A stretch of DNA of 64,000 nt from positions 290,581 to 354,580 of the forward strand of contig NZ_VTTI01000006.1 in NCBI RefSeq assembly GCF_008641105.1. Reading direction: 5' to 3'. The first letter of the stretch is position 1; each line of letters begins with the position of its first letter. The notes beneath the pieces are model-generated. The model was given only the letters and a program-made list of their open reading frames with translations. It did not search any database and had not been told where the DNA came from. The position numbers and the translations under genes were made by a program. Below are positions 1 to 64,000 of the stretch, in pieces. The stretch comes from Halopseudomonas salina. GTDB taxonomy: Bacteria; Pseudomonadota; Gammaproteobacteria; Pseudomonadales; Pseudomonadaceae.

Positions 1-480
1 TTGGCGGCGCGGCCGGTGTTGGCGGCCAGTCAGACGCTGAACGTGCCCTTCGGTCAGGCAGGCTGGGGCGATGCAGTAATGGACAAGATGATGTGGATGT
101 CCAGTCAGAATCTGCGCAGTGTTGAAATTCGCCTGGATCCGGCGGACCTCGGACCTCTTGAGATCCATATCCAGACGCGGGGGCAGGAGCATCAGGTTCA
201 GTTCGTGACACAGAATCCATCCGTGCGCGAAGCGCTCGAGGCGCAGATGTTCCGGCTGCGTGAGGCGTTCAGCCAGCAGGGTATGGACCTGGTCAATGTC
301 TCCGTCGGTGACTCGGCCGTTGACCAGCAGGCCCACCATAGCCAGGAGCAGGGGGCTGAGGGGCGCAATCGTGGCGTTGCCGGTGCCCAGACCCTGGAAG
401 CTGACGAGGCAGGCATGATGCTGGCCTCCGCCGCCGCAAGCCAGGCGGAGTCCAGCCGCCTCGTGGACTATTACGCCTGA
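1..480 (+). CDS. fliK: Flagellar hook-length control protein FliK, C-terminal part (5' truncated by window edge)
   Basis: The open frame runs in from the left edge, so only the last 159 or so residues are visible. They carry the FliK C-terminal hook-length domain: the segment SVEIRLDPADLGPLEIHI followed by a Q-rich strand and REALEAQMFRLREAF is typical of the part that touches FlhB and switches export from hook to filament substrates. The tail after it is low-complexity and Ala/Gln/Glu rich. The gene lies directly upstream of fliL, as in Pseudomonas, but a hairpin terminator and a separate promoter sit between them. The start codon and N-terminal half are outside the window. Confidence 0.9.
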   Translation: MAARPVLAASQTLNVPFGQAGWGDAVMDKMMWMSSQNLRSVEIRLDPADLGPLEIHIQTRGQEHQVQFVTQNPSVREALEAQMFRLREAFSQQGMDLVNVSVGDSAVDQQAHHSQEQGAEGRNRGVAGAQTLEADEAGMMLASAAASQAESSRLVDYYA

Positions 481-503
481 CGTCAATATTGGCGCAGTAC
501 TGC

Positions 504-530
504 AAACCGGGCCCAGGCCCGGTTTTGTTT
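504..530 (+). terminator. Rho-independent terminator after fliK
   Basis: Perfect 9-bp inverted repeat (504-512 with 517-525, arm AAACCGGGC) around a 4-base loop, running into a T-rich tract. It lies 24 bases after the fliK stop and upstream of the fliL promoter, so it should separate the two transcription units. Confidence 0.8.
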
Positions 531-617
531 CGTCTGGAATCCTGTAACCTGCAGGCAAAGACATTTGTCTCGCTTGGCTTTATCCTTGGCGCTCATATAC
601 TGCACTGATCCTGGAAG

Positions 618-636
618 TTGGCACATTCAGTGCAGC
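618..636 (+). promoter_or_regulatory. Sigma-54 (RpoN) type promoter for the fliL operon
   Basis: TTGGCAC at 618-624 is followed by TGCAG, giving GG at 620-621 and GC at 632-633 with exactly ten bases between, the -24/-12 geometry of RpoN promoters. Transcription would start near 645, about 60 bases before fliL. In Pseudomonas the fliL operon belongs to the FleQ/RpoN-dependent flagellar class, so the location fits. A direct repeat of CATTCAGTGCA (624-634 and 636-646) overlaps the -12 half. No FleQ site was identified. Confidence 0.65.
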
Positions 637-705
637 ATTCAGTGCAAAGTGCTACTCAACCACCTGTGAAAAGGCTTTTCACGGCATAAGTGACGGTATT
701 CTGGC

Positions 706-1221
706 ATGGCAAAGCAGGAAAAGGTTAAACCGGCGGCGGCTGAAGGTGAAGAAGCTCCGGTCAAAAGCAAGAAAAAACTGCTGATTCTGGTTGGCGCCGT
801 TTTTCTGGCGGTCTTGTTGTCGGCAGGGGGCGCGGCTTTCTTTCTGATGGGTGGCGAGGAAGAGCCGGAAGAGGTTGCGGCAGATACTGCGCCAGTTCAA
901 CAGACGGCCCTGTATCAGCCGATGGACCCCGCATTCGTCGTCAATTTTACCCATGAGGGCCGTCGACGTTATATGCAGGTCAATGTGGTGTTGATGGGTC
1001 GTGACCCCGAGTTGATGGCTGCGCTTGCCCAGCATATGCCGCTGATACGCAACGAGCTGGTCCTGCAATTCAGCAGTGAAGAGTTCACTTCGCTCTTTAC
1101 GCCCGAGGGCAAGGAAGCTCTGCGAGAAAGTGCGACCCTGGCGGTCAAGTCGACGCTCGAAAAAGAGTTGGGTAATCCGGTTATCGAAGCCCTGCTGTTC
1201 ACCAACATAGTCTTGCAATAG
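706..1221 (+). CDS. fliL: Flagellar basal body-associated protein FliL
   Basis: 171-residue single-pass inner membrane protein: a Lys-rich cytoplasmic N-terminus (to about residue 23), one transmembrane helix (about 24-50, LLILVGAVFLAVLLSAGG), then a periplasmic FliL domain with YQPMDPAFVVNF near residue 68, a typical opening of the fold. FliL surrounds the stator units and supports torque and proton flow. It is the first gene of an operon continuing through flhB, preceded by a sigma-54-type promoter. Length and order are normal for Pseudomonas. Confidence 0.93.
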   Translation: MAKQEKVKPAAAEGEEAPVKSKKKLLILVGAVFLAVLLSAGGAAFFLMGGEEEPEEVAADTAPVQQTALYQPMDPAFVVNFTHEGRRRYMQVNVVLMGRDPELMAALAQHMPLIRNELVLQFSSEEFTSLFTPEGKEALRESATLAVKSTLEKELGNPVIEALLFTNIVLQ

Positions 1222-1230
1222 GAATTACCG

Positions 1231-2202
1231 ATGGCCGTACAGGATCTGCTGTCACAGGACGAAATCGACGCGCTTTTGCACGGTGTCGACGATGGGGCAG
1301 TCGATACGGAGGTCGATTCCGAGCCCGGCTCGATCAAGAGTTACGATCTGACCAGTCAGGACCGTATCGTCCGTGGACGCATGCCGACCCTGGAGATGAT
1401 CAACGAGCGCTTCGCCCGCTATACCCGCATCAGCATGTTCAATCTGCTGCGTCGCTCCGCTGACGTTGCCGTGGGTGGCGTACAGGTGATGAAGTTCGGC
1501 GAATATATACATTCACTTTACGTACCGACCAGCCTCAACCTGGTCAAGATGAAGCCTCTGCGCGGCACCGCCCTGTTCATTTTGGATGCCAAGCTGGTCT
1601 TCAAGCTGGTCGACAATTTTTTTGGCGGCGATGGCCGGCATGCCAAGATCGAAGGCCGGGAATTTACCCCGACGGAATTGCGCGTGGTACGCATGGTTCT
1701 GGACCAGACTTTTCTGGATCTCAAGGAAGCCTGGCAGGCAGTCCAGGAGGTGAATTTCGAATATGTGAACTCGGAAGTCAATCCGGCCCTGGCCAATATC
1801 GTCAGCCCGAGCGAGGTGGTGGTCGTGTCGACTTTCCACGTGGAGCTCGATGGTGGCGGCGGCGATATGCATATCACCTTTCCCTATTCCATGATTGAAC
1901 CCCTGCGCGAAGTTCTCGACTCGGGTGTGCAGTCCGACGTGGACGATCACGACGAACGCTGGGTACGCGCACTGCGCGAGGAGATCACTGCGGCTCGCGT
2001 GCCGCTCAGTGCCACCGTGGTGCGACGCCAACTGAAACTCAAGGACCTACTGAGCATGCAGGCCGGAGATGTGATTCCGGTCGAACTGCCCGAGCATATG
2101 GTCCTGTGCGCCAACGGTGTTCCCACATTCAAGGCCAAGCTCGGTTCGGTCAAGGGCAACCTGGCGTTGCAGATACTGGGGCCGGTTACTCGGCCGCGTT
2201 GA
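1231..2202 (+). CDS. fliM: Flagellar motor switch protein FliM
   Basis: 323-residue C-ring protein. The N-terminal LLSQDEIDALLHG is the conserved peptide that binds phosphorylated CheY. The middle domain (about 45-230) carries the FliG-contacting region and the C-terminal SpoA domain (about 245-320) binds FliN. Starts 9 bases after fliL with an AGGA ribosome binding site. Together with FliN and FliG it sets rotation direction. Full length, no anomalies. Confidence 0.96.
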   Translation: MAVQDLLSQDEIDALLHGVDDGAVDTEVDSEPGSIKSYDLTSQDRIVRGRMPTLEMINERFARYTRISMFNLLRRSADVAVGGVQVMKFGEYIHSLYVPTSLNLVKMKPLRGTALFILDAKLVFKLVDNFFGGDGRHAKIEGREFTPTELRVVRMVLDQTFLDLKEAWQAVQEVNFEYVNSEVNPALANIVSPSEVVVVSTFHVELDGGGGDMHITFPYSMIEPLREVLDSGVQSDVDDHDERWVRALREEITAARVPLSATVVRRQLKLKDLLSMQAGDVIPVELPEHMVLCANGVPTFKAKLGSVKGNLALQILGPVTRPR

Positions 2203-2271
2203 ACGCGAGCGCCAGACGTATTACAGAACTCGATAAAATCACGCCAATAATCAGCATTGAGGAATAACAAG

Positions 2272-2742
2272 ATGGCCGATGACAAAACGTCCGGCGACGT
2301 AACCCCCGAAGAGCAGGCTCTGGCGGATGAATGGGCTGCGGCACTGGATGAGTCGGGCGACGCCAGTCAGGACGATATCGACGCCATGCTAGCGGAGAAC
2401 GAGAAATCGCCGCGCATGCCGATGGAGGAGTTCAACGCGCCGACGATTCAGCCCGGTGATAACTTCGAGACGGGAGGCGATACGCCCAATCTGGATGTCA
2501 TCCTGGATATTCCGGTGACCATTTCAATGGAAGTGGGAAACACCGACATTACCATCCGCAACCTGTTGCAGCTCAACCAGGGGTCCGTGGTGGAGCTGGA
2601 TCGACTCGCTGGAGAGCCGCTGGATGTGAAAGTCAACGGTACTCTCATCGCCCACGGCGAAGTAGTAGTGGTGAACGAGAAATTCGGTATTCGTCTGACC
2701 GATGTGATCAGCCCTTCTGAACGAATCAAGAAGCTTCGCTGA
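2272..2742 (+). CDS. fliN: Flagellar motor switch protein FliN
   Basis: 156 residues from the ATG at 2272, which has GAGGA eight bases upstream; an in-frame TTG 15 bases earlier lies before this site and is unlikely. The N-terminal half is acidic and extended (DDIDAMLAENE), as in Pseudomonas FliN, and the C-terminal SpoA domain (about 75-155) ends in the typical GIRLTDVISPSERIKKL. FliN forms the lower C-ring with FliM and docks the export ATPase complex. Its stop codon overlaps the fliO start (TGATG), indicating coupled translation. Confidence 0.95.
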   Translation: MADDKTSGDVTPEEQALADEWAAALDESGDASQDDIDAMLAENEKSPRMPMEEFNAPTIQPGDNFETGGDTPNLDVILDIPVTISMEVGNTDITIRNLLQLNQGSVVELDRLAGEPLDVKVNGTLIAHGEVVVVNEKFGIRLTDVISPSERIKKLR

Positions 2743-3170
2743 TGCCGGCCGCACGCATATCTGGGGTATGTACTCTGGTGCTGCTGTTTTCGCCTGCGGT
2801 TCTTGCACAGCAGGCGGCAGAGGGCGGTCAGATCAATGTCCTGGCGCAACTCGGCCAGCTGGCCTTGGGGCTGGTGCTGGTAGTTGGGCTGATATTTCTG
2901 ATTGGTTACCTGATGCGCCGCGTGGGTCCCCTCGCGCCCCACGGCAGACAACAGATCAAGCTGGTCAGTAGCCTCGCGCTAGGACCGCGTGATCGATTGA
3001 TCCTGATTGACGTTGCCGGCAAGCAACTGCTTTTGGGCGCTTCTCCAGGGCGGATAACGACTCTGCATACATTTGAAGAGCCTGTGGCAGAGGTGCCGGA
3101 TGGGCCGGGGATGAACAGCGACTTCGCCAAAACCCTGCGCACGCTGCTCAAGCGGGAGCCACAGCCATGA
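2742..3170 (+). CDS. fliO: Flagellar export apparatus protein FliO
   Basis: 142 residues. A cleavable-looking N-terminal segment ending near VLAQQ is followed by a transmembrane helix at about 44-65 ([19 protein letters not shown]) and a cytoplasmic FliO domain with [20 protein letters not shown]. FliO is a poorly conserved scaffold that assists assembly of the FliP ring. Overlaps fliN at its start and fliP at its end by four bases (ATGA). Confidence 0.9.
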
Positions 3171-3919
3171 TCCGCTGGATGCTGCTGCTTATGATATTTC
3201 TGGCGCCCAATGTGTTTGCCCAGGGCGCGGGTGATCTGCTGAGCATGGATGCGATCACGCTGAGCACCGATGAGGAGGGTGGCCAGACCTATTCGGTCAG
3301 TCTGCAGATTCTGCTGCTGATGTCGGCGCTGACCTTCATCCCGGCGTTCGTCATGATGATGACCAGCTTTACCCGGATCATCATTGTCTTTGCCATTCTG
3401 CGTCAGGCCCTGGGTTTGCAGCAGACGCCGTCCAGTCAGATCATGATTGGTCTGGCCATATTTCTGTCGATCTTCATCATGGCACCGGTGTTCGAGCGGA
3501 TGAACGAGACCGCACTGCAGCCGTATCTCAATGAAGAGCTTTCTCCGCAGCAGGCTCTCGAGCGAGCCAGTATCCCTCTGCGGGGTTTCATGCTGGCTCA
3601 GACACGCGAAACGGATCTGGAGCTTTTCGTGCGCCTGGCCCGCCGGGATGACATCACCAGCCCTCAGGAAGTACCTTTTCATATTCTGGTGCCGGCCTTT
3701 GTTACCTCGGAGTTGAAAACGGCATTCCAGATAGGTTTCATGATCTTCATTCCGTTTCTGGTGATCGACCTGGTGGTGGCCAGTGTATTGATGGCCATGG
3801 GTATGATGATGCTGTCGCCGCTGATCATTTCCCTGCCTTTCAAGATCATGCTGTTCGTGCTGGTTGATGGTTGGGCCTTGATCATAGGTACCCTGGCCGC
3901 CAGCTTTGCCGTGACATAG
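3167..3919 (+). CDS. fliP: Flagellar export gate protein FliP
   Basis: 250 residues with an N-terminal signal peptide (to about residue 19, NVFAQG) and four transmembrane segments, the FliP pattern. The stretch [19 protein letters not shown] and the C-terminal [20 protein letters not shown] are strongly conserved in FliP and in type III secretion homologues. Five FliP subunits form the core of the flagellar export gate with FliQ and FliR. Located between fliO and fliQ in the standard order. Confidence 0.96.
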
Positions 3920-3929
3920 GAGCCGGACA

Positions 3930-4199
3930 ATGACACCCGAAGTTGCTGTGGAGCTGTTTCGTCAGGCACTCTGGCTGACCACTGTGCTGGTGGCCATTAT
4001 TGTGGTGCCAAGCCTGCTTGTGGGTCTGGTGGTTGCGATGTTCCAGGCCGCGACCCAGATCAACGAGCAGACACTGAGCTTTCTGCCCCGTTTGCTGCTG
4101 ACCTTTCTCACCCTGATTGTGCTCGGGCCCTGGATCGTGACGCAGTTGATCGAGTACACCGACAGCCTGTATCGCAGCATACCAGGCCTGATCGGCTGA
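3930..4199 (+). CDS. fliQ: Flagellar export gate protein FliQ
   Basis: 89 residues, two transmembrane helices (about 16-38 and 52-72) with the conserved QAATQINEQTLSFLP loop. FliQ packs on the outside of the FliP/FliR gate. Starts 10 bases after fliP and overlaps the fliR start by one base (TGATG). Length is exactly typical. Confidence 0.96.
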   Translation: MTPEVAVELFRQALWLTTVLVAIIVVPSLLVGLVVAMFQAATQINEQTLSFLPRLLLTFLTLIVLGPWIVTQLIEYTDSLYRSIPGLIG

Positions 4200-4975
4200 T
4201 GATCGAGCTCTCCGGTGGGGATATCAGCCGTTGGGTATCCAGCTACATGTGGGTGTTTTTTCGTATTGCCAGTGTGATGATGACCATGCCGGTGATCGGG
4301 ACGCAACTGGTGCCGGCGCGCATTCGTCTGTTTCTCGCCGTGGCAGTGACCTTTCTTGTCGCTCCGCATATTCCGACCCCGCCGTCCCTGGATCCATTGA
4401 GTCTGAACACCTGGGCGATTATTGCCGAACAGATACTCATTGGGGCCACCATGGGCTTCGTTCTGCAGTTGCTGTTCCAGGTCCATGTGCTTGCTGGTCA
4501 GATCGTTGCCATGCAGATGGGTCTGGGCTTTGCCTCGATGAACGATCCGACCATGGGGATTTCGGTCGCGGTGGTTGCCCAGGTATTTACCATGCTGACT
4601 ACCTTGCTGTTTCTGGCTGTCAATGGTCACCTGGTAGTGATCGAGGTCCTGGTCGAGAGCTTCACCACCTTACCCCTGGGTGAGTTCTTTCTGGTCTCGG
4701 ATTTCCAGGCAGTTGTGCTGCGTTTTTCCTGGGTCATGGCAGCAGCATTGCTGATTGGCCTGCCGGCTATTACCGCGCTGTTGATCGTCAATCTGTCCTT
4801 TGGCGTGATGATGAGGGCCGCGCCGCAATTGAACATTTTCTCGATCGGTTTTCCGCTCACCTTGGTCTTCGGGATATTCATACTCTGGGTTCTGATAGGC
4901 AGCGTGGGAGAGCATTACCAGATCGTGGTCTCCGACACACTGATCTGGTTGCGTGAGCTGGTGAGGGCTAGCTGA
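4199..4975 (+). CDS. fliR: Flagellar export gate protein FliR
   Basis: 258 residues, multi-pass membrane protein. The segment QIVAMQMGLGFASMNDPTMG is the characteristic FliR motif near residue 100, and the C-terminal part has the SFGVMMRAAPQLNIFSIGFPLTL signature. FliR completes the FliP5-FliQ4-FliR1 gate and contacts FlhB. Translationally coupled by overlap at both ends. Confidence 0.96.
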   Translation: MIELSGGDISRWVSSYMWVFFRIASVMMTMPVIGTQLVPARIRLFLAVAVTFLVAPHIPTPPSLDPLSLNTWAIIAEQILIGATMGFVLQLLFQVHVLAGQIVAMQMGLGFASMNDPTMGISVAVVAQVFTMLTTLLFLAVNGHLVVIEVLVESFTTLPLGEFFLVSDFQAVVLRFSWVMAAALLIGLPAITALLIVNLSFGVMMRAAPQLNIFSIGFPLTLVFGIFILWVLIGSVGEHYQIVVSDTLIWLRELVRAS

Positions 4976-6114
4976 TGTCGCAAGAATCGGATAGCGGTCA
5001 GGAAAAAACCGAAGACCCCACGGAGAAACGCCTCAAGGAGTCCCGTGACAAGGGCCAGATTGCCCGCTCCAAGGAGCTCAATACCCTCGCGGTAGTCATG
5101 TGCTCGGCGGTGGGTCTGATCATGTTTGGTCCCGCCATGTTCCGCCTGCTGATTGATCTGATGACCTATAACTTTTCCCTGGAGCGCGATGCACTCTTTG
5201 CTACTGACAGCATGGGCTTACATCTGCTCGAGTCGGTAAACATGGGGCTGATGATACTTGCGCCGCTGTTCTTCATTCTGTTTGTCGCATCTATCGTGGG
5301 ACCGATCATGCTGGGCGGCTGGTTGTTCAGTGGCAAATCCCTGGCGCCCAAATTCAGCAGGATGAATCCGCTGGCGGGTCTCAAGCGGATGTTCTCACTG
5401 AAGGCTTTGGTAGAGCTGCTCAAGGCCCTTGCGAAGTTTCTGGTAGTGCTAGCGATGGCGCTGCTGGTGCTTGCCTTTTTTCAGAACGACATGCTCGAAC
5501 TCGACAGTGAGCCTCTGCCCGATGCGATTGGTCACAGCCTGTGGATTCTGGGTACGGCATTGTTTTTTCTGGCGTGCTCTCTGATTCTGATTGCGGTGGT
5601 GGATATTCCGTTTCAACTCTGGGACAACAAGCAGAAGTTGAAAATGACCAAGCAGGAAGTGCGCGACGAATTCAAGGACTCCGAAGGCAAGCCAGAGGTG
5701 AAGGGGCGTATTCGCCAACTGCAGCGCGAGATGGCTGAGCGGCGGATGATGGGCGAGGTACCCCAGGCAGATGTGGTCATAACCAACCCGACCCACTTTG
5801 CCGTAGCTTTGAAATATGATCCGCTGAATGCGGGCGCGCCTGTTCTGGTAGCCAAGGGGGCCGACTTCGTGGCCCAGCGTATTCGCGAGGTGGCAACCGA
5901 GCACAATGTCGTGGTGCTCGAGTCCCCGCCGCTGGCGCGGGCGGTGTTTTACAGCACGGAGCTGGATCAGCAGATTCCCGCCGGGCTTTATCTCGCGGTG
6001 GCGCAGGTCCTGGCTTATGTATTCCAGCTGCGCCAATATCGGGCGGGTCAAGGCAAACGGCCAGGGCCAATGCCCAATCCGGACATCCCCGAAGACCTGC
6101 GAAAGGATGAATAA
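4975..6114 (+). CDS. flhB: Flagellar export switch protein FlhB
   Basis: 379 residues. N-terminal basic stretch (EKTEDPTEKRLKESRDKGQIARSKE) then four transmembrane helices and a cytoplasmic autoprotease domain with the NPTH self-cleavage motif at residues 271-274 (TNPTHFAVALKYD). Cleavage between Asn and Pro is part of the hook-to-filament specificity switch driven by FliK, whose gene is at the other end of this block. It is the last gene of the fliL operon visible here; flhA does not follow directly, unlike some Pseudomonas maps. Confidence 0.96.
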   Translation: MSQESDSGQEKTEDPTEKRLKESRDKGQIARSKELNTLAVVMCSAVGLIMFGPAMFRLLIDLMTYNFSLERDALFATDSMGLHLLESVNMGLMILAPLFFILFVASIVGPIMLGGWLFSGKSLAPKFSRMNPLAGLKRMFSLKALVELLKALAKFLVVLAMALLVLAFFQNDMLELDSEPLPDAIGHSLWILGTALFFLACSLILIAVVDIPFQLWDNKQKLKMTKQEVRDEFKDSEGKPEVKGRIRQLQREMAERRMMGEVPQADVVITNPTHFAVALKYDPLNAGAPVLVAKGADFVAQRIREVATEHNVVVLESPPLARAVFYSTELDQQIPAGLYLAVAQVLAYVFQLRQYRAGQGKRPGPMPNPDIPEDLRKDE

Positions 6115-6191
6115 GCCGTTGCTGCCAAGGGAAGCTGCAGCGTATACATACCGCTCACAGTGGCGCGCTATTCAAAACAGGAGTTAAGGCA

Positions 6192-6905
6192 ATGACAGGC
6201 AGATCCGGCGCAATATGGCAGATGCTGGCAGGCGCGTTTATCGCACTGGCGTTGGCATTCATGGCGGTCAATATCAAGAGTGGCATGCTGCAGTTCCGTG
6301 ATGCTGACCGCGTGGTGAGTGTAAAAGGGTTGGCCGAACGCACTGTAAAGGCCGATCTGGCGCTGTGGCCGATCAATTTCTCCGTGCTTGGTAATGGCCT
6401 GGACCAACTCCAGAACGACATCGAGGCGCAGCAGAGCCTGATCAGGTCATTCCTGCTGCTCAAGGGGTTTGCTGAGGATGATATCCAGTTATCCATGCCC
6501 AAGATCACCGACCAGCACGCTAATGTTTATGGCTCTGCGCTGCCGGCGGAGCGTTACAGAGCAGACGCGACAGTGCTGGTCCGCACTGAAGATGTGGAGC
6601 GGGTCAAGTCGGGTATGCAGTCGGTTGGCGAACTGGTGAAATCGGGTGTTGCCCTGACCCAGAGCTACGAGTTTCAGCCCAGTTTCGTATTTACCAAGCT
6701 GGAGTCGATAAAGCCGGAAATGATTGCCGATGCCACGCGCGATGCGCGCGCCGCGGCAGATCAGTTTGCACGTGATGCCGAGGCCAGCGTAGGAAGCATC
6801 CGGCGTGCATCCCAGGGCTACTTCTCGATCGAGGACGTAGATCCTTTCACGCCCGAGACCAAGCGGGTGCGAGTGGTAACCAGTGTTGATTACATACTGC
6901 GCTAA
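6192..6905 (+). CDS. SIMPL domain-containing (DUF541) membrane-anchored protein
   Basis: 237 residues with an N-terminal uncleaved signal or anchor (about 9-30, MLAGAFIALALAFMAVNI) and a SIMPL/DUF541 domain: the opening VVSVKGLAERTVKADLALWPINF and the later DATRDARAAADQFARDAEA are recognisable family signatures. Homologues lie in the periplasm or outer membrane; their biochemical role is not settled. AGGAG precedes the ATG by 8 bases. It follows flhB after 77 bases without a terminator, so partial co-transcription is possible, but nothing ties it functionally to flagella. Confidence 0.85.
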   Translation: MTGRSGAIWQMLAGAFIALALAFMAVNIKSGMLQFRDADRVVSVKGLAERTVKADLALWPINFSVLGNGLDQLQNDIEAQQSLIRSFLLLKGFAEDDIQLSMPKITDQHANVYGSALPAERYRADATVLVRTEDVERVKSGMQSVGELVKSGVALTQSYEFQPSFVFTKLESIKPEMIADATRDARAAADQFARDAEASVGSIRRASQGYFSIEDVDPFTPETKRVRVVTSVDYILR

Positions 6906-7289
6906 TCACTCCAGGCGCTGAATAACGAAGGGGATGAAGTTTTCCCCTTCCACTTCCTGCTCTTCACCCAACTCACACCACACGCGTTCAACCATCACCG
7001 GCTCGGGGAGGCTGACGTGAAAGGGTGGCATTTGCCCATTCACTTCCTCCAGAAAGGCCTGTTGGGCTTCGGGACTCAGACGGCTCAACAGCTCCAGAAG
7101 AATTTCCTGATCGAAGTCCAGGGACAGCGCATGGGCTTCACCCTCCTCTCCCCAGGGCACATCGAATAGCGTTGTGCAGAGCTCATGGCTGACAAAGTCG
7201 ATTTCACTGAACCGGATCTGCAGAAATTCCACAGGTTGATTGGAGGCCAGTGCTTGCAATTGGTACGTCAAACCGAGATCGGGATTCAT
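6906..7289 (-). CDS. Hypothetical acidic protein, 127 aa
   Basis: Not recognised. A soluble, strongly acidic protein without a signal peptide or membrane segment: it opens MNPDLGLTYQLQAL and has an amphipathic helix EILLELLSRLSPEAQQAFLEEV in the middle. It converges on the SIMPL gene with the two stop codons directly adjacent. Codon use resembles its neighbours, supporting a real gene. No clear ribosome binding site. Confidence 0.6.
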   Translation of the reverse strand: MNPDLGLTYQLQALASNQPVEFLQIRFSEIDFVSHELCTTLFDVPWGEEGEAHALSLDFDQEILLELLSRLSPEAQQAFLEEVNGQMPPFHVSLPEPVMVERVWCELGEEQEVEGENFIPFVIQRLE

Positions 7290-7405
7290 GTGAGGCCGTG
7301 GCAGTTGTGTTTGTATTTATCGGCATTCTAGCAGTTGGAGGTCTCGGCGCAGAGAGACCTGCTGTTTTATTTGCCTGAACGCCTTCTATCTGCCTGAGGA
7401 ATAAT

Positions 7406-7420
7406 GTTATGTTATATCAA
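7406..7420 (+). promoter_or_regulatory. Possible Zur operator upstream of the CobW-type gene
   Basis: The AT-rich region 7401-7440 contains TGTTATGTTATATCA (7405-7419), which matches the Zur-box core TGTTATAATATAACA at 12 of 15 positions by eye. CobW-type GTPases of the ZigA/YeiR group are often Zur-repressed, so the placement 36 bases before the start is sensible. The motif is AT-rich and could arise by chance in this AT-rich patch. Confidence 0.4.
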
Positions 7421-7455
7421 TATTAAACAATGTTGTCATAGTCGGAGTATGTCTG

Positions 7456-8673
7456 ATGCAGCACAGTGATTCGTTATTGCCTGTCAGCGTATTGTCAGGA
7501 TTTCTTGGGGCAGGCAAGAGCACGCTACTCAACCAGATTCTGCGTAATCGGGAGAACTTGCGGGTGGCCGTTATCGTCAATGATATGAGCGAGATCAATA
7601 TCGACGGGAGTGAGGTCCAGCGTGATGTGACGCTCAACCGTGCCGAGGAAAAACTGATCGAGATGAGCAACGGCTGCATCTGTTGCACCCTGCGCGAGGA
7701 CCTGCTGGAGGAAGTCGCCAGGCTCGCTGGCGAGGGACGCTTCGATTATCTGCTGATCGAATCCACGGGTATCTCCGAGCCGCTGCCGGTAGCTGAGACC
7801 TTCACCTTCCGGGACGAGCAGGGGCGCAGTCTCTCCGACCTGGCGCGGCTGGACACCATGATAACCGTGGTCGATGGGGTCAACTTTCTCAACGATTTCC
7901 AGGCTGCCGAGACTCTGGCCAGTCGCGGCGAGACGTTGGGTGAAGAGGATGAGCGCTCGATCACCGATCTGTTGATCGAGCAGGTGGAGTTTGCCGATGT
8001 CATCCTGCTCAGCAAGGTCGACCTGATATCCCTTACTGCCCGTGAGGAGCTGCAGGCCATTTTGCGTGGACTGAACAGCGAGGCCGAGATAATTCCGATG
8101 GTCATGGGCCAGGTGCCGTTGGACAAGGTACTCAATACCGGGCGCTTCAGCTTCGAGCGAGCGGCCATGGCCCCGGGCTGGCTCAAGGAAATGCGTGGCG
8201 AGCATGTTCCCGAAACCGAGGAATACGGCATCGCCTCCGGCACCTACCAGGCGCGCAAGCCATTTCACCCCGAACGCTTCCATGCCTTCCTCGCTCGCAC
8301 CTGGGAAAACGGCAGGCTGCTGCGTTCCAAGGGCTATTTCTGGCTGGCCAGTCGGCCGTCCGAAGCCGGTAGCTGGTCCCAAGCGGGTGGTTTGATGCGC
8401 TACAGCTATGCGGGCCGCTGGTGGCGTTCGGTTCCCCGGGCGCACTGGCCAACGCAGGAGCAGGAGGTCGAGACAATCATGGCCAACTGGGATGCCGAGG
8501 TGGGTGATTGCCGCCAGGAACTGGTGTTCATCGGCCAGCACATCGACTTCGCTCGCTTGCGCCAGGACCTCGATGCCTGCTTGCTGACTGAGGAGGAAAT
8601 GGCCATGGGGCAGGGTGCCTGGACGGCATTGACCGACCCCTTCGGTCCCTGGTCCGAAGAGCAGGCCGCCTGA
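7456..8673 (+). CDS. CobW/COG0523-family metallochaperone GTPase (ZigA-like)
   Basis: 405 residues. P-loop [13 protein letters not shown] near residue 15, the COG0523 metal site CICC within [13 protein letters not shown] (about residues 73-85), switch region ESTGISEP, and a guanine-specificity loop SKVDLI; a C-terminal CobW domain follows. COG0523 GTPases deliver metals, and the subgroup found next to DUF1826 genes and Zur boxes is associated with zinc starvation. The neighbouring DUF1826 gene overlaps its stop. The metal assignment is inference from context. Confidence 0.85.
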
Positions 8674-9329
8674 TGCATGCGGCAGATCAGATGACGGTAC
8701 CCGCCTGGGTCCAGGCAGGCTCCATGGATACGCTGCTCGAGATCTTCCGCGACGAGATCAATCTGGCGGTATGGCAACGACCGCTGGCGACATCAGTGGA
8801 GCGCTTTTCCGACGCTCTGCTGCAGTGTGGTGGCCAGTTGGCCGAATCCCACACCCTGGATGTCATTACCGATGACTCGGGTAATTGTGCTGTGCGCATG
8901 CCGCGCCTGGCAGGGGCCATGAGTCATCTTGAGGGCTATGCCGACTTTGTTGCCGATGTGGCCCATCTGGTGGACGCTTTCGCCTGTCTGGTGGACGCGC
9001 AGATTATCGGCTTGCGCCTGCGCTCCCTTGAGCAGGCCATGTGCCCGCGCTGGCATGTCGATCATGTGCCGGTGCGGCTGGTGACTTCCTACGCAGGGCC
9101 GGGATCGGAGTGGTTGGCCGAAGGGCAGTTGCCGCGCGAGCATCTGGGCGGCCCGGGTATAGATCGCTACGCTCGGCATGTACACGGCCAGGCCCTGGGA
9201 GTCGGGGAGGTGGCGTTGCTCAAGGGGGAGCGCTGGCAGGGTAATACGGGTCGGGGCCTGATTCATCGTTCACCAGGCGTGCGGCAGGGCGAACGCCGCC
9301 TGCTGTTGACGCTGGACTGGCTGAAGTAA
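8673..9329 (+). CDS. DUF1826 domain-containing protein
   Basis: 218 residues, soluble, no signal peptide. It contains a Cys/His-bearing stretch MCPRWHVDHVPVRLVTSYAGPGSEWL (about 124-150) and a C-terminal GLIHRSPGVRQGERRLLLTLDW, matching my recollection of DUF1826 proteins, which commonly sit beside COG0523 GTPases in pseudomonads. The ordered His and Arg residues (HVDHVPVR, HRSP) resemble a cupin-like or oxygenase-like metal site, but that is speculative. Its ATG overlaps the upstream stop (TGATG), so the two are co-translated. Confidence 0.75.
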   Translation: MHAADQMTVPAWVQAGSMDTLLEIFRDEINLAVWQRPLATSVERFSDALLQCGGQLAESHTLDVITDDSGNCAVRMPRLAGAMSHLEGYADFVADVAHLVDAFACLVDAQIIGLRLRSLEQAMCPRWHVDHVPVRLVTSYAGPGSEWLAEGQLPREHLGGPGIDRYARHVHGQALGVGEVALLKGERWQGNTGRGLIHRSPGVRQGERRLLLTLDWLK

Positions 9330-9455
9330 GCCAGGCGATTGCGCCAGTCATGAGACTGGTGTGGGGGCCGGGCTGGGCCTGTCTGAGTCCACAAATCGCT
9401 GACATCCGGGCGCTGGCCCTCTAGAATGCCGCTTTAAACAAAAGAGCCGCCCCCG

Positions 9456-10334
9456 ATGCAGTTGCTACCCTGGAGTCACAATACCCGCGCCGGTTTTACT
9501 CTGAGAGGCTGGCATTCGCCGCCCTCCGGCAAGCCCCTGTTGCACTTCCTGCATGGCAACGGCTTCTGCACTCGCAGCTATGAGCTGATGCTCGAGCACC
9601 TGGCCGCGGATTTCGATCTGTGGTTATGCGATCTGCAAGGCCACGGGGAAAGCGACCATGGAGGGCGTTTTCTGGGCTGGAATCGGAATGCCGAGCTCGC
9701 TCTCGAGGCATTCTCAGCCGGCCGTGAGCGCTTTGGTGCGGTAGAGGCTTACGCGTGCGGACACAGCTTCGGCGGTGTTCTGACCAGCCTGATTCTGGCG
9801 GGTCATCCTGATGTGTTCCGCCGTGCGGTCCTGCTTGATCCGGTCCTGTTTCCTGTGTCCCTGATCGGGCTGCGTACCAGCCTGAGCCTGCTTGGCATGC
9901 GCCGCAATCCCATGGCCGATAGCGCGCGAGCCCGCCGTCACCATTGGCCGGACCGCGAGGCGGCCTACGCCGCACTGCATGGTCGTGGCATTTTCAGGGG
10001 CTGGGAGGAGGCTGCTTTTCGCGCCCACATCGATCACGCATTGAAAGACCATGACGAGCTTGGCGTCGAATTGAAATGCCGGCCCTCCCGCGAGGCCGAG
10101 GTGTTCGAGAGCATGCCTGAGCGCCTCTGGCCAGCGCTGAAACGCATCCGCACCGATACCCTGCTGATTCACGGTGAAAACACCTATCCGTTCGTTCTCC
10201 AGTCCGCTCGCAAGCTGGCTGCAAGCAACGCCCGGGTGACTTCACGTGCGACCCCGGGCGGCCACTGTTTCATGCAGGAGCACTCGGTTACAGCGGCGCA
10301 GCAGGTGAAGGCCTTTCTGCTTTCCAGTAATTAG
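9456..10334 (+). CDS. Alpha/beta-fold hydrolase
   Basis: 292 residues. Oxyanion region LHFLHGNGFCTRSYE near residue 30, nucleophile elbow GHSFGG at about 104-109 (Ser), and a terminal GGHCFMQEH supplying the His. The family covers esterases, lipases and related enzymes; the substrate cannot be told from sequence. It ends four bases inside the convergent antiporter gene. An upstream tract without a terminator separates it from the DUF1826 gene by 126 bases. Confidence 0.82.
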   Translation: MQLLPWSHNTRAGFTLRGWHSPPSGKPLLHFLHGNGFCTRSYELMLEHLAADFDLWLCDLQGHGESDHGGRFLGWNRNAELALEAFSAGRERFGAVEAYACGHSFGGVLTSLILAGHPDVFRRAVLLDPVLFPVSLIGLRTSLSLLGMRRNPMADSARARRHHWPDREAAYAALHGRGIFRGWEEAAFRAHIDHALKDHDELGVELKCRPSREAEVFESMPERLWPALKRIRTDTLLIHGENTYPFVLQSARKLAASNARVTSRATPGGHCFMQEHSVTAAQQVKAFLLSSN

Positions 10335-11941
10335 TTTTGTTGGTCTTGCGGCGCTGGCTGACGGCTGATGATGGCGCGATTCACCTGCTCGGCCAGGCCG
10401 TTGCCTGCTTCGCTCATCGTCAGGTAGGCCAGGTCTGCCCCCGCTTCCAGAATGCGCTCGGCAATGTCTTCGTACATGGCGTGGGAAACGATCAGGCCTT
10501 TGAAACCACGGCTGCGCAGCTTCTGCACCGCGATGGTCTTGGCTTCGGCGTCGTTCATTGCCAACACCACAGAATGCACCTGGGGCATCTGCAAGCTTTG
10601 CCAGAACACCTGGTCCTCGGCATCGGCAAAAAGCGCCTGCCGTCCGGCAGCAATGCTTGCTTCTATGGCTACCGGGTCAGAATCCAGGCCTACTACCCGG
10701 TAGCCCTTGGTTGCGAGGCTATCGTATGCCGCGCGGCCGGTCCGGCCCTGGCCCATGATCAGGATTTCAGCGTCACCCAGCGATAGTGGCTGTTCGTCAG
10801 GATGTCGGATGTCCCGCTCGAATGGGATCAAGCGATTGGCCAGACGCTCGTAAAGCGGGTGCGCAAATCGATTGATGGGGGCGGAAAAAATGAACGACAG
10901 CGATACGGTTATCGCCAGAGGAATCAACCATTCGGGTAGGACCACGCTGGCAACAATCAGGCCAAACTCGCTGTAGTTGGTCAGGCTCACGCTGCTGAGA
11001 AAGGCGCTGCGCGCACGCAGCTTGAAGAGCAGAAACAGGAAAAAGAACAATACGCCCTTGAGCGGCAGCACCACGGCCATCACCAGGGCAAAGATAATGG
11101 CATCCGCGTCGGGCAGCCCGCCTATACCGATTTGCAAAAAGAAACCGACCAGGAATACTTCTTTCAGACTCCACAGTGATTGCGACAACTCGCCGGCACG
11201 TTTGTGGTTGGCCAGCATGGCACCAAAAGCCAGGGCGCCCAGCTCCGAACTCAACCCGACAGATTCAAAACCCACGCCACCAATAACCAGCGCAAGGAAC
11301 AGGCCCAGCAGCACCAGCAGCTCTTCGTGACCACACATATCCAGCAAACGATAGAGCAGGGGTTTGAGCAGTGGTATCGCAAATACCAGAAGCGCCCAGG
11401 CGGAGGGGGAAGTGCCGCTGGCGATACTGATGACCAACAGGGCGATCAGGTCCTGCATGATCAGCACGCCTATAGCCACGCGGCCGTGAAAGGCCCGCAA
11501 CTCGCGCTTGCTCTCCAATACCTTGGCGGCAAGTACGGTACTGGAGAATGACAGTGCGACGGCCAGCAGAATCGATTCGCGCATACTGATGTCCAGCAGC
11601 ACCAGAATGCCGGGCAGAAAAATGACCGTTGATAACACGAAATGGATCAGGCTGCCGCCGATCACCTCTGGGCGTACCAGGTTCTTGAGCTTGAGCTTCA
11701 GGCCGACGGTAAAGAGCAGCAGCAGAACGCCCAGATGGGCAATGTGGGCCAGAATATAACTGTCCTGGGGGCCAACGCCGAAGGTATCGCCGAAAGCTGC
11801 CAGCGCAAAACCTGCCGCAAGGTAGCCAATCAGGGGTGGTAGTCCCACCTGACGCATGATCAGACCGAGGATGAAGGCAAAGGCGATCCAGACAGCTTCG
11901 ATCAAAATGGAATTCCCGTTCTTTGTATTGTAAACCGCCAT
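10331..11941 (-). CDS. KefB/YbaL-type monovalent cation:proton antiporter with TrkA-N domain
   Basis: 536 residues. About twelve transmembrane helices form a Na/H exchanger-type domain (about 15-390; VGLPPLIGYLAAGF, FSSTVLAAKVLESK, FGAMLANHKRAGELSQSL), followed by a Rossmann TrkA-N/RCK domain (about 400-520) with the nucleotide loop GQGRTG. This is the architecture of K+ efflux antiporters of the CPA2 family. The N-terminus is uncertain: no good ribosome binding site precedes the ATG at 11941, and a TTG about 12 codons inside (MIEAVWIAFAF) is an alternative. Potassium as substrate is inferred from the family. Confidence 0.85.
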   Translation of the reverse strand: MAVYNTKNGNSILIEAVWIAFAFILGLIMRQVGLPPLIGYLAAGFALAAFGDTFGVGPQDSYILAHIAHLGVLLLLFTVGLKLKLKNLVRPEVIGGSLIHFVLSTVIFLPGILVLLDISMRESILLAVALSFSSTVLAAKVLESKRELRAFHGRVAIGVLIMQDLIALLVISIASGTSPSAWALLVFAIPLLKPLLYRLLDMCGHEELLVLLGLFLALVIGGVGFESVGLSSELGALAFGAMLANHKRAGELSQSLWSLKEVFLVGFFLQIGIGGLPDADAIIFALVMAVVLPLKGVLFFFLFLLFKLRARSAFLSSVSLTNYSEFGLIVASVVLPEWLIPLAITVSLSFIFSAPINRFAHPLYERLANRLIPFERDIRHPDEQPLSLGDAEILIMGQGRTGRAAYDSLATKGYRVVGLDSDPVAIEASIAAGRQALFADAEDQVFWQSLQMPQVHSVVLAMNDAEAKTIAVQKLRSRGFKGLIVSHAMYEDIAERILEAGADLAYLTMSEAGNGLAEQVNRAIISRQPAPQDQQN

Positions 11942-11985
11942 TCTAGGGGCGGGGCCTGGCAGGGGCTAGGGATCAGCCATAAAAA

Positions 11986-12010
11986 AAGCTGCAAGGTGTG
12001 CTTGCAGCTT
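11986..12010 (-). terminator. Terminator of the ectABC-ask operon (possibly bidirectional)
   Basis: Perfect 10-bp inverted repeat AAGCTGCAAG / CTTGCAGCTT with a 5-base loop. Read leftward it is followed by seven T residues (complement of 11981-11987), a classic intrinsic terminator 75 bases after the ask stop. Read rightward only a short TCT tail follows, so activity is mainly on the minus strand. Confidence 0.85.
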
Positions 12011-12045
12011 TCTCTGGGTCGCTTGCCGTATTGCTCAGGCGGCTA

Positions 12046-12092
12046 TTTCACGCGACATTTCATGCGACTGTTTCACGCGACATTTCATGCGA
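12046..12092. repeat. Tandem 22-bp duplication at the 3' end of ask
   Basis: A 22-base sequence occurs at 12046-12067 and identically at 12071-12092, separated by three bases. Each copy itself consists of two near-identical 12-base halves, so the element reads as four units of roughly TCGCRTGAAAYR on the minus strand. The first-transcribed copy covers the last codons and TGA stop of the aspartate kinase gene; the other lies just beyond it. Confidence 0.8.
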
Positions 12093-13515
12093 TAGCTATT
12101 ACATCGCCGTGGTTTTCGGGCTCGATGAGCGCGCGGTGCAAGGCAGCCACTGCAGCGTCGTAATCATCTTCATTGATAATACACTGCATTTCCACCTGGC
12201 GGATCGACTGGTGGATTGCCTGAATGCTGATATCGGCTGCGGCCAGCGCAGCGACCGTCTTGGCCAGAATACCTTTTACCTTCAGGTCCGAGCCGATCGC
12301 GGAGACGATGGCAATATTATGCACGTGCACTTCCGCCATGGGGTACTTCTCTTCGATCAGGCGTGCAGCGCGATTGATCATCTTCCGGGAACCGGACGCG
12401 TAGTAGGTGATGCTGTTGGCATCGGAATCCTTGTTAACTACATACAGCTTGAGCTGTTTGAGTAGCTTGGTTATCTCGATGTCATAGGCCACATCGCCCA
12501 GCATTTCCTGGTCGAATACCTCAAGACCAAAGACGTCCTTGCGACCGGCGATAATCTCTACGCAGGGCTTTTCGCTGCAATAATCCTGGCTGATCAAGGT
12601 GCCCGCATGATCCGGCTCGAAGGCATTCTTGATGCGTAGCTGTATGCCCGCGCGACGCAATGTACGTGCCGCCTTGGGATGGATTGCTTCCATGCCGAGA
12701 TTGGACAACTGATCGGCTACGTCATAATTGGTGCGGCCTATGGTGACCACATTGTCCAACCCAACCAGGTTCGGATCGGCACTGGAAAGGTGATATTCCT
12801 TGTGGATCACCGCTTCGCGAGCGCTGGTTGTGGCAGCAATCTGGGCGAAAGTGATTTCACTGTAGCCGCGGTCGAAAGTATTCATCTGACCTTCACTGCA
12901 GTGGGTATAGCCTGTGGCTACCACCAGCTCCTTGCTCAGGTCGATCCCGGCAAAGCTGTCCTTGATCATTTCCAGAAACGGTTTGGGTTCTGCCTGGTTC
13001 CAGCCCGTGAGGTCGACCAGGCGGGCGTTGACGCCATACTTCTTCAGGGCCAGGACTGTATTGAAAGCACTGTGTGCTTCGCCCAGTGAAGCCAGCATCT
13101 CGCGCACCTTCATCAGATGCTCGGTGAGCTGAAAGTGGCCATAGGTGCACAGTTGCTGCAGGCTGAGCATGCAGTCACGAACGTCACCTATGCGGCCTTC
13201 AATAAAGCGATCAGCTGCCTGACGCTCATATTCACCGCTGAACAGTTCGGCGTTCTTGGCCTGCATGCTGACCAGTACCGCATCAAGCGCGTCCAGCCAG
13301 GCATCTTCGTTCTGTGCGTCGGCAAAACGCTCGTAGACGCCGGGCTCACCGGATTTTTTGTGTTCCAGCAGCAAGTTGGTCATGCCACCGTAAGCGGAAA
13401 CCACAAAGACGCGATTATACAGCTCGCTTTTCTTGCGGTCGCCAATGAAAAGGGTGTCGAGTACTTCATCAAAGCGGCTCATCGAGGTGCCGCCGATTTT
13501 TTCTACTGTATGCAT
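12085..13515 (-). CDS. ask: Ectoine-specific aspartate kinase Ask_Ect
   Basis: 476 residues from the ATG at 13515 (MHTVEKIGGTSM), preferred over one three codons earlier because GAG lies just upstream. It has the aspartokinase catalytic motif VEKIGGTSM, the GYTHCSEGQMNTFDRGYSE core and two C-terminal ACT-like segments (about 330-470, VHNIAIVSAIGSDLKVKG; ADISIQAIHQSIRQVEMQCII). Kinases embedded in ectoine clusters form a distinct subfamily thought to be insensitive to normal threonine/lysine feedback. Fourth gene of ectABC-ask, 128 bases after ectC. Makes aspartyl phosphate, the first step toward ectoine. Confidence 0.93.
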   Translation of the reverse strand: MHTVEKIGGTSMSRFDEVLDTLFIGDRKKSELYNRVFVVSAYGGMTNLLLEHKKSGEPGVYERFADAQNEDAWLDALDAVLVSMQAKNAELFSGEYERQAADRFIEGRIGDVRDCMLSLQQLCTYGHFQLTEHLMKVREMLASLGEAHSAFNTVLALKKYGVNARLVDLTGWNQAEPKPFLEMIKDSFAGIDLSKELVVATGYTHCSEGQMNTFDRGYSEITFAQIAATTSAREAVIHKEYHLSSADPNLVGLDNVVTIGRTNYDVADQLSNLGMEAIHPKAARTLRRAGIQLRIKNAFEPDHAGTLISQDYCSEKPCVEIIAGRKDVFGLEVFDQEMLGDVAYDIEITKLLKQLKLYVVNKDSDANSITYYASGSRKMINRAARLIEEKYPMAEVHVHNIAIVSAIGSDLKVKGILAKTVAALAAADISIQAIHQSIRQVEMQCIINEDDYDAAVAALHRALIEPENHGDVIAIA

Positions 13516-13643
13516 AATTCTCATTTTGCGTTGGTGAATGTTGCTCGCATCCCTCGCGGGTGCGGGTGACTTCTTACCAACGGCTTCAGCCGTCGCTGCC
13601 GGCGCAGACGCATAGTCGGTGCGCCTTTGCCGGCGGCGGGCAA

Positions 13644-14042
13644 TCAGCCAGAAACGCTATCATCAACCGGATAGACGCCATCCTTGTCGTGCACTTCCTT
13701 GCCGCTCAAAGGCGGATTGAATACGCAGGCCATTTTCATGTCGGTCTTGCCGCCACGCAGCCAGTGCTCATCGTTCTTGTCGAGAATGTAGAGCACGCCT
13801 GGCTCGATCTTGTAGACCTTGCCATCCGAGATAGTTTCGATCTCGCCGTCACCACTCATGCAGTACACCGACTCAAGGTGGTTCTTGTACCAGATGTGCG
13901 TCGTGGTACCGGCATAGATGGTAGTGATGTGAAAGGAAAAGCCCATATTGTCGTCTTTCAACAACATGCGGGTGCTTTCCCAGTTATCCGACTTGACCCG
14001 GCGATCCGAGGCTTCGCAATCCTTCAGTGTACGTACGATCAT
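13644..14042 (-). CDS. ectC: L-ectoine synthase EctC
   Basis: 132-residue cupin that cyclises N-gamma-acetyl-diaminobutyrate to ectoine with loss of water. The N-terminal [16 protein letters not shown] and the cupin core [32 protein letters not shown], plus the C-terminal [21 protein letters not shown], are near-invariant EctC features; Glu (in HLESVY), Tyr and His residues of the metal site are present. Starts 12 bases after ectB on the same strand. No ectD (hydroxylase) or ectR follows within the window. Confidence 0.97.
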
Positions 14043-14054
14043 ATTCCGTTCTCC

Positions 14055-15341
14055 TCAAGATGCCTGTTCGGCAGTGTCTTCGTTCATGACTTTCGCAAAT
14101 GCTGCTTCGAGAATCGTCATGGCTTGGTCGATCTGTTGTTCGGTGATAACTAGCGGGGCGAGGCACTTGACTACCTGGCTGTGATTGCCGCTCGTTTCAA
14201 TTACCAGGCCATGCTGGAATGCTTCGCGGCAGATTGCTGATGCAATCTCACCGTTGGGGCAGCTGATGCCGACCATCATGCCGCGACCCTTGACGAACAA
14301 GGAATCGGGGCCGTGCTTGCGGACGATCTTCTGCATCCGTTCCTTGACCATTTTGCCCTTGGCCTGGACGCTCTTGGCGAACTCGTCAGTGGTCCAGAAG
14401 TGCTCCATGGCGGCAGCTGCGGTGACGAAGGCCAGGTTGTTGCCTCTAAAGGTACCGTTGTGCTCGCCCGGTTCCCACTGGTCCAGCTCCCGACGCATTA
14501 CCACAACCGCAAAGGGCAGACCGTAGCCGCTCAGCGATTTGGACAGGGTAATAATGTCTGGCTGAATGCCCATGCCCTCAAAGCTGAAGAAAGTACCAGT
14601 ACGGCCACAGCCAGCCTGGATGTCATCGGCAATCAGCAGCATGCCGTGCTTCTTGCATAGCTTCTGCAGTTTGCGCATCCATTCGGCTGATGCGGTATTC
14701 AGACCGCCTTCACCCTGGACCACTTCCACAATAACGGCAGCGGGCTTGTCGATGCCGCTGCTGGGGTCGCTCAACAGTTTGTCCATCATCGAGATGGTGT
14801 TCACGCCTTCACCGAAGTAGTTGGCATAGGGCATGCGGCTGACGTCGGTCAGCGGGACGCCTGCGGCACCACGGTGATGCTGGTTGCCGGTCACGGCCAG
14901 TGCGCCAACGGTAACGCCGTGGAAGCCATTGGTGAAGCTGATGACGTTATTACGGCCAGTTACCTTGCGGGCGAGCTTCAGCGCGGCTTCTACCGAGTTG
15001 GTACCGGTAGGGCCGCTGAACTGGGTCACGTAGTCACCGAAACCGCGCGGCTCGAGAATGATCCGATGAAACGCCTCGAGGAAGGTCTCCTTGGCACCTG
15101 AATACATGTCCAGACCGTGGGTGATGCCGTCGTCGGAAATATAGTCAATCAGGGCCTTTTTCAGAACCGGGTGGTTGTGGCCGTAATTCAGCGTGCCGGC
15201 GCCGGCTAGAAAGTCAATATAGTGCTTGCCTTCGCTGGTGATCAGTTCCGCGCCGCGCGCCTGTTTGAACAGGACGGGGAAGGAACGGCAATAGCTGCGG
15301 ATGCCGGACTCATGTTTTTCGAATTGTTCGAAGTTGCTCAT
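14055..15341 (-). CDS. ectB: Diaminobutyrate-2-oxoglutarate transaminase EctB
   Basis: 428 residues from the ATG at 15341, which has GGAGA at a proper distance; an upstream ATG six codons earlier lacks one. Class III PLP aminotransferase: QFSGPTGTNSVEAALKLARKVTGR near residue 100, IADDIQAGCGRTGTFFSFE with the cofactor-binding Asp, and TLSKSLSGYGLPFAVV with the PLP lysine (about residue 267). Converts aspartate semialdehyde to L-2,4-diaminobutyrate, using glutamate. Sits between ectA and ectC with gaps of 22 and 12 bases. Confidence 0.97.
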   Translation of the reverse strand: MSNFEQFEKHESGIRSYCRSFPVLFKQARGAELITSEGKHYIDFLAGAGTLNYGHNHPVLKKALIDYISDDGITHGLDMYSGAKETFLEAFHRIILEPRGFGDYVTQFSGPTGTNSVEAALKLARKVTGRNNVISFTNGFHGVTVGALAVTGNQHHRGAAGVPLTDVSRMPYANYFGEGVNTISMMDKLLSDPSSGIDKPAAVIVEVVQGEGGLNTASAEWMRKLQKLCKKHGMLLIADDIQAGCGRTGTFFSFEGMGIQPDIITLSKSLSGYGLPFAVVVMRRELDQWEPGEHNGTFRGNNLAFVTAAAAMEHFWTTDEFAKSVQAKGKMVKERMQKIVRKHGPDSLFVKGRGMMVGISCPNGEIASAICREAFQHGLVIETSGNHSQVVKCLAPLVITEQQIDQAMTILEAAFAKVMNEDTAEQAS

Positions 15342-15363
15342 GGTATCTCCTGATATCAAATTC

Positions 15364-15870
15364 TTAGGCAGTCGTTATTGCAAAAGGTCCTGCGCGGTAG
15401 AGCACTTCATCGTCATGGTGACCGTTGAAATGCGTTGCGCTGGAAAAGAGAACACTGGTTTCGTACTCGGCACCGAGTTCACGGAAGGCTTTCTTGAACA
15501 GCGCTTCGGATCCTTCGTTGCCGGGTGAAATAGTGGTTTCAATATGGTCAACACCTTCGGCTGCGACGCGCTTGACCAGCGTCATAAGCATCTTGAGCGC
15601 CAGGCCCTGGCCACGCATGCGGCTATCTACAGCAACCTGCCAGACAAAAAGCGTGTTGGACCGGGCCGGGGGACGATAGCCGGAAATGAATCCGACCAGA
15701 TCTCCCTCGTCGGTGAGTGCGGCGATGGCGGTATCGCGAAAATCGCTGCACTGCAGCAGGTTGCAGTAAACCGAATTGGTGTCCAGCGGCTTACAGCGCT
15801 CCACTAATTCGTTCAGGGCAAAGCCGTCTGTGGCCTCTGGTTTTCTAAGTGTTACGGGTGTCTGCGTCAT
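15364..15870 (-). CDS. ectA: L-2,4-diaminobutyrate acetyltransferase EctA
   Basis: 168 residues from the ATG at 15870 (MTQTPVTLRKPEATDG), preceded by GGA. A longer frame reaches an ATG at 15915, but that overlaps a possible promoter and has no ribosome binding site. GNAT fold: SVYCNLLQCSDFRDTAIAAL, then acetyl-CoA-binding VDSRMRGQGLALKML, then HIETTISPGNEGSEALFKKAFRELG, all typical EctA. Acetylates the gamma-amino group of diaminobutyrate. First gene of the ectoine operon, divergent from a diguanylate cyclase gene. Confidence 0.95.
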   Translation of the reverse strand: MTQTPVTLRKPEATDGFALNELVERCKPLDTNSVYCNLLQCSDFRDTAIAALTDEGDLVGFISGYRPPARSNTLFVWQVAVDSRMRGQGLALKMLMTLVKRVAAEGVDHIETTISPGNEGSEALFKKAFRELGAEYETSVLFSSATHFNGHHDDEVLYRAGPFAITTA

Positions 15871-15904
15871 GGGTGTCCAATATTTACGTGTAAATACTTT
15901 ATAC

Positions 15905-15934
15905 ATGATAAACATATATGAAAAATTATCTCAA
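15905..15934 (-). promoter_or_regulatory. Possible sigma-70-like promoter of the ect operon
   Basis: On the minus strand TTGAGA (complement of 15929-15934) is followed after 17-18 bases by TTATCA/TATCAT (15905-15911). Transcription would begin near 15898, about 28 bases before the preferred ectA start. The region is AT-rich so chance matches are likely; osmotic or RpoS control cannot be read from it. Confidence 0.35.
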
Positions 15935-16153
15935 CCCGCTGTTAAAGGCACGTACAGGGCAGGTTCCTTGCTCATATAATATTTATAGCTGTTAAATAGA
16001 TTCGTCATATTTGTATGCATGGCGGCATGAGTCAAGGGCTGCAGCCGGTTCTTCCGGGGTCGTTGTGAGCGGGTAAACCGGGTGCTCACGGTCGTATTTG
16101 ACCCCCTCGCGCAGGTATAATTCGATAAATTCAAAGGCCAAATGAAGGATTCC

Positions 16154-17773
16154 ATGATGGCCCGCAGTACCAGCCTTCGAACCCGTCTCGCTGCGTTGAT
16201 CGCGTTGATCGTGGTCCTGCTGAGCTGGTTGCTGGGTACCTTTATCAACGTTGACCTGTCCCAGCGACTGCGCGAGGAGTCAGGTCGTGAGCTGGTGGAG
16301 CTGGCCTATCAGATGGGGGATCGGCTGGACCGTGATATGGCAGCGCGGGCTTCCATACTCGAAGTACTTGCCCAGCTAGATGCGTTGCGTGAACCGGACG
16401 CACGGCAGGAGCAGATCCGTTTGCTCGATCAGCTTAGCGCGAAGATGCCTGCTCTGGCCTGGATAGGTCTGCTGGATGCACAGGGCACTGTCTCTGTCGG
16501 TAGTGACCGAATTCTAGAGGGCATCAATATTGCCCACCGCCCGGTTTACCGCGAGGCATTGGACGGGTTGTTCATTGGTGATGTCCACGAGGCGCTTCTG
16601 TTGCAGAGCCTGTTACCCAATCCGTCCGGTGAGACAATGAAGTTCGTCGATATCAGTTGGCCAATGCGCGACGACGAAGGTCGGTTGCTGGGTGTGCTGG
16701 CTGCGCATCTTTCCTGGTCCTGGGCGGGGGAAATCAGCCGATCGCTGCTGCGTGCGACTCAAGAGCGCCGTGAAGCGGAGTTTTTCGTACTTGCCTCTGA
16801 CGGCGCTGTCTTGCTTGGGCCCAAAGACTGGGTTGGCAAGCAGGTTGAGGATTTTCTACCGGTTTCGGGCAGCAAGTCAGCCGGTCTGTGGCAGGTCGTC
16901 GAATGGCCGGGGGAGGCGAAGTACCTGACAGGTGTGGCGTTTGCCGATGGTCATGGGGATTATGCCGGTCTGGGTTGGGTCGTGGTGGCCCGCCAGCCCT
17001 TGGCCGTTGCCGATCAACCAGCCGAAAATGCGCAGACGTTCATATTTTTTGCGGGGTCGCTTCTGGCGCTGGTTTTTGCTATCGCAGGCTGGTTGATGAG
17101 TGGCTATCTGACCGCTCCACTCAAACGCATCGCTCGGGCTGCAGATCGCCTGAGTGCAAGAGAGCATGCAGAAATTCCGGTCATCAGGGGAGCGCGCGAG
17201 ATCGAGATCCTGGGCGCTTCTATCCGGCACCTGGTAGAGGCATTGGGTCACCAGGAGAACCGGCTGGACGAGATGTCCGAACTGGCGCTGACTGACAGCC
17301 TCACCGGCCTGGCCAACCGGGCCGCATTCGAGCGCTTTTTGCTTAGTCACGATCCCACGCTACCCTTGGCTCTATTGTTCCTTGATCTGGATGGATTCAA
17401 ACGGGTTAACGACGAAATGGGGCATGCGGCAGGTGATGAGTTGTTGGCGGTTGTGGCCGAGCGTCTGCAGTCCAAGGTGAGAGACGGCGATTTGCTGGTG
17501 CGGTTGGGAGGGGACGAGTTCGTCATTGTGCTGGTGCCGGGTTCCGGTGATATCCAGCGTATTGCTCGTCAACTCGCTGATCGCACCCTCAAGGCGGTCA
17601 GCCTGCCCGTAGCATTGGAAGCGGGTGAGGCTCGCGTATATTGCAGTATCGGTGGAGCCTTCTGGCCAGAAGATGGAGCGACAACCGATGAGGTTCTCGA
17701 GTGCGCGGACAGGGCGCTGTACCGGGCCAAAGCCAAGGGCAAGAATGTGGCAGTGTTCAGCTCGGAACGCTAA
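16154..17773 (+). CDS. Membrane diguanylate cyclase with extracytoplasmic sensor domain
   Basis: 539 residues, starting at the ATG that has AAGGA five bases upstream. Order: transmembrane helix (about 10-30), periplasmic Cache-like sensor (about 35-290, including ISWPMRDDEGRLLGVLAAHLSW), second helix (about 295-318), HAMP, and a GGDEF domain (about 370-535) opening ALTDSLTGLANRAAF. The active site is an intact GGDEF at about residue 452, and an RDGD inhibitory site lies five residues before it. It should make c-di-GMP in response to an external signal. Divergent from the ectoine operon; ligand unknown. Confidence 0.9.
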   Translation: MMARSTSLRTRLAALIALIVVLLSWLLGTFINVDLSQRLREESGRELVELAYQMGDRLDRDMAARASILEVLAQLDALREPDARQEQIRLLDQLSAKMPALAWIGLLDAQGTVSVGSDRILEGINIAHRPVYREALDGLFIGDVHEALLLQSLLPNPSGETMKFVDISWPMRDDEGRLLGVLAAHLSWSWAGEISRSLLRATQERREAEFFVLASDGAVLLGPKDWVGKQVEDFLPVSGSKSAGLWQVVEWPGEAKYLTGVAFADGHGDYAGLGWVVVARQPLAVADQPAENAQTFIFFAGSLLALVFAIAGWLMSGYLTAPLKRIARAADRLSAREHAEIPVIRGAREIEILGASIRHLVEALGHQENRLDEMSELALTDSLTGLANRAAFERFLLSHDPTLPLALLFLDLDGFKRVNDEMGHAAGDELLAVVAERLQSKVRDGDLLVRLGGDEFVIVLVPGSGDIQRIARQLADRTLKAVSLPVALEAGEARVYCSIGGAFWPEDGATTDEVLECADRALYRAKAKGKNVAVFSSER

Positions 17774-17817
17774 GCGGTCATGACAGCGGCACATTGCGCA
17801 CCGCTGCCGATACAGCT

Positions 17818-18588
17818 CTAGAGTGTAAAGCCCCCATCAATGGGGATGATATTGCCGGTCATGTAGGCTCCTGCGGTGCTGGCCAGCATGATAGCCAGGG
17901 CAGCCATCTCCTCCTCACGTCCCCAGCGCTTCATGGGGATAAACTTGCAGTCCTCGGCCAATGCCGCTGGATCACTCTGGATGTGGCTGGTCATCTTGCT
18001 CGGGAAACGTCCCGGCGCAATAACGTTGACATTGATGTGTTCGCCGACCAGCTCCTTGGCGAGCATGCGCGACAACTGATGCACCGCTGCCTTGCTTGGC
18101 CCGTAGGAATAGGCCTGTTCGCCGAAGGCACTGATGCCGGCAACAGATCCGATGTTGATCACCCGGGCCGGGCTCGTGCCCGAACCGGCTTTGCGCAGCA
18201 GCGGCAGCAACTGCTGGATGCAGCTGAATACCGAGGTCACGTTCAGTTGCATGACCTTCTCCCAGCCTTTGACTGGAAATTCCTCCAGGGGCGCACCCCA
18301 ACTGGTCCCCGCGTTATTGACCAGGATATCCAGTTGCTGGCAGTGCGCCTGCAAATCGGTATACAGCTGACGCGCGCCCTCCTCGGAGGATAGGTCGGCG
18401 CTCAGTGCCAGGCACTCACCGTACTGGCCCAGCTCCTTGGCTGTCGCCTCGCATTCGTCCAGCTTGCGGCTGCAGATAATGACGCGGGCGCCAGCCTCCA
18501 GAAACCCCCTGGCGATCATCTTGCCGATTCCACGGCTGCCGCCGGTCACTAGTGCGGTGCGACCAGCCAGGCTGAAATATTGCTGCAT
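17818..18588 (-). CDS. rhlG: RhlG-like NADPH-dependent 3-oxoacyl reductase (SDR family)
   Basis: 256-residue classical SDR: TGGSRGIGKMIARG cofactor loop (residues 14-21), NNAGTSWGAPLEEFPVKGWEKVMQLNV, active site with Ser in INIGSVAG and YGPSKAAVHQ (Tyr-x3-Lys), and a C-terminal GAYMTGNIIPIDGGF. Compared from memory it is very like P. aeruginosa RhlG along its length. RhlG was proposed to draw fatty-acid intermediates toward rhamnolipid or PHA lipids. No rhlA/rhlB is present nearby, so here it may have a general beta-ketoacyl role. Confidence 0.82.
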   Translation of the reverse strand: MQQYFSLAGRTALVTGGSRGIGKMIARGFLEAGARVIICSRKLDECEATAKELGQYGECLALSADLSSEEGARQLYTDLQAHCQQLDILVNNAGTSWGAPLEEFPVKGWEKVMQLNVTSVFSCIQQLLPLLRKAGSGTSPARVINIGSVAGISAFGEQAYSYGPSKAAVHQLSRMLAKELVGEHINVNVIAPGRFPSKMTSHIQSDPAALAEDCKFIPMKRWGREEEMAALAIMLASTAGAYMTGNIIPIDGGFTL

Positions 18589-18808
18589 GATAATGCTCCT
18601 TGATTGCTAGGCCCTGCGGGCTCAATAGATGTCAGGCACATTAGCGGTTGAAGAGTATTCAGGCCAGAGGGCGCGGGGCTCCATCGATATGGTAAATAGG
18701 TTGCCATCGCGCTGTGCGAGCGCGCGAGATTGCCCGTTTTGCTTTATCCTGTAGCCTGTTTTTCAGATTTCAGGGTGCCCATGCGGCCCCATTCAGGAGG
18801 TGGAACAG

Positions 18809-20728
18809 ATGGTGTCACAGCGACGTTCGCGCAAGGAAGACGCATCAGACTGGACGGTTGCAGACAGCCGCAGCGTTTTCGGAATCCGTCACTGGGGTGC
18901 CGGCTATTTCAATATCAATGAACAGGGTCACGTTGATGTGATGCCCCGCGGCGCAGATGGCCGTCCTATCGACCTGCATGAACTGGTAGCGCAACTACGC
19001 GAGAGCGGATTGGACTTGCCGTTGCTGGTGCGTTTTCCGGATATTCTGCAGGACCGGGTCCGTCAACTGACCGGCGCATTTGATCGCAGTATTGCAGAGC
19101 TTGATTACCGCAGTGGCTACACCGCGCTGTATCCGATCAAGGTCAATCAGCAGGAGGCGGTGGTGGAAAATATCATCGCTACCGAGAACGTCTCCATCGG
19201 ACTGGAGGCTGGTTCGAAGCCGGAGCTGATGGCTGTGCTGGCATTGGCGCCCAAGGGCGGCACCATCGTCTGCAACGGCTACAAGGATCGCGAGTTCATC
19301 AACCTCGCACTGATCGGGCAAAAGCTTGGGCATAACGTATTCATTGTTATCGAAAAAGAGTCCGAGGTTCGTCTGGTCATCGACGAAGCCGAAAGGTTGG
19401 GCGTGACGCCGCAGGTGGGTTTGCGTGTGCGGCTATCCTCGCTGGCTTCAAGCAAGTGGGCGGATACTGGTGGCGAAAAATCCAAGTTTGGTCTGTCCGC
19501 GGCCCAACTCCTGCGCGTGGTCGAGCAGTTCCGTGATGCCGGTTTGCAGGAAGGGGTACGTCTGCTGCACTTTCACATGGGCTCGCAGATTGCCAACCTG
19601 GCTGATTACCAGCACGGGTTCCGTGAGGCGATACGTTACTTCGGGGAGCTGCGGTCCCTCGGCCTGCCAGTAGATCATATCGACGTGGGCGGTGGACTTG
19701 GCGTCGATTACGATGGCACGCATTCGCGTAATGCCAGCTCGATCAACTATGACGTTGGCGAGTACGCACACACCATCGTCAGCATGCTGAAGGATTTCTG
19801 TGAAGCGCAGGATCTGCCCCATCCGCACATCTTCTCCGAGAGCGGACGGGCAATGACGGCCCACCATGCGGTGCTGGTGGTTCAGGTGACCGACGTCGAA
19901 AGGCACAATGACACTGTGCCGCCGATCGACGATCTAGAGAGCTTGCCGCAGGTTGTACGCAATCTTGTCGGGCTGCTCGATCACAATGACATCGAGATGG
20001 TTACCGAAACCTATTGGCGCGCTACCCACTACATGAGCGATGTGGCGGCCCAGTATGCAGAGGGCAAGCTCAACCTGTCCCAGAAGGCCCTTGCCGAGCA
20101 GTGCTACTTCGCTCTTTGCTCGCGCCTGCATACACTACTCAAGGCACGCCAGCGCTCGCACCGGCAAGTACTCGATGAGTTGAACGACAAGATGGCCGAC
20201 AAGTACATCTGCAACTTCTCGGTGTTCCAGAGTCTGCCTGATACTTGGGCAATCGATCAGGTGTTGCCAATCATGCCGATCAATCGTCTGAACGAGGAGC
20301 CCATGCGCCGAGCGGTGCTGCAGGATCTTACCTGCGATTCCGACGGCAAGATCCGCCACTATGTGGACGAGCAAAGCATCGAGAACAGTCTGCCGGTTCA
20401 TGAGCTGCGCGAAGGCGAGGACTATCTGCTGGGGATATTCATGGTCGGCGCCTACCAGGAAATTCTCGGTGACATGCACAACCTGTTCGGCGATACCGAT
20501 TCAGTCAACGTCTACCTGCGCAGCGATGGCAAGGTGGTGCATGGCGGCATCGAAACCCACGACACCATCGAGGACATGTTGCGCTACGTGCATTTCGAGC
20601 CCGATGAGCTGGTTACCCGGTATCGCGACAAGGTTGCCGGCGCAAAGCTTACCTCGGTCGAGCGTGCACGTTTTGTCGATGCCCTGCGCCTGGGTCTGAC
20701 CCGCTCCTCCTACCTGACAGCCGAATAA
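18809..20728 (+). CDS. speA: Biosynthetic arginine decarboxylase SpeA
   Basis: 639 residues from the ATG at 18809, eight bases after AGGAGG; the GTG at 18800 overlaps that site and is rejected. PLP-dependent fold III decarboxylase: [14 protein letters not shown] carries the cofactor lysine (about residue 109), [27 protein letters not shown] and [16 protein letters not shown] are typical SpeA segments. Converts arginine to agmatine, the entry to putrescine and spermidine. Monocistronic by appearance, ending at a strong hairpin. Confidence 0.96.
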
Positions 20729-20747
20729 GGCTCCGCGGTAAATCAAT

Positions 20748-20770
20748 GGCAGGCCTCGCAGAGGCCTGCC
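20748..20770. terminator. Bidirectional hairpin between speA and the autotransporter gene
   Basis: Perfect 10-bp inverted repeat GGCAGGCCTC / GAGGCCTGCC with a 3-base loop in the 48-base gap between the two convergent stops. There is no long T tract on either side, so its strength as an intrinsic terminator is uncertain. Confidence 0.6.
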
Positions 20771-20776
20771 CACCAC

Positions 20777-23455
20777 TCAAAAACGTTGCTGCCATTGGCC
20801 CATGAGAACCTGCATGGGTGGCGCGTCCGCCTGATGTCCAGGCTCTCGGATGCCCAGCCAGGACAGCTTGACGTCCCTGTTGCCCGGCAGACGCTTGCGC
20901 CAGAATGCCTCGAGATTCATCTGACGTCCGTCAGGCGCGAGATTCAGAGTCAACGACTGCATGTCGAACAGGTTGCCGTTGTAGCCGGTGGCGACGTTGA
21001 CGCGGGTATCGGCAGATTCAACTCGCAGGGGCTGCTGGAACACCAGCCCCAGGTCTTCGCTGCCGCGGTTATAGACACCTGACACTAGCCAGCTGCTGCT
21101 GAGCACTCGGCCCAGGTCACCGAACAGCCCCGCGCCATCCACTTGCGTCTGGCCCATATAGCCCGCATGCTCGATCGCCAATGCGCCCAGGCGCATATGG
21201 CCCCGCACACCGGCATACAAGGTCTGACTGGAGCTGGACAGATCCAGTGCCCCGCGCCCGCGGCTGTCGAACAGGCCATCACGACCCCGCAGATAGCCCG
21301 CTTCGAGGGTCGCCGCATAGGTGCTGGTGGTGCTACTCAATCCGATAGACATGCCGTGACGCAGGGCGCTGGCCGCACTGGTGATTTCAAGGCTGGCGTA
21401 CCCGAGAGGTATCCGTTGGCGCATGGCCAGAGCCTGCTCTCCCTGCTGTTGCAACCAGAATGGCGAGGCCATCCCGGTATCAAGTTGGCTCAATCCGGAC
21501 AGGGAGGCCCGGTCATCGAGCATATCCATACTGTCCACCTGACCAATCGAAAGGGATTGACCGTTGCCCTGGCTAAGGGTCATTACCAGACTGTCTTCCC
21601 GGCCCTCTGCGGAAAACCGGGTAAAGCGCTGCTGGTCGCGGATTTCCGTCGCCTGGCTACGACTCAGTCTGGTGAAGCCCCGGCCACTGTCATACCGAAA
21701 GTCCCGTGGCGTCAGCATCTGACCCAGGTCTATCGCAAAACCCGCACTCAACTGGTCGGTAGTCATCACCTGCAGGCCGGCCAAGGGGTTGGCACTGCCG
21801 AAGGGGGCACCCAACACCAGCGCGGAGCCAGCCACCGGTAAGGCCTTGCCGTTTGCGCTGACCACAGTCAGCGTGCCCACTGGCCGAGTAGCCAGTTCCA
21901 AGTCAAGCAAGCCCTGGCCATAGAGGCTTGTGTCCGCGTATCGACCTTCCTTGTTGGCAGTGTAGAAGAGCCGCTGCACAACCTGATCGCTGGACAGGGT
22001 CGGGAATGCCTGGCTGACTACAGCCAGTGCACCCGTCACCGCAGGGGTTGCCATCGAGGTGCCAGAGAACCTTCCATAGCGGTCGTCGCCCAGATTGATA
22101 CTCGAGACAATGTCGGTACCCGGCGCTACCAGGCACCACTGCGCCGCGTCTCCGCAGGCGTTGGAAAACGATGAGAGAACCCCGGTATTCGAATCCACGC
22201 TGGCAACGGCGATCCAGTGGTTTTGCAGCTCGGGATACAAGGAGGGAAGTGCTGCAAATACCAGGGGCTGATCCAAATCCTCATTGCCGGTTGCCCAGAC
22301 ATACACGCGCTGATCAGCAACGCCGGTCTGCCATTCGGCAAGGAGTGCCGGAAATGCGCTCTCGATGGTGGCCCGCCCGGCGTCGGCTACGGTGACATCG
22401 ATGCCCCAACTGTTGTTGAACCAGCGGGCACCGTTGTTGCGCGCCCAGGCAAAGCCGGTAGCCAATTGCTGGTCAGAGGCAGTGATTTCGTCGGCGTCAT
22501 TGGTGAAGCGCACGTTCAGCAACTGCGCCCCGTAGGCGTAGCCAACAGTCCCGGTGTTGTTGCGGCGTGCGGCCAGGATGCCGGCCACGTGAGTACCGTG
22601 GTCACCGCTGTCGCTGCCGGCCTGGGCCGAGGTCTCGTTGGTCAGCACGTTATAGTGACCCGCTATCTGACCGTTCAATTCGATGTGCGTACTGCGCACG
22701 CCGCTGTCGATTATCGCGATCCGGCTACCGGCGCCGGTAAAGCCACGCTCGTGGGCGATGTGGCCGTAAGTCAGATTATAGCCGTTGGTAAGTGCGTGCT
22801 CGTTGGACAGGGGCAGCAGCTTGTCGGCGGGGTTCTCCGGTCCTGGCTCGGGCCCGTACTCCGGGGTTGGGTCAGGGTCGGTGGGCTCGGGGGCGGGCTC
22901 CTCGGTCGGCGGTGGGGTAGGCGAAACGGGTGATGTGGGCAGGCCGGGAGTTTCATCGACAATCGGATCCTCGACAGGCGCGCTATTTCCACCGCCACCA
23001 CCACCACCACCACCTGCTGCTGCGGCTATACCCGCTACTGCCGCACCACCCAACAGCCAGCCGGTACTGATGCCGCCGTTGTTACTGGCGTCGGCAGATG
23101 CGACAGAGGTAACGGAGGATGCGCCGTATCGGCTTTGCAGCATCTGCTCGAGCAGCGCTGACTGGGTAGTGCTGACCATGCCGAGCGTTTCCACGTAGAC
23201 CGACAGGCCGGCCTCACGGCTGCGGTTTATCATCGGGGTTGCGGCAGTGCGCAGGGCCAGATCCGATCGAGCTGCCGCATCGAGAAGGTTTTGCAGTTCA
23301 GCAGAGCTTATCCGGTTCTGGTATCCGGGATAATTTCCTGCCGCCGCTATCGCTTCAGCCAGGGGTGAACCGCTTTGCTGGGCCAGTAGCGTGGTTGGAA
23401 AGGCCAGAGCCAGAGCGGAGGTCAGGCAAGCCAGACGCAGGGTAGTAGCCGACAT
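20777..23455 (-). CDS. Subtilisin-like serine protease autotransporter (type V secretion)
   Basis: 892 residues. Signal peptide (about 1-25, ends TTLLAQ), an N-terminal helical part, a glycine-run linker (nine Gly at about 146-154), a Pro/Glu/Asp-rich spacer, then an S8 peptidase domain (about 235-510) with all three catalytic motifs: Asp in IAIIDSGV, His in HGTHVAGI and Ser in SGTSMATPAV. The remaining 370 residues look like beta-strand repeats and end in Phe, as expected for an outer-membrane barrel. Related proteases release or mature surface proteins in Pseudomonas. The barrel assignment rests on composition and the terminal Phe. Confidence 0.85.
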   Translation of the reverse strand: MSATTLRLACLTSALALAFPTTLLAQQSGSPLAEAIAAAGNYPGYQNRISSAELQNLLDAAARSDLALRTAATPMINRSREAGLSVYVETLGMVSTTQSALLEQMLQSRYGASSVTSVASADASNNGGISTGWLLGGAAVAGIAAAAGGGGGGGGGNSAPVEDPIVDETPGLPTSPVSPTPPPTEEPAPEPTDPDPTPEYGPEPGPENPADKLLPLSNEHALTNGYNLTYGHIAHERGFTGAGSRIAIIDSGVRSTHIELNGQIAGHYNVLTNETSAQAGSDSGDHGTHVAGILAARRNNTGTVGYAYGAQLLNVRFTNDADEITASDQQLATGFAWARNNGARWFNNSWGIDVTVADAGRATIESAFPALLAEWQTGVADQRVYVWATGNEDLDQPLVFAALPSLYPELQNHWIAVASVDSNTGVLSSFSNACGDAAQWCLVAPGTDIVSSINLGDDRYGRFSGTSMATPAVTGALAVVSQAFPTLSSDQVVQRLFYTANKEGRYADTSLYGQGLLDLELATRPVGTLTVVSANGKALPVAGSALVLGAPFGSANPLAGLQVMTTDQLSAGFAIDLGQMLTPRDFRYDSGRGFTRLSRSQATEIRDQQRFTRFSAEGREDSLVMTLSQGNGQSLSIGQVDSMDMLDDRASLSGLSQLDTGMASPFWLQQQGEQALAMRQRIPLGYASLEITSAASALRHGMSIGLSSTTSTYAATLEAGYLRGRDGLFDSRGRGALDLSSSSQTLYAGVRGHMRLGALAIEHAGYMGQTQVDGAGLFGDLGRVLSSSWLVSGVYNRGSEDLGLVFQQPLRVESADTRVNVATGYNGNLFDMQSLTLNLAPDGRQMNLEAFWRKRLPGNRDVKLSWLGIREPGHQADAPPMQVLMGQWQQRF

Positions 23456-23564
23456 GGTGGATTCCCTTCTTGGTTCTTATTTGTCAAAACCATATCAGAG
23501 TCACATGACAACTTTCCTGTAGCGCAGCCCCTTTGTTTGACAAGCTGTGACCGGATACCGGATT

Positions 23565-24245
23565 TCAGTCAGCCCAACCGCCGCAAACGGGAAATACCTG
23601 ACCGACGAAACAGTTTGCCGCATCGCTGCAGAGATACGCAGCGAACTGTGCATCCTCATCCGCAGTAACCAGACGACCCAGGGGGACCTCCCGTTTTACC
23701 CGCTCCTGAAAAGCGGGGTTGTCCTGGATTTCCTGCGGGAAGTAGGTTGGGTTATCGACAAAGTTCTGGGCAATCGCATTGACCTGAATGTTGTGCTTCG
23801 CCACTTCCACCCCGACTGCGCGCACGTAAGCCAGTTGCGCACCCCGTGCGGCACTGTAGCTGGACGCCCGCTTCATGCCGCGCAGTGCCGAAGCGCTGCC
23901 CATAAGCAGGACCTTGCCGCGCTGACGCTCGATCATGCCCGGCAATACGGCGCGAACCAGGCGTTGCAGGGGATCGACCATGCGCTCGAACATCAATCGC
24001 CATTCGGCATCGTCGACTTTTTCAGCGGGGGTGGAGGGTGCCGGTACGCCGAGATTGATCAGCAGTACATCCAGCTCCCCGCTTTGCGCAATCAGTTCGT
24101 CTGCGGCATGGGGCTCCACCAGGGTGGTGGTGCTGGAAATGACATCGGCACCACACTGGATGAGTGTCTGCTTCAGCACCGGGCCCATGAATACATCTGC
24201 CTGGGTCAGCAAGATTCGTTTGCCGGCTAGATCGGGAAATGCCAT
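23565..24245 (-). CDS. Probable halohydrin dehalogenase (divergent SDR with Ser-Tyr-Arg triad)
   Basis: 226 residues from the ATG at 24245 with AGGAG upstream. The fold is SDR-like but the dinucleotide loop is lost: in its place is LTQADVFMGP, which fits T-x4-F-x-G (Thr14, Phe19, Gly21), the halide/nucleotide-pocket fingerprint of halohydrin dehalogenases. The catalytic residues are Ser117, Tyr130 and Arg134, fitting S-x12-Y-x3-R; ordinary SDRs have Lys at the last place. A loop NFVDNPTYFP and terminal GQVFPVCGGW recall HheC. Such enzymes turn vicinal haloalcohols into epoxides plus halide. It follows an epoxide hydrolase gene by 28 bases. Activity is inference; a non-catalytic SDR is the alternative. 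Confidence 0.72.
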   Translation of the reverse strand: MAFPDLAGKRILLTQADVFMGPVLKQTLIQCGADVISSTTTLVEPHAADELIAQSGELDVLLINLGVPAPSTPAEKVDDAEWRLMFERMVDPLQRLVRAVLPGMIERQRGKVLLMGSASALRGMKRASSYSAARGAQLAYVRAVGVEVAKHNIQVNAIAQNFVDNPTYFPQEIQDNPAFQERVKREVPLGRLVTADEDAQFAAYLCSDAANCFVGQVFPVCGGWAD

Positions 24246-24273
24246 TGACGATGCTCCTGTTGCGTTCTTTTTT

Positions 24274-25236
24274 TCAATAATGCTGATGCAGGAAGGCGAG
24301 TAGCAGTTCATTGACCTGCTGTGGCTTTTCACCCTGAATCCAGTGGCCACAATCATCCAGCACGTGTTGCTCCACCAGCGGCACCACAGCCGGCATCTTC
24401 TTGATTGTATAGGCCTCTAGCTCCCCCACAGGGTCCTGATCCCCAATCAGAAAGAGTGCCGGCTGCAGTATCTTCTGGCCGGCGAGCCCGGCGGTACGTT
24501 CCCAGTTGCGCTCGAAGTTGCGATACCAACTGACCGGACCGTGGAAACCGCTTTGCTGGAAGGTTTTCACATAGACCTCGAACGCCTCTGGCGGGCACCA
24601 GGCGGGCGGGCTTCCAGGATCGATCCGGTCATCCAGCCAGCGGGCGTCGGCCGGCTTGTCCTGCACCAGGGTACTGCCGCCGGCGGTACCGGACATGCCA
24701 TGCATCATGACGCGCATGGTTCGAGGTATATCCTCGGCCATCTCCGCCTCTGCCAGGCCAGGTTTCTGGAAGTACAGCATGTAATGGAAGCGGTCCTGGT
24801 AAAGCTCGCGCATTACCTCGATGGCCGGTCTCTTGGGGCGACCGCCAAAGGGTACCGACATGCCGCAGACAACCTTGACCCGCTTGGGTTCCAGTAGCGC
24901 CAGGTGCCATGCAACAGGTGCGCCCCAGTCGTGACCGATCATGGCGACCTGCTCATGCCCCAATACCTGCATGGCTGCCTGAATATCAGCGCATAGGGTT
25001 ATCAGGTCGTAAGCGCCAGGATCGTTAGGGGCACTGGTTTCACCGTAGCCGCGCATTTCAGGTACATGTACGTGATAACCCATGGCTGCCAACGCTTCGA
25101 TCTGATGACGCCAGGAATACCAGCACTCTGGAAATCCGTGCAGTAGCCAGACGGGGCGGCCATCCTGCGGACCTGCGGTATGCAAACTCAGGCGGATACC
25201 GTTTACATCGAGCATCTGGTGTTCAGTTGGGCACAT
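24274..25236 (-). CDS. Soluble epoxide hydrolase (alpha/beta hydrolase)
   Basis: 320 residues from the ATG at 25236 with GGAG five bases upstream. Oxyanion motif HGFPE (33-37) with WYSWRHQ, nucleophile Asp103 in GHDWGAP, acid Asp268 in GDQDPV and base His298 in DDCGHW. The cap holds the epoxide-activating tyrosines: one in YMLYFQKPG (about 152-156) and Tyr238 in SWYRNFERNW, close to mammalian soluble epoxide hydrolase. It opens epoxides to diols. With the downstream dehalogenase-like gene it would form a haloalcohol to epoxide to diol route. A haloalkane dehalogenase is less likely because of the two tyrosines and HGFPE. Confidence 0.88.
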   Translation of the reverse strand: MCPTEHQMLDVNGIRLSLHTAGPQDGRPVWLLHGFPECWYSWRHQIEALAAMGYHVHVPEMRGYGETSAPNDPGAYDLITLCADIQAAMQVLGHEQVAMIGHDWGAPVAWHLALLEPKRVKVVCGMSVPFGGRPKRPAIEVMRELYQDRFHYMLYFQKPGLAEAEMAEDIPRTMRVMMHGMSGTAGGSTLVQDKPADARWLDDRIDPGSPPAWCPPEAFEVYVKTFQQSGFHGPVSWYRNFERNWERTAGLAGQKILQPALFLIGDQDPVGELEAYTIKKMPAVVPLVEQHVLDDCGHWIQGEKPQQVNELLLAFLHQHY

Positions 25237-25406
25237 GGGCGCTCCGTGGCTGCGAAGGGAAGTTTCACCCGCTACTATCGCAAACATCGCTTTGCCGCGC
25301 CGCTGCATTCACTGCCCGAAGAGCCGACCATGCATAGGGGCTATGGGTTAGGATATTCAGCAAGGTAAGGTATTCACCCTGGCCAATGATATGAAATCGT
25401 CGTGGA

Positions 25407-26021
25407 TCAGACCAGGCCGAGGGCAATCAGCAATGCGCACCCACTGATGACCAGCGCAACGATACTGATCACAAGGCTGAGCTTGGCGGTTTTATCTGGC
25501 ACCGGTGGCGGAGAATCGGGGTGCGGGTCCGTCATTGCCAATACGGTACGCGCAGGCGCAGAGGCGCGGGCCTCGACCACCGGGATGGTTGGGTCGGGTA
25601 CACCTTGCAGCAACTGCATCACGCGTTCGACCAGGTGGTGATCGAAGCGATAGGGGTCAAAAGTATCGAAGCCGTGCTCTTCCAGTAGCTTGAGCATGTG
25701 CTCATCGACGGGGACATACTTCATCGACCAGTCAGGGAAGGAGAGCCGCTTGATCGGCTCGCTGGCAAGCACTTTCAGATCCTTATGGCGAGGGTCCTTG
25801 AGCAGAGTCTTGTAAAGAGCCTGCACCTTGGAGGTTTCACCCTCCAGACACTGAAAGAAGCAGCCATCGCCATAGTACAACATGCCGACCAGCCCGTTCT
25901 TGCGATTGTTTGTGCGCGAAGTTGACAGTATTCGCGCTACCGTGGGTTCGATTCCGTCATTGGCTTTGGATATGGGAAAAGTGGCGCGGCTTATATAGAC
26001 AATGCGAATCAGATCGGTCAT
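25407..26021 (-). CDS. BLUF-domain blue-light receptor with C-terminal membrane helix
   Basis: 204 residues. The N-terminal BLUF domain (about 4-105) has the flavin-site residues: Tyr9 in IVYIS, Asn in RTNNRKNGLVGML (38-42), Gln57 in FFQCLEGE, and a Trp/Met pair in FPDWSM. A linker rich in Pro and Asp (about 140-175) leads to one hydrophobic helix (about 180-203, LVISIVALVISGCALLIALG) at the extreme C-terminus. There is no attached EAL or other output domain, so signalling would be through a partner or the membrane. Stand-alone BLUF proteins control motility or biofilm in other bacteria; a role here is unknown. Confidence 0.88.
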   Translation of the reverse strand: MTDLIRIVYISRATFPISKANDGIEPTVARILSTSRTNNRKNGLVGMLYYGDGCFFQCLEGETSKVQALYKTLLKDPRHKDLKVLASEPIKRLSFPDWSMKYVPVDEHMLKLLEEHGFDTFDPYRFDHHLVERVMQLLQGVPDPTIPVVEARASAPARTVLAMTDPHPDSPPPVPDKTAKLSLVISIVALVISGCALLIALGLV

Positions 26022-26163
26022 TCAGACACCCGGGTAATCTTCATTTTGTTGAGTGCAGGATAGGCTGTAACGATCCTGAAAAGGTGTTAGTTGTATTTCA
26101 AGAAACGTCCACGCTCAGGACTCTGCAGCACCACCTTGATGTTCTTTTTGATGGCCGAAGGCC

Positions 26164-26610
26164 TTATTCGTTCCGGACCGACAGATGAAATTGACCACCT
26201 TGTGCTTCAAGTGGTTCAAGTCGCTTCTGGCACAAGCGCAAATCAGCCAGTAGACCTGGAACGTCAATCTGATCCACCGCACTACTCGTACCACGTTCCA
26301 GGTGATGAATGGCCGCTTCCAGACTCGCCATGCCGAGGGCTGCAGAATGCCAGACAAGGTCTTCTATCGCCAGAACCATACCCGTCTCGGAGTCGGCTTC
26401 AATTTCCCCCGGCGTTTCTCGCGCCATCAGATTGGCCGCATCTTCCAGTTCAAGCAGGCTGATATCGACAAACCCGCTGATCCGACTCACTCCCAGGCTG
26501 CGGCACAACTCGTCGAGTGCAGCCAGATGCCTGAGCATGTGAATCAGGTTATGTTGATCCTGCTGGAATTCACGGCCTTGCAGTGTGGTCAGCTGCAATC
26601 TGTCGGGCAT
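26164..26610 (-). CDS. Hypothetical protein, 148 aa
   Basis: Not recognised. Soluble, mostly helical and acidic; no signal peptide, no cysteine pairs, no known motif. It includes HNLIHMLRHLAALDELCRSLGVSRISGFVDISLLELEDAA near the N-terminus, which looks like a small helical scaffold. It is 142 bases upstream of the BLUF gene on the same strand and 36 bases past an exporter gene also read leftward. Function not assigned; codon use is ordinary. Confidence 0.6.
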   Translation of the reverse strand: MPDRLQLTTLQGREFQQDQHNLIHMLRHLAALDELCRSLGVSRISGFVDISLLELEDAANLMARETPGEIEADSETGMVLAIEDLVWHSAALGMASLEAAIHHLERGTSSAVDQIDVPGLLADLRLCQKRLEPLEAQGGQFHLSVRNE

Positions 26611-26645
26611 GGTAAGTCCTGGAGAGAGGGGTGTGGTGAGGCAGC

Positions 26646-28037
26646 TTACCTCACCATGCTTGCCCCATAAAGAACCCCAGGCTCACGCCAGCCGCCGCCA
26701 AGTGCGCGGAACAGGTCCACGCTGGCCAACAGTACGATTGCGCGCTGTTGGATAAGCGTATCCTGACTCTGGTACCAGGTACGCTGGGTATCCAGCAGTG
26801 AGACTAGATCAATGGAGCCTGCCCGGTAACGGATCTCGGCCAGGTTGAAAGCGCGTTCCGCCTCGCTGGTCGCCAGCTCCAGAAACTGAAAGCGCAATCG
26901 GGCCTGCTGAGCCGCGCCAAGTGCAGTATCGGCCTCGCCGAGTGCAATGAGCAAGGTTCTACGATAGTCGATCAGAAGCTCCTCCTGGCGGGCACGGGAC
27001 AGTTCTACCTGTGCTTTGAGGGCGCCACCATCGAAGATCGACTGGGCTAACCCGGCTGCCAATGTCCAGCCGGTGGCGGAGCTGCTTAGTAGTGTACCCA
27101 GAGCGGCGCTTTGGGCTCCCAACTGGCCGGTCAGGGCGATGCTGGGAAACAGCGCTGCCCTGGCCACTGTCACATTGGCGTTGGCAGCGACCAGGCGCGC
27201 CTCGCTGGCGCGGATATCCGGGCGACGATTGAGCAGCTCCGCTGGTAATCCGGCACCTATCAGGGGTACCGCTACATCGGTGAGATTCTCTCCCGCGGGC
27301 AGTTGTGCGTCCGGCGCCTGCCCCAGGAGCAATGCAAGGCTGTTACGCAACTGCAGGCTTTGCTGCTCAAGCCCGGGCAGGCTGGCGCGCAACTGGGCGA
27401 CCAGGGTGCGTTGCTGGCTGACCTCCAGACTGTCCGCTGCGCCAAAACGGTAACGGGTCTCGACCAGGTTCAACACCCGTTCGGCATTGGCCAGACTGCT
27501 GCGGGTCAGGGCCAGGCGTTGCCGGTTTTCCAGAGTCTGCAGCCAGTTGCTGACCACGGTGGCCTGGATGCTGATGGCCAGTGTCTGGGCGTCGTATTCA
27601 CTGGCCAGCAAGGTGGCGCGCGCCGCGTTGGTGGTGGCCTCATTGCGCCCCCAGAAATCCAGCTCATAACGGGTGGTCAAGGCGGCGCCATAGGCGCTTG
27701 TGCTGGTGTCGCTGTCGCCGCGGCGGCTGACATCCGTGCTGGCGTTGAGCTGGGGTAGCTGCGACGCGCGTGTCTGACGTAATTGAGCTTCAGCCTGGCG
27801 GAGTCGGCTGGCTGCGCTGGCCAGATCCAGGTTGCCAGCAGTTGCTCTGGCCAGCAGGGTTTCCAGTGCCGGACTCTGGTACTGGCGCCACCAGTCGGCC
27901 TCTGGCCATGCGTGCCCTGCGACGGGCGCATTCCATTGCTTGGGTACCACCAACGTCTGCTCGGGCATGGGGGTGGTCAGGCTGCAGCCGCCCAGCAGCA
28001 GTCCCGGCAGGAGAATCAGAAAGGATCTAGTCAGCAC
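26646..28037 (-). CDS. Outer membrane factor of tripartite efflux system (NodT/OpmQ type)
   Basis: 463-residue lipoprotein of the TolC/OprM family: signal peptide with lipobox LLLGGC (Cys18), then two repeated helical-hairpin segments with [20 protein letters not shown] and [25 protein letters not shown], the mark of OEP proteins. It forms the outer channel for the adaptor and ABC pump encoded upstream. It overlaps the pump gene by 11 bases, giving one operon adaptor-pump-channel. In P. aeruginosa the same order is pvdR-pvdT-opmQ. Confidence 0.9.
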
Positions 28038-30009
28038 TGAGGGCCACCACTGGGTCTAGGTTGGCCGCCTTGTGGGCGGGCATGTAACCAAAAATCAGGC
28101 CGGTTGCAAAGGCACATCCAAACGCCAGCAACACCGGTCCGGCAGTGAATTCGATTGCTGTCCCCAGGGTCTGAAGCCCCGCCGCAAACACCAGGCCGAA
28201 CGCCACGCCAAGCAGCCCTCCGATGGCAGATACCACCAGAGCCTCGACAATGAATTGTTGGAGAATGTGCCGGGTGCGTGCACCGGTGGCGACCCGAATG
28301 CCGATCTCCCGGGTGCGTTCCGTAACGTTGACCAGCATGATGTTCATCACCCCGATTCCACCCACCAACAGGGAAATGGCGGCGATTGATCCGAGCAGTA
28401 CGGTGAAGGTGTTCTGGGTGTCGGCCACGTTTTCCAGCAGCGAAGCCATATTACGTATCTGGAAGTCCTCCACGCCGCCATGGGCCTGGAGCAGTGTTTG
28501 TCTGAGGGCTTCCTGGGTGGCCTCTGCCTGGGTCAGATCATCGATCATCACAGTGATCGAGTTCAGATGACGCTGGCCTATGAGGCGCAGGCTCCCCGTG
28601 TTCAGGGGTACGAAAAGCACATCATCCTGATCCGCACCCCAGGGCGTTGCCCCCTTGGGCGCCATGACGCCAATAACCTGGAAAGGCACATTGTTGATCA
28701 GCACATACTCGCCCAGAGGGTCGGCACCGGCGCCGAACAGATTGTCAGCCACGGTGCTGCCCAGCACGGTAACAGCGGCATAACGCCGGTTATCTTCTTC
28801 ATCCAGAAACACGCCCCTGGCTACCGGCCAGTCGCGGGCCAGTGGCAGGGCCGGGCTGGTTGCGGTGATCTGCGTCTGATAATCGGTATTACCGGCGCGC
28901 AGGGTAGCCCGGCCACTCATTTCCGGCACGGCCGCAATCACGTTGTCGAGCTGGCCGGCCAGTTCTGCATCCAGTGGCATCAGGGTGTTGGTTGACCCGT
29001 CCTGTGACCTGCGGGTGTTGGGCGCGCCAGGCCGCACCAGCAGCAGGTTGGTGCCCAGGGAGCTGATACGCTCGATCACCTCCTGGCGTGCGCCATTACC
29101 CACAGCCAGCATCACCACCACTGACGCCACGCCAATAACGATACCCAGCAGGGTCAGTACGGTACGGAAGACGTTGGCGCGAAGGGCCCGTAACGCCATG
29201 CGCACAGCCTCGCCTGCGTCGGCCAGTGTTGAGGCTACGGCCTGTTCGCGGTGCTCCCCGGCGGCCGGTGATGGGGCGTTCTCCGGGTTGTCGGGGGAGG
29301 GTGCTCCAGCAACGGGAACGGCACCGCTGTCGCGCAGAATCCGGCCATCGCGCATTTCGATCAGGCGCTGGGCATGGCTGGCGACTTCGGCATCGTGGGT
29401 GATGATAATGACTGTCTTGCCTTGACTGTGCAGCTGGGCCAGCAGTGCCAGAACGTCCTTGCCGCTCTGGCTGTCCAGCGCACCCGTCGGTTCGTCGGCG
29501 AGAATGATCTGTGCATCATTCATCAGCGCCCGGGCGATGGATACCCGCTGTTGCTGGCCACCCGACAGTTGGCTGGGCTTGTTGCGCAGGCGCTCTCCGA
29601 GCCCCAGACCGGTCAGCAATGACTCGGCTCGCTCGCGTCGCTCAAGTCGCTGCAGTCCAGCGTAGATGGCCGGCACTTCGACATTCTCGGTTGCACTCGC
29701 CGAGGCAATCAGGTGATAGCTCTGAAAGATGAACCCGAAGGTTTCGCGGCGCAGCCTGGCAAGGTCGTCACGTCCCAGGCTCGCCACATCCTGGCCGCGC
29801 AGCAGATAGCGGCCGGTGGTGGGGCGATCGAGGCAGCCGAGCAGGTGCATCAGGGTCGACTTGCCGGAGCCCGAAGCGCCCATGATGGCCACGAACTCAC
29901 CCTGCCTGATCTGCAGGTTGAGGTCGTGCAGAACGGTAGTCGAGAGCTCCCCGTTACGATAGGTTCTGCTGATGCCCTGCAGGTCGATGAGTGCCTCTGT
30001 CATGGTCAC
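28027..30009 (-). CDS. macB: MacB-type ABC exporter, fused ATPase and permease
   Basis: 660 residues. N-terminal ATPase (about 5-235): Walker [10 protein letters not shown], signature LSGGQQQR, Walker B ILADEPT and H-loop THD. A low-complexity linker leads to TM1 (about 285), a large periplasmic domain (about 310-530) and three C-terminal helices, the MacB layout. It energises export of macrolides, siderophores or peptides from the periplasm through a TolC-type channel. Overlaps the adaptor gene by four bases. The substrate is not known; siderophore (PvdT-like) export is one possibility but no pyoverdine genes are seen. Confidence 0.93.
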
Positions 30010-31208
30010 ATGAACCGTCTTGAGGGGCGGCTTGTATCGCCGTCAGCCGTTGGAGGTAGTCCGCCGGTCACAACCTGTTCGCCCTCTTCAAGGCCTGCGA
30101 GTACCTCAACGGCAATCCGCGTGCGCGTGCCAATGCGTATTTTTCTAGGTTGCGGCTGCCCCTGGGCGTCGAGAACCTGGACCTGATAATGCTTGCCCTG
30201 TGCTTGCGGCGCTTCGTCCGAGCTTGTTTCGCTGGATGGCACGGCCTGGCCCAGGGCGGCTACTGGAATGGTCAGTACATTCTCGGCTGAGTCGCGGACA
30301 AAAAATACCTGAGCGCTCATCTGCGGCAGCAGCTCGCCATCACTGTTACTGACGTCGAAAAGCGCGTTGAACAGCACCACATTGTTGATTACTTCCGGGG
30401 TGGGCAGAATCTGGCGCAATATGCCTTCCCAGCGGCGCTCCGGGCGGCCCAGCGTGGAGAAGTAGGCCGGCATGCCCACTTCAAGTCGGCTGATGTCTGC
30501 CTCTGAGACCTGGGTTTTTACGGTCATGGTCGACAAGTCGGCGATCTGTACTACCACCGGTGCCGTCTGATTGGCGTTGAGGGTCTGGCCCTGATTGGCG
30601 AGCTGTTGCACAACCGTGCCGGTCATGGGTGCATGAATGCGGGTGTAGTCCAGGTCCGCCTGGTCGCCGCGTAATGTCGATTCAGTCTGGCGTATCTGTG
30701 CTTTGATTGCGGCAATCTGGGCCTGGGCCGAGCGCAGTGTAGCCTGTGCGCTTTCAACCGATTCCTGGCTGGTCGCATCCAGTTCGATCAGGCTCTGTTG
30801 CCGCTCTGCCTGCAACCGGGCGAGGGTATATTGGGCCTCGCGATCGGCAAGCTGAGCCTGCAGGTTCTCCAGCTGGGCGGTACTGGCCTCCACACGGGCC
30901 AGATACAGAGTCGGGTCGATCTCGGCGAGCAATTGGCCCTCCTCGACACGATCGCCAAGCTCCACATGCAGACGTAGTAGTTGGCCGGATACCTGGGTGC
31001 CAACATCCACATACTCCAGCGGACCCAGAGTACCGAGCGCGGTAATGCTCTCCTCAATGTCGCCGCGCAGCACCTCGGCTGTCAGATAGTCCGCGGAGCG
31101 GCTTTGCGGCGCAAACCATAGAAACCAGGCCAGTGCGCCGGCTATTGCCAACGCCGTTGTTACCAGTAGTAGAAGCCTGGGGAGCGATCGGGATTTGCCA
31201 GCCTGCAT
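30006..31208 (-). CDS. macA: Periplasmic adaptor protein of MacAB-type exporter
   Basis: 400 residues. N-terminal membrane anchor (about 10-30), lipoyl half [24 protein letters not shown], a helical hairpin (about 95-190) rich in Gln/Ala, the second lipoyl half [15 protein letters not shown], then beta-barrel and membrane-proximal domains ending in a [23 protein letters not shown] motif. It bridges the MacB pump and outer channel. First gene of the operon, with a 92-base gap from the upstream gene. Confidence 0.92.
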
Positions 31209-31300
31209 GAACCTGCCCTGCGTGAAATGTCCGGGCCAAGTCTACAGTCGGTAGCGTCAGGGCGGGGACGAGAAAGGTAAAGACTCTGTAAAGAGGCGTA

Positions 31301-32080
31301 TCAGCGGTCAGCTTCCAGGCTGCGCCGGTAATCCTGATTGGCCCGGAATAATCGATCGCGTGCACCGCTGTCGACCAGTTGCTGCAATCCGTGGTTGAAA
31401 GCGTCCATCAGCTGCTGTGCCCGGGGATGATCCCGGGGAATGATCAGATGGAGGCTAACATCGTCCAACGGTTCGGGTAGCTTGCGAACATTACGCGGTG
31501 TCAGCATTGGTGGGACCGCCTGCCAGGCGAGCTCGTCGGGGTTGCTGATCAGCACATCCACGCGACCAAGTTGCAGCATCGCATGGCATTGCTCCATGCT
31601 GCGCGGTCGGACAAACGCCAAGCGGTCACTTGCCAGACGTACCCATCCACTAACCTCATAACCCGTGGGCAGGCAGAAGGTTGCGTCGCTGAGCTCTTCC
31701 GGCGTGCCGGTTTTCCAGGTGCTGTCGCTGCGAACATAGAGCCTGAGATTCAACTCATACAGGGGGTCGGAAAATAGAAAACTCGACGCACGGCGGGGAG
31801 TACTGAGGTAAGGGAAGGTAGCGTCGTATTCGAGACGCAATGTCTCTTCGTAACCACGTGCCCAGGGTTTGAATTCAACTCTGGCCGATTGGCCCCCGGT
31901 AGCAAACGCCTGCCGTACCATCTGTGTAAGCACGCCACCCTCGCTCAGCGTACTGCCCGCAAATGGCGGATAATCGTCACCACTGACCAGATCGACAGGC
32001 TCTGGTAACGCACTGGCCAGTTCAGGCAGGCATCCCAGGGTGGTTGCCAGGAGTATTCTGGTTGCAGCTTTCAAGCTCAT
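31301..32080 (-). CDS. Periplasmic solute-binding-like protein (SBP family 3)
   Basis: 259 residues with a cleavable signal peptide (about 1-24, ELASA). The mature part starts with VDLVSGDDYPPFAGSTLSEGGVLTQMV, a typical amino-acid-type binding protein opening, and contains GVLxxM-like and FSDPLYELNLRLYV elements. No permease or ATPase gene adjoins it, so it may be a sensor or a stand-alone binding protein of the type seen in many Pseudomonas genomes. Ligand unknown. Confidence 0.75.
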   Translation of the reverse strand: MSLKAATRILLATTLGCLPELASALPEPVDLVSGDDYPPFAGSTLSEGGVLTQMVRQAFATGGQSARVEFKPWARGYEETLRLEYDATFPYLSTPRRASSFLFSDPLYELNLRLYVRSDSTWKTGTPEELSDATFCLPTGYEVSGWVRLASDRLAFVRPRSMEQCHAMLQLGRVDVLISNPDELAWQAVPPMLTPRNVRKLPEPLDDVSLHLIIPRDHPRAQQLMDAFNHGLQQLVDSGARDRLFRANQDYRRSLEADR

Positions 32081-32164
32081 GACGGTTGATTTCCTTTTCT
32101 ACCGTTTATGCGTTCCTGCCCCGCAGCTACAAGATAAATGTGCTGGGGTTGTCGGTCAGGTTAA

Positions 32165-32845
32165 TCAGACTGCCTTACCGGTAACCGAAGCCCTTTCCGA
32201 GATTTCTATCCATACTCCGTCAGGATCAAACACGAATGCAATACGCGCGGTGTTGCCAAGCGTTTCCGGCGCACGGCCTGAGGTCGCACCGGCCTGCAGA
32301 GCTTTGGCGTAGGACGCGTCGCAATCGGATACCTGTAGCGTAAGGTAGCGTAATCCCAGGGTCGCCAGGGGTGCAGCTGGCTGGGGTGGTATGCCGGTTT
32401 CTTCCAGTAGCAACAGACTCCGGCCACAGGCCATAACCCCCGGGGAAACCTCGTTCAGCCCCAGAGCCTCCATGTAAAATTGCCGACTGGTCTGCAAACT
32501 GGCGACCTTCAGGCGCATTGCCAGCCCCTCTACGCCCTCGTGCCCCGGAGGCACGACGCGCACAGGCGTCCCGTCCGGATCAACACCGGTGGTCGGCACG
32601 GTGCACTTGGGGCTGGCAATGATCAGCTCCGCCAGCGGGCTGTTGTCTATCCGTGGCGGCAGGGGGGCGCGGGCGTCATTGATTTTCAGCACGGCCTGAT
32701 CTGCCTGGTAACGGTGTTGCAGAACTCCGCCGCCAAGCTTCAGGGTGTGGTCGAAGGGCAGGCCCAGGTCGCTGTAATAGGCCCGCAGAGCATCGGCCTT
32801 GTTGGTAAACAGGCCAACATCAAAAAAATCCTTGGCAAAAGGCAT
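32165..32845 (-). CDS. VOC-superfamily (glyoxalase/dioxygenase-like) protein
   Basis: 226 residues from the ATG at 32845, eight bases after GGAG; a longer frame to 32908 lacks one. Two VOC modules: DVGLFTNKADALRAYYSDLGLPFDH at the start and MRLKVASLQTSRQFYMEALGLNEV midway, with FVFDPDGVWIEISE at the end supplying the usual Glu metal ligand. Such proteins are lyases, isomerases or ring-cleaving dioxygenases; nothing in the sequence fixes the substrate. Leftward, between a binding-protein gene and a response regulator gene. Confidence 0.8.
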   Translation of the reverse strand: MPFAKDFFDVGLFTNKADALRAYYSDLGLPFDHTLKLGGGVLQHRYQADQAVLKINDARAPLPPRIDNSPLAELIIASPKCTVPTTGVDPDGTPVRVVPPGHEGVEGLAMRLKVASLQTSRQFYMEALGLNEVSPGVMACGRSLLLLEETGIPPQPAAPLATLGLRYLTLQVSDCDASYAKALQAGATSGRAPETLGNTARIAFVFDPDGVWIEISERASVTGKAV

Positions 32846-32953
32846 GGGAAAGGGCTCCGTAAAAGCCTGACCATATACCAGCCGGCCGGCAAATGATTCT
32901 GTAATCATCAGCGAAATCCATGCCGATTAACCCGGCTGATCTCCTGCGGGCGA

Positions 32954-34345
32954 TTACTCCAGCCAGCGGTACAGAGTCCGTCGGGTAATACCTAGAATGT
33001 CCGCTGCCTTGCGTTTATTGCCGGCAGTGGCGTTCAGTACCTGATGGATGTAGTCGCGCTGGACGGTTTCCAGACTTGGCATGCCCGCAGGATCCGTCTC
33101 TGCAGTTGCAGGCAGGGATGTTCGGCTGGGCAGCGGCTGAGCATCAGGCCGTGGGAGGCCCTCGGTGGGATTGTCGAGGATACGCTGGGGCAGATGACGC
33201 GTTTCAATCAGGGCGCTGTCACAGAAGGTGGCGGCCCTCTCCACTGCGTTCTGCAGTTCGCGCACATTGCCGGGAAAGCTGTATTGCAGCAGGGCGCGCA
33301 GGGTGTCATCGGTAAAGCCGCGGATCGACTGCTGCTTGCGGGCATTGAATCGGGTGAGAAAGAATTCCGCCAGCAGCAGCGTGTCTTCACCTCGGCCGCG
33401 CAAGGGTGGAACCTGGAGGGCAAAGGTTTCCAGCCGGTAGAACAGATCTTCCCGAAAGCTGCCGTCAGCCACCGCTTCTGTCAAGTTCCGGTTGGTCGCT
33501 CCTATGATCCGTACATCCAGCTGGATCTCATGATCACTGCCTACCGGTCGTACGCGACCGTCCTGCAGCACGCGCAAAAGTTTTGCCTGGAGCGCCAACG
33601 GCATCTCGCCAAGCTCGTCGAGCAGCAGAGTGCCGCCATCCGCCTGCTGAAAAAGGCCCGCGCGCTGGGTGCGGGCGCCGGTGAATGCCCCGGCAGCGTG
33701 GCCAAAAAATTCACTTTCCATCAACTCTGCGGGTATGCCGCCGCAATTGACCACCATGTAGGGCTTGCCGCGGCGCCCACTTTCTTCATGCAAGGCGCGC
33801 GCAACCAGTTCCTTGCCCGTGCCGCTTTCACCCTGGACCAGTACGGGGCCGTCCGCCGAAGCAATCTGCCGGATCTGGTGAAACAGCTGCTGCATAGCCG
33901 GGCTCTGGCCGATAATGCCGTTGAACTGTTCAATGGCGAGTAACGAGCGGTATTGCAGAACCTCACTTTTCAGCCGGCGATTTTCCAGCAGGCGCGACAC
34001 CGCCAGCAGGAAGTGATCCATTTCCAGCGGCTTGGTAAGAAAATCGTCCGCCCCGGCCTTGAGTGCTTCCACCGCCTGCTGCACCGACCCGAAGGCGGTG
34101 ATGATCAGAATCGCCGGCGGTGGCTCGATATTTTTGGCCACAGGCAGCAGGGTCAAGCCGCTCGCATCGGGCAGGCGAAGGTCGCTGATCAAGAGATCGG
34201 GGGGAGTCTCGCCCAGCGCTTGCTCGCCCTCACTGGCATCACGGCAGGGGGTAACTCTGTAACCCTCGGCTTCCAGCTCTTCGGTCAGTAGTTCGCGCAG
34301 GCCGCGGTCGTCCTCGACCAGAAGAATGGATTCAGGCTGGGCCAT
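32954..34345 (-). CDS. Sigma-54-dependent response regulator (NtrC family)
   Basis: 463 residues from the ATG at 34345 with GGAG nine bases upstream. Receiver domain (about 5-120; phospho-Asp in LLISDLRLPD, Lys in LTKPLEMD), AAA+ domain (about 145-380; Walker A GESGTGKE, the sigma-54-contacting GAFTGA loop, Walker B LLLDELGEM) and a C-terminal Fis-type helix-turn-helix (GNKRKAADILGITRRTLYRWLE). It should activate RpoN promoters when phosphorylated by the upstream kinase, whose 3' end it overlaps by 14 bases. Confidence 0.92.
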   Translation of the reverse strand: MAQPESILLVEDDRGLRELLTEELEAEGYRVTPCRDASEGEQALGETPPDLLISDLRLPDASGLTLLPVAKNIEPPPAILIITAFGSVQQAVEALKAGADDFLTKPLEMDHFLLAVSRLLENRRLKSEVLQYRSLLAIEQFNGIIGQSPAMQQLFHQIRQIASADGPVLVQGESGTGKELVARALHEESGRRGKPYMVVNCGGIPAELMESEFFGHAAGAFTGARTQRAGLFQQADGGTLLLDELGEMPLALQAKLLRVLQDGRVRPVGSDHEIQLDVRIIGATNRNLTEAVADGSFREDLFYRLETFALQVPPLRGRGEDTLLLAEFFLTRFNARKQQSIRGFTDDTLRALLQYSFPGNVRELQNAVERAATFCDSALIETRHLPQRILDNPTEGLPRPDAQPLPSRTSLPATAETDPAGMPSLETVQRDYIHQVLNATAGNKRKAADILGITRRTLYRWLE

Positions 34346-35873
34346 GTTCGGTGTCTCCGTTGATGGTGGGCCGGGGGCGTGGAACTGGCAGGCAGAGTGT
34401 GGCGCGGCATCCACCAAGGGGGCCGCTGCCCAGTATCAGGGATCCTTGATGTTCTTCAGCCACGGCCTGGACAATTGCCAGGCCCAGACCGGTGCCTTCA
34501 CCGGAGGATTTTGTGGTGTAGAAAGGTTCGAGCAACTGCGCGACCGGTTCACCGGGGAGGCCGAGGCCATCATCATCGATATGGAAACACAGGCTTTGAG
34601 CTCCAGCCGTGGTGCTGATCACTACCCGGGTGGATGCCGCTTGCAGGCCGTTGCGCATCAGATTGAGCAACGCCAGCTCAATCCGGCCCGCATCACCCTC
34701 GAATCCCGGGAGTTTTGTCTCATCCTGCTCCAGGAGTACCTGTTTTGCCGCCATGTCGGCCTCCGGACGCAGGGCCTCGATAGCACTGTGCAGTAGCTGC
34801 GTTGGCGAAAGCTGGCGATGCTGCGGCGCTGAGGGTCTGCAATAGTCCAGTAGCTGCCGAACAGTGCGCGTCAGCCGCGCGACCTGGGTGCGAATTCCCT
34901 CAAGCTGTTGTTGCTGTTGTGCAGTCAGATCATCACTGCGTTGCAGGCGGCGGGCTCTGCCATCGATCACACTCAGCGGTGCTCCAAGCTCATGGGCAAT
35001 GCCCCTGGCCATACTGCCGATTGCAGCCATTTTCTCGTTATCCTTGAGGCGGCCCAGCAAATCTGTTTCGGCACGACGATGCGCCTCCACGTCTGCCTGG
35101 GCATGCTCGATGCTGTCGAGCATACGGTTCAGGCCATGGGCCAGATTAGCCACCTCGCTGGGTCCTTCTGCTGCGGCGCGGTGGGAGTGGTCGCCATGGG
35201 CAACACGGCCCATATGAGCCAGTAGCTTGTCGACATGACGGCCCACACCTCCGTAATGCCCCAGCAGTACCGCGCCAAGAATGGTCAGACTGGCAAGCGC
35301 CCAGACCAGCCACGCGATCAGTTGCAGTTGTTCCAGAGCACGGCCGAAGTCACTGGCGCGTCGGGTTATCTGGATCAGTCCGCGTATCTGACCGGTGGCA
35401 TCGGTCAGGGGGAGAAAGTGGGAAAACAGATTGCGTCCAGCAACGCGGCTGTAGGCTTCCTGGCCCTGGCCGGTGGTGACTATTCGTTCGGGAATCGTGG
35501 TTCGGGTCAGGTCCCGCTCCGTCACGCCCGCGGACGCGATCCGCACACCATCAACATCGTAAACCGAAGCGCCGTACACCTCGCCAATATCGAATACCGA
35601 GCGCAGAGCCAGTTCTATACCTGCGCGATCGCCCTTCACCAGTGAGGTGCCGATGGGAATGCTGATGGCACGTCCGATCAGCTCAAGGTCATTCTTGAGC
35701 CGCTGCTCCTGAAACTCGCTCGCTTGCCCCAGGCCGAAACGAATACCTAGGGCGGAAAGCAGCATCAATGGCAGTACGACGAACAACAGCAGTGAGCGTT
35801 GCAGGCCGCTAATGGGAGGCAACAATCGCAAGTGTCGGAGTGTATTCAATCTGAACGGATATTTTTTGCTCAT
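34332..35873 (-). CDS. Sensor histidine kinase, partner of the NtrC-type regulator
   Basis: 513 residues. Two transmembrane helices (about 25-45 and 190-210) flank a periplasmic sensor (about 50-185), followed by HAMP (about 212-265), a HisKA helix with the phospho-acceptor in ARGIAHELGAPLSVIDGRARR, and an ATPase domain with LLNLMRNGLQAAS (N box), DDDGLGLPG and GTGLGLAI. Encoded directly upstream of the response regulator and overlapping it. The signal is unknown; the target may include nearby genes, but no clear RpoN promoter was found in this neighbourhood. Confidence 0.9.
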   Translation of the reverse strand: MSKKYPFRLNTLRHLRLLPPISGLQRSLLLFVVLPLMLLSALGIRFGLGQASEFQEQRLKNDLELIGRAISIPIGTSLVKGDRAGIELALRSVFDIGEVYGASVYDVDGVRIASAGVTERDLTRTTIPERIVTTGQGQEAYSRVAGRNLFSHFLPLTDATGQIRGLIQITRRASDFGRALEQLQLIAWLVWALASLTILGAVLLGHYGGVGRHVDKLLAHMGRVAHGDHSHRAAAEGPSEVANLAHGLNRMLDSIEHAQADVEAHRRAETDLLGRLKDNEKMAAIGSMARGIAHELGAPLSVIDGRARRLQRSDDLTAQQQQQLEGIRTQVARLTRTVRQLLDYCRPSAPQHRQLSPTQLLHSAIEALRPEADMAAKQVLLEQDETKLPGFEGDAGRIELALLNLMRNGLQAASTRVVISTTAGAQSLCFHIDDDGLGLPGEPVAQLLEPFYTTKSSGEGTGLGLAIVQAVAEEHQGSLILGSGPLGGCRATLCLPVPRPRPTINGDTEHGPA

Positions 35874-36037
35874 GTAGAGAAAAGATACACAAAACGCCTG
35901 TCGAGTGCCAGTTGATGTCCTTGGGTAAATTCTATTATTTAAAAAATATTAGCTAAAACAGTGTGTTGGGGGTTTTTTCCATAAACTGGCATGGAACATG
36001 GATAGTGTCAGGTACACATTCAGAAGGAGATATCCAT

Positions 36038-36463
36038 ATGAACAACCTTAAAACTCTCGCCGCCGCAATCTGTCTTACCGCCTTCGGCGCCGCGGCTCCC
36101 AGCGTTATGGCGCAGGCTACTGGTGCGCAGCAGGGTCAGCCGGCTCAGCAAAATCAGACTCAGCAAGGTATGGCCAGCCAGCCAGGCATGGCAGGCCAGC
36201 AAGCCGCCACAGAAATCAGCGATGCCGATCTCGAGAAGTTCGTGGAAGCTTCCGATAAGGTTTTCGAGATCCGCGATGAGTTTACCGAGAAGCTCAACGG
36301 GGTAGATGATCCGCAGCAAGCGCAGTCCTTGCAGATGGAAGCACAGGAAGAAATGATGGAAGCAGTCACTGACACTGGTATTGAAGTGCCTGTGTACAAC
36401 GAGATTGCGACCCGCTTGCAAACCGATACTGACCTGCAGGAGCGTGCTCAGCAGTTCAACTGA
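36038..36463 (+). CDS. DUF4168 domain secreted protein
   Basis: 141 residues from the ATG at 36038 behind AAGGAG; the frame extends 25 codons upstream without translation signals. Signal peptide (about 1-25, ends VMAQA), a Gln/Gly/Ala/Met-rich linker (about 26-55), then a small helical DUF4168 domain (ISDADLEKFVEASDKVFEI ... YNEIATRLQTDTDLQER). The domain is periplasmic, of unknown function, often seen in bacteria responding to stress. Followed by a terminator, so expressed alone; faces the histidine kinase gene across 164 bases. Confidence 0.82.
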   Translation: MNNLKTLAAAICLTAFGAAAPSVMAQATGAQQGQPAQQNQTQQGMASQPGMAGQQAATEISDADLEKFVEASDKVFEIRDEFTEKLNGVDDPQQAQSLQMEAQEEMMEAVTDTGIEVPVYNEIATRLQTDTDLQERAQQFN

Positions 36464-36512
36464 GTCTGAGCTCCCGGGCCGCAGATGGCGGCTCGCAGTA
36501 ATATCCCCCGAG

Positions 36513-36545
36513 AACCGGCGTGGCCTTTTTGCTATGCCGGTTTTT
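36513..36545 (+). terminator. Terminator after the DUF4168 gene
   Basis: ACCGGCGT (36514-36521) pairs with ATGCCGGT (36534-36541, one G-U pair) around a 12-base loop and is followed by five T residues. It lies 50 bases after the stop and also faces the 3' end of the LysR gene, but the T tract supports rightward use. Confidence 0.75.
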
Positions 36546-36557
36546 GTTTGGCTGCAG

Positions 36558-38674
<2,117 letters not shown>

Positions 38675-38675
38675 A

Positions 38676-38773
38676 ACAAGCCACAAGCCACAAGCCACAA
38701 GCCACAAGCTGCAAGCGGCAAGCTACAAGCCACAAGCCACAAGCGGCAAGCTACAAGCTACAAGCTACAAGTG
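38676..38773. repeat. Array of 14 heptamers (ACAAGCY type) between frmA and fghA
   Basis: Fourteen contiguous 7-base units of the pattern RCAAGCN run from 38676 to 38773, beginning two bases after the frmA stop. Most units are ACAAGCC or ACAAGCT; three are GCAAGC variants and the last is ACAAGTG. A further four units in opposite orientation (CTTGNNG) lie at 38798-38825, making the two blocks complementary enough to form hairpins. The unit length is seven, so a coding function is unlikely. See findings. Confidence 0.9.
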
Positions 38774-38797
38774 CCGGACAGAGGTTGAGGGTTTAAA

Positions 38798-38825
38798 CTT
38801 GCGGCTTGAAGCTTGCGGCTTGACG
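38798..38825. repeat. Inverted four-heptamer block facing the main array
   Basis: Four consecutive units CTTGCGG, CTTGAAG, CTTGCGG and CTTGACG, the reverse complement of the RCAAGCN type of the main array. Contains the internal palindrome AAGCTT. A stem with the preceding array would place a large secondary structure just before the fghA ribosome binding site (GGGG near 38830). Confidence 0.75.
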
Positions 38826-38841
38826 CTCAAGGGGATCTACC

Positions 38842-39690
38842 ATGTCTACTATCGAACTTATCTCCGCCAACAAGAGTTTTGGCGGTTGGCACAAGCGTTA
38901 TCGTCACCGCTCTACCGCTACTTCCTGCGATATGACGTTTGCGATTTATCTGCCGCCCCAGGCGGATCAGGGTGAGCCTGTGCCCGTGGTCTACTGGTTG
39001 TCGGGACTGACTTGTACCGATGAGAACTTCATGCAAAAGGCCGGCGCCCAGCGGGTGGCCGCAGAACTGGGAGTGGTTATTGTGGCTCCTGACACCAGCC
39101 CCCGCGGTGAGGGTGTGCCGGATGATCCGGATGGCGCCTACGATTTCGGCATGGGTGCCGGGTTCTACATCAACGCTACCGAGGAGCCTTGGGCGCGCAA
39201 TTACCGCATGTACGACTATGTGGTGGATGAGTTACCCAAGCTGATTGAGGCCAACTTTCCGGTATCGGAACAGCGCAGCATCTTCGGTCACTCGATGGGC
39301 GGGCATGGAGCACTGATTTGTGCTCTGAAAAACCCGGGTCATTATCAATCGGTATCTGCCCTTGCGCCGATCACCAATCCCAGTCAGGTGCCCTGGGGCC
39401 AGAAAGCGCTCGGGCGGTACCTGGGCAGCGATGTTGAGCAATGGAAAAAGTGGGACACCTGCGAGCTGATTGCAGGCGCGACAGAGCGTTTGCCGCTGCT
39501 GGTTGATCAGGGTGAGGGTGATGAGTTCATCCAGCAGTTGAACCCCGAGGCGTTGGAGGCGGCGGCTGCAGCGGTGGGACATCCTCTGACACTACGTAGG
39601 CAGCCAGGCTATGACCACAGCTATTACTTTATCGCGACCTTTATCGAGGACCATTTGCGCTATCACGCCAAGGCACTGGGTCGCGCCTGA
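38842..39690 (+). CDS. fghA: S-formylglutathione hydrolase
   Basis: 282 residues. Esterase D fold: [20 protein letters not shown] supplies the oxyanion hole, the nucleophile Ser lies in [13 protein letters not shown] (about residue 150), Asp in VDQGEGDEF and His in [11 protein letters not shown]. Splits S-formylglutathione to formate and glutathione, the second step after the upstream dehydrogenase. Same gene order as P. aeruginosa adhC-PA3628. Confidence 0.95.
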
Positions 39691-39716
39691 GCTTCAAGCT
39701 TTGCGCCTCACACTGT

Positions 39717-39750
39717 AAGATCTCCCCCTGATTAATCGGGGGAGATCTTC
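39717..39750 (+). promoter_or_regulatory. 12-bp perfect inverted repeat containing the ispF ribosome binding site
   Basis: AAGATCTCCCCC at 39717-39728 is the exact reverse complement of GGGGGAGATCTT at 39738-39749, around a nine-base loop whose core GATTAATC is itself palindromic. The start codon of ispF is at 39751, one base after the stem, and the Shine-Dalgarno GGGGGAG is the first part of the right arm. It could sequester ispF translation, act as an operator, or end fghA transcription; no T tract follows, so a terminator is least likely. Confidence 0.7.
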
Positions 39751-40224
39751 ATGCGTATCGGGCACGGCTATGACGTTCATCGTTTCGGCGAAGGCGATTC
39801 CATCATCCTTGGCGGCGTGCGGATTGCGCATAACAAGGGGCTGATAGCACACTCTGATGGCGATGTCCTGATGCACGCGCTGACCGATGCCTTGCTTGGC
39901 GCTGCCGGGCTGGGCGATATTGGCAAGCACTTCCCGGACACTGATGAGCGTTTTCAGGGGGCTGACAGCCGCGTATTGCTGCGCCATGCGTTGACTCTGG
40001 TGCGGGGTAAGGGCTGGCAGGTTGGGAATATGGATGCGACCATTGTTGCTCAGGCTCCGAAAATGGCGCCACACATTGCGGCCATGTGCGAGTTTATTGC
40101 CGCCGACCTGCAGATTGGCCGTGATCAGGTCAACGTCAAGGCTACTACCACCGAGAAGCTTGGCTTTACCGGGCGCGAGGAAGGCATCGCGGTTCACGCA
40201 GTTGCCTTGCTGCTGCCCCTGTGA
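39751..40224 (+). CDS. ispF: 2-C-methyl-D-erythritol 2,4-cyclodiphosphate synthase
   Basis: 157 residues. [12 protein letters not shown] with the zinc residues (Asp8, His10), the loop [36 protein letters not shown] and [17 protein letters not shown] are all signature IspF segments. Fifth step of the MEP isoprenoid route. Starts immediately after a hairpin; overlaps truD by four bases, as in other pseudomonads (without ispD here). Confidence 0.97.
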
Positions 40225-41297
40225 ACGACCCGTTGATAGTCCCCGGTAACCAATTGCTGGGTCCCCGCGCATGGGGTGAACCTTGTGGTCGAGCGGTACT
40301 GAAGGCCTCGCCCGAGGATTTTCGGGTCGCTGAGGTGATGGACATCAAGCTCAGTGGTGCAGGTGAACACCTGTGGTTGCTGATCGAGAAGCGCAATCTG
40401 AATACCGAGGAGGTAGCCAGACAACTCGCCCGCGTAGCCGGGGTCAAACTGCGTGATGTCAGCTATGCAGGAATGAAAGATCGGCTGGCAGTCACCAGCC
40501 AATGGTTCAGCCTGCAACTGCCCGGCCGGGAAGATCCTGATTTCACAGGCCTCTGGGGCGACAACCTGCGCTGCCTCGAGTCCCTGCGGCACAGCCGCAA
40601 ATTGCAGCGCGGCGCGCACAGTGCCAACCGATTCGTCATACGCCTGAATCGACTTGATGCAGACCTGCCTGCCCTGGAAGAGCGCCTGCAACAGATCGCA
40701 AGTCAGGGTGTGCCCAATTATTTCGGGCCCCAGCGCTTCGGGCGCGGTGGCAGCAATGTGTTTGACGCGCGCAATTGGGCCGCGCGGGAGGCGTTGCCAC
40801 CAGCCAGGGGAACACGCTCACGCTTGCTATCTACCGCGCGTAGCCTGTTGTTCAATAGACTGCTGGCCAGTCGGGTGGCCGATGGCTCCTGGAACAGGGT
40901 GTTGCCCGGCGATTGTCTGGCCTTCACCAACAGCCGCAGTCAATTCTCGGCTGAGCGGCTGGAGTCCAATGATCCCCGACTGGCCGCCCTGGACCTCCAC
41001 CCGACAGGCCCGCTGTGGGGGCAGGGTGAGCTCCCGGTCAGCGACCAGGTACGGGAGATGGAGCAAGTCATCACCGGGGCCGAGCCCGTCCTGACTGCGT
41101 GGCTGGAAAAAGCCGGGCTGGAACAGGCACGCAGAATCTTGCGCCTCCCCATTGAAGCCCTGGCATGGCATTATCCCTCAGCGGATAGCCTGGAACTTGA
41201 ATTCACCTTGCCGACCGGTTGTTTTGCGACAGCGGTGTTACGTGAGCTGGTCATACTCGATGACGAGCCGGGCGGCGGACTGGAAAGCGAAATCTGA
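40221..41297 (+). CDS. truD: tRNA pseudouridine(13) synthase TruD
   Basis: 358 residues with GTG start overlapping the ispF stop (GTGA). TruD motifs: the early [12 protein letters not shown], catalytic Asp in [15 protein letters not shown] (about residue 85), [12 protein letters not shown] and [20 protein letters not shown]. Modifies U13 in tRNA-Glu. It overlaps surE by one base. Confidence 0.95.
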
Positions 41298-42046
41298 TGC
41301 GAATTTTGATCACCAATGATGATGGCGTTCTGGCGCCTGGCGTAAAGGCCCTGCATGGTGCGTTGACTGACTACGCCGACTGCGTGGTTGTGGCCCCACA
41401 CGAGGACCGCAGTGGCGCGAGCAGTTCCTTGAGTCTGGATCGTCCGTTGCGTCCATTCACACTGGAAAACGGTTTTGTCGGACTCAATGGTACGCCCACC
41501 GACTGTGTTCATCTGGGGCTCAATGCGTTCTATGAAGACAGCATCGACATGGTAGTGGCGGGTATCAACCACGGTGCCAACCTGGGGGACGATGTGCTGT
41601 ATTCCGGTACGGTAGCTGCAGCCCTGGAAGGTCGTTTTCTGTCGCGCACGGCCATGGCGTTTTCCCTCGTCGGCAGGCAGGGAGACAACATGAGTACCGC
41701 AGCGAGTATTGCCCGGCGCATGGTGGAAACCCACGATCAACTGGATCTGCCGCCCCGCACCATCCTCAATGTGAATATTCCAAACCTGCCCCTGGATCAG
41801 ATCAAGGGTATCCGGCTGACCCGTCTTGGGCATCGTCAGAGAGCAGCCAAGCCCGTCCGTTGGGTGGATCCACGTGGCAAGGAAGGTTACTGGATTTCGG
41901 TAGCCGGTGATGCCGAGGACGGTGGTGAAGGCACCGACTTCCATGCCGTCATGCAGGGTTACGTCTCGGTGACGCCATTGCGGGTCGACAAGACCCACTT
42001 CGAGGTCTTCGATCATCTCGGACAATGGCTTGAGGGGCTTGAGTGA
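41297..42046 (+). CDS. surE: 5'/3'-nucleotidase SurE (survival protein E)
   Basis: 249 residues: opens [19 protein letters not shown], with metal-binding Asp8 and Asp9, [24 protein letters not shown] and [22 protein letters not shown], all SurE hallmarks. Dephosphorylates nucleoside monophosphates and is linked to stationary-phase survival. Overlaps truD by one base and precedes pcm without a gap. Confidence 0.97.
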
Positions 42047-42721
42047 ATGGCTGCGCGTGAAGACATGAATCGCCACGGTATCGGGATGACCTCACAGCGA
42101 ACTCGGGAGCGTTTGCTCGAGCGTCTGTTCGAGGAAGGCATCCGTAATCTGCATGTGCTGGAGACCATGCGCCGAACGCCGAGGCATCTGTTCGTGGATG
42201 AGGCACTGTCCCATCGGGCCTATGAAGATACGGCTTTACCCATAGGTCACAATCAGACGTTGTCACAGCCTTACATAGTGGCGCGCATGACCGAGTTGTT
42301 GCTGGGTGGCGGGCCGCTGGACAAGGTGCTGGAGGTGGGTACCGGCTCGGGGTATCAGACCGCGGTGCTGGCGCAGGTGGTCGAGCGGGTTTTCACCGTC
42401 GAGCGGATCTACCCGCTGCAGGAGCGGGCCAAGGAAACACTCAAGGCCATTGATGTGCGTAACGTGGTTTTCAGACATTCCGATGGCAATTGGGGTTGGC
42501 CTCAATATGGGCCCTACGACGCCATCCTGGTTACTGCGGCGCCCGCGGAAGTGCCTGTAGAACTATTGAACCAACTGGCCGACGGTGGTCGTATGGTGAT
42601 CCCGGTAGGTCAGCACGAACAATTTCTTACCTTGGTGATACGTGAAGGCGACGCATTTATCCGCCAACAGGTTGAGCCGGTGAATTTTGTCCCCTTATTG
42701 GCAGGAGCCATACGATCTTGA
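42047..42721 (+). CDS. pcm: Protein-L-isoaspartate O-methyltransferase
   Basis: 224 residues. S-adenosylmethionine loop [18 protein letters not shown] (about 86-103) and the opening [40 protein letters not shown] are typical. Repairs isoaspartyl residues in aged proteins. Starts directly after the surE stop; an ATG six codons later (MNRHGIGM) is another possible start. Ends in the overlap with the next gene (TTG start). Confidence 0.96.
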
Positions 42722-43656
42722 GCAAGCCGGACAGCTTCAGTTCCCTGTGTATCATATTTTTCAAAGGACTTGCCATGGGAGCTGCCGACGTGGTCCCCGG
42801 TGTTTCCGGTGGCACCATTGCTTTCATAAGCGGGATATACGAACGTCTGCTGGCTGCCATTGCGGCCTGTACGCCGGCCAAGGTTGTCTGGCTGTGTCAG
42901 GGGCGCTGGCGGGAGACCTGGACTGCTATCGACGGGACTTTCCTGGTTGTTCTGCTAGCGGGCATATTGACCAGTATCGCCAGCCTCGCCCGCGTAATCA
43001 GTTATCTGCTGGTGGCCTGGCCACAGCTGATATGGGCATTCTTTTTTGGTTTGATCCTGGTGTCCATATGGCTGGTGGGAAAGCAGATCGGTCGTTGGAA
43101 CGCGAGTACTGTGGCCGCATTGATTGGTGGGGCGGTGTTTGCTTACCTGATTACGGTGGCAGTTCCGCTGCAATGGGAAGCGACCCCCCTGATGCTGTTC
43201 CTGGCCGGGTCCATCGCCATCTGTGCAATGATTCTGCCGGGCATCTCCGGTAGTTTCATTCTCCTGCTTTTGGGCCTTTACGGCGCAGTACTTGGCGCTG
43301 TGAAAGAGTTTGACGTGACCCTGTTGGGTATCTTCATGCTTGGCTGCGTGGCGGGGCTGCTGTGTTTTTCGAGACTGCTCGGGTGGCTGTTGAGTCACCT
43401 TCGACATATTACGCTGGCGTTTCTGACCGGGCTGCTCATCGGTTCGTTGAACATGGTGTGGCCCTGGAAGCAGACGCTCACCTGGCGGGAAAACAGCAAG
43501 GGTGAGTCCGTCGCGCTGCAGCAGGAGAACCTGTGGCCCATGCAATATGAATCCATCCTGGGGGAGCCTTCGTACTGGCAGGCCGGGTTGGCATTGATGC
43601 TGTTGGCCGTGGTATTAGTATTGGCGCTAGAGTGGTTGGGACGGCAAACAGATTGA
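42718..43656 (+). CDS. DUF368 membrane protein
   Basis: 312 residues, about eight transmembrane helices. The N-terminal [34 protein letters not shown] is the DUF368 signature, and it repeats weakly as [23 protein letters not shown] midway, suggesting internal duplication; the DUF368 family has been linked to undecaprenyl-phosphate (C55-P) flipping. It starts with TTG inside the pcm stop, ten bases after AGGAG. It is set between pcm and nlpD. Confidence 0.85.
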
Positions 43657-43705
43657 TGACCGCAACCTGATGCAATCCGCTGTTCAAACAGGCCAGGGGC
43701 CGTAT

Positions 43706-44521
43706 GTGTCTGACGTGAGAACTGCCGTGTATGGAGCCAAGCAACTGGGTGTGCTGCTGCTCGCGCTCATGCTCACCGCCTGTGCCGGGCCATCGGGCAT
43801 TGTGCCCATAGATGATCGTGGTCGCGGTGGTGGCAAACAGATGCAAACGGTCACCTCGGGTACGCATCGTGTTCAGCGAGGCGAGACCCTTTACCAGATT
43901 GCCTTCCGTTATGGCTGGGACTGGAAAGAGCTGGCCCGAGCCAACAATATGCGTGAACCCTATACCATTTATCCGGGTCAGGAAATCAGCTTGCGCCCGC
44001 AAGGCGGTAGCCGTGCGGTGGCTCCCCCGTTATCCACATCACGCCCTTCCACTCCACGGATCTCCACCCCTTCCGCACCAGATCCGACCCCTGTAGTGGT
44101 GCGTCCAGCGCCTTCAAAGCCCGTTGCCACCCCAAATCTCCCGGCGAGGGTCTCAGGCTGGAACTGGCCCGCCCAGGGGACATTGATATCGCGTTTTCAG
44201 TCAAACGGCAGTTTGAATAAAGGCATTGATATTGCGGGTAAACAGGGCCAGCCTATAAAAGCCGCAGCTGACGGTGCGGTGGTCTACGCGGGACGTGGAT
44301 TGCTGGGGTATGGCGAGATGATTATCGTCAAGCACGACGAAACCTATCTTAGTGCCTACGCCCACAACAGCCTGTTGATGGTCAAGGAAGGCGACAGGGT
44401 CCGCTCAGGTCAGACCATTGCAGAGATGGGCAGCACCGGAACCGACCGCGTGAAGTTACATTTCGAAATACGTCGCAAGGGGCAGCCTGTCGATCCATTG
44501 GTTTATCTTCCCAAGTTGTAA
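43706..44521 (+). CDS. nlpD: Murein hydrolase activator NlpD (LysM and degenerate M23)
   Basis: 271 residues from the GTG at 43706 (AGGGG six bases upstream), which gives a normal lipoprotein signal with lipobox LTAC (Cys25); an ATG at 43670 is an alternative. Domains: LysM (THRVQRGETLYQIAFRYGWDWKELARANNM), a Pro/Ser-rich linker, then an M23 domain whose zinc ligands are incomplete: NKGIDIAG lacks the expected His and the usual HLHFEIR is KLHFEIR. This pattern marks an activator of amidases, as in E. coli NlpD, rather than an active endopeptidase. rpoS follows, as usual. Confidence 0.92.
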   Translation: MSDVRTAVYGAKQLGVLLLALMLTACAGPSGIVPIDDRGRGGGKQMQTVTSGTHRVQRGETLYQIAFRYGWDWKELARANNMREPYTIYPGQEISLRPQGGSRAVAPPLSTSRPSTPRISTPSAPDPTPVVVRPAPSKPVATPNLPARVSGWNWPAQGTLISRFQSNGSLNKGIDIAGKQGQPIKAAADGAVVYAGRGLLGYGEMIIVKHDETYLSAYAHNSLLMVKEGDRVRSGQTIAEMGSTGTDRVKLHFEIRRKGQPVDPLVYLPKL

Positions 44522-44674
44522 CCTTAATCAAGTAGTTGTAGGTGTAAACAGGGATGTAGTCTTACCGATAAGAACCATAGGCGGAATAAGTTGTCCGAAT
44601 AATATGAAAGGCGCACCGGGCGTTACGGATGCGTACACCGCACGTGATATCGAACCGAAATGGGGCATGCAGGC

Positions 44675-45742
44675 ATGGCGTTGAATGACAAAATGGAATC
44701 CGGGCAGGTTCTCGACGAGGAAACTGCAACGCTGGAAGGAAAAGTGAGCGCCAGCACCCACGCGTCGTCGCAGGATTCAGAGCCGGCCAGCTCCGAGTCG
44801 ACCGAAAACAGTCCAGCTGACTGCAGCCCCACTGAATGCAGCCCAACCAAGCGTGCCCCCGTTACTCCCCGTACCCACAAGCGTGAGAACGCCTTCGAAT
44901 TTACCAAGCAGCTGGATGCTACCCAGCTGTACCTGAATGAAATCGGTTTTTCACCGCTGCTGACCCCAGAAGAGGAAGTGCATTTTGCCCGTCTGGCACA
45001 GAAGGGTGATCCTGCGGGTCGCAAGCGGATGATCGAGAGCAACCTGCGCCTGGTAGTGAAAATTGCCCGACGTTACGTCAATCGCGGGCTGACGCTTCTG
45101 GACCTGATTGAAGAGGGTAACCTCGGCCTGATCAGGGCAGTAGAAAAATTCGACCCCGAACGGGGTTTTCGTTTCTCGACCTACGCCACATGGTGGATCA
45201 GACAGACAATCGAGCGGGCGATTATGAATCAGACCCGTACGATCCGGTTGCCCATTCATGTTGTCAAGGAATTGAATATCTATCTGCGTGCGGCTCGTGA
45301 ACTGACTCAGAAACTTGATCACGAGCCGTCCCCGGAAGAAATTTCCCAGTTGCTCGACAAGCCCGTCGAGGATGTGAAGCGCATGCTGGGGCTCAACGAG
45401 CGCGTTGCCTCTATCGACATGTCCTTTGGCCCTGACTCGGACAAGACGCTGCTCGATACCCTGACTGACGAGCAGGCAACTGATCCCTGTGAGCTGTTGC
45501 AGGATGACGATCTCAATACGAGCATTGATCACTGGTTGTCCGAACTGAGTGAAAAGCAGCGTGAAGTGGTTACCCGCCGCTTCGGGCTACGAGGTCATGA
45601 AAGCAGCACGCTGGAGGAAGTGGGTCGGGAGATCGGTCTGACCCGCGAGCGGGTAAGGCAGATCCAGGTCGAGGCGCTCAAACGTTTGCGGGAGATACTC
45701 GAGCACCACGGTTTGAGCGGTGAGTCCATCTTCAGTAGTTGA
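44675..45742 (+). CDS. rpoS: RNA polymerase sigma factor RpoS
   Basis: 355 residues from the ATG at 44675 ([10 protein letters not shown]), in line with other Pseudomonas RpoS starts (MAL); a second ATG five codons before is possible. The N-terminal 65 residues are acidic and Ser/Thr-rich and differ from P. aeruginosa. Region 2 has [19 protein letters not shown] and [17 protein letters not shown]; regions 3-4 have [25 protein letters not shown] and [35 protein letters not shown]. Master regulator of stationary phase. A terminator follows; in Pseudomonas the main promoter often lies within nlpD. Confidence 0.97.
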
Positions 45743-45770
45743 GAACGTCACGATCGACGCTGAGTGCTAA

Positions 45771-45798
45771 GCCGGGCCATCTTATGGCCCGGCTTTTT
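45771..45798 (+). terminator. Terminator of rpoS
   Basis: Perfect 10-bp inverted repeat GCCGGGCCAT / ATGGCCCGGC with a 3-base loop, followed by TTTTT. It lies 28 bases after the rpoS stop. Confidence 0.93.
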
Positions 45799-45916
45799 CG
45801 TTTCTGCCAGTCTACCGGATAGACTGATTTCAGTATTTACAACCAGCCGAGTTGGGTTATAACGGTCGCAGGCATGCCGTGTCGGTAGCTGCCGGCAATA
45901 ACAAGGAGACTTAATC

Positions 45917-46498
45917 ATGGATCTGACCAGTCCACTTACTCTGGCGTTTATCGCAGTATTGATTGTGGCCTTTCTCTATGCGGCCCTGCTATATAACCAG
46001 CTTGTCAGTATCAAACATGCTGTCAGCAAGGCCTGGGCAAATATCGACGTGTTGATGCGTCAGCGCCACGACGAGCTCCCCAAGCTGGTAGAAGCCTGCA
46101 GACGTTATATGCAGCACGAACAACAGACCCTTGAAAACGTGGTGCTGGCCCGCAACGCGGTGGCAGAGGCGCGCGAACAATCGGACGTCAAGGGCCTGGG
46201 GCGTGCAGAAACCGCACTTCGAACCGGCCTGGGGCAGCTTTTCGCCCTGGCTGAGAATTACCCGGATCTCAAGGCGAACGAGTCGTTCATGCATTTGCAG
46301 TCGCGAATAACCGGTCTGGAAAGCGGTATCGCCGATCGTCGGGAGCTCTATAACGAGGCAGTGAACATCAATAATGTGCGGATCGAACAATTTCCGGATG
46401 TGCTGGTGGCGCGGATGTTCAGCTTCCAGCCTGCCGAACTCCTGCAGTTCTCTGAAGCCGAAACCGCCGATGTTGATATGCGCGCACTGTTTTCATGA
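45917..46498 (+). CDS. LemA family protein
   Basis: 193 residues. One N-terminal membrane helix (about 7-27, LAFIAVLIVAFLYAALLYNQL) then a four-helix LemA domain: HAVSKAWANIDVLMRQRHDELPKLVEACRRYM, ENYPDLKANESFMHLQSRITGLESGIADRRELYNEAVN, then a C-terminal PDVLVARMFSFQPAELLQFSEAE. These are bona fide LemA signatures. It overlaps the following gene by four bases (ATGA), so the two are co-translated. The cellular role of LemA proteins is not settled. Confidence 0.95.
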   Translation: MDLTSPLTLAFIAVLIVAFLYAALLYNQLVSIKHAVSKAWANIDVLMRQRHDELPKLVEACRRYMQHEQQTLENVVLARNAVAEAREQSDVKGLGRAETALRTGLGQLFALAENYPDLKANESFMHLQSRITGLESGIADRRELYNEAVNINNVRIEQFPDVLVARMFSFQPAELLQFSEAETADVDMRALFS

Positions 46499-47421
46499 TC
46501 GATATACATGGCTTCATGGTGCTGTCAGTGGGCTATTACGCACTGATTCTGGCGATCATGACCGGGGTTACCCTTGCACTGCTTTATCGCACCTTTACCC
46601 GATTGCGCCGAGCACGCTGGATCGAGGATACCCCGACTTCGCGGATCAGGTCCGCGGCGCAGGGGCTGGTCGAGCTGAAAGGTCAATTGGATCCCGGTGG
46701 GCATACACCCCTGATATCACCACTGGGTGAGGTGGATTGCCTCTGGTACCGGTTTCGTGTGGAGGAGTACCGGCGCAGTGGCAAAAGCAGCCAATGGCGG
46801 ACGGTCGAAGAAGGCTGTTCCGAGCGACCCTTCGTTCTGCGTGATGACACGGGTATCTGCTGGATTGCGCCCCAGGATGCGGAAGTCCACCCGAGTCGCG
46901 TGCGCCGGTGGGAAGGACACCGACGCTGGCCTGCGGGGCACGCATTGCGCACCGGTATTCTGGCCGGGCTGATCGGCAAGCGTTATCGCTATACCGAAGA
47001 ATGGTTGGAAGAAGGGCAGATTCTTTACGCTCTGGGCTGGTTTGAGAGCCACGGCGGAGGGCGTCAGGTTACTGATCGTCAGGCTGTGGCGCGCCAGGTT
47101 ATCGGACAGTGGAAGGCCGATTATCCAGACTTGCTTGCGCGCTTTGATCGCAATCGAGATGGCGAGCTGGATATGGCCGAATGGGAGAGGGTCCGAAAGG
47201 CTGCAGATCAGGAAGCCTCGAGACGGATAGGCGCCAAGTCTCTTGCACCCGTGGTGCATCAACTGGGCAAAGCACCTCACAGTGGTCTGCCGTTTCTCCT
47301 TTCTGACCATCATGAGGTAAAGCTGAGCAGGAAACTGCGCAGGCAGTCGGCATGGAGTCTGGCAGGGCTGGCGATAGCCGGCGGGACGGCAGGTTGGCTG
47401 TGGCTGGCGCTGATCGCCTGA
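46495..47421 (+). CDS. GIDE-domain membrane protein with EF-hand
   Basis: 308 residues. N-terminal helix (about 8-32), cytoplasmic GIDE domain (about 45-150; RIRSAAQGLVELKGQLDPGG, ISPLGEVDCLWYRFRVE, FVLRDDTGICWIAPQDAEV), and a C-terminal helix (about 285-308). Between them a complete EF-hand calcium loop lies at residues 218-229 (DRNRDGELDMAE, with Asp, Asn, Asp, Asp, Glu at positions 1, 3, 5, 9, 12). GIDE domains occur in the eukaryotic membrane E3 ligase MULAN and in LemA neighbourhoods of bacteria; here no RING is present. The calcium-binding loop is an unusual addition. Confidence 0.75.
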   Translation: MIDIHGFMVLSVGYYALILAIMTGVTLALLYRTFTRLRRARWIEDTPTSRIRSAAQGLVELKGQLDPGGHTPLISPLGEVDCLWYRFRVEEYRRSGKSSQWRTVEEGCSERPFVLRDDTGICWIAPQDAEVHPSRVRRWEGHRRWPAGHALRTGILAGLIGKRYRYTEEWLEEGQILYALGWFESHGGGRQVTDRQAVARQVIGQWKADYPDLLARFDRNRDGELDMAEWERVRKAADQEASRRIGAKSLAPVVHQLGKAPHSGLPFLLSDHHEVKLSRKLRRQSAWSLAGLAIAGGTAGWLWLALIA

Positions 47422-47430
47422 TACACAGCC

Positions 47431-49497
47431 TCAGATGATGCTTGAGGTGCGCTTGCGGGCTTCACTCACGGAATAGGTCTCCTGCCATTTGCGAAAGGCC
47501 GAAGCGGTCAATGGCTTGCTGTAGTAATAGCCCTGGCCCTCGTTGCACCCGAGGGCAACGATGTAGGCCTCCTGAGCAGCCGACTCCACCCCCTCGGCAA
47601 TGACCTGCATATTCAGGCTGCGCCCCAGCTGGGCAATTGCTCTCACGATAGTGGCATCGTCCTCGTCTTCCAGCACATCAAGGACGAAACTCTTATCGAT
47701 CTTGATCTTGTCCAGAGGCAGACCGCGCAAGTAGCTGAGTGAGGAATAGCCGGTTCCAAAATCGTCGATCGCAATCAGCACGCCCGCTTTCTTGAGGCTG
47801 TTGAGGTGACCTGCGGCTGCTGATATGTCTTCCATGAGGCCGGTTTCGGTGACTTCCAGCTCAAGGCAGTGAGGAGGCAGTTGGTAGCGCTGCATGACAT
47901 TGCTGACAAGCTTGGAGAGGCCACCCTGATGAAGCTGGACGGTAGACAGGTTGACCGCCATCCGCAGGTTTTTCAGGCCACTGTCATGCCACTCACGCAG
48001 TTGCCGGCAGGACTGGTCCAGGACCCACTCACCGATGTCGATGATGCAGCCGTTCTGTTCCGCCAGGGGAATGAACAGATCGGGTGGAACCAGGCCCCGC
48101 TCGGGATGCTGCCAGCGCAGTAACGCTTCAACACCGACCACCTCGTGGGTGCTGTAGCTTACCTGGGGCTGGTAAACCAGATAGAACTCATTGCGCTGCA
48201 GTGCGCCGCGCAGGTCCTTGTCAAGTTCGCGGCGTACCCGCATCTCGCTGTCCAGGCTGGCGATGTAGAACTGGTAGCGATTACGCGAACGAGCCTTGGC
48301 CAGCATCATCGTCTGCTCGGCCTTTTGCAGCAGCTTTTCTGCGTCGTCGCCGTCGTCAGGAAAAAGGGTGATGCCGATGGTCGCGCGCAGGCTGATGCTC
48401 TGCTCTCCCAGCAGCATAGGGCGTGCAAGATCATCCAGAATGGTCTGTGCCAGTTCGGCAGCCTCATAGGGCTCATTGATCCCGGTCTGGATCAGAGCAA
48501 ACTGATCACCACCCAGGCGTGCCAGGCTACCAAGCCGCCCACTGTTGGCGCGCAACCTGTCAGCTACGGCAACCAGCAGGCTGTCACCTGATTGATAGCT
48601 GAACTGTTCGTTCACTTCCTTGAAGTCGTCCAGCCCGCAGCACAGGATGGCTACCCCTCGCTGTCGACGGGCAGCGTCGGCCAGAATGCGTGTCAGCTGC
48701 TCCTGCAACATGGTTCGGTTGGGCAGGCCGGTAAGGGTATCGTGCTGGGACATGTGCAGCAGATTGGCCTCGGCCTCCCTGCGCTGGTGGGTGTTGCGTT
48801 CAATGGATTCGAGCAGTTCATTGGCTTTGTAAATCCAGATGCCCAGCTCGTTCTTTTCTTGTCCCGGCAACATCGGGATATGCATCTTGCCTGGATGGTC
48901 GGGATTGATATCGGCCAGATAGCCGATAATTTTTGACAATGGCCGGGTCAGAAGTATGTGATAGATCAGAAACAGGACCAGGGCCATTGCCAGTGCTCTC
49001 AGCATGCCCGAAATCATGATTATCATGGAGCGGTTGAGAAATTCCCGGCCATAGGGAACCGTATCGAGGGTCAGGCGCAGGTCGCCGTAGTATTCGTTGT
49101 AAGGTTCGCGGCCATGCAGTTCGATACTGTAATGCTGGTCGGTACCAAACAACCAGTCGGTCAGCGGTCGGTAGGCGTAGTCAACCAGTGGCCGTTCGCG
49201 GCTGGCAAGGGGTGTTTCATCAGGGTGACCTATCGAAGCGAAGCGCACCGCGTCATGTTCGAAAAGGCCTTCCACGACCTGTAGAGCCATCTCCCGGTCA
49301 AGACTATAAACCGCCTGCGTGGCCGGGTCGCGTGACATGGCGAGAATCTGTTTGGCGGTCGAATCGATCTGGCTGCGCTCTTTTACAAGCTCATAGAAGA
49401 TCTGCCCCATACTTAATACCAGCCCGACCAGCAGCGCCCACATCAATACCAGGCGCAAGAGTTTTATCGAGAGGCTGTGTCTACGCTCCAGTTTCAA
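47431..49497 (-). CDS. bifA: c-di-GMP phosphodiesterase BifA (degenerate GGDEF plus EAL)
   Basis: About 688 residues from a TTG at 49497 (GGA nine bases upstream; an ATG at 49563 and a GTG at 49608 are alternatives, all without a strong site). N-terminal helices flank a periplasmic loop, then a GGDEF domain with the altered motif GGDQF (in ARLGGDQFALI) and no inhibitory-site RxxD, then an EAL domain with intact EALLRW, DDFGTGYSSLSYL, and KIDKSFV. P. aeruginosa BifA also carries GGDQF and has only phosphodiesterase activity, lowering c-di-GMP and favouring motility over biofilm. In PAO1 it likewise neighbours sodB. Confidence 0.88.
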   Translation of the reverse strand: MKLERRHSLSIKLLRLVLMWALLVGLVLSMGQIFYELVKERSQIDSTAKQILAMSRDPATQAVYSLDREMALQVVEGLFEHDAVRFASIGHPDETPLASRERPLVDYAYRPLTDWLFGTDQHYSIELHGREPYNEYYGDLRLTLDTVPYGREFLNRSMIIMISGMLRALAMALVLFLIYHILLTRPLSKIIGYLADINPDHPGKMHIPMLPGQEKNELGIWIYKANELLESIERNTHQRREAEANLLHMSQHDTLTGLPNRTMLQEQLTRILADAARRQRGVAILCCGLDDFKEVNEQFSYQSGDSLLVAVADRLRANSGRLGSLARLGGDQFALIQTGINEPYEAAELAQTILDDLARPMLLGEQSISLRATIGITLFPDDGDDAEKLLQKAEQTMMLAKARSRNRYQFYIASLDSEMRVRRELDKDLRGALQRNEFYLVYQPQVSYSTHEVVGVEALLRWQHPERGLVPPDLFIPLAEQNGCIIDIGEWVLDQSCRQLREWHDSGLKNLRMAVNLSTVQLHQGGLSKLVSNVMQRYQLPPHCLELEVTETGLMEDISAAAGHLNSLKKAGVLIAIDDFGTGYSSLSYLRGLPLDKIKIDKSFVLDVLEDEDDATIVRAIAQLGRSLNMQVIAEGVESAAQEAYIVALGCNEGQGYYYSKPLTASAFRKWQETYSVSEARKRTSSII

Positions 49498-49661
49498 CGT
49501 TGTTATTCCAGACTTATTGGTCGACGGGAGAATCAATTGGTCAGCGGAATTCCTGCCTACCATCTTAATACCGTGCTTGAAGCTGCTTTTCAAGCGACGA
49601 GTATCCACATTGTAACCAATTGCGTCAAAGCCCGGGCGTCATTTTTCAGACCACAAACAAA

Positions 49662-49684
49662 ACACCCCGCACGGGGCGGGGTGT
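49662..49684 (-). terminator. Terminator of sodB
   Basis: Nine-base inverted repeat ACACCCCGC / GCGGGGTGT with a 5-base loop; on the minus strand the second arm runs into TTTGTTTG. It lies 23 bases past the sodB stop, before bifA. Confidence 0.85.
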
Positions 49685-49706
49685 AGGGCTACAGCAGGTT
49701 GGTGCT

Positions 49707-50288
49707 TCAGGCAGCGAGATTTTTCGCTACGAAGTCCCAATTGACCAGATTCCAGAACGCTTCCAGGTACTTCGGGCGAGCGTTGCGATAGTCGATGTAG
49801 TAAGCGTGTTCCCATACGTCGCAGGTCAGCAAGGGGTGTTCGCCGGCAGTAATAGGATTGCCTGCACCGATGGTGCTGGCTAGACCAAGTGAGCCGTCTG
49901 GCTTCTTCACCAGCCAGGCCCAACCGGAACCGAAGGTACCGATAGCGGTATTGGTGAACTCTTCCTTGAATTTGTCGAAGGAGCCGAATGCCTTGTTAAT
50001 GGCGTCAGCGAGCTCGCCAGTTGGCTCGCCACCACCGTTGGGGCTCAGGCAGTTCCAGTAGAAAGTGTGATTCCATACCTGAGCAGCATTGTTGAAGACA
50101 CCGCCGGAGGAAGTCTTGACGATGTCTACCAGATCCTTGTCTGCATATTCAGTGCCCTTGATCAGGTCGTTGAGTTTGCCGACGTAGGTGTTGTGATGCT
50201 TACCGTAATGGTATTCGAGGGTCTCTGCCGAGATGTGGGGTTCCAGAGCAGATTTCTCATAGGGCAGTGCTGGTAATTCAAAAGCCAT
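49707..50288 (-). CDS. sodB: Iron superoxide dismutase SodB
   Basis: 193 residues. [40 protein letters not shown] includes His26-like metal ligand, [12 protein letters not shown], and the C-terminal [28 protein letters not shown] carries the last Asp/His ligands. Gln in FGSGWAWL context and overall length fit the iron form rather than manganese. Converts superoxide to peroxide in the cytoplasm. Followed by its own terminator. Confidence 0.96.
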
Positions 50289-50506
50289 GTGTTGTCTCCA
50301 TTTCAGGTATCAGGGAACGTAAAAAAGAACCCCTGGATTACGAATTCAGTGTGTTACCGGCAGGCTGTAAATAAATGCCTGCCCGATGACGCCTCTTTTC
50401 TGCGGACGTTGCCCGTCTGTCAATGCACGGTTGCCTTGATGATAGCACCTGAAACCGGTGCTATCCACGCACCTTCCGTGTGGGTATGGCGTTGGTGCCG
50501 CTCTGT

Positions 50507-51109
50507 TCAAGGCCTGGCCAGCCCCCAGGCAACAATCAGCATCATAATGGCGACGCCGCCATCAATCACACGCCAGGTGGCAGGTCTGGAAAGCCACGGC
50601 GCAAGCCGGGCGCCCGCCACAGCCAGGCTGGTGAACCAGAGTATAGAGGCACTTACCGCTCCTGCTGCAAAATACAGGGGAAAGCGCTGTTGCGCGCCAA
50701 TGGCGCCAATCAGCACTACCGTATCCAGGTACACGTGAGGGTTTAGCAGGGTTACTGCCAGGGTGCTCAACAACACTGATCGGCGGGACCTCATCGGTTG
50801 CTGATCTGCACGCAGAACCTGAGGCGAAAACGCTCGCCGCAACGCCAGAAGAGCATAGCTGACGAGAAAAGCCACTCCACCCCAGCGGGCGAGTTGCATG
50901 GCCAGGGTCGAATGCTCCAGTAATGCTGCCAGCCCGAAAACACCGGCAAGAATCAGCACCGCATCGCTGACCATGCACACCAGTGCGGCGCTGTAATGAT
51001 GTTCGCGTTTCAGGCTTTGGCCAAGCACAAAGGCGTTCTGGGCACCAATTGCGATAATAAGTCCGGCTGCGACGAATAGACCGTTCAGATAGCCTTCAAT
51101 GACTGACAT
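50507..51109 (-). CDS. argO: LysE/ArgO-type amino acid exporter
   Basis: 200 residues from the ATG at 51109 with GGGAG upstream (a longer frame to 51295 is without signals). Six transmembrane helices; the segment GLIIAIGAQNAFVLGQSLKREHH is the ArgO/LysE signature, and PHVYLDTVVLIGAIGAQQ is also typical. Exports arginine or lysine. Divergent from argP with 89 bases between the starts, the same pair as in E. coli. Confidence 0.9.
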   Translation of the reverse strand: MSVIEGYLNGLFVAAGLIIAIGAQNAFVLGQSLKREHHYSAALVCMVSDAVLILAGVFGLAALLEHSTLAMQLARWGGVAFLVSYALLALRRAFSPQVLRADQQPMRSRRSVLLSTLAVTLLNPHVYLDTVVLIGAIGAQQRFPLYFAAGAVSASILWFTSLAVAGARLAPWLSRPATWRVIDGGVAIMMLIVAWGLARP

Positions 51110-51198
51110 TACTGCTCTCCCTTTTAGTAAAAACGGATCTTGCAGTCTTAAATGTGATAAGAAAAACAAATAATACTTATCATGCATAAGGAGAAGTA

Positions 51199-52101
51199 AT
51201 GTTTGATTATAAGCTGCTCGAGGCGCTTGCAGCGGTGGTGGAGCAGGGTGGGTTCGAGAGAGCAGCACAGGTGCTGGGTTTATCTCAGTCGGCAATCTCC
51301 CAGCGGATCAAATTGCTCGAGTCCAGGGTGGGGGCCCCGGTGCTGCTGCGTCTAAGTCCTCCTCTGGCTACACCAGCAGGACAGCGCTTGCTCAACCACG
51401 CCCAGCAGGTGAGGTTGCTCGAGCGGGATCTTGGACAGGACCTGCCTATGGTGGGGGACGAGCAGGGGCCAACACGGCTACGTATCGCCCTGAACGCCGA
51501 TAGTCTGGCGACCTGGTGGGCGCCCGCTGTGGCGGATTTCTGTGTCCGCGAGCAGATGCTGGTGGATCTGGTGACGGATGACCAGGAGGTTGTACTGCGC
51601 CGGATGCGCGCGGGTGATGTCGCCGGGTGCGTGTGCGCCACGGCAGAGCCAGTGGCCGGTGCCCGGTCCGTGCCGCTGGGCAGCATGCGCTATCTCGCGG
51701 TCGCCAGTGCTGCGGTCCTGGGCAGAGAGCATCAAGGGTTGCGTGATCCCGCCGCAGTGTTACGCATTCTGCCGGCGGTGGTATTTGGCCCGGATGATCA
51801 ACTGCAGCATCGATTCTTGAGCGAGATTGGTCACAAGGGCGACTTTCAACACCACCTGTGCCCGTCCTCGGAGGGTTTTGTGCGCATGCTGTGTGCCGGC
51901 ATGGGCTGGGGCATGGTGCCAGCCTTGCAGATACAACCACAGCTGCGCAGCGGCGAGTTGTGTGAAGTGCTGCCTGGCCGGCATGTGGATGTGCCGTTGT
52001 TCTGGCATTACTGGCGTCATGGCGGGAGGCTGCTGGAGGCTCTGACCCGCTGCCTGATAATCCAGGCCCCGTTACTGTTGGCTGACGGTCATATTGCCTG
52101 A
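51199..52101 (+). CDS. argP: LysR-family regulator ArgP (IciA)
   Basis: 300 residues. Starts MFDYKLLEALAAVVEQGGFERAAQVLGLSQSAISQRIKLLE, the ArgP-type winged helix, then an effector domain (about 90-295). In E. coli ArgP activates argO in response to arginine. The divergent gene here is argO, so the same circuit is inferred. The 3' end overlaps the convergent saccharopine-dehydrogenase-like gene by 30 bases. Confidence 0.9.
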   Translation: MFDYKLLEALAAVVEQGGFERAAQVLGLSQSAISQRIKLLESRVGAPVLLRLSPPLATPAGQRLLNHAQQVRLLERDLGQDLPMVGDEQGPTRLRIALNADSLATWWAPAVADFCVREQMLVDLVTDDQEVVLRRMRAGDVAGCVCATAEPVAGARSVPLGSMRYLAVASAAVLGREHQGLRDPAAVLRILPAVVFGPDDQLQHRFLSEIGHKGDFQHHLCPSSEGFVRMLCAGMGWGMVPALQIQPQLRSGELCEVLPGRHVDVPLFWHYWRHGGRLLEALTRCLIIQAPLLLADGHIA

Positions 52102-53130
52102 CCCGGGCAGGCGTTCTACGCAGCGCGCGCCCATTAGCCTCGACGGCGTGAAATAGCCCGGGGCATTTTCCGTTTCCAGAACATGTTTGATTGCCATCAG
52201 CACGCCGTGGACCGTCACGTCATAGCCGTTGGCGGTTTCAATTCGGGCGGTAACTTTCTTGCCGGCACGGTTTTGCGCCTCACCCCATACATAGGTTCGG
52301 GCCTTTTCCCGCTGGTGTACATCTGGACCCTTTACGCGTTTGCCCGCCATGCGTTTTAACAGTGCCTGTACAGGCGGCAGACCCAGTAAAGGGCGCAGTT
52401 TATCGAGCTTGCGCAGTCGCGCGGCGGCACTTGGGGCCATCGGTATGAATACTTCTATGTTGTCGATGCCGGTGGTGTACCAGGCCGTGGCAATATCGCC
52501 CCATGGAATAGTTACAGCAAACTTGCTGCCGTTGCCGAAATCGATTTCCCGGCTCTGCCACGCCAGAGGTACGCTGCGGATCTTGTCCTTCTCACGGATC
52601 TTGCCACCCATCTTGAGACCTTCAACCGAGGTTTTCGCCGTGCCTGGGGAAAATCCGCTGCGAGTATCGAACCCCAGTGCGAGGCGATCAGCGTCGGGCA
52701 GTTCGGCTTTCAGCGTAGCGGCCACGCAATCGGTTGGAATCACATCGAAGCCCACCCCGGGGCATATAACGATATCTGCCGCTACTGCATCGGCATGTCG
52801 TGCCTGTGCCTCGACGAATACATCGATCTCGCCAGTGATATCAAGATAATGGCAATGGTTGGCAAGGCAGGCATCAATCATGGGTTGGCTGGTGGCGGAA
52901 AAGGGGCCGGCGCAATGGGCGACTGCGCTCATGCTCTCAAGTCCTGCAACGGCTGCCGCAGCATTGCGTAGATCAAAAATGCGGTACTCCAGGCCAAGCT
53001 CAGTCGCGAGCTTACTCACCGCAGCGCGATTGCGTCCGGCCAGAACAGGGCTGAGGCCTTGCTTCTTGGCTTCACGCGCAACCAGCGTGCCGGTGTAACC
53101 GTTAGCGCCATAAATCATCCATTGCTGCAT
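52072..53130 (-). CDS. Saccharopine dehydrogenase-like NAD(P)-binding protein
   Basis: 352 residues from the ATG at 53130, seven bases after AGGA. Rossmann start MIYGANGYTGTLVAREAKKQG, then HCAGPFSATSQPMIDACLANHCHYLDITGEIDVF, characteristic of saccharopine-dehydrogenase-like proteins and of trans-acting enoyl reductases. The substrate is not known; the family includes poorly defined short-chain oxidoreductases. Its 3' end overlaps argP on the other strand. Confidence 0.78.
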   Translation of the reverse strand: MQQWMIYGANGYTGTLVAREAKKQGLSPVLAGRNRAAVSKLATELGLEYRIFDLRNAAAAVAGLESMSAVAHCAGPFSATSQPMIDACLANHCHYLDITGEIDVFVEAQARHADAVAADIVICPGVGFDVIPTDCVAATLKAELPDADRLALGFDTRSGFSPGTAKTSVEGLKMGGKIREKDKIRSVPLAWQSREIDFGNGSKFAVTIPWGDIATAWYTTGIDNIEVFIPMAPSAAARLRKLDKLRPLLGLPPVQALLKRMAGKRVKGPDVHQREKARTYVWGEAQNRAGKKVTARIETANGYDVTVHGVLMAIKHVLETENAPGYFTPSRLMGARCVERLPGSGNMTVSQQ

Positions 53131-53345
53131 TGTCGATTCCTGTTTCAATTGCCATGCCACAAGCTGGGCTTCTTGCTCCAAAGGGTAACGGCTGGGGTCT
53201 GCCGGCGCCAGTGGTGAGCATGATGTGATACAGCATATCGACAACAGAAGAGGACGGAGATTGCCCCTCGGGCATTCAGGTAGCGGGAATCAGTGGATTT
53301 GTGGTTGGCTTGTTTTTGCGGCGCTATAGCACGGAGGCTACACCA

Positions 53346-53702
53346 TCACTGGCGTACAACCTGACCCCGGTAGATGCGCACGGTCGATGGACCTTGTGGC
53401 CGACTGGCTGGCGCAGCTTCGGCTGTATTTATTCCCTGCATCAGCCGTTGCCTGGAGGCAATAGCACCCTGGCCAAAAGCGGCTGGCTGCTCAGGCTCGG
53501 GTTCAATCCGGATCATGTTCAGGAGACGCTGACCGAGTTCGCGAATGTCGCTCTGTTGGCTTGATGTGCTGAGCTGAATCATGGCGTCGGCCGCCCCTTC
53601 TTCGCTCATTCGAATAGTCACGCCCAGTTCCTGTTTTAGGCGGCGACGCAGGATAGTCATGCATTCCAGTGTAGAACGATTGAATTGTGCTTCAGTAAAC
53701 AT
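53346..53702 (-). CDS. Hypothetical protein, 118 aa
   Basis: Not recognised. From the ATG at 53702 (GGGGGAAG upstream); a longer frame runs to 53759. Opens MFTEAQFNRSTLECMTILRRRLKQELG, a helical region with Arg pairs, then an acidic patch and a Gln/Ala/Pro-rich tail. No signal or membrane segment. It lies alone between two convergent/divergent neighbours; codon use is ordinary. The start and the reality of the gene are moderately supported. Confidence 0.55.
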   Translation of the reverse strand: MFTEAQFNRSTLECMTILRRRLKQELGVTIRMSEEGAADAMIQLSTSSQQSDIRELGQRLLNMIRIEPEPEQPAAFGQGAIASRQRLMQGINTAEAAPASRPQGPSTVRIYRGQVVRQ

Positions 53703-53932
53703 GCTGCTTCCCCCTGCGGACGATCCAGGTAAATACCGGGATTCTAGCCAAGCAGGCACTAAACAAGCAGAATACGTACCAATACGACGGGTGGCCGGAA
53801 ACCCCGGCTCTGTAGCCTATCAGATGCTTTGAACAGTAATTTTCAGTTGCTTCAATGCATCCCTCTGGGGCGCGCTGCACCGCTCTGGCGCAGGGCTTTG
53901 GCGCTGTCGGTCCATTTCAAGCGAGGTGCTAG

Positions 53933-54829
53933 ATGAAACAACGCAATCCAGATGAAGGTCTTACCAGCTTCCGGGCAACCGATGATGCTGATCCGCTGGA
54001 TGCGCGCGCGGTAGAGAATATCCGTACGCCGGTCCGGATGGAGTCACGCGATTCAGGAACGGGTGCGCTATGGGCACTCTGCGGCGCCTTGACCCTGTCT
54101 CTGGTGGGCTTTGGTTACTGGAGTCATCAGCAGCAGACCAAATTGCAGCAGCAGCTGGTCGCCACGCAGAACAGTTTTGCTCGCATAAGCGAAGAGGCCG
54201 CCGGGCGTATTCAGGATGTGACCGGCAAGCTGAGCGCTACCGAATCTTCCCGCACGGTGGCCGAGCAGTCCCGCGAGGAGCGGCTCACGGGGATGCAGCG
54301 GCAATTGACCGAACTTGCCGAACGAATAGTGGCCCAGGACCGCTTGATCCAGGCTGCCAATGCAACGGACGACGAACTTGCCGGAAGGCTGGAAACGCAA
54401 CGTGAGAACCAGCAAACGCTGACAACCCAGACAGGCGAGTTGGCCGAACTGGTTGCTGCCCAGGCAGACAGGATTACCACGGCCGAAGCTCAGGCGGCCG
54501 GCAACGCCACGCAGCTGGAAGGGATTGCCAATCAGATAGCCGGTTTGAACGACAGCCTGGCACAACTCCAAGAACTGGAAGGTGAACTGGCATCGCAGTC
54601 ACGCACGACTGCAGCGCTGGCGCAGCGCTTGGAAGCTCTGGCGGAGGAGGGCGCGGGGGCGAATATCGAACAGGAGCTACTGGTGCTGCGCACTGAAATG
54701 GAAGAGAGGCAGAACTATAACCAGGAGGCCTTGCAGTCGATAGATGCCTTCCGCAGGCAGATCAACCGCACCATCGTGACGCTCAAGGAGCAGATAGCCA
54801 ACCTCCAGCAACAGCTCGCCCGTTCCTGA
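53933..54829 (+). CDS. Hypothetical membrane-anchored coiled-coil protein
   Basis: 298 residues. One transmembrane helix at about 43-63 (LWALCGALTLSLVGFGYWSHQ), followed by about 230 residues of alpha-helix dense in Gln, Glu, Leu and Ala with heptad character (LQQQLVATQNSFARISEE ... LEALAEEGAGANIEQELLVL), that is a long periplasmic coiled coil. No enzymatic motif. Overlaps the downstream acpH by one base (TGATG), so it is co-translated with it. The function is not known; a scaffold or envelope role is the simplest guess. Confidence 0.7.
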   Translation: MKQRNPDEGLTSFRATDDADPLDARAVENIRTPVRMESRDSGTGALWALCGALTLSLVGFGYWSHQQQTKLQQQLVATQNSFARISEEAAGRIQDVTGKLSATESSRTVAEQSREERLTGMQRQLTELAERIVAQDRLIQAANATDDELAGRLETQRENQQTLTTQTGELAELVAAQADRITTAEAQAAGNATQLEGIANQIAGLNDSLAQLQELEGELASQSRTTAALAQRLEALAEEGAGANIEQELLVLRTEMEERQNYNQEALQSIDAFRRQINRTIVTLKEQIANLQQQLARS

Positions 54830-55458
54830 TGAATTATCTGGCCCATCTGTTTCTGGGTCCGCGGGACCCTGAACAAGCTCTGGGCAGCCTGCTCGGCGAC
54901 TTTGTGCGTGGGCCGGTAGGCACGCTCGATCTGCCCTTAGGGGTGCGTCAGGGAATCTGGTTGCATCGGCGTATCGACAGCTTTACCGATGCCCATGCGG
55001 TAGTAGCCATGAGCAAAACCAGGGTCTCTACCGAACGCCGACGTTACGCCGGCATCATGATCGATATGTTCTATGACCATCTGCTGGCTCGACACTGGGA
55101 CCGGTTCACTGATCAATCGATCAGGGATTTTACCCGGGAAATGTATGGCCTGCTGCTCTCCCAGCGCGAAGTCATTCCCGCCAACGCATGGCCGGTCATT
55201 TCACGCATGGCCGAGCAGGACTGGTTGAGTAGCTATGCACGTATCGGTTCACTGCACCGGGCGCTGGACAATATCTCCCTGCGCCTGCGCAGGACCAATC
55301 CGTTGCCGGGATCTGCCGGTGAGCTGGAGCGTGACTATGCTGCGTTTGAAGCAGACTTTCTCGCGTTCATGCCGCAGGTTATCGCCTTCGCGGGCTCGCA
55401 GGATCTGACTCTCGGCGCTGCGACAACCTCGCCCGTTTCGACCAGCCCGAGTGCTTGA
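54829..55458 (+). CDS. acpH: Acyl carrier protein phosphodiesterase (AcpH, DUF479)
   Basis: 209 residues. The opening MNYLAHLFLGPRDPEQALGSLLGDFVRGP and HRRIDSFTDAH are signature AcpH segments, and MIDMFYDHLLARHWD follows. Removes the 4'-phosphopantetheine arm from ACP. Starts inside the coiled-coil gene and ends with about 40 residues of unusual tail that overlap antisense with the end of olsA by 124 bases. Confidence 0.88.
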   Translation: MNYLAHLFLGPRDPEQALGSLLGDFVRGPVGTLDLPLGVRQGIWLHRRIDSFTDAHAVVAMSKTRVSTERRRYAGIMIDMFYDHLLARHWDRFTDQSIRDFTREMYGLLLSQREVIPANAWPVISRMAEQDWLSSYARIGSLHRALDNISLRLRRTNPLPGSAGELERDYAAFEADFLAFMPQVIAFAGSQDLTLGAATTSPVSTSPSA

Positions 55459-56195
55459 ACCACCGCGCCCTGAGCTGCGCGAGCCAGTTGGTTGCGATTG
55501 TGCGTCTGGCACTGCACCAGTGGCAGAAAATGCAGCTCAACATCGATCGGTGCACTGCCCAGCAGGCGCAGCAGATGCCTGGAAAATTCATCATCATCGA
55601 TAAACGGAGCCAGCAGGTCTCGCTGGCCGTCGCGCCGGTAGGCAATGGCCACTGGCTGCAGCGGAGTTTGTGATTCGATGGCGCAACTCATCAGACGGCC
55701 GTGGAAAGCTCTTACCCGGTCACCTACGGTTGTCGTGCCCTCGGCAAAGATTACCAGGCTTTCCCCCTGCTCCAGGGCATCACGCAACTGCGTATGTAGG
55801 GTCTGCCCACCGGCCTGGCCGCGTTGGATAAACTGAGTTCCGGCGGCGCTGGCCAGCCAACCGACAACCGGCCAGTGGCGAACTTCTGCCTTGGAGAGGA
55901 AATGCACCGGTGACTGGGCACCGATTGCCACGATATCAAGCCAGGACACGTGGTTGCTGACCAGCAGTGCTGTCTCTTTAGCCGGCGTGCCATGACGGTG
56001 GATTCGCAGGGGTAATATGCCAATCAGGCCGCGCATCCAGAGACAGGTCAGGCTGTTGCGGTAGCGCTGGGTCGTATTCCTGGCAACCCTGTCTCCGATT
56101 GCGACGCAAGCGGTTAAAAGCAGTCCGATCAATAACCAGCCAACCACCAGCGGAATACGCCAGAGCCGGCGCAAAATCGGCATCGGATCGCTCAT
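55335..56195 (-). CDS. olsA: Lysophospholipid acyltransferase, ornithine lipid O-acyltransferase OlsA
   Basis: 286 residues. PlsC family: [14 protein letters not shown] (H-x4-D motif), later [19 protein letters not shown], with an N-terminal membrane segment ([18 protein letters not shown]). Completes ornithine lipid synthesis by adding a second fatty acid to lyso-ornithine lipid. Encoded after olsB with 4 bases overlap. The last 40 residues are encoded in the region shared with the 3' end of acpH. Confidence 0.87.
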
Positions 56196-56965
56196 CGGTT
56201 GATTTCCACCTGTTCACCGGCCTTGAAGTGACGGGCGTAGCGCGGGCACAACTGTTCGCGGCGCAGCAGAATAAATACATCTGCCACGTTGAACTCCGGA
56301 TCCCAGCAGGGCTCGCCACAAATTTTCGCGCCCAGGCGCATATAGGCCTTGAGCAGTGGCGGCATCTGCGCCGTCACGTTCTCTGGCAAGTCCATCTCGG
56401 GCAACGGTAGACGTGGAATTGCATTCAGCCATTCACGGCTAAGGTACCGGCCCCTGAGCCGCTGCATCACAGCCTGCGCCTGTATGCCACCGTCAGCCAT
56501 GCTCACGCTGGCGCAGCCCATCAGGTATTCGTAGCGGCGTTCATTCATCAATTGCGCCAGACCAGACCACAATACTGAAATGGTCGCACCGTTACGGTAG
56601 CGAGCATGCACGCAGGTACGGCCAATTTCCAGAACACCACCGCGAAGCTGCGGAAGGCCGACCAGCTGGAACTCGCCTTCGCTGTAAAAGCCGCCAGCCC
56701 GCTGCGCGCCCTTGCTGTCAAGCAGCCGGGTAGTGGCAACCACTTCACCACTAATCAGGTCGCGAACAACCAGGTGCTCGCAGTGCAGATCAAAAGCATC
56801 CTTGTCCAGGCGGCTTCCGGCATCGGCCAGGTTGGCCCCGCATTCTTCGCTGAAAACCTGGTAACGCAGGGCCTGGGCGGCTTCAAGCGTTTCTGGGTCC
56901 TGCACCAGCTCAACAATAAGGTGTTGGGCAGGGGATAGTTCGGTGGCGTACGCGGTATTGGACAT
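56192..56965 (-). CDS. olsB: L-ornithine N-alpha-acyltransferase OlsB
   Basis: 257 residues behind a strong GGAGG. GNAT-like protein: [15 protein letters not shown] near the N-terminus, [63 protein letters not shown] is typical of OlsB. Transfers a 3-hydroxyacyl chain from ACP to ornithine, first step to ornithine lipids, phosphate-free membrane lipids made in low phosphate. No Pho box was found in the gap upstream. OlsA follows immediately. Confidence 0.9.
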
Positions 56966-57149
56966 CAGGCACCTCCGTCGGGTCGGCCTCTGGTTGTTTC
57001 CTGATTGAGGCTATGGCAATGGCGTGTCAGAGATGTGAATGGACTGTTGCGATTGGATGACAGGGGTTCGCCCGGTTGATACAGGTCAGTACCCCGTCGG
57101 CCCTGCTCATTTATAAAGGCGGCACTTTCTCAGTTGCGAGGTGCAAGAC

Positions 57150-57932
57150 ATGAACAGTTCAGCCAGGGTGCTGTTTGATAATGGGCCGCACAAGGTACTG
57201 TGCTTTGATCAGCTGGTGACCGGAGATGGCGTCCAGTCCAACCAGTTTCTGATCATCGATCACGATGAGCACGCGTTGCTGGATCCTGGTGGAGATCTGA
57301 CGTACATGCCCCTTTCCATGGCTGTGAGCCGGCATATTCCCCTGCGTGATCTGACCTACGTGTTTGCCTCCCACCAGGATCCCGACATCATCGCGTCCCT
57401 GGATAAATGGTTTCTGCATACCCGGTGTCGGGTAGTCTGTTCCAAGCTCTGGGCGCGCTTTCTACCCCATCTGTCGGCGGGCTTCCTGACGCGTAACGAG
57501 GGCACCAGCACCACCGAACGGATGATTGCCGTGCCTGACAGAGGCCAGAATATTCCCCTGGGGCAAACGGTCATCAAGGCATTGCCTGCGCATTTTCTGC
57601 ACTCTGTGGGCAATCTGCAGTTCTTCGATCCGATTAGCGGCATTCTCTTTTCCGGTGATATGGGCGCCTCGATGGTGGATGACGCCGAACCGGTACAGGA
57701 TTTCAGTGTCCATCTAGCCACCATGGAGGGTTTTCATCGGCGTTATATGGCTGGCAATAAAGCCTGCAGGTTGTGGGCGAACATGATTCGTACGCTCAAG
57801 CCCACGATGATAGTGCCGCAACACGGCCGGCCATTTGTAGGCCCTGTTATGATTGCCGCGTTTCTGGACTGGATCAGCCAGTTGCAATGTGGGCTCGATC
57901 TGCTGGACCAGGACGACTACCGAATTCCCTGA
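57150..57932 (+). CDS. Metallo-beta-lactamase-fold protein of the diiron oxygen-binding (ODP) type
   Basis: 260 residues from the ATG at 57150 with GAGG eight bases upstream. It opens with CFDQLVTGDGVQSNQFLIIDHDEHALLDPGGDLTY, then VFASHQDPDIIASLDKWF, an H-x-D-x-D metal motif, GILFSGDMGASM and IVPQHGRPFVGP near the end; this is the pattern of flavodiiron-like proteins without a flavodoxin domain. Such proteins bind oxygen or nitric oxide in other species, which is only an inference here. It is followed by the cardiolipin synthase gene 13 bases away. Confidence 0.8.
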   Translation: MNSSARVLFDNGPHKVLCFDQLVTGDGVQSNQFLIIDHDEHALLDPGGDLTYMPLSMAVSRHIPLRDLTYVFASHQDPDIIASLDKWFLHTRCRVVCSKLWARFLPHLSAGFLTRNEGTSTTERMIAVPDRGQNIPLGQTVIKALPAHFLHSVGNLQFFDPISGILFSGDMGASMVDDAEPVQDFSVHLATMEGFHRRYMAGNKACRLWANMIRTLKPTMIVPQHGRPFVGPVMIAAFLDWISQLQCGLDLLDQDDYRIP

Positions 57933-57945
57933 CAAGAGGCGGGAT

Positions 57946-59106
57946 ATGACAGTACCCATTTACCCCTGGCGACAAGACAACCGGTTCGAGCTAGCGGTAG
58001 ATGGGGAGGTTTTTTTCCCGAAAATACTTGAAGCCGTAGCCCAAGCTGAGGCCACCATCGATATAGAGCTTTATCTGGTGGAGTCGGGTGAGGCAACAGC
58101 TATAGCCATAAAAGCCTTGTTGGCGGCTGTCCGTCGCGGCGTCAGGGTGCGTTGTCTGTTCGACGATCTGGGCAGCAGTGAGTTTACCGAAGCCGAACGA
58201 GCAGAATTACGGGATGGCGGGGTAGACCTGCGAATCTACAACCCTCTGCGGTGGAAGCGCGGACTGGCCAACCTGCATCGCGACCATCGCAAGATTCTGG
58301 TGTTTGATAATCAGATGGCGATGATTGGTGGGTTCGGGCTGTCGGATGAATTCTGCCTGGCCAGTGAAAGCGGTCGTACGCGCTGGCATGATCAGATGCT
58401 GGCAATAACCGGACCGGTAGTGGCCGACTGGCAGATGTTATTCGAGCGTGCCTGGCAGCAAGCCGATGGCCCGCGGTTATCCGCATCGAGGATGGTTGAT
58501 CGGGGGGATAAGCGGCCGCCACCACCGTCCGGGGTGCAAGGCTGGGCACGCGTTGCCCATCTAGATTCACGCCTTAACAACGAGGTGCTGCAAGCCCTGC
58601 TGGTGAGCGTGCGCCAGTCAGAAAAACGGGTATGGCTGGCTACCCCTTATTTTCTGCCAGCCTGGAGAGTCCGCAGAGCGCTGCAGAAGGCGGCCCGCCG
58701 CGGCGTCGATGTACGCCTGCTCCTATGCGGCCAGATAATGGATCATCCACCGGTGCGTTATGCCGGGCAACGCTATTACAGCCGTCTTCTCAAGGCTGGA
58801 ATTCGGATTTTCGAATATCAACCACGCTTCCTGCATCTCAAGTCCGCGCTGGTTGATGATTGGGTGTCACTGGGTTCCTGCAATTTCGATCATTGGTCGC
58901 TGCACTGGAATCTTGAGGCCAATCTGCATGCCCACGATCGGCATCTGACTGCAAAGGTGCAGGACACTTTCGAGAAAGACTTTTCCGAGAGTCACGAATG
59001 GACCCTGGACGCATGGAAGGATCTGCCCTTCAGCCACCGGTTGAAGATTCGGATCTGGGGTCAGATCAACCGCTGGGTAACCATGTGGTTCAACATCAAG
59101 CGCTAA
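57946..59106 (+). CDS. clsB: Cardiolipin synthase/phospholipase D family protein (ClsB-like)
   Basis: 386 residues from the ATG at 57946 (GAGGCGGG upstream). Two HKD motifs: HRDHRKILVFDNQMAMIGG (about 120-135) and HLKSALVDDWVSLGSCNFD (about 300-320), each with the HxKxxxxD core. No N-terminal membrane helices, so it resembles ClsB rather than ClsA, and may make cardiolipin or related phospholipids. Adjacent to the MBL-fold gene. Confidence 0.85.
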   Translation: MTVPIYPWRQDNRFELAVDGEVFFPKILEAVAQAEATIDIELYLVESGEATAIAIKALLAAVRRGVRVRCLFDDLGSSEFTEAERAELRDGGVDLRIYNPLRWKRGLANLHRDHRKILVFDNQMAMIGGFGLSDEFCLASESGRTRWHDQMLAITGPVVADWQMLFERAWQQADGPRLSASRMVDRGDKRPPPPSGVQGWARVAHLDSRLNNEVLQALLVSVRQSEKRVWLATPYFLPAWRVRRALQKAARRGVDVRLLLCGQIMDHPPVRYAGQRYYSRLLKAGIRIFEYQPRFLHLKSALVDDWVSLGSCNFDHWSLHWNLEANLHAHDRHLTAKVQDTFEKDFSESHEWTLDAWKDLPFSHRLKIRIWGQINRWVTMWFNIKR

Positions 59107-59168
59107 GGGCCCTCAGGCAGATATGTATCCTGCACGAGTGCCCATGGCCGAGCTGTGAAAATACGAAC

Positions 59169-59933
59169 TCAGGCGAAAGCGGGTTTGCGCTTCTGAATGA
59201 ATGCACTCAGCGCTTCTCGTGCTTCCGGTCCCTTCAGCAGGTCGGCAAAATAGTCGCCTTCACGATCCATCACTTCCTCTGCCACCTTCGTAACACCCTG
59301 TTTTAACAGTTTTTTGCTCAACTGAATGGAGCCAGGTGGCAGTTGCGCGATACGCAAGGCTGCGGCGCGGGCTGCTTCGTGTACGGGCGTGCCGGCGGGG
59401 AGGGCGTGGTTGGCAAGGCCTATCTCTGCGGCGCGTTGACCACTGATGGTCTCGCCGAGCAGCAGAAGCTCGGCTGCGCGCAGGTGCCCCAGCAAGCGAG
59501 GCAAGAGGAAACTGGAGCCTGCCTCGGGGCACAGACCAAGATTGACGAAGGGCATTTTCAGTTTCGCATTGTCGGCGACGTAAACCAGGTCGCAATGCAG
59601 CAGCATGGTTGTGCCCACGCCGACTGCTGGTCCGTTTACCGCTGCAATCAAGGGTTTGGATGCATGGCAGATGGCCTTGAGAAACTCGTATACCGGGCTG
59701 TTGGGTCCGGCAGGAGGCACGTCAATGAAGTCGGCTACATCGTTGCCGCTGGTAAAGCAGCTTTCGTCACCCTGAATAATGACCGCGCGCAGACTATCGT
59801 CGGACTGTGCGGCATTTATCGCTTCAGCCATCGCGCTATACATGTCGCGAGTCAGAGCGTTCTTCTTGTCGGGCCGGTGCATGCTCAAGGTCAGTACGGC
59901 TTCACTACGATCTACTAACAGATGTTCACTCAT
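59169..59933 (-). CDS. Enoyl-CoA hydratase/isomerase family protein
   Basis: 254 residues from the ATG at 59933 behind AGGAG; a longer frame extends to 60056. Crotonase fold: MHRPDKKNALTRDMYSAM, oxyanion elements GDESCFTSGNDVADF, AVNGPAVGVGTTMLLHCDLVYV with hydratase-like Gly, and LCPEAGSSFLLPRLLG. The residue equivalent to the catalytic Glu of hydratase is present near EAGSS. Probably part of fatty-acid or aromatic breakdown. It lies 34 bases after the ferredoxin reductase gene. Confidence 0.88.
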   Translation of the reverse strand: MSEHLLVDRSEAVLTLSMHRPDKKNALTRDMYSAMAEAINAAQSDDSLRAVIIQGDESCFTSGNDVADFIDVPPAGPNSPVYEFLKAICHASKPLIAAVNGPAVGVGTTMLLHCDLVYVADNAKLKMPFVNLGLCPEAGSSFLLPRLLGHLRAAELLLLGETISGQRAAEIGLANHALPAGTPVHEAARAAALRIAQLPPGSIQLSKKLLKQGVTKVAEEVMDREGDYFADLLKGPEAREALSAFIQKRKPAFA

Positions 59934-59967
59934 TGCAGACTCCTGGCGTTCAATACCGCCAGGACTG

Positions 59968-60900
59968 TCATGTCTGGCGGCTGAGAAAAGCTTCGTCGAT
60001 AATCTGCCGGCCTGGCAGACCGGCCATGAAAAGGGGTTTGCGCACCTGTTCGACAAATGCGGGTGGTCCGCAGACTAGCGCCAGTGTGGATCGCGAGGCA
60101 AGTCGCAGTTGTGTCAAATCTGCCGCCAGTTCGGTCCCGGGCCGCAAGTGCAGGGTGAGATCGGGGTGGTTCTCTGCCAGGTCTCGCAACGCCCCCTCCA
60201 GATAGCAGCCGTGTTTGTCGTGCCAGTGATACAGCTGTATTGGCGCATGATGATTCAGTGCGAAGGCTTGCCGGGCTATTGCCTGCAAGGGTGCCAGCCC
60301 TGTGCCGGCAGCCAGCAGGAGGAGGGGTTTATCCTGCCAGTCCGGGTCGTAGTGAAAATGACCGCCGGGAGCGCCAAGGTATATTCTGTCTTCGGGCTTG
60401 AGGGACTGTATTTTGTCTGAGAAGGCGCCGAATCGATGCAGCTTCAGGTGGAAGGTCAATTCCGCTTCATCTGGCAGGCTGGCTATCGAGTAGGGTCGGC
60501 CCAGGGCCTCATCCAGCCAGATCACCATGTGTTGCCCGGGTTTGAATCGCAGCGGACGGTCCGGCTTTATCCGCACAATCAATGTGTTTTCGGTTGCCTG
60601 ATGAGTCGATACCAGCTTTGCGCCAAGCCCGTCCCTCGCGGGATCGTGGAGCTTGATGTGCATGTTTTCGAGTACCGGGCACTGGCACGCAAGCACCCAG
60701 CCGGACTCGCGTTGTTCCGGATTCAGGCCCTTAACAGCGTTGATAGGCACGGCGCCGTCCAGGGTCTGCACCAGACACGTCTGACAATGTCCCGCGCGGC
60801 AAGACCAGGGCACCCTCTGCCCGGCGGCGAGTAGGGTGTCGAGCAGGTTGTCTCCGGCCATGGCCTGTATGGCGATATCCCCAATGCGTATCTCAGGCAT
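59968..60900 (-). CDS. Ferredoxin-NAD(P)H reductase fused to N-terminal 2Fe-2S domain
   Basis: 310 residues from the ATG at 60900, which overlaps the upstream gene's stop by eight bases. Plant-type ferredoxin module (Cys motif CRAGHCQTC within RVPWSCRAGHCQTCLV), then an FAD domain with RPYSIASLPDEAELTFHLK and an NAD domain ending LALVCGPPAFVEQVRKPLF. This is the layout of oxygenase reductases and of unassigned iron-sulfur reductases. The partner is unknown. Confidence 0.85.
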   Translation of the reverse strand: MPEIRIGDIAIQAMAGDNLLDTLLAAGQRVPWSCRAGHCQTCLVQTLDGAVPINAVKGLNPEQRESGWVLACQCPVLENMHIKLHDPARDGLGAKLVSTHQATENTLIVRIKPDRPLRFKPGQHMVIWLDEALGRPYSIASLPDEAELTFHLKLHRFGAFSDKIQSLKPEDRIYLGAPGGHFHYDPDWQDKPLLLLAAGTGLAPLQAIARQAFALNHHAPIQLYHWHDKHGCYLEGALRDLAENHPDLTLHLRPGTELAADLTQLRLASRSTLALVCGPPAFVEQVRKPLFMAGLPGRQIIDEAFLSRQT

Positions 60901-62008
60901 AAGCCTCTTCATACACCTCGCAGCGGTTACGTCCGTTATCTTTGGCACAGTACAGCGCTTCGTCAGCCTGATTCAGACGTTTTTCCAGGTTGTCATCCGG
61001 TCTTACCAGATTCAGGCCGGCCGACAGAGTGCAATAAACTTCGGCCCCTGCCACGTTATAGCAGGTGCCAGCAAAACAGGTGCGAATGCGTTCTATGCAT
61101 TGATGTAACGCAGCGAGGTCGGAATTGTCGAGCATGACGACAAACTCCTCGCCACCGAAGCGTGCCACCATGTCTTCTTCGCGTAGATTCTGACGAGCGA
61201 CCTCGGCAAAGCCCTTGAGGACTTCATCGCCGGCGGCATGGCCGTGGATATCATTGATTTTCTTGAAATGATCCAGGTCGATCAGGGCAATCCCGACCTT
61301 TCGGCCCGGGGTCAACAGGGTGATGCGCCGTCGCGCTTCACTGAGAAAATAGCGCCGATTGGCCAGGCCGGTGAGCCCATCCGTATCAGCCAGGCTTTGC
61401 AATTGCCCCATCATGTCTCGGAGAGTTGTCTGATGGGTTTGCAACACGTTATGCCGGCGTTGCAAACGGCTGCGGAGCTCGCGTATGTAGCTACAGAAGA
61501 AGCTTAGCCAGCCGGTAAAACACGCCAGTACAAACCACTCCAGCAGGTGTACGGTCAGCGCCTGGGTACTGTCATCCTGAAAGGTATTGAAGAGGATCAG
61601 CGTGCCATACAAAATCAGGGCGAGACCGGCATGGGTCAGGAAGGCGCGACGTGATAGCTGAAAAACGCCAAAAAGCAGGATGATCGGATAGATCATGATC
61701 AGGCTGCCGCGAAACTCTCCGCTGAAAGCGAGCAGATAGGTAAGCAGCAACATGGCGATGACCATCTGCAAACTGGTCAGGCTGGGATCCTTGAAACGCA
61801 GGTTGAGCCCACTCTTCAGAATGCCGAAAAGGACGGCCTGCAGGCTGAAGCCGAGCAAAACGTGACTCGCGGCCATGGCCCCGCTAGCGTTGTATTGCCC
61901 TGCAAGCCAGGCGGCACCGATAACTACGTAGGTGATAGCGTAGCTGAGCTGTGCCAGGTAGAACCTTTGCAGCCGTAGCGCCTGAAATTTGGATTCATTG
62001 CTATCCAT
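60893..62008 (-). CDS. Membrane diguanylate cyclase (SadC-like)
   Basis: 371 residues. About six transmembrane helices in the first 185 residues (for example SYAITYVVIGAAWLAG, HVLLGFSLQAVLFGIL, GLALILYGTLILF), then a GGDEF domain with DTDGLTGLANRRYFLSEARR, an intact GGEEF active site and the inhibitory-site RxxD (REED) five residues before it. It is at the SadC position in PAO1, between the reductase and fumarase genes, but shorter than I remember for PAO1 SadC. Makes c-di-GMP from GTP and would favour sessile growth. Confidence 0.85.
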   Translation of the reverse strand: MDSNESKFQALRLQRFYLAQLSYAITYVVIGAAWLAGQYNASGAMAASHVLLGFSLQAVLFGILKSGLNLRFKDPSLTSLQMVIAMLLLTYLLAFSGEFRGSLIMIYPIILLFGVFQLSRRAFLTHAGLALILYGTLILFNTFQDDSTQALTVHLLEWFVLACFTGWLSFFCSYIRELRSRLQRRHNVLQTHQTTLRDMMGQLQSLADTDGLTGLANRRYFLSEARRRITLLTPGRKVGIALIDLDHFKKINDIHGHAAGDEVLKGFAEVARQNLREEDMVARFGGEEFVVMLDNSDLAALHQCIERIRTCFAGTCYNVAGAEVYCTLSAGLNLVRPDDNLEKRLNQADEALYCAKDNGRNRCEVYEEAYA

Positions 62009-62309
62009 GTCGGAAAGGCTATCCCTTTATTTTTGTGGTTTACATGATGGCACTTTGATACTAATTGTTACTGTAAACCTGCTTTGGTCGTTTGAACAGG
62101 CTGATTATGCGCATTGGGGCCTTTGGGAGATTACGCCTTCGAACTTGCTCGGTTATACTGCGCGACCCGATTAGCCACAATAGCCAGGGTCGGTCCGCTT
62201 ATCGGACCTTCCGGCGCTTATCCGTGAATCTGGCAGCGTCGTCTTCACCCATCATGCTCCCTATGATGCCGACGCACTGCCCTTCGCCCAGAAGAGGAGC
62301 CACTCCAGC
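62009..62309. other. 301-base intergenic stretch between the diguanylate cyclase and fumarase genes
   Basis: No gene of credible coding signature here. A small hairpin GGTCCG/CGGACC lies at 62192-62208 and the AGGAG before fumarase at 62296-62300. The stretch should contain the fumarase promoter and leader and the divergent diguanylate cyclase promoter, but I cannot identify either with confidence. Confidence 0.5.
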
Positions 62310-63830
62310 ATGGCCGCAATCAAGCAGAATGACCTGATCCAGAGCGTAGCGGATGCGCTACAGTACATCTCCTATTATCACCCGGTAGATTTCATTCAGG
62401 CTGTGCATGAGGCCTATCTTCGGGAGGAGTCTCCAGCCGCCCGTGATGCCATGGCTCAGATTCTGATCAACTCGCGCATGTGTGCTACTGGCCACCGCCC
62501 CATATGTCAGGACACCGGAATCGTCACGGTGTTCGTGAAAGTTGGCATGAATGTGCGCTGGGATGATGCCACCATGGGTCTGGACGATATGATCAACGAG
62601 GGTGTTCGCCGCGCTTACAATCTGCCGGAGAACGTGCTGCGTGCGTCGATCCTCGCCGATCCTGCCGGCAAGCGTACCAATACCAAAGACAACACGCCTG
62701 CGGTGATTCATTACCAGATGGTCCCGGGTGACACCGTCGAGTTTCATGTGGCGGCCAAGGGTGGTGGCTCCGAGAACAAGTCCAAGATGGTCATGCTCAA
62801 TCCGTCCGATTCGATAGTTGACTGGGTTGTAAAAACGGTTCCAACCATGGGCGCGGGCTGGTGCCCGCCGGGCATGCTGGGGATTGGTATTGGCGGCACC
62901 GCCGAGAAAGCGGCGGTGCTGGCCAAGGAGTCGCTGATGGACTCCATCGATATTCACGAGCTGCGCAAGCGTGGTCCGCAGAACCGGGTTGAGGAGCTGC
63001 GCCTGGAGATCATGGACAAGGTCAATGCACTCGGGATTGGCGCCCAGGGTCTGGGTGGTCTGACTACCGTTCTGGACATCAAGATCAAGGATTACCCGAC
63101 TCATGCGGCCAGTCTGCCGGTGTGCATGATTCCCAACTGCGCGGCGACTCGTCACGCACATTTTGTACTTGATGGCACGGGTCCGGCCGTGCTTGAGGCG
63201 CCTCCGATGGATGCCTACCCGGATATCACCTGGGAAGTCGGTACCGGTGTGCGTCGGGTGAATCTGGATACGCTGACGCCAGCGGATGTGCTTGAGTGGA
63301 AGACCGGTGAGACCGTTCTGCTCTCCGGCAAGATGCTGACCGGCCGTGATGCGGCCCACAAGCGTATGGTCGAGATGCTCAACAACGGTGAGAAGCTGCC
63401 GGTCGATCTGAAGGGCCGCTTTATTTACTACGTTGGGCCTGTTGATCCAGTTCGCGAGGAGGTGGTCGGGCCTGCTGGTCCTACGACTGCGACCCGTATG
63501 GACAAGTTCACCCGCCAGATTCTGGATGAGACCGGCTTGCTTGGCATGATCGGGAAGTCTGAGCGTGGTCCGATTGCGATCGAGGCTATCAAGGATTACA
63601 AGGCGGTTTATCTAATGGCGGTTGGCGGTGCGGCTTATCTGGTTGCTCAGGCGATCAAGAAGGCGGAGGTGCTGGCTTTCCCTGAGATGGGTATGGAAGC
63701 TATCTATGAGTTCGAGGTCAAGGATATGCCGGTAACCGTGGCGGTCGATACCAAGGGCGAGTCGGTACATATCACTGGGCCGGCGATTTGGCAGAAGAAG
63801 ATTGCGGACAGCCTGGCGGTCGAGATCTGA
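62310..63830 (+). CDS. fumA: Class I fumarate hydratase (iron-sulfur fumarase)
   Basis: 506 residues. Class I fumarase: ICQDTGIVTVFVKVG (4Fe-4S cysteine), CMIPNCAATRHAHFVLDG, TRQILDETGLLGMIGKSERGPIAIEAIKDYKAVYLMAVGGAAYLVAQAIKKA and the later GMEAIYEFEVKDMPVTVAVDTKG, all clear. Interconverts fumarate and malate in the TCA cycle. Preceded by AGGAG ten bases upstream. Ends at a terminator. Confidence 0.95.
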   Translation: MAAIKQNDLIQSVADALQYISYYHPVDFIQAVHEAYLREESPAARDAMAQILINSRMCATGHRPICQDTGIVTVFVKVGMNVRWDDATMGLDDMINEGVRRAYNLPENVLRASILADPAGKRTNTKDNTPAVIHYQMVPGDTVEFHVAAKGGGSENKSKMVMLNPSDSIVDWVVKTVPTMGAGWCPPGMLGIGIGGTAEKAAVLAKESLMDSIDIHELRKRGPQNRVEELRLEIMDKVNALGIGAQGLGGLTTVLDIKIKDYPTHAASLPVCMIPNCAATRHAHFVLDGTGPAVLEAPPMDAYPDITWEVGTGVRRVNLDTLTPADVLEWKTGETVLLSGKMLTGRDAAHKRMVEMLNNGEKLPVDLKGRFIYYVGPVDPVREEVVGPAGPTTATRMDKFTRQILDETGLLGMIGKSERGPIAIEAIKDYKAVYLMAVGGAAYLVAQAIKKAEVLAFPEMGMEAIYEFEVKDMPVTVAVDTKGESVHITGPAIWQKKIADSLAVEI

Positions 63831-63857
63831 TACTACGCTTTGTTGATTGTTTGAAAG

Positions 63858-63889
63858 GCCCCGGTTCTGGATTGGAATCGGGGCTTTTT
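63858..63889 (+). terminator. Terminator of fumA
   Basis: GCCCCGGTTC (63858-63867) pairs with GAATCGGGGC (63875-63884, one G-U pair) around a 7-base loop, followed by TTTTT. It lies 28 bases after the fumA stop. Confidence 0.9.
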
Positions 63890-63972
63890 ATTGTTTGCTT
63901 GTTTATTTAAGTCGGCGCGCCCGCTCCCACCCTGCCAGGCTGTGCGCTCAACCTGCAATTCTCACCCCGGTC

Positions 63973-63997
63973 ATTCTCGCGAAGGCGGGAATCCATT
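63973..63997. repeat. REP/palindromic intergenic repeat cut off at the window end
   Basis: The final bases include ATTCTCGCGAAGGCGGGAAT, the widespread GTCATTCCCGCG-type palindromic element of proteobacteria, with one mismatch. It would form a short hairpin after the fumA terminator. Its full extent beyond 64000 cannot be seen. Confidence 0.6.
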
Positions 63998-64000
63998 TTG

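Follow-up and report, generated by a model that had tools for sequence, protein, structure and literature searches.

A predicted operon of an epoxide hydrolase gene and a D-type halohydrin dehalogenase gene in Halopseudomonas

The two genes and their predicted products

On the minus strand of the window (the whole 64,000-nt stretch of DNA that was analysed), a gene for a putative epoxide hydrolase (EH) is followed in the 5' to 3' direction, after 28 nt, by hheD, the predicted gene of a halohydrin dehalogenase (HHDH) with the fold of the short-chain dehydrogenases/reductases (SDRs) (Table 1). Longer open reading frames are possible for both, extending to 25308 for the EH and to 24356 for hheD; alignments with orthologues from the genus begin at residues 1-5 of the shorter versions. 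Immediately upstream of the EH gene, on the same strand, lies a gene for a BLUF blue-light sensor (25407-26021), retained in several, not all, relatives, and downstream of hheD a gene for a subtilase of 892 aa (20777-23455), present in some relatives only. The C-terminal tail of the subtilase looks like an autotransporter barrel, and autotransporter models match it below their cut-offs. Farther along the minus strand (12085-15359) are aspartokinase-like and class-III aminotransferase genes, which are possibly part of an ectoine cluster. No Rfam family at gathering score and no tRNA were found in the whole window, and the promoter and terminator scan gave no signal above that of shuffled sequences, with 0 promoter-like sites at the locus and 1.2 in the shuffles.

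Table 1 Features of the hheD locus, in window coordinates
Feature	Position	Strand	Basis
hheD: predicted D-type halohydrin dehalogenase (HheD), 226 aa, SDR fold without NAD motif	23565..24245	-	sequence, motifs, fold
HHDH motif 1, T14-x4-F19-x-G21; predicted nucleophile/halide pocket replacing the glycine-rich NAD loop	24183..24206	-	translation and alignment of 34 homologues
HHDH motif 2, predicted catalytic S117-x12-Y130-x3-R134	23844..23897	-	translation and alignment of 34 homologues
28-nt gap between the genes; Shine-Dalgarno-like AGGAG at 24254-24258 ahead of the hheD ATG	24246..24273	-	sequence
Predicted epoxide hydrolase (EH), alpha/beta hydrolase with cap, 320 aa, EphA-like	24274..25236	-	Pfam, PDB sequence and fold matches
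Predicted EH nucleophile Asp103 (GHDWGA)	24928..24930	-	D in 36/36 aligned orthologues, window included
Predicted EH charge-relay Asp268	24433..24435	-	D in 36/36 aligned orthologues, window included
Predicted EH catalytic His298	24343..24345	-	H in 36/36 aligned orthologues, window included

As a class, HHDHs are homotetramers that dehalogenate vicinal haloalcohols with no cofactor. They are told apart from SDRs by two fingerprints, an N-terminal T-X4-F/Y-X-G and a catalytic S-X12-Y-X3-R (PMC4989007), and have lost the SDR nucleotide motif T-G/A-X3-G/A-X-G (PMC11976700). The original prediction had read both fingerprints in an SDR-like protein, and the translation confirms T14, F19, G21, S117, Y130 and R134, with TQADVFMG standing where the SDR nucleotide motif would be. 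These six residues and M20 are invariant among 34 aligned homologues. Both motifs are present in all 89 related genomic stretches (some of them from one same genome) and, among the database matches listed, in 119 of 120 homologues, the one left over being a 184-aa fragment that lacks the N terminus; this rules out a chance match to the motifs. The window also encodes an ordinary SDR (17818-18588), in which TGGSRGIG and S-Y-K take their place and neither HHDH motif occurs.

The best solved relative of the protein is HheD2 (PDB 7b73, a halohydrin dehalogenase; PMC9629495), with 324 bits, an E value of 3.5e-96 and 148 of 220 residues identical (67%), followed by HheD8 (PDB 8xxb, 303 bits, 62% identity) and HheB (PDB 4zd6, 182 bits, 44% identity). 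HheD2 and HheD8 have the same motifs and fold. A fold search with an AlphaFold2 model (mean pLDDT 85) returned HHDHs at ranks 1-9, the closest being HheD2, HheD8 (8xxb, named there as a mutant in complex with chloride) and HheB, and the first NAD-dependent SDR at rank 10. Residues 120-124 fall below a pLDDT of 50, and because this loop is poorly modelled we use the fold matches only and make no claim on pocket geometry. A tree was also built by a quick method; its outgroup branches are very long, its HheC and 6a41 rows are partial, and its fine branching was not used. In this tree the protein groups with HHDHs and not with NAD(P)-using SDRs.

All four features by which we recognise an HHDH, namely motif 1, motif 2, loss of the SDR motif and the nearest relatives, were thus found, and on sequence grounds the 226-residue protein is a D-type halohydrin dehalogenase, HheD, of predicted activity. 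The subtype follows from the 67% and 62% identity to proven HheDs, in line with the 57-95% given for new HheDs in the 2016 review, whereas the 44% identity to HheB does not fit the less than 30% that it gives between subtypes (PMC4989007), and the tree, in which the join of 8xxb with HheB was flagged as one of long branches, does not resolve the boundary between D and B. By its sequence the window's HheD is a distinct species variant, differing from known HheDs in neither motif; its identity to P0026, an H. pelagia protein among the homologues listed, is 77%.

We give practically no credence to the reading that this is an ordinary NAD(P)-dependent SDR carrying the motifs by chance. Pfam does place the protein in adh_short and adh_short_C2, and the sources label its homologues as SDR family oxidoreductase or 2-keto-3-deoxy-L-fuconate dehydrogenase, but the glycine-rich motif is gone, the Lys is replaced by Arg, and the best 25 of 188 NCBIfam SDR models all score well short of their cut-offs (101 bits vs 222 for the highest), quite apart from the identity to HheD2 and the separation from NAD-dependent SDRs in tree and fold search. 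The identification as a halohydrin dehalogenase made in the original prediction therefore stands, and the two checks proposed with it, family placement and retention of the motifs in close relatives, both came out in its favour.

The gene upstream of hheD is predicted to encode an EphA-like EH with its triad and cap tyrosines intact, as had been proposed, and the same-strand spacing of 28 bases was also read correctly. EphA of Mycobacterium thermoresistibile (PDB 5cw2) is the top structure both by sequence (269 bits) and by fold (43% identity in the fold match). The attributes of an alpha/beta-hydrolase EH, an Asp nucleophile, a His with an acid, the HGFP oxyanion motif and cap tyrosines, are all found: HGFP, D103, D268, H298, Y152, Y155, Y222 and Y238 are invariant in the 36 aligned orthologues, window included. 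Cap tyrosines in EHs act on the epoxide ring; EphA also has tyrosines at the positions of Tyr152, 155 and 238, and the triad and cap tyrosines are common to the two proteins.

Pairing and probable gain and loss of hheD in Halopseudomonas

The survey covered the genus to which H. laoshanensis (L002, G001) belongs, with 37 species genomes and thresholds of E ≤ 1e-60 for hheD and E ≤ 1e-40 for the EH. Twenty-two carry hheD, and 36 carry the EH, G027 with merely a contig-end piece of it. Of the 22 genomes with hheD, 17 have it next to the EH gene and on the same strand; in G019 it lies 2.1 kb from the EH gene, in G023, G030 and G034 it is away from it, and in G029 no EH was found at E ≤ 1e-40. The gap between the two genes, measured in 19 loci covering the 17 genomes (L001/L064 and L004/L069 gave the same values and were taken as repeats), ranges from -4 nt, an overlap found in four of them (G001, G016, G017 and G035), up to +69 nt. 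Same strand, short gap and conserved adjacency are therefore found together, and the tight spacing in 17 genomes supports the prediction that the EH gene and hheD form a small operon. Of the earlier claim of one operon, the spacing and the survey of gene context in related genomes speak in favour, and the operon itself stays a prediction.

An initial scan had given 63 loci, of which one (L063) proved to be an ordinary SDR. An orthologue of the window's EH is found in 10 of the 62 HheD-bearing loci that are left (L001-L009 and L011, many contigs being short), all of the Halopseudomonas group, and the nearest named relatives of the window are Pseudomonas or Halopseudomonas records. The divergence of the EH and that of HheD correlate (r 0.91 for 17 genomes, 136 non-independent pairs), for which shared descent alone would suffice. 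Comparison of five loci, with most dS near or past saturation and one EH pair of unequal length omitted, gives dN far below dS for both genes (for hheD against L001, 0.084 and 1.44).

HheD itself is not new in these bacteria. HheD12 of Pseudomonas pelagia CL-AP6 was found in 2014, and PMC6922532 reports that, of the marine species considered from the P. pertucinogena lineage, all but P. litoralis have an HheD orthologue, as does P. xinjiangensis; HheDs had thus been reported from this lineage, now Halopseudomonas, by 2018. The term 'epoxide hydrolase' occurs 0 times in the paper (PMC6922532). Our literature searches returned no report of the Halopseudomonas hheD-EH pair, and we make no claim that it is unreported. 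The original prediction knew of few HHDHs in Pseudomonas-like bacteria. This does not hold for the genus, given its 22 genomes with hheD and a lineage already described (PMC6922532), though in a sample of 398 Pseudomonadaceae (23 with hheD) only one genome outside the genus has it.

In the same 398 genomes, at a threshold of E ≤ 1e-100, the EH is present in 167. It is found without hheD in 15 of the 37 genus genomes, and of the 167 family genomes that have it at least 144 lack hheD; since it is so widespread without hheD it has a job of its own. This breadth favours a reading in which both enzymes are real and form no pathway: the EH would serve an older, separate purpose (general removal of epoxides or epoxy fatty acids), and hheD would have landed behind it and use its promoter. 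The genomes G023, G030 and G034, which keep the EH among its usual neighbours and carry a different hheD lineage elsewhere, point the same way. Against it, the adjacency with short gaps and 4-nt overlaps persists down to about 70% protein identity, and we consider this reading a serious one that is nonetheless unlikely.

We compared the EH loci of 14 of the 15 genus genomes without hheD (G027 was left out), and the EH gene occupies the same site in species that lack hheD. The gene speA lies beyond the EH gene, as in the window, in 12 of the 14, and in the other two the contigs end first; homologues of MacB and TolC are on the other side in 11. Behind the EH gene, 10 of the 12 loci with EH and speA have open reading frames of ~217-229 aa and ~545-582 aa (L092 and L096 differ), which, to judge by the sequences of two of these loci, would encode a membrane protein and a LigB-like ligase. 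In L003, frames of the same sizes (sizes compared, not sequences) follow hheD, so that hheD there would lie between the EH gene and that pair. The G019 and G026 loci (L101 and L092) are ~95% identical on both flanks, with ~1.07 kb containing hheD in G019 vs ~150 nt in G026; relative to G019, hheD was probably lost from G026 by a clean deletion of ~1 kb.

When the EH tree is rooted on eight further Pseudomonadaceae, the presence of syntenic hheD takes 4 changes. Its spread over deep forks, several of them weak, fits a single early gain of hheD behind the EH gene followed by several losses. In the eight outgroup loci the ~6 kb to each side of the EH gene contain no other marker gene of the window, and the EH is therefore at another site there. 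The hheD genes of G023, G030, G029 and G034 (L104-L107; L032, L035 and L045 are the same loci as those of G030, G029 and G034) form a clade of their own with support 100 (rows L084, L032, L035 and L045). None of these four is near the EH gene. The two hheD lineages would represent separate acquisitions or a replacement; in L045 the second-lineage gene is near EAL/GGDEF, SMC-like and nitronate monooxygenase genes. Taken together, Halopseudomonas probably gained hheD behind an EH gene that was already older and then lost it again in places, a direction of gain that we infer from these comparisons. Spread of hheD on plasmids was considered and rejected: 36 plasmid records match at E ≤ 1e-20, every one below 60% identity.

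Neighbours of hheD outside Halopseudomonas

Most other HheD loci have no EH gene nearby and their neighbours are scattered (helicase, GGDEF, transporter and ABC1 kinase genes among them), which again suits two enzymes that work apart; many of these loci end within a few kb, and neighbour counts are rough, as ORF calling leaves shadow ORFs in G+C-rich loci. Beyond the ten with an orthologue of the window's EH, the one exception among the 62 loci is L047, from a Burkholderiales MAG (G009, contig 8), where a different EH-like gene (GHDWGA), whose best PDB match is 5bov ('putative epoxide hydrolase protein'), stands directly after hheD. This partner, unrelated to the EH of the window, counts against the reading without a pathway. 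In 399 Burkholderiales genomes, of which 26 have hheD, an EH of the L047 type is beside hheD only in G009 (flanks of ~1.5 kb or less).

In L047 (6772-15367) hheD and the EH-like gene have a MetE-like gene on one side and a tetronate set on the other, which is accompanied by TctC and an MBL hydrolase. The set comprises LtnD (465 bits, cut-off 350), OtnK (620, cut-off 350), OtnC (325, cut-off 250) and OtnI (357, cut-off 325), and this context hints, in one genome only, at a C4 acid as substrate. HheDs might then serve a natural, non-pollutant route from a halohydrin or epoxy acid to a dihydroxy acid: in Halopseudomonas hheD would have been plugged in behind the older EH, and in L047, where hheD and the EH-like gene precede a complete set for L-threonate/tetronate catabolism, the substrate would be a C4 halohydrin or epoxy acid and the diol product 2,3,4-trihydroxybutanoate. 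We consider this proposal improbable.

A convergent alpha/beta hydrolase gene adjoins hheD in 17 Comamonadaceae/Burkholderiales loci. It was rejected as a second EH in 11 of the 17, which have GHSMGG, with a Ser nucleophile; the remaining six, in which the motif pattern matched neither the Asp nor the Ser form, may be of either kind. For the one in L027 (8671-9684) the closest PDB entry is 4f0j, a 'probable hydrolytic enzyme' (E 7e-122).

Proposed pathway and its significance

Epoxide hydrolases convert epoxides to diols, and in Agrobacterium radiobacter AD1 the EH partner of the HHDH HheC is named EchA. The HheC gene of A. radiobacter is in an operon with the EH gene, and joint action on haloalcohols was predicted (PMC11976700); a partner of the same kind there is a further argument against two unconnected enzymes. 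HHDH chemistry is established (PMC4989007), and with the known EH chemistry and the HheC/EH precedent, halohydrin to epoxide to diol is the natural reading of the Halopseudomonas pair. The AD1 genes are together in one operon, like the predicted pair of the window, whereas HheC is just 31% identical to the window's HheD (across the aligned part of a partial HheC row), and the EH of the window is the first gene and EphA-like. According to the 2016 review, only two of the HHDH genes then known were in an operon with an EH (PMC4989007). HheC is one such gene, and HheD12 of P. pelagia may be the other.

We therefore favour, and hold to be quite probable, a two-gene operon with the EH gene first and hheD second, whose products would act in series from halohydrin through epoxide to diol and halide, the EH being the older gene, and hheD having been placed behind it, co-inherited with it and lost in several species. 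Since the EH is older and more widespread than hheD, the pathway would have come about by joining hheD to a pre-existing EH. We infer catalysis, co-transcription, serial use and the substrate, and halohydrin-to-diol chemistry in series is our best prediction.

In HheD, Ser117 and Arg134 would set up Tyr130 as the base, which would take the hydroxyl proton of a vicinal halohydrin, and the oxygen would displace the halide into the pocket lined by T14, F19 and G21, giving the epoxide with no cofactor. In the EH, Asp103 would attack the epoxide to form an ester while the cap tyrosines activate the ring oxygen, and His298 and Asp268 would activate the water that releases the vicinal diol. The net conversion of a halohydrin to a diol and halide would most likely be a detoxification or salvage step.

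In reverse, HHDHs take a wide range of anions, and the same review, with its two EH operons, allows for other physiological functions (PMC4989007). HheD could accordingly run ring-opening in the cell, with nitrite, cyanide, halide or another anion and an epoxide, in competition with the EH. We judge this very unlikely: an EH made from the same operon would use up the epoxide, and a Pfam scan of 31 window proteins, a subset of the window ORFs, recognised no nitrite- or cyanide-handling gene. No halogenase and no obvious diol pathway were seen among these 31 proteins. Marine brominated or chlorinated compounds, the substrates suggested earlier for the serial pathway, are plausible, with support from nothing in the window.

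The Halopseudomonas pair bears on the physiological role of the HHDHs. The enzyme type itself is known, and what merits pursuit is the conserved placement of hheD as an addition behind an older EH, retained across the genus in species that include the cultured H. laoshanensis, H. aestusnigri, H. oceani and H. pachastrellae; H. aestusnigri and H. oceani have the adjacent pair in L006 and L007. The natural presence and absence of hheD at one chromosomal site (G019 vs G026) makes the role testable, and the genus offers matched HHDH/EH pairs for biocatalysis. A zinc-type alcohol dehydrogenase gene (37472-38674), divergent from a LysR regulator gene (36558-37532), lies 12 kb from the pair and is a possible but unlinked user of the diol.
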